NCBI GenBank assembly: GCA_027306755.1 | Contig: DAHUZE010000058.1 | Coordinates: 1-64,000, forward strand | Reading direction: 5' to 3' | DNA length: 64,000 bases | Source: Acidimicrobiaceae bacterium | GTDB taxonomy: Bacteria > Actinomycetota > Acidimicrobiia > Acidimicrobiales > RAAP-2 | Part shown: positions 1-64,000 of the stretch, one piece after another | How positions within the stretch are numbered: position 1 is the stretch's first letter | Layout of the letters: every line of letters starts with the position of its first letter | Made by a program: the position numbers and the translations under genes | Notes under the pieces: model-generated | Database searches by the model: none | What the model saw: the letters and a program-made list of their open reading frames with translations, nothing else | Told to the model about the DNA's origin: nothing

Positions 1-232
1 TCCCGAAGCAGAATCCTTTCCTCATCAGATCATGCGGTCCGATGGGGGCATCCGGTATTAGCACCGGTTTCCCGGTGTTATCCCAGTCTTCGGGGCAGGT
101 TGCTCACGTGCTACTCACCCGTTCGCCACTAGGTCTTCACCAGTGTTGCCACCGGTTGGACCTCGTTCGACTTGCATGTATTAAGCACGCCGCCAGCGTT
201 CGTCCTGAGCCAGGATCAAACTCTCCATCGAG
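1..232 (-). rRNA. rrs: 16S ribosomal RNA, 5' portion (truncated by window edge)
   Basis: Reverse complement reads GAGAGTTTGATCCTGGCTCAGGACGAACGCTGGCGGCGTGCTTAATACATGCAAGTCGAACG, the conserved bacterial 16S 5' end; exact mature 5' end approximate. Confidence 0.97.
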
Positions 233-431
233 ACTTCCGCGCCGGTCCCTTGCGGGACCGCCACAAAAATCAGAGAGCCGGTGGCGACGGACTCACGTCG
301 CCGACCGGCAGCAGGACGATGTCGCGCTCGAATGAGCACTCCACCGAGCCTGCCACTTCGTTACTTTTTGACGTACGACTCCAGGGCATTCGCCCGGGAG
401 CCGCCCGCACTGGCTTTTGGCTCTCGCTCTT

Positions 432-446
432 CCGTTTTCAAGGAGC
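432..446 (-). promoter_or_regulatory. Possible boxA-like antitermination element in rrn leader
   Basis: Minus strand GCTCCTTGAAAACGG between rrn promoter and 16S, resembling actinobacterial rrn leader boxA motifs. Confidence 0.35.
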
Positions 447-570
447 GACCGGGCACTCGCCACGGGGGCGTCGATGCCGGGTCCCGAAACGATGCCGCGG
501 TAGCAACACCGCAAGCGCCGTTTCTTTCCCCACCGAACCGGCTCCGACAGAGCCGCTCGGCGGGATCTCC

Positions 571-599
571 ACCATACCAGGGGGTCCGGAGGTCGTCAA
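571..599 (-). promoter_or_regulatory. Putative rrn promoter: TTGACG-N17-TATGGT
   Basis: Minus strand TTGACG (594-599), 17-nt spacer, TATGGT (571-576), about 340 nt upstream of the 16S 5' end. Confidence 0.65.
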
Positions 600-743
600 C
601 CGCCTTGGGGGGCGTGCTGGCCATCCTGCGGTACCCGCCGGGAGGACAGCGTACCTGTCCTGCGAGCGGAGCACGCGCGCCTGACGCAGACCCCAGCGAG
701 CCCGCACCCGAGCGGGCCCCCTCAGGCAGCCATCACCCCCTCG

Positions 744-1004
744 CTACTTCCAGCGGAAGTGTACGAAGATCCGGCCGAAATTCCGGGAGTCCTTCTCGAC
801 CCGGTGGTAACGCGCCCGCACTTCCTTGCGGTCCAGGTAGCGGAGGACCCGCTTCTTGAGCTGGCCCGACCCCTTTCCAGGGATGATCTCGACCAGGGTG
901 GCCTTCTTCGCTTCGGCCTCGTCCATGATCTGATCCAGGGCCCGGTCGATCTCCCCGCCCTTGTTGTAGATCTCATGGAGGTCCAAGACCAGCTTCGCAG
1001 CCAC
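744..1004 (-). CDS. Smr/MutS2 C-terminal-domain small protein
   Basis: LDLHEIYNKGGEIDRALDQIMDEAEAKKATLVEIIPGKGSGQLKKRVLRYL: Smr LDLHG-like and G(K)GSG motifs. Confidence 0.8.
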   Translation of the reverse strand: MAAKLVLDLHEIYNKGGEIDRALDQIMDEAEAKKATLVEIIPGKGSGQLKKRVLRYLDRKEVRARYHRVEKDSRNFGRIFVHFRWK

Positions 1005-1083
1005 CGCAGGCTCAGGTCTCCGCCACGATGTCCCGGGCCTCCGGCACGATGACCCGGGGCGGCGGCATGTCGCGGACCATGGG

Positions 1084-2532
1084 TCAGCCGCCCAGGAAGC
1101 GGCTCATCTTGGCCGCGATCCACGACGGGCGGCCACGACGACCCTCACTGCGGTCTGCCATCACGATCGTTCGGAGTCCTGCATTGACGCCCAGCCACCG
1201 GAGGGGCTCCGGCTCCCAGCGCGGCCACCGGTGCCCGACCCACGGCAGCGTGACCAGGTCCGTGGAGCGGCCCGTGACAAGGTCCGCGATGGTCCGCCCG
1301 GCCAGGTTGGTGGTCGATACCCCGTCGCCCACGTACCCGCCGGCCCAGGCGATGCCGGTCTGGCGATCGAGACCGACGGCCGAGAACCAGTCCCGGGGCA
1401 CGCCGATCGGGCCGCCCCACCGGTGGGTGATCCGGGCTCCGGCGACCCCGGGAAAGAGATCCACAAGGGTGCGTCCAAGCTCGTCGTGGACCGATCGATC
1501 GCGGTCGAACCCGGCCCGGATCGACGAGCCGAAGTGGTATGGCGCCCCCCGGCCCCCGAAGGCGAGCCGGCCGTCGGCGGTGCGTTGACCGTAGATCACG
1601 AGATGGCGATGATCCGAGAAGGTCTCGCGCTCAGCAAGGCCGACATCCTTCCAGAACCCGTCGTCCAGCGGTTCGGTGGCGATCATCAGGGAGTAGACGG
1701 GAACCAGTGTCCGGTGGTTGCCGGGGATCGACGCAGTCCAGGCTTCGGTGGCCCGCACGACCACGTCGGCGCGGACCGTGCCCCTGGTGGTCACGACGCG
1801 CGGCCGATGACCCCCGCGCCCGGGCTCGACCGACACCACGGGGGTCTGCTCGTACACGTGGACGCCCCGCCGTTCCACCGCGCCCGCCAGCCCCCGGACC
1901 AACCGGGCGGGGTGGATAGCTGCACAGTGCGGGGTGTAGGTCGCTCCCAGCATCCGGGTCGCGCCCATACGCCCCCGCGCTTCGTCAGCGTCCAACCAGC
2001 ACAAGTCCTCTTCGCCCACGCCTGAGGACCGCGCCTCGGCAAGCTCGGTGCGGGCTCGTGCCACCTGCGCGGCGTCCCGCGCGGCCACCACGGTTCCCCC
2101 CTTGGCGAAGTGGCAGTCAATCCCGTCCTCGGCGGCCGCCCGGCCGACCTCGTCCACGGTGTCGCGCATCGCGGCGCGCATCCGGCGCGCGGCATCGTCG
2201 CCATGGGTCCGCGCGATCTTGGCGTCCGACGCGGCGAACAGCGCCGAGCACCACCCGCCGTTCCGGCCGGACGCCCCGAACCCGGCGACCTCGGCTTCGA
2301 GCACGACGACCCGCAGGGTGGGATCGGCCTCGGCCAGGGACCGGGCCGTCCACAGTCCGGTGTACCCGGCGCCGACGATCGCCACGTCCACGTCGGCATC
2401 CCCGGGCAGGCCCCGCCGGAGCTCGAGCGCGCCAGGGGCCGTATCCCACCACAGCGACAGGGGGCGGTACCGCTCCAGCCCGTCGCTCCGGCGCTCCTTC
2501 GCCGGCGGAGCCTCCGAACCGGCCTCGGCCAT
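1084..2532 (-). CDS. FAD-dependent amine oxidoreductase (DAO family, gamma-glutamylputrescine-oxidase-like)
   Basis: VDVAIVGAGYTGLWTARSLAEADPTLRVVVLEAEVAGFGASGRNGGW Rossmann/DAO motifs; ATG at 2532 chosen over longer ORF. Confidence 0.85.
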   Translation of the reverse strand: MAEAGSEAPPAKERRSDGLERYRPLSLWWDTAPGALELRRGLPGDADVDVAIVGAGYTGLWTARSLAEADPTLRVVVLEAEVAGFGASGRNGGWCSALFAASDAKIARTHGDDAARRMRAAMRDTVDEVGRAAAEDGIDCHFAKGGTVVAARDAAQVARARTELAEARSSGVGEEDLCWLDADEARGRMGATRMLGATYTPHCAAIHPARLVRGLAGAVERRGVHVYEQTPVVSVEPGRGGHRPRVVTTRGTVRADVVVRATEAWTASIPGNHRTLVPVYSLMIATEPLDDGFWKDVGLAERETFSDHRHLVIYGQRTADGRLAFGGRGAPYHFGSSIRAGFDRDRSVHDELGRTLVDLFPGVAGARITHRWGGPIGVPRDWFSAVGLDRQTGIAWAGGYVGDGVSTTNLAGRTIADLVTGRSTDLVTLPWVGHRWPRWEPEPLRWLGVNAGLRTIVMADRSEGRRGRPSWIAAKMSRFLGG

Positions 2533-2629
2533 CACACTCCCTCTTCTCGCTCTTCTCGGCCCGCGCTCGCAGCGGCCCACTTGGTCGCCGGAGCCACCCA
2601 GGGCGGGCATCTGCGGTGCCAGGTGGCGG

Positions 2630-4042
2630 TCAGATGCGCCGCTGCGCCTCGGACAGCACTCCCCGGAGCACCTCGGTCATGAAGTCGATCTCCTCGGTGC
2701 CGCAGATGAGCGGCGGCGAGAGCTGGATCACCGGGTCGCCCCGGTCGTCGGCGCGGCAGATGAGCCCGGCGTCGAACAGTGCGCCGGAAAGGAAGCCGCG
2801 CAGCAGCTGCTCGCTCTGCTCGTCGTCGAAGGACTCCCGGGTTTCTTTGTCCTTCACCAGCTCTATCCCGTAAAAGAAGCCCTCGCCGCGGACGTCGCCC
2901 ACGATCGGGAGGTCGTAAAGGGACTCGAGCGAGGAACGGAAATAGTCCCGCGTCTTGCGCACGTGGCCGAGGATGTCGTCGCGCTCGAACACGTCCAGGT
3001 TGGCGAGGGCGACCGCGCAGCTCACCGGATGCCCGGCGAAGGTGAGGCCGTGGGAGAAGCTCGCGGTGGCCTCCAGGAACGGCTCGACGAGCCGGTCGCT
3101 GGCAATCATGGCGCCGAGCGGCGCATAGCCACTCGTCAGCCCCTTGGCCACCGTGATGATGTCGGGCTGGTAGTCGAACCGCGTGGAGCCGAAGTACTCC
3201 CCCAGCCGCCCGAATGCGCAGATCACCTCGTCGGACACCAACAGCACCCCGTGACGGTCGCAGATCTCCCGCACCCGCTCGAAGTACCCCGGCGGCGGCG
3301 GGAAGCAGCCCCCCGAGTTCTGCACCGGCTCGAGGTACACGGCGGCCACGGTCTCGGGTCCCTCCCGCTCGATGGTCCGGTCGATCTCGTCGGCCGCCCA
3401 ACGCCCGAACGCCTCGAGTGTGTCAGCGTGCTCGGGTGCCCGGTAAAAGTTCGTGTTGGGCACCTTGACTGCGCCCGGCATCAGGGGCTCGAAGGGGCTC
3501 CGGATGCTAGGGATCGACGTGATCGCCAGAGCGCCCATGGTCGTGCCGTGGTATGCGATGTCCCGGCTGATGACCTTGTAACGCCACGGTTGGCCTTGCA
3601 TGCGGAAGTACTGCCGGGCGAGCTTCAGGGCCGACTCCACGGCCTCGGAGCCGCCGGAGGTGAAGAAGACGCGGTTGAGGTCTCCCGGCGCGAGCTCGGC
3701 GAGCCGGTCCGCGAGCTCGATCGCCCTCGGGTGGGCGTAGGTCCACAGGGGGAAGTAGGCGAGCTCGCTCGCCTGTTTCCCTGCAGCCTCGGCCAGCTCG
3801 GTACGGCCGTGGCCCAGCTGGCTGGTGAACAGGCCCGCCAAGCCGTCCAGGTAGCGCTTGCCGTGCTGGTCCCAGACGTAGGCGCCTTCCCCCCGCACCA
3901 TGACGGGGACCTCGTGATCGTCGCCGTAGACACCAAGGCGCGTGAAATGCATCCAGAGGTGGCGGCGAGCCCGCTCGCTCAGCTGGTCGCCCCAGCCGTC
4001 GCCAGCGAACTCCACGGTGTGGGTCTCGTGCTCAGAAGTCAT
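2630..4042 (-). CDS. Class III (PLP) aminotransferase
   Basis: VFFTSGGSEAVESALKLARQY..., LLVSDEVICAFGRLGEYFGS, TVAKGLTSGYAPLGAM motifs. Confidence 0.92.
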   Translation of the reverse strand: MTSEHETHTVEFAGDGWGDQLSERARRHLWMHFTRLGVYGDDHEVPVMVRGEGAYVWDQHGKRYLDGLAGLFTSQLGHGRTELAEAAGKQASELAYFPLWTYAHPRAIELADRLAELAPGDLNRVFFTSGGSEAVESALKLARQYFRMQGQPWRYKVISRDIAYHGTTMGALAITSIPSIRSPFEPLMPGAVKVPNTNFYRAPEHADTLEAFGRWAADEIDRTIEREGPETVAAVYLEPVQNSGGCFPPPPGYFERVREICDRHGVLLVSDEVICAFGRLGEYFGSTRFDYQPDIITVAKGLTSGYAPLGAMIASDRLVEPFLEATASFSHGLTFAGHPVSCAVALANLDVFERDDILGHVRKTRDYFRSSLESLYDLPIVGDVRGEGFFYGIELVKDKETRESFDDEQSEQLLRGFLSGALFDAGLICRADDRGDPVIQLSPPLICGTEEIDFMTEVLRGVLSEAQRRI

Positions 4043-4671
4043 CTGGTCCCCCAGGAGTAGGTCTGCTTGGCAAGCTTCAGGTAGACGAACGACTCGGTGC
4101 CCCGCACGCCCGGAATGGAGCGGAACGAGTCGTTCAAGAGGTGGAACAAGGCGTCGTCGTCCTCGCAGACGACCTCCACGAGCAAATCAAAGGATCCGGC
4201 GCACATCACGACGTAGTCCACTTCGTCGAGGTCCGACAAGCTCTCGGCCACCTGGCGGACATCGCCCTCGACGCGGACCCCCACCATCGCTTGACGGTGG
4301 AAGCCCAGCTGGAGCGGGTCGGTGACGGCAACGATCTGCATCACTCCGGCTTCCCGCAGGCGCTGGACGCGCCGACGGACCGCGGCTTCGGAAAGGCCGA
4401 CCTCTTCGGCGATGGTCCCGTACGCCAGCCGCCCGTCACGCTGCAGAGCCTCGATGATGGCCCGATTGGCGTCGTCGAGCAGCCCCGACGGGCCGGTACC
4501 AGGGGCCGGGGCCAGCCGCTGGCGCAGGTCCGGCCGGCCCAGGTCCGGTTGCGCCAGGTCCGGCTGGGCCAGGTCCGGTTGGGGCCCGGGGTCGCTGCCC
4601 GGCTGCCGACCGCCCGCCGCGCCGGCCGCGGGGCGACCAGCACCGTCGGCAAGCTGGAGGCGGCGGTTCAT
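4039..4671 (-). CDS. Lrp/AsnC family transcriptional regulator with repeat-rich N-terminal extension
   Basis: [59 protein letters not shown] repeats at N-terminus. Confidence 0.9.
4525..4584. repeat. 15-bp tandem repeat x4 (caggtccggNNgNNc) encoding AQPDL units
   Basis: Read directly: caggtccggccggcc/caggtccggttgcgc/caggtccggctgggc/caggtccggttgggg. Confidence 0.9.
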
Positions 4672-4925
4672 CAGGATTCGTCCAATCGGTCAGCGGACCC
4701 GAGCGGTCCTCACGCCGAATTCTGTCAGATTTGGCGGGCTCGTCAAGGGTTTCGGGCGCCAATGAGCGGAAATTGCCCCGAATCCGCTTGTCAACCGTCT
4801 CGCGATCTGGGATCGTTGAGGACGCGGCCTGCGGGTGTGGCGGCGCGCGCCATCCGTGCATCCAGCCGAGCCATCGCGAGGGCCGTACAGGCCGTACAGG
4901 ACCGGGCAAGCGCAGGGGAGGAACG

Positions 4926-6368
4926 ATGAGCGGACGCGACACGAAGGGGCAGCTCCGGAACTTCGTCGGTGGCCAGTACGTGGACGCCGACGGGCCGACG
5001 GCCCCGGTGATCGATCCCAGCACGGGGGGTGCCTACACCGAGGCACCGGTGTCGTCGGCGGCGGACATCGACCGCGCCGTCAGGGCGGCGTCGGCGGCGT
5101 TCCCCGAATGGCGCGACCGGCCTCCCACCCAGCGGAGCCTGGCGCTGATCCGCATCGCCGACGCGATCGAGGAGCGGGCCGAGGAGCTGGTGCAGGTGGA
5201 GTCCCGCAACACGGGAAAGCCCATCGGCCTCACGCTCTCCGAGGAGATCCCCCCCATGGTCGATCAGATCCGGTTCTTCGCCGGTGCGGCCCGAGTCCTT
5301 CAGGGCCTGTCGGCCGGCGAGTACATGGCGGGGCACACGTCGATGATCCGGCGCGAGCCGATCGGGGTGTGCGGCGCGGTAACGCCGTGGAACTACCCCC
5401 TGATGATGGCCGTGTGGAAGTGGGCTCCCGCACTGGCTGCCGGGAACACGATGGTCCTGAAGCCGTCGGACACCACTCCAGCCTCCACGCTGCTCATGGC
5501 GGAGATCATGGCGGAGCACCTGCCCGCAGGCGTGTTCAACGTCGTCTGTGGCGACCGTGACACCGGTCGCGCCCTGGTGGAGCACCCGGTCCCGGCGATG
5601 GTGTCGGTGACGGGGAGCGTGCGGGCCGGCATGGAGGTGGCGGGCTCGGCCGCCGCCACTTTGAAGCGGGTCCATCTCGAGCTGGGCGGCAAGGCTCCGG
5701 TGGTGGTGTTCGACGACGCGGACGTGGAATCGACCGCGGCCGGGGTGGCCGGTGCGGCGTACTTCAACGCCGGCCAGGACTGCACCGCGGCAACCCGGGT
5801 CCTGGCGGGCAGCCGGGTCCACGACGACCTGCTGGCCGCCCTCGTCGAGCAGGCCAAGGGGATGACGACGGCCGGACCGGAAGACGAATCGGCGGACTTC
5901 GGGCCCCTCAACAGCGCCACCCAGCTGGCACGGGTCCAGGGGTTCTTGGAGCGGGCCCCCGACCATGCCGACGTGCGGACCGGCGGTCAGCAGGTGGGCT
6001 CGAAGGGCTTCTTCTTCTCCCCCACCGTCGTCAGCGGCCTCCACCAGGACGACGAGATGATCTCCAGCGAGATCTTCGGCCCGGTCCTGACCGTGCAGCG
6101 GTTCGACGACGAGCGCCAGGCCGTCGAGTGGGCCAACGGCGTGGAGTACGGGCTGGCCTCCAGCGTGTGGACCAAGGACCACGGGCGGGCCATGCGGATG
6201 GCCAAGGCGCTGGATTTCGGCTGCGTGTGGATCAACACGCACATCCCGATCGTCGCCGAGATGCCCCACGGTGGGTTCAAGCACTCGGGATACGGCAAGG
6301 ACCTCTCGATGTACGGCCTGGAGGACTACACGCGCGTCAAGCATGTGATGAGCAACATCGAGGCCTGA
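4926..6368 (+). CDS. Aldehyde dehydrogenase (aminobutyraldehyde/betaine-aldehyde dehydrogenase-like)
   Basis: [51 protein letters not shown]; strong SD ggggaggaacg before ATG. Confidence 0.92.
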
Positions 6369-6436
6369 AAGCGCCTGCGCCGGCCGGTCATCCGGCCGTG
6401 AACCACACGAGAGCACCAGCAAAGGAGCACGACACC

Positions 6437-7555
6437 GTGATCATCGGCGTACCCAAGGAAATCAAGAAGGACGAGTACCGGGTGGCCATCACGCCGGCCG
6501 GAGCCCGTGAGCTCACGTCGGCCGGGCACATGGTCCACGTCGAGCAGGGTGCCGGCGAAGGCTCGTCCATCCCGGACGCCGAGTACGTGGCGACCGGGGC
6601 GAAGATCGTTCCCGACGCCGACGAGGTGTGGGCCGGGGCCGACATGGTGCTGAAGGTGAAGGAGCCGGTCGGACCGGAGTACCACCGGCTCAGCCTGAAA
6701 AAGGACCAGGTGCTGTTCACGTACCTGCACCTGGCGGCCTCCCGCGAGTGCACCGACGCGCTCGCCGCCGCGGGCAACGTCGCCATCGCCTACGAGACGG
6801 TGCGCCTTCCGGACAACTCTCTCCCCCTGCTCACTCCCATGAGCGAGGTGGCAGGGCGGATGGCTCCGATCGTCGCCTCCCACCACCTGATGCGCTTCGC
6901 CGGTGGACGCGGGACGCTCGTGTGCGGGGTTCCCGGCGTGGAGGCGGCCAAGGTGGTCATCTTGGGCGCCGGCGTGGCCGGCATGGCGGCCGCCACCCTG
7001 GCCGTGGGCCTGCACTCGAGCGTGTACATCCTGGACCGCAACCTCGAGCGCCTGCGCCAGGTTGACCACCACTTCCGGGGCGCCCTGGAGACGATCGCCT
7101 CGAGCACCCATGCCATCGAGCAGCAGTGCGCGGACGCCGACATCGTGATCGGAGCGGTGCTCGTGGTGGGCGCCCGGGCTCCGAAGCTGGTGCCCGACGA
7201 CCTGGTGGCCGGGATGCGGCCGGGCTCCGTGCTGGTGGACATCTCCATCGACCAGGGCGGGTGCTTCGAGTCCAGCCGGCCGACCACGCACTCGGACCCC
7301 ACCTTCAAGGTCCACGAGTCACTCTTCTACTGCGTGGCCAACATGCCCGGCGCGGTCCCCCACTCCTCGACGTACGCGCTGGCGAACGCCACGCGCCCCT
7401 ACACCTTGGAACTGGCCAACCAGGGCTGGAGGGACGCCGTGAAGGCCGACGCCCCCCTGGCGGAAGGCGTGAACGTGGTCGACGGGAAGATCACCTACCG
7501 CCCGGTGGCCGAGGCTCACGGCATGGAGTACGCCGACCTGGACTCGCTGAACTGA
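6437..7555 (+). CDS. ald: Alanine dehydrogenase
   Basis: GTG-initiated VIIGVPKEIKKDEYRVAITPAG...; HSSVYILDRNLERLRQVD; full-length Ald. Confidence 0.94.
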   Translation: MIIGVPKEIKKDEYRVAITPAGARELTSAGHMVHVEQGAGEGSSIPDAEYVATGAKIVPDADEVWAGADMVLKVKEPVGPEYHRLSLKKDQVLFTYLHLAASRECTDALAAAGNVAIAYETVRLPDNSLPLLTPMSEVAGRMAPIVASHHLMRFAGGRGTLVCGVPGVEAAKVVILGAGVAGMAAATLAVGLHSSVYILDRNLERLRQVDHHFRGALETIASSTHAIEQQCADADIVIGAVLVVGARAPKLVPDDLVAGMRPGSVLVDISIDQGGCFESSRPTTHSDPTFKVHESLFYCVANMPGAVPHSSTYALANATRPYTLELANQGWRDAVKADAPLAEGVNVVDGKITYRPVAEAHGMEYADLDSLN

Positions 7556-7563
7556 GCGGGCGC

Positions 7564-7582
7564 ACCCGGCCGCGCGCCGGGT
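7564..7582. terminator. Hairpin between convergent ald and DNA glycosylase genes
   Basis: ACCCGGC-cgcgc-GCCGGGT perfect 7-bp stem. Confidence 0.5.
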
Positions 7583-8320
7583 TCAGCGCTCCGGCATCGG
7601 CACCCGACCGGAGACGAACGGGCTTCCGGCCACCCAGAAGCGCCACGGAGCCTCGGTAGCCCGGCTGAGGCCGATGCGGGGTCCAACCGCGACGCGCCTG
7701 GAAGGGACGCGGTCACCGGCCCGCAGCGACGGCACGGGCCGCTCGCCGGGCCGCTCGCCGGGCCGCTCGCCGGGCAGCTGGCCGGGCGGTTGTCCCAGCA
7801 GGTCGGACCCGTCGTGCGTGCGGTCGATGCCCAGGGCCGTGGTGAGGTTCGCAGGCCCGCGGCAGAGATCCCGGTCCGCGGGATCCTGATGGTCCCGGCG
7901 CCGGGCCGCCCGCGCCGCCCGCATGGCCTCCAGCCCTGCCATCGGCTCGAGCGCCCGGACGAGCACGGCGCCAGCGCGCCCGGCCGGCCCGCACACCACG
8001 TTGGCGCAGTAGTGCATCCCGTAGGTGAAGTACACGTAGAGCAGCCCGGGGGGGCCGTACATCGTGGCGTTCCTCGCCGTCCGCCCCCGCGCAGCGTGCG
8101 ACGCCGGGTCCTGCTCGCCCCGGTCCGCCTCCACCTCCACAACGCGCCCGGCGCGATCGCCATGGACCAGCACTGCGCCGAGCAGCGCGAACGCCACGTC
8201 CACCGGGTCGCCCTCGAGCGCCGAGCGCTGGAAGGGGGGGCCGAAGCAGTCGTCGGGGGCCACCGGGCACAGCGCGGCGCGCCTGCGTGCCGGTCTCACC
8301 CGGCGCCCGTGGCAAGGCAC
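7583..8320 (-). CDS. 3-methyladenine DNA glycosylase (AAG/MPG family)
   Basis: ARNATMYGPPGLLYVYFTYGMHYCANVV, GPANLTTALGID motifs; 5' end uncertain. Confidence 0.88.
   Translation of the reverse strand: MPCHGRRVRPARRRAALCPVAPDDCFGPPFQRSALEGDPVDVAFALLGAVLVHGDRAGRVVEVEADRGEQDPASHAARGRTARNATMYGPPGLLYVYFTYGMHYCANVVCGPAGRAGAVLVRALEPMAGLEAMRAARAARRRDHQDPADRDLCRGPANLTTALGIDRTHDGSDLLGQPPGQLPGERPGERPGERPVPSLRAGDRVPSRRVAVGPRIGLSRATEAPWRFWVAGSPFVSGRVPMPER
7741..7788. repeat. 12-bp tandem repeat x4 (gctcgccgggcc) encoding PGER units in the glycosylase
   Basis: Read directly: gctcgccgggcc/gctcgccgggcc/gctcgccgggca/gctggccgggcg. Confidence 0.9.
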
Positions 8321-8337
8321 GCCGTCGCTCGAAGCTC

Positions 8338-9762
8338 CTACTCGGCGACGGTTTCGGCCACCGGCGCGCCGGCCCCGCCACCGTGGCGCGCGATGCGGGT
8401 TCGGTCCACGTCCAGGCGACGGGAGAAGCGCTCCAGCTGCTCGGCGACGGCCGCCGGACCCGCGCCTCCCGGGGTCGTCCGGCGGGTGACGGGGACACCG
8501 GGCTCCAAGAGCTGGGCCGCGGCGTCACCGAGGTCCGGGTGGGACTGGACCAGCTCGACCAGCGGGACGTGGCGGGCCACCGACTCCCGGACGATGCCAC
8601 CCACCAGCTCGTGCGCCTGGCGGAACGGCATCCCGTTGACCACGAGCAGCTCCGCCAGGTCCACTGCGGCGCCGGAAGGGCCGTCGGCCGCTTCCTGCAT
8701 GCGGTCGTGCTGCCACTCCAAGGTGGCGTAGAGCCCGGCGAGCGCCCGGAGGGTGAGGCGCACCTGCGCCACGGAGTCGAAGAGGGGCTCCTTGTCCTCT
8801 TGCAGGTCCCGGTTGTAGGCGAGGGGAAGGCCCTTCAGGGTCACCAGGAGGCCGGTGAGGTGGCCGATGAGCCGACCGCACTTGCCCCGCGCCAGCTCGG
8901 CCACGTCCGGGTTCTTCTTCTGGGGGAGCATCGAGCTGCCCGTGGCGTAGGCGTCGTCAAGGACGCAGAAATCCCATTCGTCGCTGGACCACAGGACGAT
9001 CTCCTCCCCCATGCGCGACAGGTGCACGCCGAGCAGCGCCACGTCGAAGAGGGCCTCGGCCACGAAGTCGCGATCGGCCACCGCGTCCAGCGAATTCTCG
9101 AAGCGCGCCGAGAACCCGAGCACGCCGGCCACGTAATCCGGGTCGAGCGGCAACGACGACCCGGCCAGCGCGCCGGCGCCCAGCGGCGAGACGTCCAGGC
9201 GGTCGATGGTCGCCACCAGGCGGTCGACGTCTCGGGCCAGGGCCCATCCGTGTGCCAGGAGGTGGTGGCCGAGGAGGACGGGCTGGGCCCGCTGCAGATG
9301 CGTGTACCCGGGTAGGTAGGCGTCGCCCGCCTCGCGAGCGCGTCGCAGCAGGACGTCCTGGAGCTCCACGGCGTCCGACGCCACCTTGAGCAGCGAGCGG
9401 CGGCACCACAGGCGAAGATCGGTCGCGACCTGATCGTTGCGGCTTCGCCCGGTATGCAGCTTTGCGCCCACGTCTCCGGCCAGTGCGGTGACCCGGCGCT
9501 CCACCAGGGTGTGGACGTCCTCGTCTCCGGGCCCGGGCCGCAAGGTCCCCTCGGCCAGCTCGGCGGCCACGCGGTCCAGGGCCGCCAGGAGGGACTGGAC
9601 CTCCTCGGTGCTGATGATCCCGCTCTTCCCCAGGCCCTGCACGTGCGCCCGGGACCCGGCGATGTCGTCCTCGGCCAGGACGATGTCGAACCCGACACTG
9701 ACCGAGACCGCGGCAACCTCCTCAGCCATGCCGTCGCCGAGGCGGCCCTTCCACAGCGTCAC
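8338..9762 (-). CDS. argH: Argininosuccinate lyase
   Basis: GTG start VTLWKGRLG; GSSMLPQKKNPDVAEL signature. Confidence 0.95.
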   Translation of the reverse strand: MTLWKGRLGDGMAEEVAAVSVSVGFDIVLAEDDIAGSRAHVQGLGKSGIISTEEVQSLLAALDRVAAELAEGTLRPGPGDEDVHTLVERRVTALAGDVGAKLHTGRSRNDQVATDLRLWCRRSLLKVASDAVELQDVLLRRAREAGDAYLPGYTHLQRAQPVLLGHHLLAHGWALARDVDRLVATIDRLDVSPLGAGALAGSSLPLDPDYVAGVLGFSARFENSLDAVADRDFVAEALFDVALLGVHLSRMGEEIVLWSSDEWDFCVLDDAYATGSSMLPQKKNPDVAELARGKCGRLIGHLTGLLVTLKGLPLAYNRDLQEDKEPLFDSVAQVRLTLRALAGLYATLEWQHDRMQEAADGPSGAAVDLAELLVVNGMPFRQAHELVGGIVRESVARHVPLVELVQSHPDLGDAAAQLLEPGVPVTRRTTPGGAGPAAVAEQLERFSRRLDVDRTRIARHGGGAGAPVAETVAE

Positions 9763-11057
9763 CGAGGCGAACCTACCTGGCCGCCCGCCGGGTTGCTGCC
9801 ACCCTCCGGCGGCCCCGGCGTCATCGCCGGTTGCAGAGCCTCGGTCCCCGGTTGCCGGCCGCCCTGGCGCGCCGCCCACGTGGCGACGCCGAGGCCCCAC
9901 AGGCGCACGAAACCCTCCGCGTGATCGTGGCGGAAGCTGTCGTCGGCGTCGTAGGTGGCGAGGGACCGGTCGTAGAGAGCCACCGGGCTGCGCCGGCCGG
10001 CTGCGGTGCCCACGCCGGGCGGCGCGAAGCGCAGCCGGACCTCCCCGGTGACGTGCTTCTGGGACTCGCGCATGAAGGCGTCGAGCGCCTGCTTGAGCGG
10101 CGAGAACCACATCCCGTCGTACACGAGCTCGGACCAGCGCGGCTCGAGGCGCGCCTTCTCGTGGTGGAGGTCGCGCTCGAGCGTGAGGTCCTCCAGGTCA
10201 GCGTGGGCCATGACCAGCGCCAGCGCGCCCGGGCATTCGTAGATCTCCCGGCTCTTGATGCCGACCCGGCGGTTCTCGACCATGTTCAGCCGTCCGAAAC
10301 CAGTGGAGCCTGCCAGCCGTCCGATGCGCGTGATCAGCTCGTCGGCGGGGAGGGCCTCCCCGTCCAGGGAGACGGGGGCGCCCCCGTCGAAGCCGACGAC
10401 CACCTCGACCGGATCGGAGGCGGTGATCATCGTCATCGTGTAGATGTCCTCGGGCGGGTCGGCCCAGGGGTCCTCGATCACGCCGCACTCGATGGACTTC
10501 CCCCAGAGGTTCTCGTCGATGGAGTACAGCTTGTCCTTGGTGACCTCGATGGGGATCTCCCACTTGGCGGCGTACTCCACGGATGCCTCCCGGGTCAGGC
10601 CCCACACCCGGGCCGGCGCCAGCACCTCGAGGTCGGGAGCCAGGGCACGCGTCCCCACTTCAAAGCGGACCTGGTCGTTGCCCTTGCCCGTGCACCCGTG
10701 CGCCACGGCGTCCGCGCCGTGGGCACGCGCCGCGGCCACCAGGTGCCGGACGATGACCGGGCGCGACAGCGCGGAGACGAGCGGGTACTTGCCCTCGTAC
10801 CGGGCGTTCGCCCAGATGGCCGGAACGCAGTACTCCTCCGCCATCTCCCGGCGCGCGTCGACCACCAACGCCTCTACCGCTCCGGCGGCCAGGGCCCGAT
10901 TGCGGATCGCCTCCCAGCTTTCCGCCGACGCGTCCGCCGACTGGCCGACGTCGACCGCCACGGCCACCACCTCGACCCCATGGTTCTCCATGAGCCACCG
11001 GACCGCTACGGACGTGTCCAAGCCTCCGCTGTACGCGAGCACTACCCGACGCATCAC
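9759..11057 (-). CDS. argG: Argininosuccinate synthase
   Basis: VVLAYSGGLDTSVAVRWL; HGCTGKGNDQVRFE. Confidence 0.96.
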   Translation of the reverse strand: MMRRVVLAYSGGLDTSVAVRWLMENHGVEVVAVAVDVGQSADASAESWEAIRNRALAAGAVEALVVDARREMAEEYCVPAIWANARYEGKYPLVSALSRPVIVRHLVAAARAHGADAVAHGCTGKGNDQVRFEVGTRALAPDLEVLAPARVWGLTREASVEYAAKWEIPIEVTKDKLYSIDENLWGKSIECGVIEDPWADPPEDIYTMTMITASDPVEVVVGFDGGAPVSLDGEALPADELITRIGRLAGSTGFGRLNMVENRRVGIKSREIYECPGALALVMAHADLEDLTLERDLHHEKARLEPRWSELVYDGMWFSPLKQALDAFMRESQKHVTGEVRLRFAPPGVGTAAGRRSPVALYDRSLATYDADDSFRHDHAEGFVRLWGLGVATWAARQGGRQPGTEALQPAMTPGPPEGGSNPAGGQVGSPR

Positions 11058-11620
11058 ATCTCCTCCGTTGCCGTGCCGTTGATTGCGTGAACTGCGGCGC
11101 CCTCCGCAGCGGTGGGCGCTGTGTGCGGGTGGGCGTCATCGGGTGCCGTGCGTCCCAGTCCTGCCAGTGTCTCCAGCCGGCCTGCCAGCCGGCGAGCGCT
11201 CTGCCCGTCGACGACGACGATGAGCAGCGTGTCGTCCCCGGCAACGGTACCGACCACGCCCTCGAGCCCGCTGCGGTCGAGGGCCGATGCTACGACATGC
11301 GCGCATCCGGGCGGCGTGCGCAGCACCACCAGGTTCTGCGCAGCACCGATCTCCACCGCCCACTCGCCGAGCACCCGGCGCAGGTGGTCCGTGGGGGCGA
11401 TCTGCTGGGTCGGCAGCTCGGGCAGGGCGTAGGCCGTCTCGCCTCCGGGGAGGCGCACCTTGACCGCGCCGAGCTCCTCCAAGTCGCGCGAGACCGTGGT
11501 CTGGGTGGCCTCCACGCCGTCCGAGGCCAGGAGGGCCACCAGCTGCGCCTGGCTGCCGACCGCCTGCTGCACGAGCAGCTTGGCGATGCGGTGCTGGCGC
11601 TGGTGCTTGGCAAGCCTCAT
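11054..11620 (-). CDS. argR: Arginine repressor
   Basis: TQTTVSRDLEELGAVKV DNA-binding motif and GTVAGDDTLLIV C-terminal domain. Confidence 0.94.
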   Translation of the reverse strand: MRLAKHQRQHRIAKLLVQQAVGSQAQLVALLASDGVEATQTTVSRDLEELGAVKVRLPGGETAYALPELPTQQIAPTDHLRRVLGEWAVEIGAAQNLVVLRTPPGCAHVVASALDRSGLEGVVGTVAGDDTLLIVVVDGQSARRLAGRLETLAGLGRTAPDDAHPHTAPTAAEGAAVHAINGTATEEM

Positions 11621-12807
11621 GCCGCCCCCGCTGCGTCCAGGGAGTCGCCCAGCACAGCGACGGCCTCGTCCACCAGCTCGTCGTCCACGAGCAGCGACGG
11701 CGCCAAGCGCAGGGAGTCCGGGCGCACGGCGTTGACGACCAGGCCCCGTGCCAGCGCGGCATCCGCCACCTGGCCGGCTCGGGCGCTCTCCAGCTGGGCC
11801 GCCAACAGGAGACCGGCCCCGCGCACGGCGGTGATCCCCCCCAGCCGCTCCAACCCGGCTCGCAGGCGGGCGCCGGCCCGTTCGGCCCGGGCGCAGACGC
11901 CTTCGCGCTCCATCACCGCCAAGGTGGCACGAGCCGCGGCCATGGCCAGCGGCTGCCCGCCGAAGGTGGTGGCGTGGTCCCCGGGGCCGAACGCTGCCGC
12001 CACCTCGGCGCGTGCCCAGCAGGCCCCAACCGGCATCCCGTTGCCCAGGGCCTTGGCCATGGTCACGATGTCCGGGCGCAGCGGAGACCGCTGGAACCCG
12101 AACCACCGGCCCGTCCTTCCGAGGCCGGTCTGCACCTCGTCGCAGATGAGCAGGGCCCCGCGGTCCGTGCACAGCTCGCGCACGCCGGCCATGTAGTCCG
12201 ACGAGGGTACGACCACGCCACCTTCCCCCTGGACCGGTTCGAGCAGGACGGCGGCCACCGCGGGCTCGTCCAGGGCGCCAGCCAGGGCGTCCAGGTTGTC
12301 GTAGGGGACGTGGTTGAACCAGGGGGGCAGCGGGTCGAACAGCGCGTGCTTCGCCGGCTGGCCGGTGGCCGCCAGCGTGGCGAACGTCCGGCCGTGGAAC
12401 GACCCGTCGGCCGCCACCACCATGTGGCGACCGGGGCCGGCCCACCGGCGCGCCAGCTTGAGCGCGCACTCGTTGGCCTCAGCCCCGGAGTTGCAGAAGA
12501 AGACCTGTCCCCCGGGCGCCGCCGCAGGGTCCCCCCCTCCCATGAGGCGGTCCAGCGTGGTGGCCACCTCGGGTGCCAGCTCGTTGCCGTAGAGGTTCGA
12601 GACGTGCCACAGCACCCGCGCCTGCTCGGCCACTGCGTCGGCCACCTCGGGATGCGCGTGCCCGAGCGAGGTGACGGCCAGGCCGGAGACGAAATCCAGG
12701 TAGCGCTTCCCCGAGTCGTCGAACAGCTCGCTGCCCTGCCCACGGACGAACGTCACGGGGGGGTCGGCGTAGGTGTGCATGAGGTTCGTCCGGGGCACCC
12801 GGCTCAT
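11617..12807 (-). CDS. argD: Acetylornithine aminotransferase
   Basis: NSGAEANECALKLAR, ICDEVQTGLGRTG, MAKALGNGMPVGA. Confidence 0.94.
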   Translation of the reverse strand: MSRVPRTNLMHTYADPPVTFVRGQGSELFDDSGKRYLDFVSGLAVTSLGHAHPEVADAVAEQARVLWHVSNLYGNELAPEVATTLDRLMGGGDPAAAPGGQVFFCNSGAEANECALKLARRWAGPGRHMVVAADGSFHGRTFATLAATGQPAKHALFDPLPPWFNHVPYDNLDALAGALDEPAVAAVLLEPVQGEGGVVVPSSDYMAGVRELCTDRGALLICDEVQTGLGRTGRWFGFQRSPLRPDIVTMAKALGNGMPVGACWARAEVAAAFGPGDHATTFGGQPLAMAAARATLAVMEREGVCARAERAGARLRAGLERLGGITAVRGAGLLLAAQLESARAGQVADAALARGLVVNAVRPDSLRLAPSLLVDDELVDEAVAVLGDSLDAAGAA

Positions 12808-13685
12808 GGCTGCACCATGGTCCCGATGCCGACATCGGTGAACAACTCGACCAGGATGGCGTGCGGCACCCGGCCGTCCAGGATGTGCGCACGGCGGACG
12901 CCGCCCCGTACCGCCCGCACGCACGCCTCGGCCTTGGGGATCATGCCGCCGCCGGTGGCCCCGATGGCCACCAGGTGCTCGAGCTCGGCGGCGGTCACCT
13001 GGCGGACGAGCGACCCCGGATCTTCGGGGTCCGTCCGCAGCCCGGCCACGTCGGTGAGGAAGACCAGCTTCTCAGCCCCGAGGGACTCGGCGATCGCCCC
13101 GGCCACCGTGTCGGCATTGATGTTGTAGGACTGCCCGTGCTCGTCGGCGCCGATGGTGGCGACCACCGGGATCAAGCCCTCGGCCAGGAGGCGCTCCAAG
13201 ATGGTGGAATCGACGCCGAGCACCGTGCCGACGAAACCGAGCGACGCTGTGTGGGCCCCCGCCGTGATCAGCTTCGCATCCTCACCGGACAGCCCGACCG
13301 CCAGCGGCCCGTGCACGTTGACGGCCGAGACGATGTCCCGGTTGACCTTGCCCACCAGGACCATGCGGGCCACGTCCAGGGTGTCGGCATCGGTGACCCG
13401 CAGCCCGTCCCGGAACTCCGTCACCTTGCCCAGCCGGGCCAGGAGCTCGCCGATCTGCGGCCCACCGCCGTGGACGACGACGGGCTTGACGCCCACCGAC
13501 CGGAGGAGGACGACGTCCTCGGCGAACGACGCCAGTGGTGTGCCGTGCGCCAGCGCGTTGCCCCCGTACTTCACCACCACCACGGCATCGCGGAACCGCC
13601 GGATGTACGGCAGGGCCTCCACGAGCAGCCGGGCGACATCTCCGGTGCCGGCCGGCAGCGGTCCGCCGGGTGGGCCTGCCGTCAC
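12804..13685 (-). CDS. argB: Acetylglutamate kinase
   Basis: VVKYGGNAL, KPVVVHGGGPQIG, YNINADTVAGAIAESL. Confidence 0.96.
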   Translation of the reverse strand: MTAGPPGGPLPAGTGDVARLLVEALPYIRRFRDAVVVVKYGGNALAHGTPLASFAEDVVLLRSVGVKPVVVHGGGPQIGELLARLGKVTEFRDGLRVTDADTLDVARMVLVGKVNRDIVSAVNVHGPLAVGLSGEDAKLITAGAHTASLGFVGTVLGVDSTILERLLAEGLIPVVATIGADEHGQSYNINADTVAGAIAESLGAEKLVFLTDVAGLRTDPEDPGSLVRQVTAAELEHLVAIGATGGGMIPKAEACVRAVRGGVRRAHILDGRVPHAILVELFTDVGIGTMVQP

Positions 13686-14962
13686 GACGTCGTCCTGTTC
13701 TCATCGATGTAGCCGTGGCCCAGATCCGTGGTCAGCACGGCGGCCCGACCGCCACCCATCCCCAGGTCGCACTCGATCTCCACGAACCGGCCGGCCATGT
13801 GATGCGCAACCGCCGCCGCGTCGTGAGCCGCACCCTCTCCCCCGACGCACACGGCGATACCGCCGTAGCGCACCGACGTCCGCGCCATTGTGAACGCCAC
13901 GCCGGCCGATCCGAGCTCGCTGACGACACGCCCCCAGTACGGATCGGCGCCGTTGAGCGACGTCTTCACGAGGAGCGACTCGGCCACCGTACGTGCCGCT
14001 CGATGAGCTTGCGCGTCTGTGGCCGCGCCGTGCACGGCGATGCGCGCCGTCTTGGTGGCGCCCTCCGCGTCGTCAGCCATCTGCCGGGCCAGCGAGCCGC
14101 ACACCTCCGCCGCCGCACCGGCCAGCGCGGCCGGGTCCGCCGGCCCGGCCAGCCCGCGGGCCAGCAGAAGCACCGTGTCGTTGGTGGAAGTGCACCCGTC
14201 CACCGTCAGGGCGTTGAACGTGCTCCCCACCGCGTGGGCCAGGATCGCCTCCAAGGTCGCCGGATCCACGGCGGCATCCGTGGTCAGCACGGCCAGCATC
14301 GTCGCCATGTCGGGAGCCAGCATCGCCGCGCCCTTGGCCATGCCCCCAACCGTCCAGCCGGGAGTGCCGGCAGTGCCGGACGCACCGGAAGTGCCAGCGG
14401 AGCCAGCCGGGCGGCCGGAACCTGACTGGCCGGAGCCTGACTGGCCGGCGGCGCCTCCCGATCTGCCGGCGAGTCCCGGACCGGCCACTGCCTGCTTGAG
14501 CACCGTGTCGGTGGTCATGATGGCGCGAGCCGCGGCGTCGCCGGCGTCAGGCCCGCCCTGGCGCCGCTCCACGACGGCCGGCACGTTGCCCAGCACCTCG
14601 GTCGGGAAGGGCACCCCGATCAAACCCGTCTGGCACACGAGCACCTGGTGGGGACCGGATCCCACGCCCGCGGCAACAACGGAGCAGAGCTGGCGTGCGG
14701 CGTCCAGCCCCCGGGCGCCGGTTGCGGCATTGGCGTTGCCGGACGTGAGCACGACGGCACTGGCCGCGCCGCCGGCCCTCCGCAGGTGCTCCCTGCTCAC
14801 CTGGACCGGCGCCGCGGCCGCCAGGTTGGAGGTGAAGACCCCGGCTGCCGGCACGGGCCGGCCGTCGGCCGTCGCCACGACGGCCACGTCAAGGCGGCCG
14901 CCGGCCTTGATGCCCACCGCGCCTCCGGCGGCAACGAATCCCCTGGCTGCCGTGACGCTCAT
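13682..14962 (-). CDS. argJ: Bifunctional ornithine acetyltransferase/N-acetylglutamate synthase with G/S/A-rich insertion
   Basis: GGMAKGAAMLAPDMATMLAVLTTDA autoprocessing site; SGNANAATG. Confidence 0.95.
   Translation of the reverse strand: MSVTAARGFVAAGGAVGIKAGGRLDVAVVATADGRPVPAAGVFTSNLAAAAPVQVSREHLRRAGGAASAVVLTSGNANAATGARGLDAARQLCSVVAAGVGSGPHQVLVCQTGLIGVPFPTEVLGNVPAVVERRQGGPDAGDAAARAIMTTDTVLKQAVAGPGLAGRSGGAAGQSGSGQSGSGRPAGSAGTSGASGTAGTPGWTVGGMAKGAAMLAPDMATMLAVLTTDAAVDPATLEAILAHAVGSTFNALTVDGCTSTNDTVLLLARGLAGPADPAALAGAAAEVCGSLARQMADDAEGATKTARIAVHGAATDAQAHRAARTVAESLLVKTSLNGADPYWGRVVSELGSAGVAFTMARTSVRYGGIAVCVGGEGAAHDAAAVAHHMAGRFVEIECDLGMGGGRAAVLTTDLGHGYIDENRTTS
14415..14444. repeat. 15-bp tandem repeat x2 in argJ (SGSGQ-type coding)
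   Basis: ccggaacctgactgg/ccggagcctgactgg. Confidence 0.85.
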
Positions 14963-15047
14963 GGCTCCCCCTTGATACGCCGGCGCACCGGGCGATCGGC
15001 GCTCCCCGATTCCCTCCCCGAGCCCTCACCGCACGTCCGCCCGGCGG

Positions 15048-16061
15048 TCACGGGAACAGCCCGGCGAGCGGCAGGCCCGTCGGCTCGTCCAGACCGGTGG
15101 CCAGGTTGGCGCACTGGACCGCCTGGCCCGCCGCTCCCTTCACCAGATTGTCCAGGGCGCACAGCACAAGCAGCCACCCCGTGCGCTCGTCCACCCGAGC
15201 CGTCAGGTAGGCACAGTTGGACCCCGCGGTCGCCTTGGTGGAGGGCGGCTCGTCGATCACGACGGCGAACGGCTCACCCGCATAGGCCTCCCTCAGCAGC
15301 GCGAGTGCGGCGGCCGTGGTGAGCCGGCCCGACGGCCGGGCGTAGCAGGTGGCGAGGATCCCCCTGGACATCGGGGCCAGGTGCGGGGTGAAGAGCACGG
15401 ATGCCCCGATGGCCTGCTCCATCTCGGGGGTGTGGCGGTGGGTGCCCAGGCCGTAGGCGACGAAGTCCTCGTCCACGGTGCCGAAGTGCAGCCGGTCGGT
15501 TGCCGCCCGGCCCGCTCCGGAGACCCCGCTCGCCGCGTCGACGATGATGCCGGTAGCCTCGACCGCGCCGGCCCGCACGAAGGGCGCCAGCGCCAGCGCG
15601 GCGGCAGTCGGGTAGCAACCCGGCGCGGCGACGAGGGCGGCGCCGGGCAAGAGGGAGCGGTCGAGCTCGGGAAGCCCGTAGACGAACGAGGCCAGGAGGC
15701 CGGGGGCCGTGTGCTCGGCGCCGTACCAGGCGGCGAACTGCTCCGGGTCGCGCAGCCGGAAGTCCGCCGACAGGTCCACGACGGTGCCCACGCTGGCGGC
15801 CAGCGTGGGCACGATCTGCTGGGACGCCCCGTGCGGGAGGGCCAGGAAGACCAGGTCCAGCCCGTCCAGCACGGCTGGGTCCGACTCCTCGTAGGCCAGC
15901 GACGGGTACGCGGCGGCCAGGGACGGCGTGTGGGCCGCCACCCGCTCGCCGGCGTGCCCTCCGGCCGCAGCCACTGCCACCTGGAACACCGGGTGGGCGG
16001 CGCAAAGCCGCAGCAGCTCGCCGCCGGCATAGCCCGATGCCCCCACGATGCCGACCTTCAT
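15048..16061 (-). CDS. argC: N-acetyl-gamma-glutamyl-phosphate reductase
   Basis: MKVGIVGASGYAGGELLRLC; AAPGCYPTAAALALAP; ATG at 16061 preferred given promoter/ARG box. Confidence 0.95.
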   Translation of the reverse strand: MKVGIVGASGYAGGELLRLCAAHPVFQVAVAAAGGHAGERVAAHTPSLAAAYPSLAYEESDPAVLDGLDLVFLALPHGASQQIVPTLAASVGTVVDLSADFRLRDPEQFAAWYGAEHTAPGLLASFVYGLPELDRSLLPGAALVAAPGCYPTAAALALAPFVRAGAVEATGIIVDAASGVSGAGRAATDRLHFGTVDEDFVAYGLGTHRHTPEMEQAIGASVLFTPHLAPMSRGILATCYARPSGRLTTAAALALLREAYAGEPFAVVIDEPPSTKATAGSNCAYLTARVDERTGWLLVLCALDNLVKGAAGQAVQCANLATGLDEPTGLPLAGLFP

Positions 16062-16070
16062 AGCCAGGTG

Positions 16071-16076
16071 ATTATA
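16071..16076 (-). promoter_or_regulatory. argC -10 element TATAAT
   Basis: Minus strand TGTGTATAATCACCTGGCTATG; 9 nt between hexamer and ATG. Confidence 0.7.
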
Positions 16077-16083
16077 CACACCG

Positions 16084-16099
16084 GCGCATACTGATGCAT
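16084..16099. promoter_or_regulatory. ARG box (ArgR operator) upstream of argC
   Basis: gcGCATactgATGCat: same half-site spacing as the mycobacterial-type TTGCATAACGATGCAA box. Confidence 0.75.
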
Positions 16100-16192
16100 A
16101 ACGCTCCAACTGGCGCAACCCGGAGACTGCCGCGTCCAGCCCTGCTGGCACCCCGCCCTTGCAGAGCTGAGCGGAGCTGAACGCACCTGGTG

Positions 16193-18637
16193 TCAGCGCA
16201 GCGTGGCGCCGGCGGCGGCGGCGGCGTCGATCGCCGACTGGCGGAGCGCCCCCACCTCCTCATCGGTGAGCGTCCGGTCAGTGGCGCAGAACCGCAGCCG
16301 GTAGGCCAGGCTCCGGGCGCCGGCAGGCACTCCGTGTCCCCGGTAGACGTCGAAGAGCGTCGCCGACTCGAGCAGCGATCCGGTGGCGCCCACGATCGCC
16401 TCGTGCACCCGGGCTGCAGCGACGTCCTCGGGGACGGTGAACGCCACATCCACGTCGGACGAGGGGAAGCGGCTGAACGGCTGCACCTCCTCCGGCCGCC
16501 GCGGCGCCACCGACGGGTCGAGCAGCAGGCCGAGGTCCACCTCCATCCACCCCACCCGCAGGCCCTCGAGCCCCAGCGCGGCGGCAGCGGCCGGGTCCAC
16601 CTCGCCCACGGCACCCACCTCGCCGCCCGTGGCGCACAGCCGGGCCGACCGGGTGGGGTGCGTGCCAGGCACGCGCTCGTCGCCCACCACCGAGATCGGG
16701 CTGAGCCGGAGGGCGTCGGCCAGGACCCGCCAGGCCGCCACCGCCGTGCGGGCGTCGTCGCCCTCGGCCGCGAACACGGCAGACACGAGCTCGCGCTCGC
16801 CGGGGAGCACGGCGGCCGTCGCCCCTCCGGCCCCGCCCCGTGACTCCCGCCCGCGCTCGTCGGGATGGGAGAAGACGGTCCCGATCTCGAACAGCCGCAC
16901 CGCGCCCTGCCGCCGGTTGGCGTTGCGAGCCAGGGCGTGCACGAGACCGGGCAGCATGGAGCGCCGGAGCCATCCCTCCTCCCGGGTCACCGGGTTGGCG
17001 ATGGCGACCGCAGGACCCGTAAGGCCCATGCGCCGGTGGTCCGCGTCGTCGACCATCGTGGGCGTCCACGACTCCAGGGCGCCCACCCCGGCCATAGCGT
17101 CGGCCACGGACCGGCGGTCACGCTGGCGGGGCGTCAGGCCCCCCGGCTCCGGCCATGACGGCGTGAGGCGGGGGATGCGGGAGTACGAGAAGGTGCGGGC
17201 AACCTCCTCGATGACGTCGGCCACGCCCCGGGGCTCCGGGCGGACGTCCGGCCGGTCGGTGGGGACGGTCACCGACAGCACCTGGCCGTCGATCCGGCAC
17301 CCGAACCCGAGCGGCTCCAGAAGCGCCGCGGCCTCCCGTGCGCCGACCGCCACCCCCAGCAGCTGCTCGATCCTGGACGCCGGCACGTCAATCCGCAGGG
17401 GTGCCGGGACGTCGCCCCGGGCATCCAGGCTCCCATGGGCGACGGGCGCACCCAGCAGCTCGCAGAACCGGTCGGCGGCCCGGTCGATGCCGGCCGGGTC
17501 GCACCCCCGCTCGAAGCGAGCCGACGCCTCGGTCCGCAACCCCAGCCGCTTGGACGTGCGGGCGACGGCCATGGGTGTGAAGTACGCGACCTCCAGCAGC
17601 ACCCGGGTGGTCGAGCCCGTGATCTCGGCCCGCTCGCCGCCCATGATCCCGCCGATCCCGACGGGCTGGCCCTCGGCGTCGCAGATCAGGCAGTCCTCAC
17701 CGGTGTCCCCCAGCCCCCGGCCCGGCGTCCCGAGAACGCGCTCGACGCCGTCCAGGGTCACCAGCCGCTCTCCCTTCCGGGCCCTCCGGACCAGCAGCCC
17801 GGCACCGGGGAGCCGGTCGAGGTCGTAGGGGTGGTTGGGCTGGCCGAGCTCCAGCATCACGTAGTTCGACACGTCCACGACGCGGTTGATGGGGCGCATC
17901 CCGGCCATCAGCAGGCGGCGCGCCATCCACCGCGGCGACGGTCCGGTCGGGACACCGTCGATCACTCGCAGCGTCATGCGGGGGCAGAGGTCCGGCGCGA
18001 GCGCCTCCAGCGAGGCCAGGGAGGCGATCGGGGCGCCCAGCGACGGGGCCGCGGCAGGCACGGGAACCGTGAACGGGATGCGAAGCCTCGCCGCCAGGTC
18101 CCTGGCCACCCCGGCGATGCTCCAGGCGTCCGGGCGGTTCCCCTCCACCGTGATCTCGAAGACGACGTCGCGCTCGATGCCCAGCGCCTCGGTGAGCAGC
18201 ATCCCGGGCCGTGCGCCCTCCACGTCGTTCATCACCAGGATGCCCTCGTGGTCGTCACTGAGCGCCAGCTCGCGCCCCGAGCACAGCATCCCGTTGGAGG
18301 CGACCCCCTTCATCTTGCGACGGGCGATCTGCATCCCACCGGGCAGGGTGGCGCCCACCGGCGCCAGGGGGACGAGGTCCCCGACGGCGAAGTTCCACGC
18401 GCCGCAAACCACCTCCAGGGGACCGTCCCCGGCGTCCACCGTGGTCAGCCGGATGCGGTCCGCACCCTTGATGCCCGAGATCTCGTCCACCCGGGCCACC
18501 ACGATGTCCTCCAGGCCCTCCCCCACGCGCTCGATCGCGTCCACCACGAGCCCGAGATCGTCCAGGGTGGCGGCCAGCGCCACCGGATCCCCTTCGATGG
18601 GCGCGAAGTCGCGCAGCCACGACAGCGGGGCGCGCAT
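16193..18637 (-). CDS. pheT: Phenylalanyl-tRNA synthetase beta subunit
   Basis: MRAPLSWLRDF; tRNA-binding domain, B3/B5 domains, FDX anticodon-binding C-term; ATGA overlap with pheS. Confidence 0.96.
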   Translation of the reverse strand: MRAPLSWLRDFAPIEGDPVALAATLDDLGLVVDAIERVGEGLEDIVVARVDEISGIKGADRIRLTTVDAGDGPLEVVCGAWNFAVGDLVPLAPVGATLPGGMQIARRKMKGVASNGMLCSGRELALSDDHEGILVMNDVEGARPGMLLTEALGIERDVVFEITVEGNRPDAWSIAGVARDLAARLRIPFTVPVPAAAPSLGAPIASLASLEALAPDLCPRMTLRVIDGVPTGPSPRWMARRLLMAGMRPINRVVDVSNYVMLELGQPNHPYDLDRLPGAGLLVRRARKGERLVTLDGVERVLGTPGRGLGDTGEDCLICDAEGQPVGIGGIMGGERAEITGSTTRVLLEVAYFTPMAVARTSKRLGLRTEASARFERGCDPAGIDRAADRFCELLGAPVAHGSLDARGDVPAPLRIDVPASRIEQLLGVAVGAREAAALLEPLGFGCRIDGQVLSVTVPTDRPDVRPEPRGVADVIEEVARTFSYSRIPRLTPSWPEPGGLTPRQRDRRSVADAMAGVGALESWTPTMVDDADHRRMGLTGPAVAIANPVTREEGWLRRSMLPGLVHALARNANRRQGAVRLFEIGTVFSHPDERGRESRGGAGGATAAVLPGERELVSAVFAAEGDDARTAVAAWRVLADALRLSPISVVGDERVPGTHPTRSARLCATGGEVGAVGEVDPAAAAALGLEGLRVGWMEVDLGLLLDPSVAPRRPEEVQPFSRFPSSDVDVAFTVPEDVAAARVHEAIVGATGSLLESATLFDVYRGHGVPAGARSLAYRLRFCATDRTLTDEEVGALRQSAIDAAAAAGATLR

Positions 18638-19701
18638 CAGAACTGCCTCAGGAAGCGGACGTCGTTCTCGTCCAGGATCCGCAGGTCGGCGATGCCGTGG
18701 CGCATCTGGGCGCAGCGGTCGATCCCGAACCCGAAGGCGAACCCGGTCCACTCACCCGGGTCGATGCCCACGGCCTCGAACACGGCCGGGTCGACCATCC
18801 CGCACCCCGCCAGCTCCACCCAGCCGGTGCTCGAGCACGTCCGGCAGCCTGCTCCCCGGCAGATGGTGCAGGTGATCTCCACCTCGGCCGACGGCTCGGT
18901 GAAGGGGAAGTAGGCCGGCCGCAGGCGGGTGTGGATGTCAGGTCCGAAGTACGCGTTGGTGAACGTCTCGAGCGTGCCTGCGAGGTGCGCGAAGGTGATG
19001 CCCCGGTCCACGACGAGACCCTCCAGCTGGTGGAACGTGGCCAGGTGCCGGGCGTCGGGCGTCTCCCGCCGGAAGCACCGTCCCGGCATCACCGCGTGGA
19101 TGGGCGGGAGCTGGTGCTCCATGAGGTGCACCTGCACCGGGGAGGTGTGGGTGCGCAACACCACCGTCTCGGGCTGGCCGAGGTCAAGGTAGAAGGTGTC
19201 CCACATGCTGCGGGCAGGGTGGGCCGGCGGCATGTTGAGGGCCTCGAAGTTGTACCAGTCCGTCTCCGCCTCGGGACCCTCGGCGACGGTGAAGCCCATG
19301 GCCACGAACACTTCCTCCAGCGCCCGCTGGGTCTGGGTGACCAGGTGCAGGCGGCCGCGGGCCATAGGCGTCAGGACCTCGGTGACTTCGGTCAGGTCCA
19401 GCCGGTCTCCCTGCAGCATCGCGGCTCGCTCCGCGGCGGCGAGCGTCCCCCGCCGCTCCGCCGCCAATCCCTCCAGGCGCTGCCGGGCGTCGTGCAGGTC
19501 CCGCCCGGCCTCGCGCCGGGCGTCGGGGTCGAGCCGCCCCAGGTCCCGGTGGGCCCGAGCCAGGTCGCTCCGCTTCCCCAGGACGGCCGTGACAGCCTCG
19601 GCGAGCGCGTCGGTGGTCTGGGCCGCGCCGATCGCCGCCGCCGCCTGGGCCTCGATCCGGGCGGCGGCAACGGCGGGTGCCCCGTTCCCCTCCTCGGTCA
19701 T
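18637..19701 (-). CDS. pheS: Phenylalanyl-tRNA synthetase alpha subunit
   Basis: MGFTVAEGPEAETDWYNFEALNMPPAHPARSMWDTFY; GFAFGFGIDRCAQMRHGI. Confidence 0.96.
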   Translation of the reverse strand: MTEEGNGAPAVAAARIEAQAAAAIGAAQTTDALAEAVTAVLGKRSDLARAHRDLGRLDPDARREAGRDLHDARQRLEGLAAERRGTLAAAERAAMLQGDRLDLTEVTEVLTPMARGRLHLVTQTQRALEEVFVAMGFTVAEGPEAETDWYNFEALNMPPAHPARSMWDTFYLDLGQPETVVLRTHTSPVQVHLMEHQLPPIHAVMPGRCFRRETPDARHLATFHQLEGLVVDRGITFAHLAGTLETFTNAYFGPDIHTRLRPAYFPFTEPSAEVEITCTICRGAGCRTCSSTGWVELAGCGMVDPAVFEAVGIDPGEWTGFAFGFGIDRCAQMRHGIADLRILDENDVRFLRQF

Positions 19702-20486
19702 CGGGGCATCGTAGATCGCTGCTGGCGGAGGGCCTCGAAGCACAGGACGGCACACGCCATGCCGACGTTCAGCGATTCCGCCCGGCCGGCCATCGGGATG
19801 CCGACGTCGCCGTCCAGCGGCAGTGTGGGCGGCAGCCCGTTCGCCTCGTTCCCGAGGACGAGCGCCGTGGGGACCGTCCAGTCGATCGTGGCGTAGTCCG
19901 CCCCACCCCGCACGACCGTCCCCAGCCGTCGCATCGGGCGCAGGTCGTCCAGGATGCTCATTGCGTCCTCTCCCAGGACCAGCGGTACGTGGAACAGCGA
20001 GCCGGCCGAGGACCGCACCGTCTTGGGGTTGTAGGGGTCCACGGTGCCACCGCAGCAGACGACGGCGTCCACCCCGGCGGCGTCAGCGGTGCGAAGCACC
20101 GTGCCCGCGTTGCCCGGATCCCGGACGTCGGCCATGACCACCACCAGGCGGGCCGCCGGCGGGACTGCCGGGGCGTGGACCATCGGGAAGACCGCCAGCA
20201 GCGGCTGCGGCGTCACCGTGTCGGCAACCTTGGCCATCACGCCCGGGGCCAGCTCGTAGGTGCGCGCCCCCAGCTCGGCGGCGCGGGCGGCGAGCTCGCC
20301 CACCAGCTCGTTGGCGATCCCCTCGTGGGCGACGTAGACGGACTCGGGGACGCACCCCGCCGCCAGCCCGGTCCGGACCAGCTCGACGCCCTCGGCCACG
20401 AACGCCTGCTCGAGGCGCCGCACCGCCCGCCGCCCCAGGAGGCGGCGGAGGCGGCGGACCCGCTGGTGCGAGTAGGCGAGCGTCAG
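19698..20486 (-). CDS. TrmH/SpoU family rRNA/tRNA methyltransferase, probable CUG start
   Basis: [49 protein letters not shown] at 20486 overlaps rplT stop (CTGA). Confidence 0.88.
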
Positions 20487-20845
20487 GGGGCCGCGAGCGC
20501 GGTGTTGGCCACTTCCACGAGCGCCCCGAACGCCGCATCGTCGGTGACCGCCAGGTCGGCCAGGACCTTGCGGTCCACCTCGACCCCGGCCTCGTGCAGC
20601 CCGGCGATGAACTTGCTGTAGCTCATCCCGTGGATCCTCGCCGCGGCGTTGATCCGCTGGATCCACAGCTTGCGGAAATCGCCCTTGCGCGCCCGGCGGT
20701 CCCGGTACGCGTACTGCAGGGAGTGCATGACCTGCTCGTTGGCGGCGCGGTAGGTCCGGCTCTTGTTGCCGTAGTACCCCTTCGCCTGCTCGAGGACCGC
20801 CCGGTGGTGCTTGCGGCCGTGGACAGCGCGCTTGACTCGTGCCAT
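20483..20845 (-). CDS. rplT: 50S ribosomal protein L20
   Basis: [33 protein letters not shown]. Confidence 0.98.
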
Positions 20846-20857
20846 CGTTCGCTCCTC

Positions 20858-21052
20858 TCAGATGCCGAGCATGCGCTTGACGCGCCGCTCGTCGCCGGAC
20901 GAGAAGTCCGCCTCTCGCGCCAGCCGGCGCGTCCGCACGCTCGTCTTCTTCTCCAGGAGGTGCGCCCGGTTCTGCTGCCGGCGGCGCAGGCGGCCCGAGC
21001 CGGTGATCTTGACCCGCTTGGCCGCCCCCCGGTCCGTCTTCATCTTCGGCAT
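20858..21052 (-). CDS. rpmI: 50S ribosomal protein L35
   Basis: [37 protein letters not shown]. Confidence 0.97.
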
Positions 21053-21057
21053 TGCAG

Positions 21058-21630
21058 CTACTCCTCCTGATCCTGGTTCTTCTGCCGGGCGGCCGCCGAC
21101 TGCTTGGCCCGCTTGTCCGGCGCCAGCACCATCACCATGTTGCGCCCGTCCAACCTGGGCTCGGCCTCCACCTTGGCCGACCCGTCCATCTGCTCGGCGA
21201 TCCGGTCGAGGATCCGCTTGCCCAGCTCTGGGTGGAAGACCTCGCGGCCCCGGAACATGATCGTGATCTTGACCTTGTGGCCGTCCTCGAGGAACCGCCC
21301 GACCTGGCGGGTCTTGGTGTCGAAGTCCCCGGGCCCGATCTTGGGCCGGTACTTCATCTCCTTGATCCCGACGTGGACGGCCTTGCGGCGGCTCTCCTTG
21401 GCCCGCTGTGCCTCGTCAAACTTGAACTTCCCGTAGTCCATGATCCGGCACACCGGTGGATTGGCCATGGGAGCCACTTCGACGAGGTCCATGTCGAGCC
21501 CGCGCGCGATGCTCAGGGCCTCGGGCAGCGGCTTGATCCCCAACTGCTGCCCGTCGGGATCGACGAGGCGGACCTCGCGTGCCCGAATTCGATCATTGAT
21601 CCGGTGCTCAGGTGCGGTGGCGGTGACTAT
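21058..21630 (-). CDS. infC: Translation initiation factor IF-3, probable AUA start
   Basis: Frame upstream of the listed TTG start encodes conserved [27 protein letters not shown]; no ATG/GTG/TTG before in-frame TAG at 21646-21648. Confidence 0.9.
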
Positions 21631-21687
21631 GCGGCATCGTCCTCTCTATCGGGTCGGCGGTCCGTCCGCGACCAACATCCGGTAAGC

Positions 21688-21752
21688 GGAGCCACCCGAG
21701 AGGGTCGTGCCACATCGACCCGGCGCACCAGCGGTGGCCGGGTGGAGGCTCC
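21688..21752 (-). other. Possible structured 5' leader of infC-rpmI-rplT
   Basis: Long-range inverted repeat CCACCCG (21692-21698)/CGGGTGG (21739-21745) plus flanking GGAG/CTCC. Confidence 0.35.
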
Positions 21753-21780
21753 CATCGGTGAGCCCCGCTTCCTCGCCTCC

Positions 21781-21786
21781 TAATCT
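21781..21786 (+). promoter_or_regulatory. -10-like TAATCT 6 nt before ATG (leaderless promoter candidate)
   Basis: taatctaccagcATG. Confidence 0.5.
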
Positions 21787-21792
21787 ACCAGC

Positions 21793-22302
21793 ATGAGCCT
21801 GTGGACTCCTTCGGGTGAGCATCCCATCAACGAGCAGGGCCCCGGCCGGAGCCCTGGGGAGGGCGCGGGCCCGTGGTCCCGGGGGAAACCGGGCGGCGCC
21901 CCCGTGGGCCCCAGCGGCCCAAGCGGGGCCACGGGCGGGGGGTCGGCTCCCTCGGGCGGCGACCCGGCCGACGGCCCTGGCGACGGGGCGGACCTCACAG
22001 CACTCGAGATGGAGGAGCTCCGCCAGCAGCTCGCCGACGCGCCGGCCGACGTTGTGGTCGCCAATCACTGCTACGGGATGTTCGAGCTGGCTGCGGTCTA
22101 CCTCTCGCAGAGCCCGCCGCGCCTGGACGGGGCGCGCCTGGCAATCGACGCCCTCGGCTTCCTGGTCGACGGGCTGGGGGAGCGCCTCGGCAGCGCCCAT
22201 TCGTCACTTCGAGACGCCCTGGCCCAGCTCCGGCTGGCCTACGTCCAGATCTCCTCGGCCGCCGAGCAGGCAGGCGGCAGCGACCCGGCCCCGGCCGGAT
22301 AG
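21793..22302 (+). CDS. DUF1844-like protein with G/P/S-rich N-terminus
   Basis: VVVANHCYGMFELAAVYLSQ...ARLAIDALGFLVDGLGERLG; divergent from infC. Confidence 0.7.
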   Translation: MSLWTPSGEHPINEQGPGRSPGEGAGPWSRGKPGGAPVGPSGPSGATGGGSAPSGGDPADGPGDGADLTALEMEELRQQLADAPADVVVANHCYGMFELAAVYLSQSPPRLDGARLAIDALGFLVDGLGERLGSAHSSLRDALAQLRLAYVQISSAAEQAGGSDPAPAG

Positions 22303-22303
22303 C

Positions 22304-22540
22304 TCAACGCCCTGTCAGGGGCCGCACGTCCGCCGCCTCCTCCCGGCCCAGGTGGCCGGCCACCGGGCGGAACACCACCTCCGTGCCCACCTCGATGGTG
22401 CGCGAACCGCCGGCGATAGCCGTGCAGTGGAACGGCCGCAGCACGCCCAGATCGTCGGCTACCACGCCCAGGCCCCGCTGCTCGTCGAACGTCCGGACGG
22501 TGCCGAGCACGGGACCGCGCCCGCGGCCCGGCGCCCCCAC
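22304..22540 (-). CDS. Cold-shock-domain-like small protein
   Basis: GTVRTFDEQRGLGVVADDLGVLRPFHCTAIAGGSRTIEVGTEVVFRPV resembles CSP fold; GTG start inferred. Confidence 0.6.
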   Translation of the reverse strand: MGAPGRGRGPVLGTVRTFDEQRGLGVVADDLGVLRPFHCTAIAGGSRTIEVGTEVVFRPVAGHLGREEAADVRPLTGR

Positions 22541-22572
22541 GTCCCGGCGGCTCCTATGCGCTGCGGAGTCGC

Positions 22573-23493
22573 TCAATGGACGATCTTCGACAGCGGGAGC
22601 TCCAGGATGTCCGTCGCTCCCTCGTCCTTCAAGGCGGGGATGAGGACGTTGATGTCGCCCTTGTCGACCACGGCCTCCAGGGCGTAGCCACTGCGTCCCG
22701 AGAGCTCCGACACGGTGGGCGAACGCATCGAAGGGAGCACCGACAGGACGGCATCGAGCCGCTCGCTCGGAACGTTCAGCTTCACCAGCACCTTCTCGCG
22801 GGCCTCCAGGGCGCCGAGCAGCAGGGTGTGCAGCTGGTTCATGGCGTGGCGCTTGGCCGGGTCCGCCGCAGCAACCGGGTTGGCCACCAGCTCGGTCCTC
22901 GAGACCAGCAGCGTCTCGATCACGCGGAGGCCCGCCGCCCGCAGCGCCCGCCCGGTCTCGGTGATCTCCACCACGCAATCAGCGATGTCGGGCACCTTGG
23001 CCTCGGTGGCGCCGTAGGAGAGGGAGATCTCGGCGTCGACCCCCTGCGCGGCCAGTGCCCGGCGGGTCAGCTCGGGGTACTCGGTGCTCACCCGAACCGG
23101 GCGACCGCCGGCGCGTGCCAGGTCGGCGATGCTGTGGAACGGCGAACTGTCGGCGACGGCCAGCACCACGCGCACCGCGCCGGCCGTGGCCTTGGAGTAG
23201 GCCAGCTCGCCCAGCGACACCACCTCCGCCCCCCGCTCCTCGATCCAGTCCCGTCCGGTGATGCCCAGATCGAAAAGGCCCTCGCCCACGTACACCGGGA
23301 TCTCCTGGGGCCGCAGGATGCGGACCTCGGCCACCCGGGGGTCGGCGATGCTCGCCCGGTAGTCGACGTCCGACGAGCGGGCCACGGACAGGTCGGCCGC
23401 TGCGAACAGCTCCAGCGTGGCCCGTTCGAGTGAACCCTTGGGCAGGACGATGCGGAGGGTGGCGTCCATCGACGTGTTGGGGCTCCCGCTCAC
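22573..23493 (-). CDS. hisG: ATP phosphoribosyltransferase
   Basis: LRIVLPKGSLERATLELF, GITGRDWIEE, C-terminal VDKGDINVLIPALKDEGATDILELPLSKIV. Confidence 0.94.
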   Translation of the reverse strand: MSGSPNTSMDATLRIVLPKGSLERATLELFAAADLSVARSSDVDYRASIADPRVAEVRILRPQEIPVYVGEGLFDLGITGRDWIEERGAEVVSLGELAYSKATAGAVRVVLAVADSSPFHSIADLARAGGRPVRVSTEYPELTRRALAAQGVDAEISLSYGATEAKVPDIADCVVEITETGRALRAAGLRVIETLLVSRTELVANPVAAADPAKRHAMNQLHTLLLGALEAREKVLVKLNVPSERLDAVLSVLPSMRSPTVSELSGRSGYALEAVVDKGDINVLIPALKDEGATDILELPLSKIVH

Positions 23494-23536
23494 TCTGACG
23501 ACCGACGTACCTGGGGACCGAGGTGCCGCTTGCCGC

Positions 23537-24061
23537 TCAGACGGCCCGCAGCAGGCGGCACATCTCGATCGCCGTCCGTGCCGCCTCCCGGCCCTTGTTG
23601 CCCTCTCCCGACTCCGACCGGGCGAGGGCCTGGTCCAAGGTCTCGGTGGTGAGGACCCCGAAGGCGACCGGGACGCCGGTGTCGAGCTGGACCCGCTGGA
23701 CCCCTGCCGCGCACTCCCCCGCCACCAGGTCGTAGTGCCCCGTCTCTCCCCGGATGACGGCGCCGAGGCAGGCCACCGCGTCCACCGGGGTCGGCCCGGT
23801 GGCGAGCCGCAGCGCCACGAGAGGCAGCTCGAAGGCGCCGGGAACCCAGGCGACCGCCACGTCGCTGCGGTCCACGCCCGCCTCCTCCAGCAGCTCCAGC
23901 GCCCCGGCGAGGAGCCGCCAGGTCACCCCGCCATTGAACCGGCTGCAGGCCAGGGCGATCCGCAACCCCGCCCCCGAGGAGTCCCCGCCGAGGACGCGGC
24001 CGACGCTGCCGGCCAGCGATGCCAGCGCATCGCCGGGCAGCTCGAGCTCGTTGGCGCCCAT
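23537..24061 (-). CDS. ribH: 6,7-dimethyl-8-ribityllumazine synthase
   Basis: VAWVPGAFELPLVA, CLGAVIRGETGHYD, VPVAFGVLTTETLDQA. Confidence 0.95.
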   Translation of the reverse strand: MGANELELPGDALASLAGSVGRVLGGDSSGAGLRIALACSRFNGGVTWRLLAGALELLEEAGVDRSDVAVAWVPGAFELPLVALRLATGPTPVDAVACLGAVIRGETGHYDLVAGECAAGVQRVQLDTGVPVAFGVLTTETLDQALARSESGEGNKGREAARTAIEMCRLLRAV

Positions 24062-24065
24062 GGGA

Positions 24066-25277
24066 TCAGACGGCTCCGTCGAGCCCGTCGAGCAGGTGGC
24101 CCATGCGCTCGCGCTTGGTGCGGAGGTACGCCAGGTTCTCGGGGTTGGGCGACGTCTCCAGGGCCACCCGGGCGGTGATGTCGAGGCCGAACCCTTCGAG
24201 GCCCCCGCGCTTGGTGGGGTTGTTGGTCATGAGCCTCATCGTCGTCACCCCCAGGTCCACCAGCATCTGGGCCCCGATCCCGTACTCACGGCTGTCGGCG
24301 GGGTGTCCGAGCGCGAGGTTGGCGTCAACGGTGTCGTGCCCCTCTTCCTGGAGCCGGTAGGCCTGGATCTTGCTGGCCAGGCCGATGCCCCGGCCCTCGT
24401 GGCCCCGGAGGTAGACGAGGACACCGGCGCCTTCCTTGTCGATGCGGGCCAGCGCGGCGTGGAGCTGCGGACCGCAGTCACAGCGCAGCGAGCCGAACAC
24501 GTCACCGGTCAGGCACTCGGAGTGGACCCGCACCAGCACGTCGGGGCCGACCTCGCCTTTCACCAGCGCGAGGTGCTGCTCGCCGTCGAGCAGCGACTCG
24601 TAGACGTAGGCCCGGGAGTCGCCCCCCTCCATCGGGATGCGGGCCTCGGAAACCCGCCGCACCAGCTTCTCGGTCCGCCGCCGGTAACGGATGACGTCGG
24701 CGATCGAGATCAGGGGCAGGCCGTGCCGCTCGGCGAACCGCTCCAGCTCGGGCAGGCGAGCCATGCCCGCCTTGTCCTCGCTCACGATCTCGCACAGCAC
24801 GCCGGCCGGGCTCAGGCCCGCCGCCCGGGCCAGGTCCACGGTCGCCTCGGTGTGGCCGGCCCGCTTCAGCACGCCGCCCGGCCGGTACCGGAGCGGGAAG
24901 ATGTGGCCGGGGCGGTTCAGGTCCTGGGGGCGCGTGGAGGGGTCGATGAGGGCGGCGATCGTCGCCGCCCGGTCCTTGGCGGAGATCCCCGTGGTGGTGG
25001 TGTGGGCGTCCACGCTCACCGTGAACGCGGTGCGCTGGGACTCGGTGTTGTCCGTCACCATCAGCGGAAGCTCCAGGTGGTCGGTTCGCTCCGGCAGGAG
25101 CGGCGCGCAGATGACCCCGGAGGTGTGGGCGAGGAAGAAGGCGATGGTCTCGGGCGTCGCCGCCTCGGCCGCCATGACCAGGTCGCCTTCGTTCTCGCGA
25201 TCCTCGTCGTCGACGACGACGACCATCCCGTGGCGCCCGACGGCCTCGATCGCCTCTTCCACCGTGGAGAACGGCAT
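24066..25277 (-). CDS. ribBA: Bifunctional DHBP synthase/GTP cyclohydrolase II
   Basis: VVDDEDRENEGDLVMAAE; HSECLTGDVFGSLRCDCGPQL; LRGHEGRGIGL. Confidence 0.96.
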   Translation of the reverse strand: MPFSTVEEAIEAVGRHGMVVVVDDEDRENEGDLVMAAEAATPETIAFFLAHTSGVICAPLLPERTDHLELPLMVTDNTESQRTAFTVSVDAHTTTTGISAKDRAATIAALIDPSTRPQDLNRPGHIFPLRYRPGGVLKRAGHTEATVDLARAAGLSPAGVLCEIVSEDKAGMARLPELERFAERHGLPLISIADVIRYRRRTEKLVRRVSEARIPMEGGDSRAYVYESLLDGEQHLALVKGEVGPDVLVRVHSECLTGDVFGSLRCDCGPQLHAALARIDKEGAGVLVYLRGHEGRGIGLASKIQAYRLQEEGHDTVDANLALGHPADSREYGIGAQMLVDLGVTTMRLMTNNPTKRGGLEGFGLDITARVALETSPNPENLAYLRTKRERMGHLLDGLDGAV

Positions 25278-26278
25278 CAGCGGTCCTCCTCGCCCCGCGG
25301 CGCCAGCTCGACGCGGAGGTCGTCGCCCAGCTGGCGCACGGACACCACCCGCCCCCGCCACAGGTCACCCATCGTGCGCGCCCCGTCCCCGCGGAACAAC
25401 GGCGACCCGTCGTCCCCGCCCATGAAGGCCGGCGCCAGGTACACCACGTAGCGGTCCACCAGCCCGGCCCGGTGCAGGTCGTGCGCCACCTGCGCCCCAC
25501 CCTCGACCAGCAGCTGGACCACGTCCCGGGCCCCCAACCCGTCGAGCACCGAACCCAGATCGCCCGACACCTCCAGGGCGGGCTCCACCTTCGCCCCGGG
25601 CGGCACCGCGCCGAGCACCACCCGCAGCGGCTGGCGATCGGCCGCCACCTCGCGTGCCGTGAGCTCGGGGTCGTCCGCCCGGACCGTGCCCGCTCCCACC
25701 ATGACGGCATCCGACTCGGCACGCAGGCGGTGCCCGTCGCGCCGGGCCTCCGGCCCGGTGATCCACCGGCTGGAGCCGTCGGCCGCGGCCGTGCGGCCGT
25801 CCAGCGTGGCCGCCAGCTTGAGGACGACCCACGGCCGGCCGGTGCGCCGGTGCTTGAGGTACGGGGCCAGCTGGTCGGCGACATCGCGACGGGCCACCCC
25901 CGCATCCACCTGGACGCCCGCCGCCTCGAGGTGGGCCACCCCCCGGCCGGAGACCTCCCGGTCCGGGTCCAGCACTCCGATCACGACCCGGGTCACGCCG
26001 GCGGCCACGATGGCGTCGGCGCAGGGCGGCGTGCGGCCCTGGTGGGCGCAGGGCTCGAGCGTCGTGTACAGCGTCGCGCCCACCGCCGAGTCGCCGGCGT
26101 CTTCCGCCAGCTGGAGGGCCGTCGCCTCGGCGTGGGGCCCCCCGGGGGCGGCGGTCGCCCCCTGGTACGTGGCCCGGGCCGTCACCAGCACGGCGCCGAC
26201 CCAGGGGTTTGGTGACGCCACGGTCCGCACCGATGCCGCGGCGGCCAGCGCCCGGGCCATGTAGCGCTCGTCGTTCAC
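25277..26278 (-). CDS. ribD: Bifunctional riboflavin biosynthesis deaminase/reductase
   Basis: PHAEATALQLA, TTLEPCAHQGRTPPCADAI; C-terminal reductase. Confidence 0.94.
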   Translation of the reverse strand: MNDERYMARALAAAASVRTVASPNPWVGAVLVTARATYQGATAAPGGPHAEATALQLAEDAGDSAVGATLYTTLEPCAHQGRTPPCADAIVAAGVTRVVIGVLDPDREVSGRGVAHLEAAGVQVDAGVARRDVADQLAPYLKHRRTGRPWVVLKLAATLDGRTAAADGSSRWITGPEARRDGHRLRAESDAVMVGAGTVRADDPELTAREVAADRQPLRVVLGAVPPGAKVEPALEVSGDLGSVLDGLGARDVVQLLVEGGAQVAHDLHRAGLVDRYVVYLAPAFMGGDDGSPLFRGDGARTMGDLWRGRVVSVRQLGDDLRVELAPRGEEDR

Positions 26279-26362
26279 CGCGCCGGCGATCGTCGGCTGC
26301 ACCCGGTGGTCTCCCTCGGCCGTGTCAACGTGGACCATGCAGTGTACCTGCGGCTCCCGTGG

Positions 26363-27004
26363 TCACGGGCATGCGGCGGCGCGGACGGCCTCGACAGCCT
26401 CCCACGGCCGCTCGGCGCCGAAGATGGCGCTCCCCGCCACCAGCACGTTGGCACCTGCCCCTGCGGCAAGGGCAGCGGTCTCCTCGTCGATCCCCCCGTC
26501 CACCTCGAGGTCCACGGCCAGATCGCGCCGGTCGATCGCTTCCCGGACCTGACGGATCTTGTCCAGCACCTCAGGCATGAAGGCCTGGCCTCCGAACCCG
26601 GGGAACACCGACATGCACAGCACCAGGTCCACGTCGCCCAGGAACGGCTCGAGATCCGCGAACGGCGTGTCCGGATTGGCTGCAACACCCGCCCGGAGGC
26701 CAAGCTCCCGCATGCGGCCGATGAGCGCCGAAGTGCCCCCGATCTCCACGTGCACGGTGCAGCCGTCGGCGCCGGCGTCGCGGAACGCCTCGAGGTACCG
26801 GCCCGGGTTCGTCATCATGAGGTGGCAGTCGAAATAGAGCCCCGAATGCCGACGGAGGGACTCCACCACCGGTGGCCCGATGGTGAGGTTCGGCACGAAA
26901 TGGCCGTCCATGACGTCCACGTGCAGCCAGTCGGCGACGTTGGCCACGGCGCCCACCGCCTCGGCCAGGCCGCCGAAGTCCGCGGAGAGGATCGACGGAG
27001 CCAC
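26363..27004 (-). CDS. rpe: Ribulose-phosphate 3-epimerase
   Basis: VAPSILSADFGGLAEAV, HVDVMDGHFVPNLTIGP. Confidence 0.95.
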   Translation of the reverse strand: MAPSILSADFGGLAEAVGAVANVADWLHVDVMDGHFVPNLTIGPPVVESLRRHSGLYFDCHLMMTNPGRYLEAFRDAGADGCTVHVEIGGTSALIGRMRELGLRAGVAANPDTPFADLEPFLGDVDLVLCMSVFPGFGGQAFMPEVLDKIRQVREAIDRRDLAVDLEVDGGIDEETAALAAGAGANVLVAGSAIFGAERPWEAVEAVRAAACP

Positions 27005-27136
27005 CTTCAGCTCCGTAGGCGAGCCGGCCGAGCGCGATCCATCCCGTGACACTGGCCCCGAGCTTAAGGGCCTGCCGCAAGGTACCTGGCGCAGTCCCAA
27101 GTTGCGCAGCTACCACGTGAGGAGCCGACCCGGCCC

Positions 27137-28075
27137 CTACCGGTCGCCCAGCCGCTCCCCCTCGCCCGGCCGTGCCCCCCGGATCCATGTGGCGGCTGCC
27201 ATCGGCGTGCGGCCTTCGGGCTGAACCCGCTGCAGGCGCAGCCCCCCCTCGCCGGCCACCACCACGACGCCCACCAGCGCCCCGGGCCGCAGGACGCGGG
27301 CCGCGGCGCCGGCGGGCGTCACGCCGGCCTCGGCCTCGAGCACCCGCAACCGGCGGCCCCGCCACGTGGTGAACGCCCGGTCGAGCCTCACGACCCGTTC
27401 CAGTTCGACTGCAGGACGCGCCCATCGCAGCTCGAGGTCGGCCGGGTCGATCTTGTCCGCGTAGACCGGCTCACCGCGCTGCGGTCGGGGCACGGGCAGG
27501 TCCCCCGAGAGCAGGTCGACGAGCAACCGGGACCCGGCGTGGACGAGCCGGTCCCGGAGGGGCCCGAGATGCTCGCCGGGACCGATCGGCACCCGCTCGA
27601 CGGCGTAGAGCGGTCCCGTGTCGAGCGTGGCCTCGAGCGCCATGGCGCACACCCCGGTGACATCGTCACCGGCCAGGATCGCCCGCTCCACGGGGGCCGC
27701 GCCCCTCCAGCGCGGCAGGAGCGAGAAGTGCAGGTTGACCATGGGCAGATGCTCGAGGACGCGCTGCGGGACGATTCTCCCGTACGCGACGACCACGCCG
27801 AGCTCCGCGCCGGCGTCGACGGCCGCCTCGATCGAGTGGGCCACGGGGATGCCGAGCAGTTGGGCTTCCGCCTTGACGGGGCTCGGGTTCAGGTCCGCAC
27901 CCCGTCCACGGCGCCGGTCCGGGCGCGTGACGACCAGCCGTACGTAGTGGCCGGCGCCCACCAGGGCCCGAAGTGGCGGAACCGCTAGATCCGGCGTCCC
28001 CAGGTAGACGAGGCGCCGCCCTGCGATGACGGGGCCACGAGCCGCGCCTCCTCCGGCGCTGCCCGGAACGCTCAG
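27137..28075 (-). CDS. fmt: Methionyl-tRNA formyltransferase, probable CUG start
   Basis: RLVYLGTPDLAVPPLRAL...NPSPVKAEAQLLGIPV...NLHFSLLPRWRGAAPVERAI; CTG at 28075 overlaps def stop (CTGA). Confidence 0.9.
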   Translation of the reverse strand: MSVPGSAGGGAARGPVIAGRRLVYLGTPDLAVPPLRALVGAGHYVRLVVTRPDRRRGRGADLNPSPVKAEAQLLGIPVAHSIEAAVDAGAELGVVVAYGRIVPQRVLEHLPMVNLHFSLLPRWRGAAPVERAILAGDDVTGVCAMALEATLDTGPLYAVERVPIGPGEHLGPLRDRLVHAGSRLLVDLLSGDLPVPRPQRGEPVYADKIDPADLELRWARPAVELERVVRLDRAFTTWRGRRLRVLEAEAGVTPAGAAARVLRPGALVGVVVVAGEGGLRLQRVQPEGRTPMAAATWIRGARPGEGERLGDR

Positions 28076-28557
28076 CTGGCCAGCGCCCGAGCTCGGAGGA
28101 TCTTGAGGGCCTCCCGGCGCTGGTCATCGTTCAGCCGCTCCAGGAGAAGCGTCCCGTCGAGATGGTCGACCTCGTGCTGGAAGACGCGTGCCTCGTACTC
28201 GTCCGCCTCGATCGACACCTCGTCACCGTCCATGCTGAGCCCCACGAGGTGCACCTGTTTGGGACGCACGATCTCCCAGCTCAAGCCCGGAACGGACAGG
28301 CAGCCTTCCTCGAAGGTCCATTCGCCCGAGGACTCGACGATCCGCGGATTGATGATGGCTCGGGGGCCGTCCCCGATGTCGTAGACGAAGAGCCGCCGCT
28401 GCACGCCCACCTGATTGGCTGCGAGGCCGACGCCCGGCGCTGCGTACATCGACTCCACCATGCCGTCCACGAGCTTGGCGACCGTGCCGTCGATCTCCTC
28501 CACGTCCTTGGTCGCCTGCTTGAGGACAGGATCGCCATACTGGCGGATTGTGAGCAC
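28072..28557 (-). CDS. def: Peptide deformylase
   Basis: GVGLAANQVGVQRRLFVYD, EEGCLSVPG, FQHEVDHLDG. Confidence 0.97.
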   Translation of the reverse strand: MLTIRQYGDPVLKQATKDVEEIDGTVAKLVDGMVESMYAAPGVGLAANQVGVQRRLFVYDIGDGPRAIINPRIVESSGEWTFEEGCLSVPGLSWEIVRPKQVHLVGLSMDGDEVSIEADEYEARVFQHEVDHLDGTLLLERLNDDQRREALKILRARALAS

Positions 28558-28580
28558 AGGCTCATCTTAGAGGGTCGCCC

Positions 28581-30233
28581 TCACACGTCGTCGGGGTCGA
28601 CCCTGACGCCGCCGCGGAGCGGGGCGACGGCGTCGCACAGGACGGTGTGGTCCGCCCCCCGCACCAGCCAGCGGCCGGTGACGAGCGGGGAGACCTCCAC
28701 TCCGCCGAGCACAGGCGAATCGGGGCTCTTGACGGTGGCCAGCGCGCTGTACGGAGGAAGGTCGAGCGCTCGGCGCAGCTCCAGCTCTGTGGCAAGGCCG
28801 GGATCGCCGTGCACGGCGGCGCGCAGCACGCCGTGGTCCGGAACCCGCGTCTGGACGACCACTGTGCCCGCGGCCGGCTGGTCACGGCCGCCCACGAGGC
28901 GGCTGGCGCGTGCCAGGAGCGCCAGAGCCTGCTCCCCCGCTGCGAACCGTGGGGCCAGGAGATGCTGGTCGAAGTCCAAGAAGACCACCGCCGCCGCCCG
29001 GCGCGCCCGGTGCAGCACCGCTTCGGTGCCGATGAGAACCGGGGTGTCCGGCAGCACCTCGGTGGCGGCCGATACCTCGCCCACCTCGGTGCCCAACAGC
29101 GCCGAGAGCTCCTCGCGCACCCGGCTCACCCCAGGGCGGAGCACCTTCAGGCGCCCCGATCCGCACGCGGCGCACACCAGGGGACGCTCGGTCGCGCATG
29201 CCCGGCACACCAGCATCGTGCCGGCGGTCTCCACGGCGCTCCCGCAGCGTTCGCACCGCGCCAGCGCCCCGCAGCTGGCGCAGGCCAGCAGCCTCGCCCG
29301 CCCGGTGCGATTGAGGACGCACACCAGCCGTCCCGGCAGCACGCGGCGGGCCAGCCGCACGAGCTCCTCGGAGAGGAGGCCGGTGCGTGGGTCCGCGCCC
29401 CGCCGGTCGACGACGCCGATCCGGGCCCATCCGGCCCGTTCCTCCTGCCTCGCCAAGGTCCGCACCGGACCGTGCCCCACCACCTGGACGGCCGTGGGGC
29501 ACGGGGAGACCAGCAGGCACCGGGCACCGTCGGCAACGGCCCGAGCGGCAACCACCTCGGCGGCGTCGTACCGGTCGGAGTAGTCGTGGGCGTCGAGCAC
29601 GACGGCCCCGCCCAGCCGAGGGACGGGGGCCCACGCCGCGGCCCGTGACCCGACAACCACGGGCCAGCCGGCGGCCGCCTCGGCCCAGCTGGAGGCGACC
29701 GCGATGCCCCGCCGGCGCAGCCGGCCGGCGAGCCGATCGGCCCACCCGGTTGCCGGAACGAGCACGAGCACGGGGCCGTCCGCCTGCTCCAGCGTGTCGA
29801 GCACCATCGGTAGCAGGTCCCTGGCCGGGGGCACCCGCCAGAGCTCCACGGACCCGCCGCCGGGCTCCCGCCGTGCCGTGGCCGGCGCCCGCGCCGGAGG
29901 AGGCGGCGGCGGCAGCTCCCACACGTTGCGCTCTGGAGACGCCGCCCTGAGCACGGTCGCCAGCGGCATCGCCCAACGCCATGCCGCCCATCCGGCAACG
30001 GCGAGCACGCCCGGAGGCGGCCCGCAGCCGGAGAGCTTGGACACGTCTCGGAGCGCCACCCCGTCGGGGGGCTCCACGCCCACCTCGACGACCCACGCGC
30101 CGACATGGCGTCCATGGAAGGGGACGCGGACCCGCGAGCCCACCCGCAGCTCCCCGAGCCAGCGATCGGGAACGGCGTAGTCGAACCGGCGGTCACTGAC
30201 TGCCGGAACGTCGGGGACGACGCGGACGATCAG
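28581..30233 (-). CDS. priA: PriA-like primosomal protein with degenerate helicase motifs; probable CUG start
   Basis: LIVRVVPDVPAVSDRRFDYAVPDRWLGELRVGSRVRVPF; Zn-binding CxxC array retained; Walker A absent. Confidence 0.85.
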   Translation of the reverse strand: MIVRVVPDVPAVSDRRFDYAVPDRWLGELRVGSRVRVPFHGRHVGAWVVEVGVEPPDGVALRDVSKLSGCGPPPGVLAVAGWAAWRWAMPLATVLRAASPERNVWELPPPPPPARAPATARREPGGGSVELWRVPPARDLLPMVLDTLEQADGPVLVLVPATGWADRLAGRLRRRGIAVASSWAEAAAGWPVVVGSRAAAWAPVPRLGGAVVLDAHDYSDRYDAAEVVAARAVADGARCLLVSPCPTAVQVVGHGPVRTLARQEERAGWARIGVVDRRGADPRTGLLSEELVRLARRVLPGRLVCVLNRTGRARLLACASCGALARCERCGSAVETAGTMLVCRACATERPLVCAACGSGRLKVLRPGVSRVREELSALLGTEVGEVSAATEVLPDTPVLIGTEAVLHRARRAAAVVFLDFDQHLLAPRFAAGEQALALLARASRLVGGRDQPAAGTVVVQTRVPDHGVLRAAVHGDPGLATELELRRALDLPPYSALATVKSPDSPVLGGVEVSPLVTGRWLVRGADHTVLCDAVAPLRGGVRVDPDDV

Positions 30234-30240
30234 CGCACGA

Positions 30241-31431
30241 TCAGAGGCCGAGCGCCCGGCGCAGCTCGTCCGCCCTCGGCGTCTGCTCCCAGGTGAACTC
30301 CTTGTCGCTGCGGCCGAAGTGCCCGTACGCCGCGGTCCGACGGTAGATCGGCCGCCGCAGGTCCAGGTCACGGATGATGGCGGCCGGCCGGAGGTCGAAG
30401 AGCTCGGTGACCGCGGCGACGATGCGCTCGGGGTCCACCTTCTCGGTCCCGAACGTGTCGAGCGCCAGCGAGACGGGCCTGGCCACGCCGATGGCGTAGG
30501 CAACCTGGAGCTCGCACCGGCTGGCGGCGCCCGAGGCGACCACGTGCTTGGCCACCCACCGCGCCGCGTAGGCGGCCGAGCGGTCGACCTTGGACGGGTC
30601 CTTCCCCGAGAACGCCCCGCCGCCGTGCCGGGCCATCCCGCCGTAGGTGTCGACGATGATCTTGCGGCCCGTGAGACCGGCGTCGGCGTGCGGGCCGCCC
30701 AGCTCGAAGACCCCGGTGGGGTTGGCCATCAAGGTGACGTTGTCGGTGTCCAGGTCCTTGGGCAGCAGCGGATGGATCACGTGCTCGTGCAGGTCCGGCA
30801 GCAGGAGCGTCTCGAGATCGATGCCCGGCTGGTGCTGCGTGGAGATCAGCACGGTCTCGAGCGCCACGGGGCGCCCGTTCTCGTAGGTCACGCTCACCTG
30901 GGTCTTGCCGTCGGGGCGAAGGTAGGGAAGCACGCCCACCCGGCGGACCTGGGAGAGCCGCTGGGAGAGCCGGTGCGCCAGCCAGATCGGGAGCGGCATC
31001 AGGTCCGGCGTCTCGTCACACGCGTAGCCGAACATCATGCCCTGGTCGCCGGCCCCCTGGGCGTTGAGCACATCCTCGCCGCCCGAGCCCGATCGGAGCT
31101 CGAGGGCACGGTCCACGCCCCGGGCGATGTCGGGTGACTGGCCGTCCAGTGCGATCATCACCCCGCAGGTGTTGCCGTTGAACCCGTAGGCGTCGTTGTC
31201 GTAGCCGATGTCGCAGATGACCCGGCGGACGAGGGAGGGGATCTCCACGTACGTCTCGGTCGTGATCTCGCCGGCCACCACCACCATGCCGGTCGTGAGC
31301 AGCGTCTCGCACGCCACCCGGCTGAAGGGGTCGTGCTCGAGCAGGGCGTCGAGCACCGCGTCCGAGATCTGATCGGCCATCTTGTCTGGGTGGCCCTCGG
31401 TCACCGACTCGGAGGTGAAGGTCGTTCTCAT
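30241..31431 (-). CDS. metK: S-adenosylmethionine synthetase
   Basis: [56 protein letters not shown]. Confidence 0.98.
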
Positions 31432-32672
31432 GCGCTCTCTCCCCGGAGCCGCGCGACCACCCTGTCCAAGATGGCGTCGGCTACCGCTCGCTTGCTTCGG
31501 AGCGGCACCACGGTGGTGCCTCCCCCGGACTCGAGAATCGACACCTCGTTGGTGTCGTGGTCGAACCCCGAGCCCGGTGCGGACACGTCGTTGACCACGA
31601 GCAGGTCCACGCCCTTGCGCTCCAGCTTTCGCCAGGCACGGGCGACCGCGTCCTCGGTTTCGGCGGCGAAACCTACCAGGACCTGGCCCGGGGCGCGCCG
31701 GGAGACCAGGGCGGCCAGGATGTCGGGCGTGGGCTCGAGCACCAGATCTGGCGTCTCGTGGATCTTGGCCTCCGCCGGCGCCTTGGGCCGGAAGTCCGCC
31801 ACCGCAGCCGCCATCACCACCACCTGGGCACCTGCCGCGGCCTCGCCCATGGCGCGCTCCATCTCGGCCGCCGACTCGACGGTCACCACCTCGACCCCTG
31901 CCGGCGCCGGGAGCATGGAGGCGGTGACAAGAACGACGCGCGCTCCTCGGTCCCGTGCGGCCTCGGCCACTGCGTGGCCCTGCTTGCCCGACGACCGGTT
32001 GGTGATGACGCGGACGGGGTCGATGGCCTCACGCGTGCCGCCGGCGCTGACGACCACCGTCCGGCCGCTCAGGTCCCGCTCCCGGGGCAGCTCCGCGCCG
32101 CCGGCCGGCTCCGCACTGGCGCGGGGCGCCGTCCCGCCGGCGGGCGCCGCCTCGCCGGCGAGCCGCGCGGCCACGGCGGTGATGATCTCGTTCGGCTCGG
32201 CCATCCGGCCAGGCCCCACGTCCCCGCCGGCCAGCCGACCGGAGCCCGGGTCCACGACCTGGACCCCCCGGCGGCGGAGCGTCGCCAGGTTGTCGATCAC
32301 CGACGGGTGCTCCCACATCTCGGTGTGCATGGCCGGGCAGACGATCACCGGCGCACGGGTGGCGAGGAGGGTTGCAGTCAGGAGGTCATCGGCCATGCCG
32401 GCCGCGTAGCGGGCCAGAAGGTCGGCCGTGGCTGGGGCGACGAGGACCAAGTCGGCCTCCTGCCCCAGACGGGTGTGGGGGATCCCGCCCTGCCACAGCC
32501 CGTCAGGGACGGGCTCGGACGCCAGCGCCGAGAGGGTGGCAGCGCCGACGAAGTGCCGGGCCGCGTCGGTCATGACCGGCACGACGTGATGACCCGAGTC
32601 CACGAGCCGCCGGCACACCTCGACCGCCTTGTAGGCGGCGATGCCGCCCGAGACCCCGAGGACGATCCGCAC
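31428..32672 (-). CDS. coaBC: Phosphopantothenoylcysteine decarboxylase/synthase
   Basis: [57 protein letters not shown]. Confidence 0.96.
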
Positions 32673-33031
32673 TAGCCGGCGGTCGGCCCCTCGTCGACGA
32701 CGGCAGGGTCCTCGCCGAACGCCCCGCCGGCGATCGAGGCCTCCATGGACTCGGCCATCGCCCGCTCCTCGCCGTTGTCCTCGGCCTCCTCGTCGGCCCG
32801 CTCGTAGGCCACCTTGTTGGCCGCGATCTCCTCGAAGGCGATCGAGAGCGGCTTGCCGGACACCGACGTCACCTGGGGCGGCGCGATCCGACCGAGCCCC
32901 TCACCGAGGCTGTTGTAGTAGGCGTTGATCTGCCGGGCCCGCAACGCGCCGAGGGCGACCAGGGTGAACTTGGAGTCCACCTTGTCGAGGAGTTCCTCGA
33001 TCGGCGGGTCCATCAGGGTGTTACGAGCCAT
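32672..33031 (-). CDS. rpoZ: DNA-directed RNA polymerase omega subunit
   Basis: PPIEELLDKVDSKFTLVALGALRARQINAYY. Confidence 0.94.
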   Translation of the reverse strand: MARNTLMDPPIEELLDKVDSKFTLVALGALRARQINAYYNSLGEGLGRIAPPQVTSVSGKPLSIAFEEIAANKVAYERADEEAEDNGEERAMAESMEASIAGGAFGEDPAVVDEGPTAG

Positions 33032-33575
33032 GAACGTCCTTTCGGCGGGTCCTCGACACTATACCGGCCAGCTCCCCTACGGCCTGGTCCACCTGGCTGT
33101 TCACCACCTCGAACCTGGCCAGCTGCCGACCCCTTGCCACCTCCTCCCGGCCCTTGTCGATCCGCTGGCGGACGTGGCCCTCGGGGTCACCCCTGGCGAA
33201 GAGCCGTTCGCGCTGGACTTCCGCGGACGGGGGCAGGAGCATGATCACCACGGCGTCGGCGCACTTGGCCAGCACCTGCTCGGCTCCCTGCACGTCGATC
33301 TCGAGCAGCACATCGCTGCCCGGCGGCGGGCTGGGCACGGGGGTGCCGTACAGGTGGCCGAGGAACTCCGCCCACTCGAGGAACCCTCCCTCGCCGGCCC
33401 GTCGCCGGAATTCCTCCTCGTCGACGAAGACGTAGGCGCCGGCGTCCTCGCCGTCCCGGCGCGGCCGGGTCGTCCACGATCGGCTCAGCCAGATGTCCGG
33501 CACCCGCTCGACGAGCGCGGTGGCGATCGTCCCTTTCCCGGCGCCTCCCGGCCCGATCAGGACGAACGTGCTCAG
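33021..33575 (-). CDS. gmk: Guanylate kinase, probable CUG start
   Basis: STFVLIGPGGAGKGTIATAL...SRSWTTRPRRDGEDAGAYVFVDEEEF; CTG at 33575 overlaps mihF stop; next canonical start (GTG) lies 3' of the P-loop. Confidence 0.92.
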   Translation of the reverse strand: MSTFVLIGPGGAGKGTIATALVERVPDIWLSRSWTTRPRRDGEDAGAYVFVDEEEFRRRAGEGGFLEWAEFLGHLYGTPVPSPPPGSDVLLEIDVQGAEQVLAKCADAVVIMLLPPSAEVQRERLFARGDPEGHVRQRIDKGREEVARGRQLARFEVVNSQVDQAVGELAGIVSRTRRKDVHGS

Positions 33576-33892
33576 CGGGCGGCGGTCTGCTCGAGCAGAT
33601 CGGCGCGCTGCTTGGCGCCCAGGCCCTGCAGCCGCCGGCTCTCGGCGATGCCGACGGAGGCCATCAGCCGGCGAGCCTTGACCTTCCCGAGCCCGGGCAG
33701 CGACTCGAGGACGGCGACCACCTTCATCTTGCCGACGGTCTCGTCGGACTCGGCCTGGCTGAGGAGCTCGGCGAGGGTGAGGGAGCCCATCTTCAACTTC
33801 TCCTTCACCTCCGCCCGCTCCCGCCGGACCCTGGCGGCCTTCTCGAGCGCAGCTTGACGCTGTTCGGTCGTGAGTGCGGGAGGTTGCGGCAT
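33572..33892 (-). CDS. mihF: Actinobacterial integration host factor (mIHF)
   Basis: LTLAELLSQAESDETVGKMKVVAVLESLPGLGKVKARRLM. Confidence 0.94.
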   Translation of the reverse strand: MPQPPALTTEQRQAALEKAARVRRERAEVKEKLKMGSLTLAELLSQAESDETVGKMKVVAVLESLPGLGKVKARRLMASVGIAESRRLQGLGAKQRADLLEQTAAR

Positions 33893-33915
33893 GCGTCCGA
33901 CTGTAGCCTGCCCGG

Positions 33916-34755
33916 TCAGCCCAGGGCGGCAGCCAGGTCTTCTTGCAACCGGAGGGCCCCCGAGCGGAGCCCGTCCGGGCCCTGCGACAGCAATCCCCGT
34001 GAGACGCTGGGCAGCACCGAGCCGGGCGGGCAGCCGGCGAAGGCCGCACCTACGTCGGCGGCGGTCGCCCCCTGTGCGCCGACCCCCGGAGCCAGGAGCA
34101 CGCCCCCGAGCGTCGCCACGGGGAGCGCCTGGGGGGAGCGCGTCGCCCCCACCACCGCGCCCACACTGCCCAGGCGCTGGCCCGGGCGCGCCGCCACCTC
34201 GGCCCGGTTGAGCTCGGCGGCCGCGTCCAGCAGCGCCTCCTCCACCGTCCGCCCGCTGGCCGTGACCGCTTCTTGGACCATCCGGCCCTCAGGGTTGGAG
34301 CTGGCCGTGAGCACGAGCACGCCGCCGCCGGCCATGCGGGCGGCGGCCAGCAGCGGAGCCAGGGCACCGAGACCGACGTACGGAGTGACCGTGACGGCAT
34401 CGGCGGCCAAGGGGCTCGAGAACCACGCCTGGGCGTATGCCTCGGCGGTGCTGGCGACGTCCCCGCGCTTGGCGTCGGCGATGACGAGCATGCCCTCGGC
34501 CCGGGCCGCGGCGATCACCGACTCCAGGGCCGCCATGCCCGCCGATCCGAGGCGCTCGAAGAAGGCCACCTGCGGCTTGACCACTGCCACGGCGCCCCGC
34601 AGTGCCTGGACGCACCGCTCCCCGAAAGCCCGGAGCCCGTCCGGCCCGTCGGGGAGCCCCCACTGCTCGAGCAGGCTGGCCGAAGGGTCGATCCCGACGC
34701 AGAGCGGCCCGAGCCGCCCGGTGGCCTCCGCCACCCGATCAGCGAAGGGCTGCAC
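33916..34755 (-). CDS. pyrF: Orotidine-5'-phosphate decarboxylase (type 2)
   Basis: LCVGIDPSASLLEQWG, VIADAKRGDVASTAEAYA. Confidence 0.95.
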   Translation of the reverse strand: MQPFADRVAEATGRLGPLCVGIDPSASLLEQWGLPDGPDGLRAFGERCVQALRGAVAVVKPQVAFFERLGSAGMAALESVIAAARAEGMLVIADAKRGDVASTAEAYAQAWFSSPLAADAVTVTPYVGLGALAPLLAAARMAGGGVLVLTASSNPEGRMVQEAVTASGRTVEEALLDAAAELNRAEVAARPGQRLGSVGAVVGATRSPQALPVATLGGVLLAPGVGAQGATAADVGAAFAGCPPGSVLPSVSRGLLSQGPDGLRSGALRLQEDLAAALG

Positions 34756-35747
34756 CGACCATCTCCTTCACCGTCATCCCGTGCCGCCGGCACCAGGCCG
34801 CCAGCTCGGACTGGACCTTCCACGGCGCGCGGGGATCGGCGAACGTAGCCGTCCCCACCTGCACCGCGTCCGCGCCCGCCGCCACGAAGGCCCGGGCGTC
34901 GCGGCCCGAGGCCACCCCGCCGACGCCGACGATGCCCGCATCGGGAAACGCCTGGCGGCAGTCGAACACCGCCCGCACGGCCACGGGGTGGAGCGCCGCC
35001 CCGGACAAGCCTCCGGCCAGTGGCACCGGCGGTCTGCCGGCGGGTGCGTCCGGGTCCAGGGCTATCCCGAGCAGCGTGTTCACCAGTACCAGCGCCTCCG
35101 CCCCTGCCCCCAGCGCGGCCGAGGCGATCTCGCACAGGTCACCGACGTTCGGGCTGAGCTTGGCCCATCGCGGCAGCCCGGCGGCCCCGGCGGCGGCCAC
35201 CGCCTCGGCCGTCGCCACGGGCGAATGGGCGAACATCTTGGAGCGGTCCTCTACGTTCGGGCAGCTCACGTTCACCTCAACGGCAACCACGCCCTGCGCG
35301 CCGGTCCCGACCAGGGCGGCGGCAGCTGCCTCGTAGTCCTCCACCGTCCGCCCCCAGATGCTCGCGACCACTGCGGCCCCGCTCTCCGCCAGCGCCGGCA
35401 GGTCCCGGGCACGCCAGGCGTCCACCCCCGGGCCCTGGAGCCCGACCCGGTTGACCATGGAGCCGCCCGCCACGCCGTGCACCCGCGGCCCGGTGCTGCC
35501 GGGCCAGGCGAAGGCGGCGAGCGACTTCACGACCACCGCGCCGAGCTGGTCGAGCCGACCGTAGGCGCCCAGCTCCGCGCCGTGCCCGGCCGTGCCCGAC
35601 GCCGTCATCACCGGCGAGGCGAAAAAGAGGGAGCCGACCGTCGTCGCAAGCTCGCCGCCGGCGGCGGCAGGGGCGCGGCTCCCGGCGGCGGCAGGGCCGC
35701 GGTTCTCGGCGGCGGCAGGGGCGCGGTTCTCGGCCGCCGGCCCGTCC

Positions 35748-35761
<14 letters not shown>
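34739..35761 (-). CDS. pyrD: Dihydroorotate dehydrogenase with repeat-bearing N-terminal extension
   Basis: [43 protein letters not shown]. Confidence 0.94.
35660..35731. repeat. 24-bp tandem repeat x3 (ggcggcggcaggggcgcggttctc) in pyrD 5' coding region
   Basis: Read directly; encodes [24 protein letters not shown]. Confidence 0.9.
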
Positions 35762-39019
<3,258 letters not shown>

Positions 39020-39020
<1 letters not shown>

Positions 39021-40078
39021 CAGCCGGCCCGTCCCATCAGCGCGTCGAAGGCGTCGAAAAGGTAGGCAGCGTCGTGCGGTCCGGGCCCCGCCTCGGGGTG
39101 GTACTGCACCGAGAAGGCGGCGGCGGTGCGGCAGCGGACGCCCTCTATGACCCCGTCGTTCAAGTTGAGGTGGGTCACGTCCGCGCCGGGGACGCCCGTC
39201 ACGGCGTAGTTGTGGTTCTGGCTGGTGATCTCCACCACTCCGTCGGCCACCCGGCGGACGGGATGGTTGGTCCCGTGGTGCCCGAACGGCAGCTTGTACG
39301 TCGTCCCGCCGAGCGCCGTGCACAAGAGCTGGTGCCCGAGGCAGATGCCGAAGATCGGCACCCTGCCCAGGAGGTCGGCGATGGCCCCGACCGGTCCGTC
39401 CAGGGCGGCGGGGTCCCCCGGACCGTTCGAGAGGAAGACGCCGTGGGGACGCATGGCCAGGACGTCATCGGCTGGCGTAGAGGCCGGAACGACCGTCACG
39501 GTGGCCAGCCGGCCCAGATGGCGCAGCATCGTCTCCTTCACGCCGAAGTCGTAGGCGACGAGTCGCCGCGGGCCGCCCCCGCGCACGTAGGGCTCCGGCG
39601 TCGTCACCGACGACACCAGGTCGTGCCCGTCCGTCGGCTCGGCCGCCGCCGCGGCCTCGCAGAGCTGAGCCTCCGGAGCCGTGCCGAAGGCGCAGGGCAT
39701 GGCGCCCTTGTCCCGCAGGTGGCGGGTGAGCCGCCGGGTGTCGACGCCGGTGATAGCGGGCACGCCCCGCCGGACCAGCCAGTCCGCCAGGCCCTCGGTG
39801 GCCCGCCAGCTCGAGGGTTCGGAGGTGAGGTCTCGCACGACAACGCCCCGGCAGTGCACCCGGGTGGACTCGTCGTCGTGGGGGTTGACCCCGTAGTTGC
39901 CGATGTGGGGGTAGGTGAACGCCACCACCTGGCCGGCGTAGGACGGGTCGGTGAGGACCTCTTGGTACCCGCTCAGTGCGGTGTTGAAGACCAGCTCCCC
40001 GGTGGCCGCGGGCAGTGCCGCGCCCGCCGCCTCCCCTTCGAACACCTCCCCGTCGGCCAGCACGAGCAGCGCCCTCAC
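39020..40078 (-). CDS. carA: Carbamoyl phosphate synthase small subunit
   Basis: [36 protein letters not shown] start overlapping pyrC stop. Confidence 0.96.
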
Positions 40079-41415
40079 CGCTGGGCCTCCCCGTCCACGA
40101 CGACCGGCTCCCCGGCCGTGATCGTATGGCGGACCCGCCCCTCGAGGGTCCGCCCGGCGAACGGCGTGTTCCGGCTGCGGCTGGCCAGGCGGGCCGGGTC
40201 CACCGTCCAGCGGGCGCCGGGGTCGAAGACGCACACGTTGGCCGCCGATCCGGCGGCCACGGGGCCGCCGTGGCGATCGTCGAGCCCCGCGATGGTCGCC
40301 GGATGCCAGCTCATGGCCGCCAGGGCACGTTCCAGCCCGACGGCCGCCACCGTCACGGCCAGTGCCGTCTCGAGCCCGAGCATCCCCGGCGGCGCCTCGT
40401 CGAAGGGGACGTCCTTGGCTTCGGGCGCGTGCGGGGCGTGGTCCGTGGCCACGGCGTCCACGGTCCCGTCGCCGACCGCGGCGCGCAGCGCGGCTGCGTC
40501 CCGGTCGGACCGCAGCGGCGGGTTGACCTTGAAGACCGGGTCGTAGGCGGCGCACTCGGCGTCGGTCAGGGTCAGGTGGTGGGGCGTTGCTTCGGCCGTC
40601 ACCGGGAGGCCCTCGGCCTTGGCCGCCCGCAGCAGCGCCACCGACCCGGCCGTGGAGAGGTGGAGGAAGTGCATGCGGGCGCCGCTGGCCCGGACGAGTG
40701 CCAGGTCCCGGGCGACCATCGCCTCTTCGGCCGCCGCCGGCACGCCCGGGATGCCGAGCCGGCTCGACCAGGATCCCTCGTGCATCGATCCCCCCCCAAC
40801 CAACCGGTCGTCCTCGCAATGCTGCGCCAGGGTGACCCCCAGGCCCCGGGCGTAGTCCAGTGCCCGCAGCATCAGCCCGCCGTCCTGGAGCCCGGAGCCG
40901 TCATCGGTGAAGATCCGCACGCCCAGGGCGGCCAGCTCGGCCATGGGCGCCAGGCGCTCGCCGGCCCGGCCCACCGTGATGGCCCCGGCCACCACCACCT
41001 CCACCGGCGCGCTGCGCCCGAGGAGGAGCACCTCGGTGGCGACTGCAGCAGAGTCGATCGCAGGCTCGGTGTTGGGCATGGCCACCACCGCGGTGAACCC
41101 GCCCAGGGCCGCGGCGCGACCCCCGGTCTCGATGGTCTCGGCTTCCTCGCGCCCCGGCTGGCGCAGGTGCGTGTGCAGGTCGACCAGGCCCGGCAAGACG
41201 ACGCAGCCGCCGGCGTCGAGCACCGTGGCCCCGGTGGGCACCGCCAGATCAGGGCCGACGCGCACCACCGTCCCGGCCTCCACCAGCACGTCGGCGCGCC
41301 GGCGGCCTCCGGCGTCCACGACGTCCCCGCCCCGCACCATCAGGGTCCGCGGCGCCCCGGCACGACCCACGTCACGGTCCGAGGCACGGCCCCCGGCTCC
41401 GGGCAGCCCCGTCAT
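40075..41415 (-). CDS. pyrC: Dihydroorotase
   Basis: LPGLVDLHTHLRQPGREEAETIETGGRAAALGGFT. Confidence 0.96.
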   Translation of the reverse strand: MTGLPGAGGRASDRDVGRAGAPRTLMVRGGDVVDAGGRRRADVLVEAGTVVRVGPDLAVPTGATVLDAGGCVVLPGLVDLHTHLRQPGREEAETIETGGRAAALGGFTAVVAMPNTEPAIDSAAVATEVLLLGRSAPVEVVVAGAITVGRAGERLAPMAELAALGVRIFTDDGSGLQDGGLMLRALDYARGLGVTLAQHCEDDRLVGGGSMHEGSWSSRLGIPGVPAAAEEAMVARDLALVRASGARMHFLHLSTAGSVALLRAAKAEGLPVTAEATPHHLTLTDAECAAYDPVFKVNPPLRSDRDAAALRAAVGDGTVDAVATDHAPHAPEAKDVPFDEAPPGMLGLETALAVTVAAVGLERALAAMSWHPATIAGLDDRHGGPVAAGSAANVCVFDPGARWTVDPARLASRSRNTPFAGRTLEGRVRHTITAGEPVVVDGEAQR

Positions 41416-41485
41416 GCCGCCCCCCGGGGCACCGTCGTCCCGCCCCCCGTCATCCCGCCGCCCGAGGCACCGTCGTCCCGTGCCC
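41410..41485. repeat. 38-bp imperfect tandem duplication at the pyrB/pyrC junction
   Basis: cgtcatgccgccccccggggcaccgtcgtcccgccccc / cgtcatcccgccgcccgaggcaccgtcgtcccgtgccc. Confidence 0.85.
41412..41453 (-). CDS. 13-codon mini-[16 protein letters not shown] between pyrB and pyrC (speculative)
   Basis: ATGA overlap with pyrB stop at one end and with pyrC start at the other. Confidence 0.3.
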   Translation of the reverse strand: MTGGGTTVPRGAA

Positions 41486-42388
41486 GCCAAGCAGCAGGAA
41501 GAGCACGGCCATGCGCACCGCCACCCCGTTGGTGACCTGGCGGGTCGCAAGGGTGCGGGGCAGGTCGGCGACGTCGCCGGCGATCTCCACGCCCCGGATC
41601 ATCGGTCCAGGGTGGGTGAGCACGGCTTGGGGGTGCATGCGCGCCACCCGGCGGGCCGTCAGGCCCCAGTGCGCCGCGTACTCCCTCAGGGAGGGGACGA
41701 AGGCGCCGCTCCCCCGCTCGGCCTGCAACCGCAGGACGGACACCACATCTGCGTCGGGCAGGGCAGCGTCCAGGTCCCCGGCCACGGCCACGGGCCACCC
41801 GTCCAACGACGGGGGCAGCAGGCTTCCCGGCGCGGCGAGGGTCACGGCGGCGCCCAGGGCGCTGTACGCCAGCACCTGGGACCGGGCGACCCGGCTGTGG
41901 CGGATGTCGCCGACGATCAGGACCCGGAGCCCTTCGATCGCCCCCTTGGCCTGGCGCACCGTGAAGCAGTCGAGCAGAGCCTGGGTCGGGTGCTCGTGCC
42001 AGCCGTCCCCGCCGTTGACCACCTTGCACCGCCGCACCCACCGGCTGACCTGCGCCGGGACGCCGGCGGAGGCGTGGCGAACGATCAGCGCGTCCATGCC
42101 CATCGCCTCGATGGTCTCCACGGTGTCGCGGATCGACTCCCCCTTCTTGACCGACGACGAGGCAGCGGAGAACGAAAGGACGTCGGCGGACAGGCGCTTC
42201 GCCGCCGTCTCGAACGAGAGACGAGTGCGGGTCGACTCCTCGAAGAACAACGTGGCCACCGCCCGTCCCCGCAGGGTGGGCACCTTGGGGATGGGCCGGC
42301 GCTCCACCTCGGCGAACGCCTCGGCCACGGACAGGACCTCCTCGATGCCGTCGCGCCCCAGATCGGCGATGGACAGGAGGTGTGTCAC
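41450..42388 (-). CDS. pyrB: Aspartate carbamoyltransferase catalytic subunit
   Basis: [38 protein letters not shown]. Confidence 0.97.
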
Positions 42389-42942
42389 TGCAGCGAACCG
42401 ATGACGACGCCGTGCTCGCTCACGTCCACCATCTCGTCACGGCGGGTGGGGAGGTTCTTGCCCACGAAGTCGGGCCGGATCGGCAGCTCGCGGTGACCCC
42501 GGTCGACCATCACGGCCAGCTGGACGGTCCGGGCCCGCCCGAAGTCGCCGAGGGCGTTGAGCGCGGCTCGGATCGTGCGCCCCGTGAACAGGACGTCGTC
42601 CACCAGCACGACCACCCGGCCCGTGAGGTCGCACGGGACGTCGGTCACCGCCTCGGGCAGGACGGGCCGCAGGCCGAAGTCGTCGCGGTAGAAGGCCACG
42701 TCGAGCGTCCCGACCGGAACCGCGGCGCTCTCGGCCTCGGTCAAGAGGGTGGCCATGATGACAGCCAGGGGCACGCCGCCGGTCTGGAGGCCGATCAGCA
42801 CCACGTCGTCCAGGCCACCGTTTCTTTCGGCCACCTCGTGGGACATGCGCACGAGCGCCCGGTGGACGTCGGATGCGGACAGGATCTGGGAACGAGGAAC
42901 GAACACACCACCCCGGGTATGGCTGCGCTCTCGTTCGGCCAC
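42385..42942 (-). CDS. pyrR: PyrR bifunctional regulator/uracil phosphoribosyltransferase
   Basis: [33 protein letters not shown]. Confidence 0.96.
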
Positions 42943-42998
42943 TGCTCCTCCTGTCCGTTCGGGCCTCACGGGACCCGCTTCACGGTCAGGCGGCGATG

Positions 42999-43397
42999 CT
43001 ACCGCACCGACGTTGCGATGGTGCTCAGGATCCCGTTGACGAAGGACCCGGACTCGTCGGTGGAGTACGTCTTGGCCAGCTCCACGGCCTCGTCGATGAC
43101 TACTGCCACCGGGGGCCCGGACGGGTCCAGGAGCTCGGCCACCGCCACCCGCATGACCAGGAGGTCCACCACGGCCATGCGGCCGAGCGGCCACCCCACC
43201 GCGGCATCGGCGATGAGCTGGTCGGCCTCGGCCTGGAAGGTGGCGGCGGCCGTGACCAGCGACGTGGCGAACCGGTCCGGGGGAACGGCCAGGTCGGCGA
43301 TCACCTGCGCCACGGGTTGGCCCTTGAGCTCGGCCTCGTAGAGCAGGCCCAGCGCACGCTCGCGCGACTGGTGCCGGGTCGGATCGTCTCCGGGCAC
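42999..43397 (-). CDS. nusB: Transcription antitermination factor NusB
   Basis: [16 protein letters not shown]...[26 protein letters not shown]. Confidence 0.95.
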
Positions 43398-43413
43398 GGA
43401 GCCCGAGCCCCGC

Positions 43414-43974
43414 CTAGGCCCGGGTGAGGTAGTCGCCGGTCCGGGTGTCCACGCGGAGCGTGTCTCCCGGGTTGACGAAGAGCGGGACCTGGACCACCAA
43501 CCCGGTCTCCAACGTGGCCGGCTTGCGGGCGCCCGACACCCGGTCGCCCTGGACGCCCGGCTCGGTCTCCGCCACGACCAGCTCGACCGCGGCAGGAAGG
43601 TCGACCCCCACCATCTCGGTCCCGTACATCTGCAGGTGGACGCCGTTCCCCTCCGTCAGGTAGTTGGCGGCGTCCCCGAGAACGTCCCGCGGCACCTGGA
43701 GCTGCTCGTAGGTGCCGGTGTCCATGAAGACGTACTCTGCGCCGTCGCGGTAGAGGAACTGCATCTCCCGCTTGTCGATGATCGCCTGCTCGAGCCGCTC
43801 GTCGGCCCGGTACGTCCGCTCCACCACGGCCCCGGTGCGGAGGTTCTTCAGCTTCGTGCGGACGAACGCCCCTCCCTTGCCCGGCTTGACGTGCTGGAAC
43901 TCCACCACCGAGCAGAGCCCCTCGGGCAGGTCCAGGGTCATGCCGTTCTTCAGGTCATTGGTCGAGACTGGCAT
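43414..43974 (-). CDS. efp: Elongation factor P
   Basis: EFQHVKPGKGGAFVRTKLKNLRTGAVVERTYRADE. Confidence 0.97.
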   Translation of the reverse strand: MPVSTNDLKNGMTLDLPEGLCSVVEFQHVKPGKGGAFVRTKLKNLRTGAVVERTYRADERLEQAIIDKREMQFLYRDGAEYVFMDTGTYEQLQVPRDVLGDAANYLTEGNGVHLQMYGTEMVGVDLPAAVELVVAETEPGVQGDRVSGARKPATLETGLVVQVPLFVNPGDTLRVDTRTGDYLTRA

Positions 43975-45091
43975 GGGGCTCCTCTGTTGGCCCGCGCCCC
44001 CGCACCGACGCGGCGACGACTTTGGAGAAGTTCGTGAGCGGGCGGCTGCCGTCCTCGGTCACCACGAGGGTGTCCTCGATGCGGACACCGCCGGCGCCGG
44101 GCAGGTACACCCCCGGCTCGACCGTGACGACCATGCCCGGCACCAGGGTAGCAGTGGCCAGCGGCCCGACCGCCGGGGCCTCGTGGATGTCCAAGCCGAC
44201 CCCGTGACCGGTGCCGTGCTCGAAGCGGTCTGCCCATCCGGCCTGGGCGATGACGGCCCGGCAGGCATCGTCGACCTCCTTGCAAGGGACCCCCGGGGCC
44301 ACGGTCGCCACACCCTCGGCCTGCGACGCCCTCACGACCTCGAACACCCGGGCCATCTCCCCCTGGAGGTCCCCTCCCACGCAGAACGTGCGGGTCATGT
44401 CCGAGCGGTAGCCCTCGAAGGTGGCGCCGAAGTCGACCACCACCGGCTCGCCGGCGCCGATCACCCGTGCGGTCGGCCGGTGGTGCGGCTTGGCGGAGTT
44501 GGGGCCGGAGGCCACGATGGTCTCGAAGGCCACGCTCTCGGCACCCCCTCGGCGCATCGCCGTGTCCAGGGCCAGGGCAAACGCTGCTTCGCTGAGCCGA
44601 TCGGCCAGCAGGGGCGCGACCTGTGCCAGCGCGGCGTCGGCAATGGCCGCCGCCGCGGCCATGCGGTCGATCTCGCCGCCGTCCTTGACCTCCCGCAGGG
44701 CTTCGACCTCGCCGGACATGGGGACGACCTCGCCCACCAGGTCGCCCCACTGGCGGCTGTCACTCCAGCTGAGGTGTTCGGCCTCGAGCCCGACCCGGTG
44801 GGACCCCGAGAGCAGCGACCGGACCGCGTCGCGCTGGGCGGCGATCCCGCCGACGGCGATCTCCACGGCCGCGCCGGCCCCGGCCACCTGCTCGGCCGAC
44901 TGGGTCCGGTAGCGGCCGTCCGTGGTCAGCAGCGCGGCCCCGGCCGTGACCGCGAGGACCCCCGCGGAGCCGGTGAAGCCGGTCAGGTACCGGATGTTGG
45001 CCAGATCGGTCACGATGAGGGCGGCGGCCGGCGATGCCTCCAGCCGCGCCCGCAGCGCGTCCAGGCGGGGGCCCACGGCCAAGGCCCTCAC
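43955..45091 (-). CDS. Xaa-Pro aminopeptidase/M24 family
   Basis: TARVIGAGEPVVVDFGATFEGYRSDMTRTF; FEHGTGHGVGLDIHEAP; MVVTVEPGVYLPG. Confidence 0.92.
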   Translation of the reverse strand: MRALAVGPRLDALRARLEASPAAALIVTDLANIRYLTGFTGSAGVLAVTAGAALLTTDGRYRTQSAEQVAGAGAAVEIAVGGIAAQRDAVRSLLSGSHRVGLEAEHLSWSDSRQWGDLVGEVVPMSGEVEALREVKDGGEIDRMAAAAAIADAALAQVAPLLADRLSEAAFALALDTAMRRGGAESVAFETIVASGPNSAKPHHRPTARVIGAGEPVVVDFGATFEGYRSDMTRTFCVGGDLQGEMARVFEVVRASQAEGVATVAPGVPCKEVDDACRAVIAQAGWADRFEHGTGHGVGLDIHEAPAVGPLATATLVPGMVVTVEPGVYLPGAGGVRIEDTLVVTEDGSRPLTNFSKVVAASVRGRGPTEEPHASLDQ

Positions 45092-45645
45092 CGCCCTTCC
45101 TCGCGGCCCGAGCCTCGAGCGGGGCCTGCCTCCCGGCCCTGCGGAGCCCCCCGTGACCGCCCTTGGTCGACCAGGCGGATGGCCGCCTCCGCCGCCAGCT
45201 CGTAGCCGAGGCCCCCCAGGCCCGCGACCACGCCGTCAGCAACCGGCGCCACCACCGATCGGTGACGGAACGGCTCGCGGGCGGAAGGGTTCGAGAGGTG
45301 CACCTCGATCACCACCCCGTCGAACGCCGCCAGGGCGTCGTGCAGGGACCAGCTCCCGTGCGTGAGTGCGCCGGCGTTCACGACCAGCGCGGCTGACCGC
45401 CCCCGGGCGGCGTGGACGGCCTCGACCAGCTCGCCCTCGTGGTTCGTCTGGCGGTGGTCGTACGTCCAGCCGTGTGCCGCCACCACGGCCCCAACCCGCC
45501 GGACGTGGTCCTCGAGCCGCGCCGCGCCGTACACCTCGGGCTGGCGCTCGCCTAGGAGGTTGAGGTTGGGGCCGGAAAGGACGGTCAGGTGCCGGGACCG
45601 GCCTGTTGCCGAGCCTCCGCCGGGCGCCGCCTCCGCGTCCGTCAC
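45088..45645 (-). CDS. aroQ: 3-dehydroquinate dehydratase type II
   Basis: LTVLSGPNLNLLGERQPEVYG; NHEGELVEAVH; VIEVHLSNPSAREPFRH. Confidence 0.95.
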   Translation of the reverse strand: MTDAEAAPGGGSATGRSRHLTVLSGPNLNLLGERQPEVYGAARLEDHVRRVGAVVAAHGWTYDHRQTNHEGELVEAVHAARGRSAALVVNAGALTHGSWSLHDALAAFDGVVIEVHLSNPSAREPFRHRSVVAPVADGVVAGLGGLGYELAAEAAIRLVDQGRSRGAPQGREAGPARGSGREEGR

Positions 45646-46712
45646 CGGTCCTCCCCCATGGATCCCAGCTCCTCCAGGTCGTCCAGCGCCGCCGCAGCCG
45701 CCGAGCGCTCGATCCCGCGCACCATCGCCAGCCCGTCCGGCCCGTCGAGCACGAAGGTCAGATCGTGCTGGGCCTTCTTGTCCCGAGCCATGTACGCAAG
45801 CAGCTCCTCGTGGTCCCAGCTCCCCTGCGGGCCCGGCAACCCGGGCCACAGCTCGAAGCGTCGCACCACCTGGCGGTGGAACGCCACCCGGGCGTCGTCG
45901 ATGCGCCCGAGGCGGCGGGCGACGAGGGCGGCGTAGACCAGGCCGGTGGCCACCGCCTCCCCGTGGCGCACGTCGCGCCCGGTGCGCTGCGCCTCGGCCT
46001 CCAGCGCGTGGGCCAGCGTGTGGCCGTAATTGAGCAGGGCCCGGCGACCGGACTCCCGCTCGTCCCCCCCCACCGCTGCCGCCTTGCAGGCGACCGAGCG
46101 CGCCACCTGCTCCTCCAGTGGCAGCTCCGCCAGGGACGGCAGGCCGAGGAAGGTGTACTTCGCCATCTCGCCCCGGCCGCACGACCACTCCCGCCCGGGC
46201 AGCGTCGCCAGCAGTGCCGTGTCGCACAGCACGCCGATCGGCTGCCAGAAGGCGCCCATCAAGTTCGTTCCCTCCGCCAGGTTGACGCCGGTCTTCCCGC
46301 CGATGGCCGCGTCCACCTGGGCCAGCAGGCTGGTGGCCACCGAGCAGTAGGCGACGCCGCGGTGGTAAGTGGCGGCCAGGAAGCCTGCGATGTCGGTCAC
46401 CACGCCACCTCCGACCGCGACGACCACGTCGGCGCGGGAGAAATCGCTCCGGGCCAGCGCGCCGGCCAGGGACTCCACCGTGGCCAGCCGCTTGGCCGCC
46501 TCCCCCGCCGGGACCCGGTGCACCGTGAAGGGGACGCCGGGGTCGAGCTCGGAGAACCAGTCCTGCCGGGCCACCACCTCGTCGGTCACCAGTGCCGCCC
46601 GGCGCGCTCGGGCCGACCCGCTGCGGACGACGTCCGCCAGCGCCCGGCTCGCCCCAGGGCCGACGAGCACGTCGTACCCCCGCTCACCCAGCTCCACCGG
46701 GACGGAGATCAT
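45642..46712 (-). CDS. aroB: 3-dehydroquinate synthase
   Basis: VVAVGGGVVTDIAGFLAATYHRGVAY; DAAIGGKTGVNL. Confidence 0.96.
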   Translation of the reverse strand: MISVPVELGERGYDVLVGPGASRALADVVRSGSARARRAALVTDEVVARQDWFSELDPGVPFTVHRVPAGEAAKRLATVESLAGALARSDFSRADVVVAVGGGVVTDIAGFLAATYHRGVAYCSVATSLLAQVDAAIGGKTGVNLAEGTNLMGAFWQPIGVLCDTALLATLPGREWSCGRGEMAKYTFLGLPSLAELPLEEQVARSVACKAAAVGGDERESGRRALLNYGHTLAHALEAEAQRTGRDVRHGEAVATGLVYAALVARRLGRIDDARVAFHRQVVRRFELWPGLPGPQGSWDHEELLAYMARDKKAQHDLTFVLDGPDGLAMVRGIERSAAAAALDDLEELGSMGEDR

Positions 46713-47374
46713 CGGGATGCCTCCGCGCCGGTGCCGCCCTCCTGCTCGGTGGCCCCCGAGGCTCTGAGCGCGTCGAGCACCCGGTCGACCACCTCTGCGG
46801 CCCCCACGTCGTCGACGTCCACCACCACGTCGGCAACGTCCTCGTAGAGCGGCGAGCGCTCCTCGGCGAGCCGGCGGAGCACGCTTTCGGGGTCGTGCTC
46901 GAGCAGCGGCCGGTGGTCACGGCGATGGCTCGACGGGTACTGCGCCTTGCCGCCTGCGCCGCCGGGGGGCGCCGTCCGGCGGGCGATGCGCCGGACCAGC
47001 GTCTCGGGAGCGGCTCGCAGCCAGACGACCGTTCCCGAACGGGCCAGGAGCGCCCGGTTCGCCGGGTCCAGCACCGCCCCGCCGGCCACCCCCACGACCA
47101 CCGGGTTCGGGCTGCGCACCGCAGCGGCCAGCGCCTCGGACTCCAGAGGGCGGAACGCCTGCTCACCGCCTTCTTCGAACAGCTCCCGGACCGTCCGGCC
47201 GGTGGCGGACTCCACCTCGCTGTCCGAGTCCACGTACCGGCGCCCGAGCCGGGAGGCCAGGCGACGCCCGACCGTGGTCTTCCCTGCCCCCATCATCCCC
47301 ACGAGCAGGAGGTGCCCTCGGGCGATCGTCACCGGCAGCGACACGCCCGGCGGGCGCGCCGGGTGAGCCGTCAT
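46709..47374 (-). CDS. aroK: Shikimate kinase
   Basis: [30 protein letters not shown]. Confidence 0.95.
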
Positions 47375-48564
47375 CGGGCGACCGGTGGCGACAGCGTCTC
47401 TCCCAGCGACGCGATGAAGCCGTCGCGGTTGCGCAGCATCTCGGCAACCGAGTCTCCGCCGAACTTGCGGAGCGCTTCACCCGCCAAGGTGAGGGCGGTC
47501 ATGGTTTCCGCCACCACCCCCATCGCCGGAACGGCCGTCACGTCGGTGCGCTCCTTGAAGCTGACCACCGACTCCTTGGTCACCACGTCCACCGTCTCGA
47601 TCACCGGGCGGTTCAGCGTGGCCAACGGCTTCATGGCGCACCGGGCGACCACCAGGGCGCCGGTCGAGATGCCACCCTCGATCCCTCCGGCCCGGGCCGT
47701 CTCCCGCACGTAGCCTCCGGTTCCCCAGGCCGAGGCGTCGTAGCGAATGGCGTCGTGGGCCTCCGATCCCCGCCGGGACGCCAGGTCCCAGCCGTCGCCG
47801 ATCTCCACGGCCTTGACGGCCTGGATGCTCATGAGGGCCTGCGCCAGCATGCCGTCGAGCTTGCGGTCCCACTGCACATGGCTCCCGAGGCCCACCGGCA
47901 CGCCGTAGGCCAGCACTTCCACCACCCCTCCGAGCGAGTCCCCCACCTTGGCCGCCGCCTTCACGGCTTCCACCATCCGGCCCTCGGCGTCGGGGTCCGC
48001 TGCCCGCACCGGCGACTCGTCGATGCGGTCCTGGTCCGCGGGCTCCGGGCGGCTGGCGTCCTTGACCCGCTCGGGCCCGAGCTGCACCACATGGCTGACG
48101 ATCGACGAGCCCAGCTGCTCCAAGAGGAGCTTGGCCAGGGAGCCAGCGGCAACCCGTGCCGCGGTCTCACGAGCCGATGCCCGTTCGAGGACGTCCCGGG
48201 CGTCGTCGAAGCCGTGCTTCTGCATTCCGGCCAGATCGGCATGGCCGGGCCGGGGCTGGGTCAGCACGGCGCCCGGACGCCCCGGCGCCGGCGACATCTC
48301 CTGGGTCCACTTGCGCTCCCACTCGGAGTTGCCGATCTCGATCGCCACCGGCGACCCCAGCGTCCGGCCGTGGCGGATGCCACCGAGCAACGAGACCTCG
48401 TCCGCCTCGAAGCGCATCCGGGGGCCGCGGCCGAAGCCAAGCCGCCTGCGGCCCAGCTCCCGGGCAACGTCCTCCTCGGTGACGCGCAAGCCCGAGGGTA
48501 GGCCCTCGACCACCACCACGAGCGCCTTGCCGTGGGACTCCCCTGCCGTCAGGAACCGAAGCAC
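47371..48564 (-). CDS. aroC: Chorismate synthase
   Basis: [49 protein letters not shown]. Confidence 0.97.
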
Positions 48565-48573
48565 CAGGCAACG

Positions 48574-49269
48574 CTATCCAGGATGCAGCCAGAGGTTGCC
48601 CAACCAACCCCCCCAGAGGACGCCGAATGCCGTACCGGCGGCCAATGCGGGGGCGAACGGGAACCGGCGGGTCCCCCGCAGGGCCAGGGCGACGAGCCCA
48701 CCGGCGGCCCCGAAGAAGAAGGCCGCCAGGAAGCCGACGTAGACCGGGGGGAAGCCGACGTAGCCGAGTGCGAGCCCGCACAGGCCAGCAAGCCTCACGT
48801 CCCCGAAGCCCATGCCCCTGGGGAACAGCCACCAGACGCCGTAGAAGACCGCGAAGGCAGAGGCGGCGCCGATGGCGGCGTCCAGCAGGTGGTGCCATTC
48901 CCCGGACTCCACCGATGCGGCGACGAAGCCGGCTGCCACCAGTCCCAGCGTGGGGTAGAGGAGCCGGCGCGGCACCAGGCCCGTGCGCAGGTCCACCACC
49001 GACATGGCCACCAATCCCCCGAAGAGCGCGCAGTCGGCCGCCAAAGCCGGAACAGCTCCCACACGGACAGCAGCCAACGCGCACGCTGCGGCGAGAACGG
49101 CGGTGACGGTGACGGCGGCGGCCGGTCCTGACGGGGTGACGGTGATGCCGGGCGTGGCGGCCGGTGCCGGCGGGCCGGGCACCGGGACGCGCCGGGCGGC
49201 CCGCTCGAGGAACGGACCAGCGACCCCACCGCCGGCGGCGCAGACGGCCACCACCCCCCAGGCCGTCAT
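48574..49269 (-). CDS. A24 prepilin peptidase-like protein
   Basis: SVVDLRTGLVPRRLLYPTLG and GMGFGDVRLAGLCGLALG aspartate motifs; N-terminal cysteine motif absent. Confidence 0.8.
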   Translation of the reverse strand: MTAWGVVAVCAAGGGVAGPFLERAARRVPVPGPPAPAATPGITVTPSGPAAAVTVTAVLAAACALAAVRVGAVPALAADCALFGGLVAMSVVDLRTGLVPRRLLYPTLGLVAAGFVAASVESGEWHHLLDAAIGAASAFAVFYGVWWLFPRGMGFGDVRLAGLCGLALGYVGFPPVYVGFLAAFFFGAAGGLVALALRGTRRFPFAPALAAGTAFGVLWGGWLGNLWLHPG

Positions 49270-49276
49270 GGAACCT

Positions 49277-49915
49277 CTAGTAGTAGGGGTTGGCGCCGCC
49301 CGTGTGGTCGGTGACGTCAACCACCCGGGTGACCTCGGGAATCTCGTCGCGCAGCGCTACCTCGATGCCCTGGGTCAGCGTCATGCGCGACATGGCGCAG
49401 CCCTGGCAGCCGCCGGACAGGCGCAGGTATGCCACGCCCTCCTGGTCGTCCATAGCCACGAGGTCCGCCCGACCTCCGTGGGAGGCGATCGAAGGGTTGA
49501 CCATCTCTTGGAGGACCTCCGCCACCTTGGATGCCAGGGGCCCGTCGATGCCGGCCTCCAGCACCTCGGGGGGTACCCCGGTCGTCGCAGGCTCGGGGGT
49601 GTTGGGGTTCACCAACACGAGGCCCCCCTCTCCGTCCTCGCTCCACTCGAGACGGGCACCCCGCAGCTTGTCCACGCTCGCCGCCGGCACGACGACCGTC
49701 AGATCCTCTGACTGGACCACCGCGTCATCGGAGCCTGCATCGGCGACGCCCTGGAAATAGAGGTCGTAGACGAACTCACCATGCTGCTCGCCCCGCACCT
49801 CCAACCACAGGCCGAGCCGCTCCGGATCCGGCTCCTGGCCCAGTGCGTCCTGCACGATCCTCCGCGCATCGGGCGTCAGCGTGACGACGGCCAGGTCTTC
49901 AGCAGTTCGTGCCAT
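49277..49915 (-). CDS. NfuA-like Fe-S biogenesis protein (degenerate A-type N-domain + NifU C-domain)
   Basis: LRLSGGCQGCAMSRMTLTQGIEVALRDEIPEV (CxxC). Confidence 0.85.
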   Translation of the reverse strand: MARTAEDLAVVTLTPDARRIVQDALGQEPDPERLGLWLEVRGEQHGEFVYDLYFQGVADAGSDDAVVQSEDLTVVVPAASVDKLRGARLEWSEDGEGGLVLVNPNTPEPATTGVPPEVLEAGIDGPLASKVAEVLQEMVNPSIASHGGRADLVAMDDQEGVAYLRLSGGCQGCAMSRMTLTQGIEVALRDEIPEVTRVVDVTDHTGGANPYY

Positions 49916-49921
49916 AGAGAC

Positions 49922-49938
49922 ATCTTACGGGCTAGGGT
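49922..49938. promoter_or_regulatory. Divergent -10 candidates: minus TAAGAT (6 nt to ATG) and plus TAGGGT (8 nt to ATG)
   Basis: Between start codons at 49915 (-) and 49947 (+). Confidence 0.5.
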
Positions 49939-49946
49939 CCGGCGCC

Positions 49947-50675
49947 ATGGCCACCTCGGTGCACGAATGGGTCAGCTTCGAGGACCCGGACGAGGACCGG
50001 ACGTGGGTCTTCGACGTGACGTTCCTGACCAGCCGGTGGACCTGCATCTTCGGGCACGGTTGCCAGGGCGTGCTGACCGAGCCGTCCCCCGAGCTCGTGC
50101 ACGGCTGCTGCTCTTACGGCGCGCACTTCGTAGACGACGAGGACGCCCAGCGGGTGGAGCGGTTCGCTGCCGAGCTCACGGACGAGGAATGGCAGTTCCG
50201 GCGCAGAGGGATGGCCAAAGGGGTGCTCCGGCGCACCAAGAAGGGCGAGACCATCACCCGCCTGGCCGAGGGAGCGTGCGTCTTCCTCAACCGGCCCGGG
50301 TTCCCGGCAGGAGCGGGCTGCGCGCTGCACCAGGTGGCCCTGGCCCGGGGCGTGCACCCCCTGGCGCTCAAGCCCGAGGTGTGCTGGCAGCTGCCGCTGC
50401 GCCGGGAGGACCAGGTGGCCGACGACGGGCACGTGACGTCCACTGTCGGGCAATGGGATCGGCGCCACTGGGGCGCCGGCGGGGCGGAGTTCTCCTGGTG
50501 GTGCACCGAGGCTCCCGAGGCGTTCGTGGGCAGCTCGGCGGTGTACGAGGAGATGGCGGCCGAACTGACGGCCATGTCGAGCCGCGCGGTCTACAAGACC
50601 CTGGCCGCCTACATCGAAGACCGCACGCACCGGGTCCGCACCCCGTTGCCGCACCCGACGGTCCGGCGGGGGTGA
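49947..50675 (+). CDS. Conserved cysteine-rich hypothetical protein
   Basis: CIFGHGCQGVL...HGCCSYGAHF...CVFLN...GCALHQ...EVCWQLPLR...WWC. Confidence 0.75.
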   Translation: MATSVHEWVSFEDPDEDRTWVFDVTFLTSRWTCIFGHGCQGVLTEPSPELVHGCCSYGAHFVDDEDAQRVERFAAELTDEEWQFRRRGMAKGVLRRTKKGETITRLAEGACVFLNRPGFPAGAGCALHQVALARGVHPLALKPEVCWQLPLRREDQVADDGHVTSTVGQWDRRHWGAGGAEFSWWCTEAPEAFVGSSAVYEEMAAELTAMSSRAVYKTLAAYIEDRTHRVRTPLPHPTVRRG

Positions 50676-50721
50676 GCCGACCGACCGGGCGCTGCCCATC
50701 GTCAACGCCGCGGCTCGGCCG

Positions 50722-51186
50722 TCAGCGAAGGACGGCCCACACTTCCTTCCCCCGCCCGAGGGACTGTGCTCCCCACTGCTCCGCCGTGGACGCCACGATG
50801 GAGAGCCCCCGCCCGCTGATGGAGAGGACCACGTGCTCCTGCATCGCCGGGAAGACGTCGGAGTCGTCACGCACGGCGATGCGGACGGCGCCGGGCGCCT
50901 CCTCCACCGACACCGAGAAGAACGAGCCGGCGTGGCGCATCGCGTTCAGCGCGAACTCGTCCACTACGAGCTCCGCGGCGGCGATCACGTCTTGACGGGC
51001 GCCGACTGCCTGGAGGGTCTCCTGGACGAAGTGGCGCGCCGACACGATCTCTTCGGCCGTGGGCAGGTACTCCCGGAACCCGAGCACCCCGAAGTCCTCG
51101 GGCATGTCCACCGCGCCACCCGGCGGATCGAGCGCCGTTCTCGCCTGCTCGGCCACGTGGCCGTCGCCTGACCCCCACAACGCCAT
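50722..51186 (-). CDS. HATPase_c / RsbW-like anti-sigma regulatory factor
   Basis: AAELVVDEFALNAMRHAGSFFSVSV...ISGRGLSIVASTAEQWG. Confidence 0.8.
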   Translation of the reverse strand: MALWGSGDGHVAEQARTALDPPGGAVDMPEDFGVLGFREYLPTAEEIVSARHFVQETLQAVGARQDVIAAAELVVDEFALNAMRHAGSFFSVSVEEAPGAVRIAVRDDSDVFPAMQEHVVLSISGRGLSIVASTAEQWGAQSLGRGKEVWAVLR

Positions 51187-51289
51187 CGCGGAACCTCCTG
51201 AGCTCGCCGCCCTTCTCTCCAGGCCACCTACCGTCGGGGCGCCGCTCCCAAACAGGCGGGCGGAATGCGCAGCTCGGCGGACCGAGGGA

Positions 51290-51559
51290 TCACTCCTCGA
51301 GCGGGTCCTTCTCCCAGTCGTCGTGGGAAGGGGCCAGTGACCCGAGGATCCGGTCGTACTGGTCCTCCTCGGCCAGGCACCATGAGGCGTGCACGTCGTC
51401 CGGCTCGGCTCCGCACTCCGGGCACCGCTCCCCTGCGGTGGTGACCGAACGCTTGAGGCTTCGCGCTTCTTCGAAGCGCCGATGGCGTCCCTTCTTCACG
51501 ACCACTCCCTTGCTGCCCGCCCGGGCCCGGAACGCGCTGCGGACCGAACCGGGGGCCAT
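51290..51559 (-). CDS. Small conserved hypothetical with CPECG motif
   Basis: GRHRRFEEARSLKRSVTTAGERCPECGAEPDDVHASWC. Confidence 0.6.
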   Translation of the reverse strand: MAPGSVRSAFRARAGSKGVVVKKGRHRRFEEARSLKRSVTTAGERCPECGAEPDDVHASWCLAEEDQYDRILGSLAPSHDDWEKDPLEE

Positions 51560-51732
51560 GTCGAGACCCAGGCCGACACCGACCGTCCGCTGGGACGGGC
51601 GCCCGACCGTTGGATCAGTGTAGTCGCGCAGCCCTCCCGGACCCGTCGACCTTTTGATTCGCCCTCGCGCTGTCGCCGGTGCGAGGGCGGCAGGAGCCAC
51701 GCGCATGCCTTGGCCGAGCGCTGGCCCCGCAT

Positions 51733-51957
51733 ATGGATCCGCCCATGGAATTCGAACCCGACGATATGGTGCAGCGCTTCCGGGAGCGGGCCAAGGCCGT
51801 GCGCGACCGCGGGCTGCCGCCGGTCGAAGGGCCCGAGCGGATGCGCTTCCGCGAGCAGGCGCAGCGGGACTACATGGACTTCGCCATGATCGGCGACGCC
51901 GAGGCGAGGTTGGAGGACGGGGTCCTCACGCTCCGGATCGACCTGCGCCCCCGCTGA
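51733..51957 (+). CDS. Small hypothetical protein (74 aa)
   Basis: MDPPMEFEPDDMVQRFRERAKAVRDRGLPPVEGPERMRFREQAQRDYMDFAMIGDAEARLEDGVLTLRIDLRPR; intact coding-like composition. Confidence 0.55.
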   Translation: MDPPMEFEPDDMVQRFRERAKAVRDRGLPPVEGPERMRFREQAQRDYMDFAMIGDAEARLEDGVLTLRIDLRPR

Positions 51958-51998
51958 CCGGCCACCCGCTGCCGACCGCAGGGCCGAGGCACGATGCC

Positions 51999-52544
51999 TC
52001 AGCCGCCGTAGCTCATACGGGTGTCCTCCATGCGCAGCACAGGGGGGACCCCTTCTGGAGGGCCCCCGACGGCTACCACCTCCCCGACGTACAGGGTGTG
52101 GCTGCCCAATGCCACCTGGTGGCGCAGGACGCAGTCGAGCCAGGCGGCGGCGCGGGCCAGGACCGGCGCGCCGGTCGCCGCCGTCAGCACGTCCTCACCT
52201 GCCATGGACACGGCTTCCACCTCGTCGTCTAGGACCACCTCGTCGTCGGGAACGGGCTTGACGAAGCGGCGTACGACCGCCCGGTCGTCACGGTGCAGCA
52301 GGCTGACGGAGAAGCACCGGCCAGCGGCGATCAGCCCCGCGGTGACCGCGGCGGCGTCCACCGACACCCCCACGAGCTTCGGCTGGACCGCAACTTGGAC
52401 GCACAGGCTGGCGGTCATCAGGTTGAGGCGGGGGCCGCTCCTGCTTCCCACCACGTACAGCCCGGTCGGCATCGCCCACAGCACGCGACGTCGGAGCCGA
52501 TCGTCGAGGCCCTCGGCGGTCTCGTCGGCACGATCCTGGCTCAC
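51999..52544 (-). CDS. Flavin reductase-like domain protein
   Basis: LWAMPTGLYVVGSRSGPRLNLMTASLCVQVAVQPKLVGVSV. Confidence 0.85.
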   Translation of the reverse strand: MSQDRADETAEGLDDRLRRRVLWAMPTGLYVVGSRSGPRLNLMTASLCVQVAVQPKLVGVSVDAAAVTAGLIAAGRCFSVSLLHRDDRAVVRRFVKPVPDDEVVLDDEVEAVSMAGEDVLTAATGAPVLARAAAWLDCVLRHQVALGSHTLYVGEVVAVGGPPEGVPPVLRMEDTRMSYGG

Positions 52545-53062
52545 AGGATCGATGTCCCTGTCACGTTCGGGGTGGTGGTCGTGGTGGTCGAGACCGGCCG
52601 GTCGGTCACCGAGCGCACCCGCCGCAGCACCTTGGCGAACAGGGCCGAGGCTTTGCTTCGGTCGCCGGCCGACTGTGCCAGGAGCGCGCGGTTCGCGTTG
52701 GCAGCCCGGTAGCAGGCCTCGGCGGCGTCGTACTCCAAGCCGTAGGCGTTCGCCAGCAGCTGGGTGACCGTGGTGTCGGGCGATGGCAGCTGGTCGTTGA
52801 ATGTCTGGGCGTCGTTGGCCATGGCGGCGCAGATCGTCCGGACCGCCGTCGCGTCCTTGTGGACGCGAAGCGCCTTTGCCACGTTGCGGCCGTCACCCTG
52901 AAGCGTGCCGATGTCCTGACCCAGCTGAGTGCTCGACACCCAGCTCTGGAGCTGCTGCGCTGCCGTGCCCGACGGGGCGCCGTGCCCGAAGGACGCGAAG
53001 GCGACCACTCCCACGGCGATCACCACGGTCAGGCCGATGGCGAGCCACGCCTTGGAGATCAA
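52541..53062 (-). CDS. Membrane-anchored hypothetical protein
   Basis: N-terminal TM helix WLAIGLTVVIAVGVVAFASF; overlaps next gene by GTGA. Confidence 0.6.
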   Translation of the reverse strand: MISKAWLAIGLTVVIAVGVVAFASFGHGAPSGTAAQQLQSWVSSTQLGQDIGTLQGDGRNVAKALRVHKDATAVRTICAAMANDAQTFNDQLPSPDTTVTQLLANAYGLEYDAAEACYRAANANRALLAQSAGDRSKASALFAKVLRRVRSVTDRPVSTTTTTTPNVTGTSIL

Positions 53063-53080
53063 CGGGGCACCCGGTCGCTG

Positions 53081-53134
53081 CTGCCTCGCTGGGCCGGGCC
53101 ACCCCGGCTGCCTCGCTGGGCCGGGCCACCCCGG
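53081..53134. repeat. 27-bp perfect tandem duplication between tyrS and a hypothetical gene
   Basis: ctgcctcgctgggccgggccaccccgg x2. Confidence 0.95.
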
Positions 53135-53150
53135 ACCAGGCCGGGGCCGC

Positions 53151-54419
53151 TCACTCGACCGTCAGCAGGTGGTAGTCCCGGCGACCCCTGCGCAGCACGA
53201 TGTACCGGCGGTGCAGCAGGTCGGACTCGGCGAGGGCCCGTTCGGGGTCCTCCTGCCGGAGGTTGTTGAGGTAGGCACCCCCCTGAGCGACGGTGCGCCG
53301 GGCTTCGGCGCGCGACGAAGCGAGATCGCTGGAGACCAGCGCGTCCACCAGGGTGACCTTCCCGCTCAGCAGCGCGCTGCGGGACACCGTCGACGAAGGC
53401 GCCTCGGCCACGACCTGCAGCAGCATGGGCTCGTCCAGGGCGGCGATCTCCTCACCGAAGAGCGCCGCCGAAGCCCGTTCTGCCCGCGCCGTCTCCTCTT
53501 CTCCGTGCACGAGCACGCACACCTCGCGGGCCAGCGCCCGCTGGGCCGCCCGGCGCTGCGGGCGCTCAGCCGTCTCCGCGTCCAGGGCCAGGATGGCCTC
53601 GTGGCTGAGGAACGTGAAGTAGCGGAGATATCCCCCCACCTCCCCGTCGGAGGCTTGGAGCAGGAACTGGTACATGCGGTAGGGGCTGGTCATGGCCGGG
53701 TCGAGCCACACCGCCCCGTCCTCGGTCTTGCCGAACTTGGACCCGTCGGGCTTGGTCACCAGGGGCGTCGTCAGCCCGAACGCCCCCGATCCCGTCACCC
53801 TGCGGATGAGCTCGACGCCCATGGTGATGTTGCCCCACTGATCGCTCCCGCCCACCTGAAGCTCGCAGCCGTGATCGGCGTGCAGCCGCAGGAAGTCGTA
53901 GGCCTGGAGGAGCATGTAGCTGAATTCGGTGTAGGAGATCCCCTGGTCCGGGCGGTCGAATCGCGCCCGGACGGCGTCCTTGGCCACCATCTGGTTGACC
54001 GTGAAGTGCTTGCCCACGTCCCTCAGGAAGTCCAGCACGGGCACCGACCCCAGCCAGGAGCTGTTGTCCAGCAGGAGGCCGTCTTCCAGGTCGATGAACC
54101 GAGCCAGCTGGGGGCGTATGCCCTCCAGGTAGCCGTCGAGCTCCTGGCGCGAGAGCAGCCGTCGCTCGGCGCTCTTGCCGCCGGGATCCCCGATGAGAGC
54201 GGTGCCTCCGCCGGCCAGGGCGATGGGGCGGTGACCGGCCAGCTGGAACCGGCGCAACGTCACGAGCTGCAGGAGGCTGCCGATGTGGAGGCTCGGCCCC
54301 GTCGGGTCGAAGCCGATGTACATGGTCACACGCTCGCCGTCCAGCCGGGCGACGAGCCCGCCGTCGGTCACCTGGTGGACGATGCCCCGAAACTGCAGGT
54401 CTTCGGAGAGCCTGGGCAC
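53151..54419 (-). CDS. tyrS: Tyrosyl-tRNA synthetase
   Basis: MYIGFDPTGPSLHIGSLLQLVTLRRFQLAGH; KFGKTEDGAVWLDP; S4 C-terminal domain. Confidence 0.97.
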   Translation of the reverse strand: MPRLSEDLQFRGIVHQVTDGGLVARLDGERVTMYIGFDPTGPSLHIGSLLQLVTLRRFQLAGHRPIALAGGGTALIGDPGGKSAERRLLSRQELDGYLEGIRPQLARFIDLEDGLLLDNSSWLGSVPVLDFLRDVGKHFTVNQMVAKDAVRARFDRPDQGISYTEFSYMLLQAYDFLRLHADHGCELQVGGSDQWGNITMGVELIRRVTGSGAFGLTTPLVTKPDGSKFGKTEDGAVWLDPAMTSPYRMYQFLLQASDGEVGGYLRYFTFLSHEAILALDAETAERPQRRAAQRALAREVCVLVHGEEETARAERASAALFGEEIAALDEPMLLQVVAEAPSSTVSRSALLSGKVTLVDALVSSDLASSRAEARRTVAQGGAYLNNLRQEDPERALAESDLLHRRYIVLRRGRRDYHLLTVE

Positions 54420-54447
54420 GCGGTCAAGCCTGCCATACCGCGCCGCG

Positions 54448-54507
54448 CCCCTGGCCGGCCCGACGCCCGCCCTGGCCGGCCCGACGGCGCCCCCGCCCTG
54501 GCCGGGC
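54448..54507. repeat. Imperfect tandem repeat ctggccggcccgacg between menD and tyrS
   Basis: Copies at 54451, 54472 and partial copy at 54498. Confidence 0.75.
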
Positions 54508-56252
54508 TATCGCCGCATCGCCTCGGCCACCGCGGCATGGATGCGCCCGTGGACCTCGGCGTTCCCAGGGCGCCGGGGGACGCGGACCCGTGCCACCCGG
54601 ATGCCGGGCGACGTGGAGGCCGCCCTGAGCACCTCGTCGAGCTCGGACGGCGTGCCGACGTCGGCGGTGGCCACGCCCAGGCCGGCCGCGGCCCGGACCA
54701 CGTCGGCGGACTGCGGGGTGCCGAACAACCGCTCGAAGAGGGGCCGGTCGAGCGACGACGCCTGCGGCAGGAGCTCGAAGATCCCGCCTCCCCCGTTGTC
54801 CACCACGAGGATCGTGCAGGAGGTTGCGCTGGCGCGCTCCCTCGGCGGTGCGCTGGCGCGCTCCCTCGACGGTGCGCTGCCGCCCCCACCCCCGGCACCC
54901 ACCAGCGCCGACAGATCGTGGAAGAAGGCCAGGTCCCCGAGCACCGCGACCACCGGGCCCGTACCGCTGGCCGCCGCGCCCAACGCCGTGGAGCTGACGC
55001 CGTCGATGCCGTTGGCGCCACGATTGGCCAGCGTCCGCGGCGGCTCGGGGACGGCCGGGGCGAACCACTCGAGGTCGCGCACCGGCATCGACGAGGAGAC
55101 CACCACCGTGGCACCGGCCGGGAGAAGGCGCGGCAGGCGGCGGGCGACGAGCGGCTCGCACAGGCCCTCGACCGCCAGCGCGCTGTCGATCGCCTCCTGG
55201 GCCCGCCGCTCCGCCCGCTGCCAGCCCGTCAGCCAGCCCGCGGGTGCCGGGGGCACGGGATGACAGCGAAGCGCGTCGGCGAAAGCGCCGGGGTCAACCC
55301 GGTGCACGACGCCGGCCGACCGGGCGGGGTCCTCCCAGCGCCACCACGGGTCCACGGCCACCACGTCCGCGCCCGCCAGGAAGGACGGCAGCGCCTTTGA
55401 CACCCATGCCGCGCCGAGGCGCAGCACCACCTCGGGGCGGAGGTCGTCGCGTTCGAGGCGGGCGATGGCGTCGGCTGCCGCCACCATGTGGGGGCCGGAG
55501 ACCCGGCACCGTGAGCGGGGATCGGCCAGCAGCGGCCACCCGAGATGCTCGGCCAGCCCGATCACCGAAGCCGGAGGCCCGCAGCCCGACCCTGCCAGGA
55601 TCAGGCCGCGGGCCCCGGCCAGCCCGGCGGGGTCCACACGCACCCCGGCCACCGGATCCGGCTCGACCCGGTGGAACGGCCTGCCGCCCGGACGCCCGGC
55701 CGGGAGCGGCCCGGGCGAACCCGCCAAGGGTTCCCTGAACGCCAGGTTGAGGTGCACGGGCCCCGGACCGAGCGGGCCGGCCACCGCTTCGGCCACCGAA
55801 CGGGCGCCCAACGACCGCCACGTGCCGGACGCCTCCCCCACCGGCGCGCCGGGCTCCGACCGCCAGCGCACGGCCGGCCCGAAGAGGCTGCCCTGCTCGA
55901 TCGTCTGAGGTGCGCCCACCCCGTGCAGCTCGGGAGGCCGGTCCGCGGTGCACACGATCACCGGCACCCGGTCGTGGTGCGCCTCCACGACGCACGCGTG
56001 CAGCTCGGCCGCCGCGGTGCCGCTGGTGACGCACACCACGGGCGGGCGCCCGGTCGCCCGGGCCAGACCGAGGGCGAAGAAGCCGGCCCCCCGCTCGTCC
56101 AAGCGCACGTGGAGGGACAGCTCGGACCGGGCGGCGATGGCCAACGCCAGGGGCGTTGACCGGGAGCCCGGGCAGACCACGGCGTCGGTCACGCCGCCCC
56201 GCACCCACTCGTCCACGAGCGTCGCGGCAAACGTGGCCTGCACTACGCTCAC
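54507..56252 (-). CDS. menD: 2-succinyl-5-enolpyruvyl-6-hydroxy-3-cyclohexene-1-carboxylate synthase
   Basis: VVCPGSRSTPLALAIAARSELSLHVRLDERGAGFFALGLARATGRP. Confidence 0.94.
   Translation of the reverse strand: MSVVQATFAATLVDEWVRGGVTDAVVCPGSRSTPLALAIAARSELSLHVRLDERGAGFFALGLARATGRPPVVCVTSGTAAAELHACVVEAHHDRVPVIVCTADRPPELHGVGAPQTIEQGSLFGPAVRWRSEPGAPVGEASGTWRSLGARSVAEAVAGPLGPGPVHLNLAFREPLAGSPGPLPAGRPGGRPFHRVEPDPVAGVRVDPAGLAGARGLILAGSGCGPPASVIGLAEHLGWPLLADPRSRCRVSGPHMVAAADAIARLERDDLRPEVVLRLGAAWVSKALPSFLAGADVVAVDPWWRWEDPARSAGVVHRVDPGAFADALRCHPVPPAPAGWLTGWQRAERRAQEAIDSALAVEGLCEPLVARRLPRLLPAGATVVVSSSMPVRDLEWFAPAVPEPPRTLANRGANGIDGVSSTALGAAASGTGPVVAVLGDLAFFHDLSALVGAGGGGGSAPSRERASAPPRERASATSCTILVVDNGGGGIFELLPQASSLDRPLFERLFGTPQSADVVRAAAGLGVATADVGTPSELDEVLRAASTSPGIRVARVRVPRRPGNAEVHGRIHAAVAEAMRR
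54826..54884. repeat. 24-bp tandem repeat x2.4 inside menD
   Basis: gcgctggcgcgctccctcggcggt/gcgctggcgcgctccctcgacggt/gcgctgccgcc. Confidence 0.9.
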
Positions 56253-56257
56253 GGCGC

Positions 56258-57010
56258 GTGCTCCACCGAGACGTCGCGGGAACGGGCCGGCGCCTGGTCC
56301 TGGCACATGGCTTCACGCAGACCGGACGGTCCTGGGGCGCCTTCGGCTCGCTGCTGGCAGCGGGTCGCCAGATGGTGCGGGTGGACCTGCCGGGCCACGG
56401 CGGGTCCTCGACCGTACGCGGCGACCTCCACCGCGCCGGCGCGCTCGTGCTCCAGGCAGGCGGCGCCGCCGCGGAGGGGCCCGTCGATCTCCTCGGCTAC
56501 TCCCTGGGGGCCCGGGTCGCCCTCCATGCTGCCCTGGACGATCCCGCCGCTCTCCGCCGCCTGGTCCTGATCGGCGTCACGCCCGGCATCGAGGACGCCG
56601 GGGCACGCGAGGCACGCCGCCGCCGCGACGACGCCACGGCAGAAGCCATCGAGCGCGACGGCTCGGTGGGCCCGTTCCTCAGCCGGTGGCTCGCCGCGCC
56701 CATGTTCGCCGGGCTGCCCGATCCGGGCCTGGAGGAGCGGTTGGAGAACACGGCGGCCGGCCTGGCGTCCAGCCTGCGATCGGCCGGCACCGGCACCCAG
56801 GATCCCCTGTGGGACCGCCTGGCCGCGCTCCATGTGCCGACGCTGCTGCTCGCCGGTGCCGACGACCTGCGCTTCGCCCACACCGCGGCGCGCATGTCCC
56901 GGGAGATGCCCAACGCCGTGCTCTCGCTCGTGCCCGGAGCCGGGCACGCCGCCCACCTGGCCCAACCGGCGCTCACCGCCCGCATCGTGGCTCGCTTCCT
57001 GGACTCCTGA
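56258..57010 (+). CDS. Alpha/beta hydrolase (MenH-like)
   Basis: LVLAHGFTQTGRSWG...LLGYSLGARVALHAAL...GAGHAAHLAQP; divergent from menD. Confidence 0.82.
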   Translation: MLHRDVAGTGRRLVLAHGFTQTGRSWGAFGSLLAAGRQMVRVDLPGHGGSSTVRGDLHRAGALVLQAGGAAAEGPVDLLGYSLGARVALHAALDDPAALRRLVLIGVTPGIEDAGAREARRRRDDATAEAIERDGSVGPFLSRWLAAPMFAGLPDPGLEERLENTAAGLASSLRSAGTGTQDPLWDRLAALHVPTLLLAGADDLRFAHTAARMSREMPNAVLSLVPGAGHAAHLAQPALTARIVARFLDS

Positions 57011-57015
57011 CGGGG

Positions 57016-57942
57016 TCACAGCACGATGCCCACGGCCAGCAGGATGCCGACCGCCAGCTGCAGCCTCCCGGTGGCGCCCAGCACGGGCAGGAGCTCGCGG
57101 CCCTGGGCCCCGGCGAGCACGGCGCGCCCCGGCCGGAGGGCACGCGCCAGGCCGACGAGGGCGACGAGGGCGACCGGGCGGACCGCGCCCACCGCAAGGA
57201 TGCCGAGCCCGACCCCGGCCAGCGAGCCCGCGTAGAGCCACCGGGCACGGCGGGGCCCCACCCGCACGGCCACCGTGCGCTTTCCGGCCGCGGCGTCGCC
57301 GGCCACGTCACGGAGGTTGTTGGCCTCGAGCAGGGCCGTCGAGAGGAGCCCGACGGGGACCGCGGCCCACCACAGCGACAGGCCGCCGGACTGCACGTAG
57401 GCGGAGCCCACGGTGGCCACCAACCCGAAGCAGGCGAACACGAACAGCTCACCCAGGCCGAGGTAGCCGTACGGGCGGGGACCACCGGTGTACAGCCACC
57501 CTGCCGCGATGCAGGCGGCTCCCAGGGGGACGAGCCACCACGTCGTGACCGCCGCCAGGGCCAGGCCGGCCCCACCGGCGACCAGGAAGCACAGCCATGC
57601 CGCCAGCCGGACTCCGCGGGGGGACGCCGCCCCCGAGGCCACCAACCGGAGCGGCCCCACCCGCCCGCGATCCGTGCCCCGGATGCCGTCGGAATAGTCG
57701 TTGGCGTAGTTGGTGCCGACCTGCAGCGCCAGTGCAACCACCAGCGCGCAGGCTGCCCGCCACCAGATGACCTCCACCGGACCTCCGACCGGATGGGCTC
57801 CTGGCGGGGCTCCGGAGCGGGCCCACCACCCGACGGCAGTCCCCACCACCACCGGGACCCCGGCGGCGGCCAGCGTCCGGGGACGGGCCCCGGCCACCCA
57901 CCGATGGACCGGCCCAGGCAGCGCCGGCGGCGCTGCGGTCAC
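57016..57942 (-). CDS. menA: 1,4-dihydroxy-2-naphthoate polyprenyltransferase
   Basis: [52 protein letters not shown]. Confidence 0.94.
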
Positions 57943-58835
57943 GGGCGTCGCGGGAACCGCGAGAAGTCGGGCGGTCGCCGCTCCACGTACGCGTTGCGGC
58001 CCTCCTGCCCTTCCTCGGTCATGTAGAAGAGCATGGTGGCGTCCCCGGCCAGCTGCTGGATCCCGGCCAGCCCGTCTTCTGCGGCGTTGAAGCCGCCCTT
58101 CAGCATGCGCAACGCGATAGGCGACAGCTGGACGATGCGCCGGCACCACGCCGCCGTCTCGCGCTCGAGCGCATCCAGGGGGACGACGGCGTTGACGAGG
58201 CCCCACTCCTCCGCCTGCGCGGCGCCGTATTGGCGGCAGAGGAACCAGACCTCCTTCGCCCGCTTCACGCCGATCGTACGAGCCAGCAGGCTGGCGCCGT
58301 ACCCGCCGTCGAAGCTCCCGACCTTGGGCCCCGTCTGCCCGAACCGCGCATTGTCGGCGGCGATGGTCAGATCGCACACGAGGTGCAGGACGTGGCCGCC
58401 GCCGATGGCATACCCGGCCACGCTGGCCACGACGGGCTTGGGAAGTCGCCGGATCTGTACCTGCAGGTCCAGCACGTTGAGCCGGCCGATGCCACGGCGG
58501 GCGACGTCGTCGTCGCCAAGGTACCCATCGTCTCCCCTGATGCGCTGGTCGCCGCCCGAGCAGAACGCGTCCGGCCCCTCGCCGCGCAGCACCACCACCC
58601 CCACCGCCGGATCGTCCCTGGCCATCTCCAATGCCCGGGCCAGCTCGAACAGCGTTTGCGGGCGGAAGGCGTTGCGGACCTCGGGTCGGCAGATGGTGAT
58701 CCGCGAGATCCCCTCCGCCGTCTCGTAGCGGATGTCGCGCCACTGGCCCGACCCCTCGAATTCGGGCGGCGGCAGCGACCGCAGCTCGTCCAATGGATCG
58801 ACCGGATCGCCTGAGATGACCGTCTGCACGGGCAC
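57939..58835 (-). CDS. menB: 1,4-dihydroxy-2-naphthoyl-CoA synthase
   Basis: [52 protein letters not shown]. Confidence 0.96.
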
Positions 58836-58850
58836 CTAACCTACCGGCCG

Positions 58851-60008
58851 GTGCCCGAGCTCGTCGCAATCGATCTCCCTGGTGGAGAGGCGTTCGTCCG
58901 CGCGCTGCGCAGCGTCTGGGACCGCGGAGACGCCGCCGCGCCGCTGGACCCCCGGCTCCCCCCGGCAGCGGCCCGCGCCCTCCTCCTGGCGCTGCGGCCC
59001 TCGGCCGTGGTCGGTGACGGCGGCTCGGTCTCCCGCCTGGACGGGGGCCTCCCGGTGGAGGAGGGAGACGCCCTGGTGCTGGCGACCAGCGGGTCCACCG
59101 GCACCCCACGCGGCGTGGTGCTGACCCACGCAGCCGTGGAAGCGAGCGCGTACGCCACCTCGGCCCACCTCCACGTGGACCCCGCCGTCCACCACTGGCT
59201 CGCGTGCCTGCCTCTCTCCCACGTCGGCGGCCTTTCGGTGGTCACGCGCTCGATGGTCACGGGCACGCCGTGCACGGTGCTGCCGGCGTTCGACGCCGCC
59301 GGAGTCTCGGCGATAGCTCACCGGGGCGAGGTCACCCATGTCTCCCTCGTCGCGACGGCCCTGCGGCGTGTCGACCCTGCGCTGTTCACACGGATCCTCC
59401 TCGGTGGCGCTGCGCCACCGGGCGGCGGGCTGCCGGACAACGTGGTGACCACGTACGGGATGACCGAGACCGGCTCGGGGCTCGTCTACGACGGCGTGCC
59501 GCTCGACGGCGTCGATGTGGCGATCGGCACCGGGCGGGCAGGCGAGGGCGAGGCGGGCGAGGTGCTGGTGCGCGCGCCGATGCTGCTCCGCGCCTACCGG
59601 GACGGCAGGGAACCTTTGATCCCGGGCCCCGACCGCCGGGGCGGCTGGCTGCCGACGGGGGACGGTGGCCGCCTCGGACCCGACGGCAGGCTGCACGTGG
59701 ACGGCCGCCTCGCCGAAGTCATCACCACGGGCGGCGAGAAGGTGTGGCCGGTGCCCGTCGAGCAGCTCGTGGCGACGCATCCCGGCGGGGCCGAGGCCGC
59801 AGTCTGGCGGCGGCCCGACGGCGAGTGGGGCGAACGCGTCGTGGCGTGGGTCGTGCCGGCGGACCCGCGCACGCCCCCCACGATCGGAGAAGTCTCCGAG
59901 CTGGTCCGTTCAACGCTGCCCCCGTGGGCTGCCCCCAAGGAGCTGGTCGTCGTCGACCGCCTGCCGCGCACCGCCTCGGGGAAGGTTCGGCGCCGCGAGC
60001 TCAGATGA
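58851..60008 (+). CDS. menE: o-succinylbenzoate-CoA ligase (AMP-binding)
   Basis: LVLATSGSTGTPRGVVLTHAAV; TTYGMTETGSG; PRTASGKVRRRELR. Confidence 0.88.
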   Translation: MPELVAIDLPGGEAFVRALRSVWDRGDAAAPLDPRLPPAAARALLLALRPSAVVGDGGSVSRLDGGLPVEEGDALVLATSGSTGTPRGVVLTHAAVEASAYATSAHLHVDPAVHHWLACLPLSHVGGLSVVTRSMVTGTPCTVLPAFDAAGVSAIAHRGEVTHVSLVATALRRVDPALFTRILLGGAAPPGGGLPDNVVTTYGMTETGSGLVYDGVPLDGVDVAIGTGRAGEGEAGEVLVRAPMLLRAYRDGREPLIPGPDRRGGWLPTGDGGRLGPDGRLHVDGRLAEVITTGGEKVWPVPVEQLVATHPGGAEAAVWRRPDGEWGERVVAWVVPADPRTPPTIGEVSELVRSTLPPWAAPKELVVVDRLPRTASGKVRRRELR

Positions 60009-60097
60009 CACCGCAGGCAGGCGGCAGCGGGTTTTGCATTTCTCCACGTACAACAACGACAGTGGTGATGGTTGCGAGCACTACGCAACGAGCTCAT

Positions 60098-60111
60098 GTG
60101 CACGCGTGCAC
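60098..60111. other. 14-bp perfect palindrome GTGCACGCGTGCAC
   Basis: Self-reverse-complementary in menE/SDR intergenic region. Confidence 0.9.
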
Positions 60112-60140
60112 GTCCCTATTGCCCGGGTTGCACCAGCCGT

Positions 60141-60176
60141 GCTGAGCAGCGCGGCCGGGCGGTCGGGCTGCTCAGC
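60141..60176. terminator. 10-bp-stem hairpin between convergent menE and SDR genes
   Basis: GCTGAGCAGC ... GCTGCTCAGC; overlaps SDR stop codon. Confidence 0.5.
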
Positions 60177-60960
60177 CCACGCCGCCCGATGGCTGGCTCG
60201 TCGCGCCACCGTCGACGACCAGGACCTCGCCGGTGATCCACGAGGCAGCGTCGGAGACGAGGAAGAGCGCGGCTGCGGCGATGTCGTCGGGCTCGCCGAT
60301 GCGTCGCAGCGGGATGTGCCCAGAGACGACCGCCTCGTGCGGCTCCCACAGAGCGCGGGCGAAGTGCGTGCGGACCAGACCTGGAGCGAGCGCGTTCACC
60401 CGCACGCCCGGTGCGAGCTCGTACGCGAGCTGGCGCGTGAGATGCACGACGGCCGCCTTGGTCGCGTTGTACCACCCGATGCCGGGCTCCGGCCCCAGAC
60501 CGCCGACCGACGCGATGTTCAAGATGGCCCCACCGCGCCTGCCAAGCGACGCGACGTGGGCAGCTTGGCACCAGGCCAGCACGCCGAGCTGGTTCACTTC
60601 CACCGTCTTGGTCGCCTGCTCGCGGCTGATCTCGATCATCGGGCCGAAGTGCGGGTTCGTCGCCGCGTTGTTGACCAGGATGTCGAGCGCCCCGAAGCGG
60701 GCGATGGTGGCAGCCACGCAGGCTTCGGCCTCCTCTGCCCGTCCGGCGTGGGCAGCCTGCCACGACACGTCGCCGTCGAGGCCCGCCAGGTCCGATGCCG
60801 CTGCCTCGAGCGCGTCGGCCTTGCGCGAGGAGATCATCACCGACGCGCCCGCCTCGGCAAAGCGACGGGCGATGGCCAGGCCGATCCCCCGGCTGGCCCC
60901 CGTCACCAGGGCCACCTTGCCATCCAGGCGGATGTCCACCGCGGCCACCCTAGCCACCAC
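60172..60960 (-). CDS. SDR family oxidoreductase
   Basis: [54 protein letters not shown]. Confidence 0.93.
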
Positions 60961-60974
60961 CTCCTACGATCGTC

Positions 60975-63056
60975 ATGGTGAACCGCTTGGCAGGGTCCGC
61001 CAGCCCCTATCTCCGCCAGCATGCCGGCAACCCGGTGGACTGGTACCCGTGGGGCGACGAGGCCCGGTCCGTGGCCCGGAGCGAGGACAAGCCCCTCTTC
61101 GTCTCGATCGGCTACGCGGCCTGCCACTGGTGCCATGTCATGGCCCATGAGAGCTTCGAGGACGCCGAGACGGCGGCGGACCTGGCACGCTCCTTCGTGT
61201 CGGTCAAGGTGGACCGTGAAGAGCGCCCAGACCTCGATGCGGTCTACATGGCTGCGGTGCAGGCCATGACCGGAGGCGGCGGCTGGCCGATGTCGGTGTT
61301 CTGCACCCCCGACGGCAGGCCGTTCCTGGCCGGCACGTACTTCCCCCCCGCAGACCGGCACGGCCTGCCGTCGTTCCGGCGGGTCCTGGAGTCGGTGGCG
61401 TCCGCGTGGCACGACCGGCGTGACGAGGTCGAGTCCCAGGCCGACGCCGTGGCCGCCGCCGTAGCCCGTGACGCCTTGGCGATCGACCGGCTCGGCGCCG
61501 CCCCCGATGCGCCCACCGAGGTGGCATGGCCGTCCGCGCTGGCATCGCTCGTCGCGACACTGGAGCGGCGGTTCGACGAGACGTGGGGCGGGTTCGGCCC
61601 GGCGCCGAAGTTCCCCCGCCCAACGCTGGTGGAGCTGTGCCTGCGCCACCACGCCCGGAGCGGCTCCGTCTCGTCGCGGTCCATGGCGGAGCGCACGCTG
61701 GACGCCATGGCTGCCGGGGGGATCTACGACCATCTGGAGGGCGGGTTCGCCCGGTACGCCACCGACGCCCGGTGGCTGGTCCCCCACTTCGAGAAGATGC
61801 TCACCGACCAGGCACTCCTGGCCCGCGCCTACCTCCACGCCTGGCAGGCGACCGCGCGGACCGACTACCTCCAGGTGGCCACGGAGACGATCGACGTCAC
61901 GCTCGAGGCGATGGCCGTTCCCGGCGGCGGCCTGTGCGCCTCCCTGGACGCCGACGCAGCCGGAGTCGAGGGCGGACACGCCACCTGGACCCCGGCGGAG
62001 GTCCGGGCGGCGCTGGCAGGCGCCGGGCTGGCGGGGGCGGCGCTGGCCGGCGCGGCGCTGGCCGGCGCGGCCTTGTCCGACGCCGCCGCGGCGGCCTGCG
62101 CCTGGTACGGGATCACGCCGGCAGGGAACTGGGAGGGTCGGAGCATTCCCCACCGCCCGCTCGGAGCCCCCTTGGAGCGCCCACCGGTGATCGAGGCGGC
62201 ACGGCTTGCCCTGCTCGAGGCGCGGCGGCGGCGCCCCCAGCCGGGCCGGGACGACAAGGTGCTGACCGAGTGGAACGCCATGTTCGCCGCGACGCTGGCC
62301 GAAGCGGCGGCAGCCTGCCGCTCCGATCGCTGGCGTCAGGCGGCGGTGGACCTGGTCGAGACGCTCTTCGAACGCAACCGGCGCCCCGACGGGCGATGGC
62401 TCCGGGTGTCGGCGGACGGCGCCGGGGGCGCCGGCGTCCCGGCGTTCGCGGCGGACTACGCCTGGGTGGTCGAGTGCTGCACCCGTATGGCCGAGTTGAC
62501 GGGGGAGGCCCTCTGGACCGATCGGGCCGAGGAGGTGGCCGGTTCGCTCCTGGACCTGTTCTGGGACGGGGACGGGGGCGGGGTGTTCACCATCGGAGCC
62601 GACGCCGAGCAGCTGATCGTCCGGGCCAAGGACGCCGTGGACGGTGCCGTGCCCTCCGCGAACGCCGCGGCGGCCACGGCACTGCTGCGCTTGGCCGCCC
62701 TCACCGGCAACGGACGCTGGCGGGACGCGGGCGAGCGCATCGTCCAGGTCGCCACGCCCCTGCTGGCCACGCAGCCTCTTGCCGTTGCCGAGCTCTTGCC
62801 GGCCCTGGCCATGCTGGAGGAGGGGGCCGAGCTTGTCGTTCCCGGCGACCGTCCGGACCTGCTCGGGGTCGCCCACCGGCACTGGCTGCCCGCCGCCGTG
62901 GTGGCCTGGGGAGAGCGCCGGCCGAACCCACTGTGGGAGGGCAAGGAGGACGGCGTCGCGTACCTGTGCCACGGCTTCGCATGCCGTGAGCCGGCCCGGA
63001 CCGTCCACGACCTGGAAGGTCAGCTCGCTGCCCTCTCCGTCGGGGCCGCTCGCTAG
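60975..63056 (+). CDS. Thioredoxin-domain DUF255 (YyaL/SPATA20-like) protein
   Basis: [28 protein letters not shown]...[18 protein letters not shown]. Confidence 0.95.
62011..62070. repeat. 15-bp tandem repeat x4 (cgctggccggcgcgg) inside the DUF255 gene
   Basis: Encodes [20 protein letters not shown]. Confidence 0.9.
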
Positions 63057-63066
63057 TCTCTCTGCG

Positions 63067-64000
63067 GTGCGCAGCTCGAGACGTCAGGCGAGGCACGCGT
63101 CCACACAGGGGCGGCGAGAGGGCGGCGCCGGCGCCCTTGCTCCGGCCACAGCCACCCCCATCGCCCGGTACCGGAGCCCCACCGGCGTGGCCCTCGACGA
63201 TGCAGGCTACCCGCCGCTCCCCGGCGGAGAGCCTGCAGACGGCCTGGAAGGCCTGCCCTTGCCTGAGGAATCCCTGGACGACGCGCCGCAAGCCGAGCAC
63301 CCCCTCGCGTCAGAGCAGCCGCTCCAGTCCGGGCGGGCGGTCCTGCGGGGCGTGGCCAAGCGCGACCGGACCCTGGTGGTGGGCGGCGCGAGCCTGCGGT
63401 TGCTGGTCCTGGCCAGCACGGACGAGGACACCGTTGCAGTAGACCTGGCCTCCGGCGCCGTCCTCCGCCTGCGCATCCCCTGGCCCGATGGCCACGAGCC
63501 CGACCTGTCGCCGTTTGGCGTGGTGGAGGCGACGCTGGCCGAAGATCCCGAGCGGGACGACCTGGCACAGCCTGAAGCGGCCACGGTGGCCTCCCTGCCC
63601 CGCCACGTCGGCAGCCTGCGTGGGTGGCGGGTGCACCGGTTGCTGAGCCGGCTGGCCACGGCGCCCGACGGCCCCCTCCTCGGTTTCCCCGGACCCTCGG
63701 CGCCTTACTGGGAGTTCCGGGGCTTCCGGCCTTCGGTGGCATTGATCCGACCGGCCCGGGGACCCCAGCTCATCCGGCGCCCCGTCGACGGCTCGACCTG
63801 GGTCCGCTTCGGGCTCCAGCGCGACGACGTGTGGCTGCCGGTGGAGGACCTCCGGACGTGCCGCTCGCTCGATGCGTCCCGGCAGCAGCGGCTGCACGGC
63901 AAGGCCCTCACGACGGCCCTGGGGTTCGCCCCCCACTACCTGCTGGTTGCCGTGAGCAGCCCCCGCCAGGGCCACTGCTACAAGATCTGCGTGGGGATCC
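63067..64000 (+). CDS. Hypothetical protein, truncated by window end (not in the ORF track)
   Basis: GTG at 63067 opens 311 codons without stop: VRSSRRQARHAST...SGRAVLRGVAKRDRTLVVGGASLRLLVLASTDEDTVAVDLASGAVLRLRIPWPDGHEPDLSPFGVVEATLAED... Confidence 0.75.
   Translation, partial: MRSSRRQARHASTQGRREGGAGALAPATATPIARYRSPTGVALDDAGYPPLPGGEPADGLEGLPLPEESLDDAPQAEHPLASEQPLQSGRAVLRGVAKRDRTLVVGGASLRLLVLASTDEDTVAVDLASGAVLRLRIPWPDGHEPDLSPFGVVEATLAEDPERDDLAQPEAATVASLPRHVGSLRGWRVHRLLSRLATAPDGPLLGFPGPSAPYWEFRGFRPSVALIRPARGPQLIRRPVDGSTWVRFGLQRDDVWLPVEDLRTCRSLDASRQQRLHGKALTTALGFAPHYLLVAVSSPRQGHCYKICVGI

Follow-up and report, generated by a model that had tools for sequence, protein, structure and literature searches.

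Synthesis of methionyl-tRNA formyltransferase in the 64,000-nucleotide stretch of Acidimicrobiaceae DNA analysed here (the window) probably begins at a CUG codon. The gene, fmt (27137–28075, minus strand, as read from this codon), lacks a canonical start codon, and this lack is a real feature. Taken jointly, three statements are considered probable on the sequence data: the gene is intact, it would be translated from CUG at 28075, and this start would be a restart coupled to the termination of def. Thus read, fmt is best regarded as joining the few genes in which non-canonical starts recur.

The best match of the encoded protein among NCBIfam models was by far TIGR00460 (E=3.3e-46, 157.9 bits, positions 22–303 of 313 aligned), with a score below the curated cut-off of this model (201.5 bits). 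The gene is called fmt despite this score because of its motifs, its place beside def and its single copy. The Fmt motifs SPVK, HFSLLPRWRGAAPVERA and LDTG are conserved (alignment A1), and the same alignment contains the start of the N-terminal fold and the motifs of the catalytic region (LGTP, SPVK, SLLPRWRGAAP, LDTG), as found in members of the family. No second fmt-like match occurs in the assembly (2.55 Mb, 108 contigs, 82% complete).

Peptide deformylase is encoded by def (28072–28557, minus strand, GTG start; NF001159, E=4.4e-50; TIGR00079 above cut-off), which is located upstream of fmt in the same direction and terminates with TGA at 28074–28072. The CTG at 28075–28073 shares two bases with this stop (CTGA, –4 nt) and is the sole in-frame NTG codon between the def stop and the fmt core, from which it is separated by 21 codons. 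Reading back from 28075, the first stop in the fmt frame is a TGA 38 codons before LVYLGTP. Between this TGA and the conserved RLVYLGTP the window sequence contains no in-frame ATG, GTG or TTG, and no Shine–Dalgarno (SD) sequence precedes the CTG. The first listed fmt reading frame starts inside the conserved fold, at an internal GTG (27961, MGAGHY). The absence of a canonical start at the N-terminus, the in-frame CTG overlapping the def stop and the late opening of the listed frame at MGAGHY had all been reported in the preliminary description, and each was borne out. A stretch of about 21 codons without a canonical codon is not unusual in GC-rich DNA on chance alone; the absence is meaningful since the gene is conserved and its relatives share the lack.

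Twelve genomes of the genus, including this one, gave an fmt match. In these independently assembled genomes canonical starts are mostly absent and an in-frame CTGAGC is mostly kept. Four loci (L003, L006, L009 and L010) carry CTGAGC in frame at the def stop, as in the window, at 10, 10, 25 and 12 codons from the core, respectively, with ATG, GTG and TTG absent from the 80 codons next to the core or altogether. In L004, L007 and L008 small repeats shift the def stop upstream and the downstream CTGAGC is still in frame: the lengths between the def stop and CTG differ by 11 and 22 nt, and those between CTG and the core (23, 26 and 26 codons) differ by whole codons. An additional in-frame GTG is found at –8/–7 in L007 and L008 (codons counted back from the core). 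In L002 an ATG (–26) and a CTG (–13) each belong to one of two tandem-repeat copies, and fmt starts with GTG in L011 and with ATG in L012. Two observations count against the CUG reading: in L005 (G004) CTGA is not in the fmt frame and an alternative start is absent, and neither the length nor the sequence of the CTG-to-core extension is conserved within the genus.

Short tandem repeats are a recurring element of the def–fmt or metK–priA junctions in L002, L004, L007, L008 and L422, where the upstream stop has been moved and the in-frame CTG of the next gene kept.

Another start could be provided by the sequence downstream of the CTG. The SD-like GGAGGAGG (28054–28047, minus strand) is located 8 nt before a GTG (28038–28036), which is one frame off and opens a reading frame of 17 codons closed by TAG (27985–28038, minus strand), as the preliminary description had it. 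If a single C were missing from the adjacent run of four, owing to an assembly error or a real strain indel, this GTG (MAPVIAGRRLVYLGTP) would be the true start: one extra C brings it into frame and gives an N-terminus of normal length, and an 8-nt SD at a spacing of 8 nt is a notable coincidence in this MAG. The C4 run itself is present, at 28034–28031 and not at the first reported 28032–28035. Comparison of orthologous def–fmt junctions, a check suggested earlier, revealed no relative with an SD-preceded GTG at the aligned place; GGAGGAGG is not common to the aligned relatives, the GTG and the SD are absent from all aligned same-genus genomes, and these genomes are likewise without canonical starts. 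Short-read assemblies seldom drop a base in a run of four C, which also counts against a missing base at 28034–28031, and we consider it rather unlikely. Neither a missing C nor a frameshift is needed, since the relatives have no SD-preceded GTG and the canonical start is absent in many genomes; assembly error as a general cause was rejected on the latter ground. Of the three explanations originally offered, the CUG start is favoured by the data from the genus and the order.

The order-wide survey comprised 173 distinct fmt loci, the named matches being Acidimicrobiales/Acidimicrobiia and Actinomycetota MAGs and the isolate Desertimonas flava, in which fmt starts with ATG; nearly all of the surveyed genomes are MAGs. 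Canonical starts peak at –3/–2 and around –10/–11, and the peaks of CTG (16 at –2, 9 at –3, 19 at –10 and 8 at –11, compared with about 1–2 per distal position) coincide with those of ATG, GTG and TTG. All 25 loci with CTG at –2/–3 are without a canonical codon within 16 codons, versus 31 of the 148 others (Fisher p=6e-15; this and the following p-values are descriptive, because start regions were read motif-anchored, with codons counted back from the core, and the genomes are related). Eight comparison codons displayed no such association with the absence of a canonical codon among the 173 loci. A canonical codon is absent from the whole open frame in 22 of the 173, 20 of which have an in-frame CTG; the remaining two are L005 and L109, the latter with ACG at –2. 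In eight loci an in-frame stop is located 4–10 codons ahead of the core and no canonical codon separates the two; CTG is present in seven of these. An SD-like motif precedes 11 of 28 CTGs, versus 12.6% in shuffles (descriptive p=3e-4). In a nearly closed genome (L246, 2 contigs) only CTGA is available at fmt. In some of the loci labelled CTG a canonical codon is located far upstream, within def, which counts against the CUG reading. On the fmt tree at least 15 changes of the CTG/canonical label are counted, versus a shuffled mean of 28 (9 changes with the strict label); the CTG trait is therefore inherited and has been gained or lost many times.

In L109 (G317) only GGA CGC GCC ACG CGC is found between the def TAG and the fmt core; an ACG start or a sequence error is possible at this locus.

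Outside the order, the phylum sample includes another actinobacterial family (f65) in which CTG at –2 of fmt overlaps the def stop as CTGA in six genomes, three of them with a clear AGAGGA-type SD before the CTG; ATG is the fmt start in two other genomes of this family. Two properties of genes with recurrent non-canonical starts were thus found at fmt: no usable ATG, GTG or TTG, a lack common to relatives, and the occurrence, in independent lineages, of a non-canonical codon at the equivalent start position (the peaks across the order, the changes on the tree and f65). In two genomes of family f97 (L276 and L278) AUA and GUA overlap the def UAA behind an SD and are the apparent fmt starts.

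Alternatively, the start could be a different non-canonical codon closer to the core, such as AUC or GUC at –5/–6. Such codons are used elsewhere: infC of this lineage has AUA/AUC, Streptomyces sigR has GTC (PMC5472188), and the two f97 genomes apparently have AUA or GUA. However, AUC/GUC at –5/–6 is not common to the genus. In addition, Ala (GCG/GCA) predominates at residue –4 in the genus, which hints that ribosomes are already translating before they reach this residue. A start of this kind is considered unlikely indeed.

The position of the CTG relative to def is also distinctive. In 40 of 46 loci the CTG start lies between –4 and +14 nt relative to the def stop, compared with 39 of 95 canonical starts (descriptive p=2e-7), and 20 CTGs overlap the stop as CTGA. 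Reporter work has limited termination–reinitiation to overlaps or gaps of less than about 20 nt (PMC10666635; PMC6728339), and the def–fmt pair of the window, with CTGA at –4 nt, falls within this range. In the proposed mechanism, ribosomes or 30S subunits would end def at UGA and restart locally on the overlapping near-cognate CUG, using the ordinary fMet initiator tRNA, and the product would be Fmt with an extension of roughly 21 residues before LVYLGTP. The initiator tRNA has a CAU anticodon and three G–C pairs in this genome and in 34 of 40 others; an altered initiator tRNA was rejected on account of this canonical anticodon and G–C stem. From the distance to the def stop, the published range, the SD enrichment and the normal initiator tRNA, we infer initiation at the CUG by local reinitiation, with a yield below that of AUG.

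Programmed frameshifting could join def and fmt into a Def–Fmt fusion, which would make an fmt start unnecessary. In the window fmt is read in frame –1 with respect to def and no stop separates them in the fmt frame, but across the CTG loci the frame relation takes all three values, several of these loci have an in-frame stop just before fmt, and a slippery site is not evident at the def–fmt junction. The fusion was rejected on the inconstant frame relation and the in-frame stops, and its probability is very small.

Many canonical relatives have the fmt start further from the def stop. A TAGCGT-like –10 element is present a few nt before the fmt ATG or GTG in L015, L024, L032, L044 and other loci of the family; where such an element precedes fmt and def is not close, fmt transcripts are perhaps leaderless.

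Other genes served as controls. At the same loci def has a canonical start at the conserved place in 88 of 88 cases, none needing CTG; metK is canonical in 30 of 30, and coaBC has a canonical codon upstream of the core in all 24 read. Among 22 Pfam/NCBIfam-anchored genes of the window, only infC and priA, besides fmt, are without a well-placed canonical start: a canonical codon is absent ahead of the infC domain, and in priA the only one is located far upstream. The use of CTG in all genes of the lineage was rejected, as def, metK, coaBC and most window genes are canonical. The wording of the preliminary description, by which fmt "also" lacked a canonical start, agrees with priA (CTG 30233) and infC (AUA 21630) in the same window.

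The infC gene (21058–21630, minus strand; TIGR00168, E=4.4e-62) starts with AUA (21630–21628). AUA or AUC is its start in 29 of 29 loci read in the order, in addition to the window; the method therefore recovers a known non-canonical case. The priA gene (28581–30233, minus strand) probably starts with CTG (30233–30231), 7 nt after the metK TGA; a GTG at 30238 is out of frame. CTG ATC GTC occupies the same codon position of priA in all readable same-genus loci, and in several of them the CTG overlaps the metK TGA; outside the genus, CTGAGC is found at priA in L222, L230 and L231. Since priA displays the same habit, the feature extends beyond fmt, and specificity for fmt was dropped. A CTG start may be a mark of coupled junctions generally; the habit of the order would be that fmt, and probably priA, can start at a CUG no more than about 15 nt from the upstream stop. 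One further candidate for CTG initiation, rpe (CTG AAG), was rejected, its conserved extension beginning at GTG –16.

A weak start behind def would hold the synthesis of Fmt below that of Def. In the yeast cytoplasm Fmt is toxic unless Def is overexpressed (reviewed in PMC7949028), and dosage control by a weak fmt start behind def is therefore plausible. The data agree just as well with a neutral tolerance of CUG at coupled junctions. Weak starts depend on fMet-tRNA, which is the product of Fmt; on this basis the fmt CUG could represent a second homeostat of the infC type, in which the formylation state or IF3 sets the dose of Fmt relative to Def, and CUG could be a regular, unannotated fourth start codon at the coupled junctions of the order. 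This combined proposal is regarded as doubtful.

Among the papers searched, no report of a CUG-started fmt was found. Evolutionary switches to CUG have been reported as very infrequent, at 2 of 61,358 ancestral AUG starts and 1 of 5,080 GUG starts (PMC5622118). Counting against the CUG reading, CTG initiated poorly both in reporters in mycobacteria (PMC4633059) and in E. coli complexes reconstituted in vitro (PMC11497404); in the passages concerned, neither result bears on a coupled junction. Few non-canonical starts have comparative support; here one housekeeping gene has undergone at least 15 CUG/canonical switches within one order, near an AUA-started infC. If CUG initiation is true, gene callers assign a wrong start to fmt (and priA) or shorten the gene in these genomes, and the def–fmt junction is a natural test of start-codon relaxation by termination–reinitiation and of whether initiation fidelity controls the dose of Fmt.

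The closest known case is infC, which encodes IF3, has an AUU, AUC or AUA start and is autoregulated by IF3. Like fmt, it serves translation initiation and has a recurrent non-canonical start missed by standard annotation. Unlike the infC starts, the fmt CUG is a first-position mismatch, alternates with ATG/GTG among relatives and sits on the def stop; feedback through IF3 or formylation is only a conjecture for fmt. Termination–reinitiation at 4-nt ATGA overlaps (PMC6728339, PMC10666635) has the same NTGA geometry, the same –4 nt and the same short distance window as the def–fmt junction, but employs ATGA/GTGA instead of CTGA; PMC6728339 contains no mention of CTGA, and PMC10666635 none of CTG. 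Staphylococcus aureus ccpN (AUA) and cvfC1 (AUU) also have conserved non-canonical starts, which lower output; these depend on extended SDs (PMC13009471), whereas the fmt CTG of the window has none. In Streptomyces, the GTC start of sigR is repressed by IF3 (PMC5472188). This gene resembles the proposed fmt case in being actinobacterial and in having a weak start that keeps the product below its operon partner; sigR, however, is first in its pair with a GTC conserved in the genus, whereas fmt is second and its CUG comes and goes.
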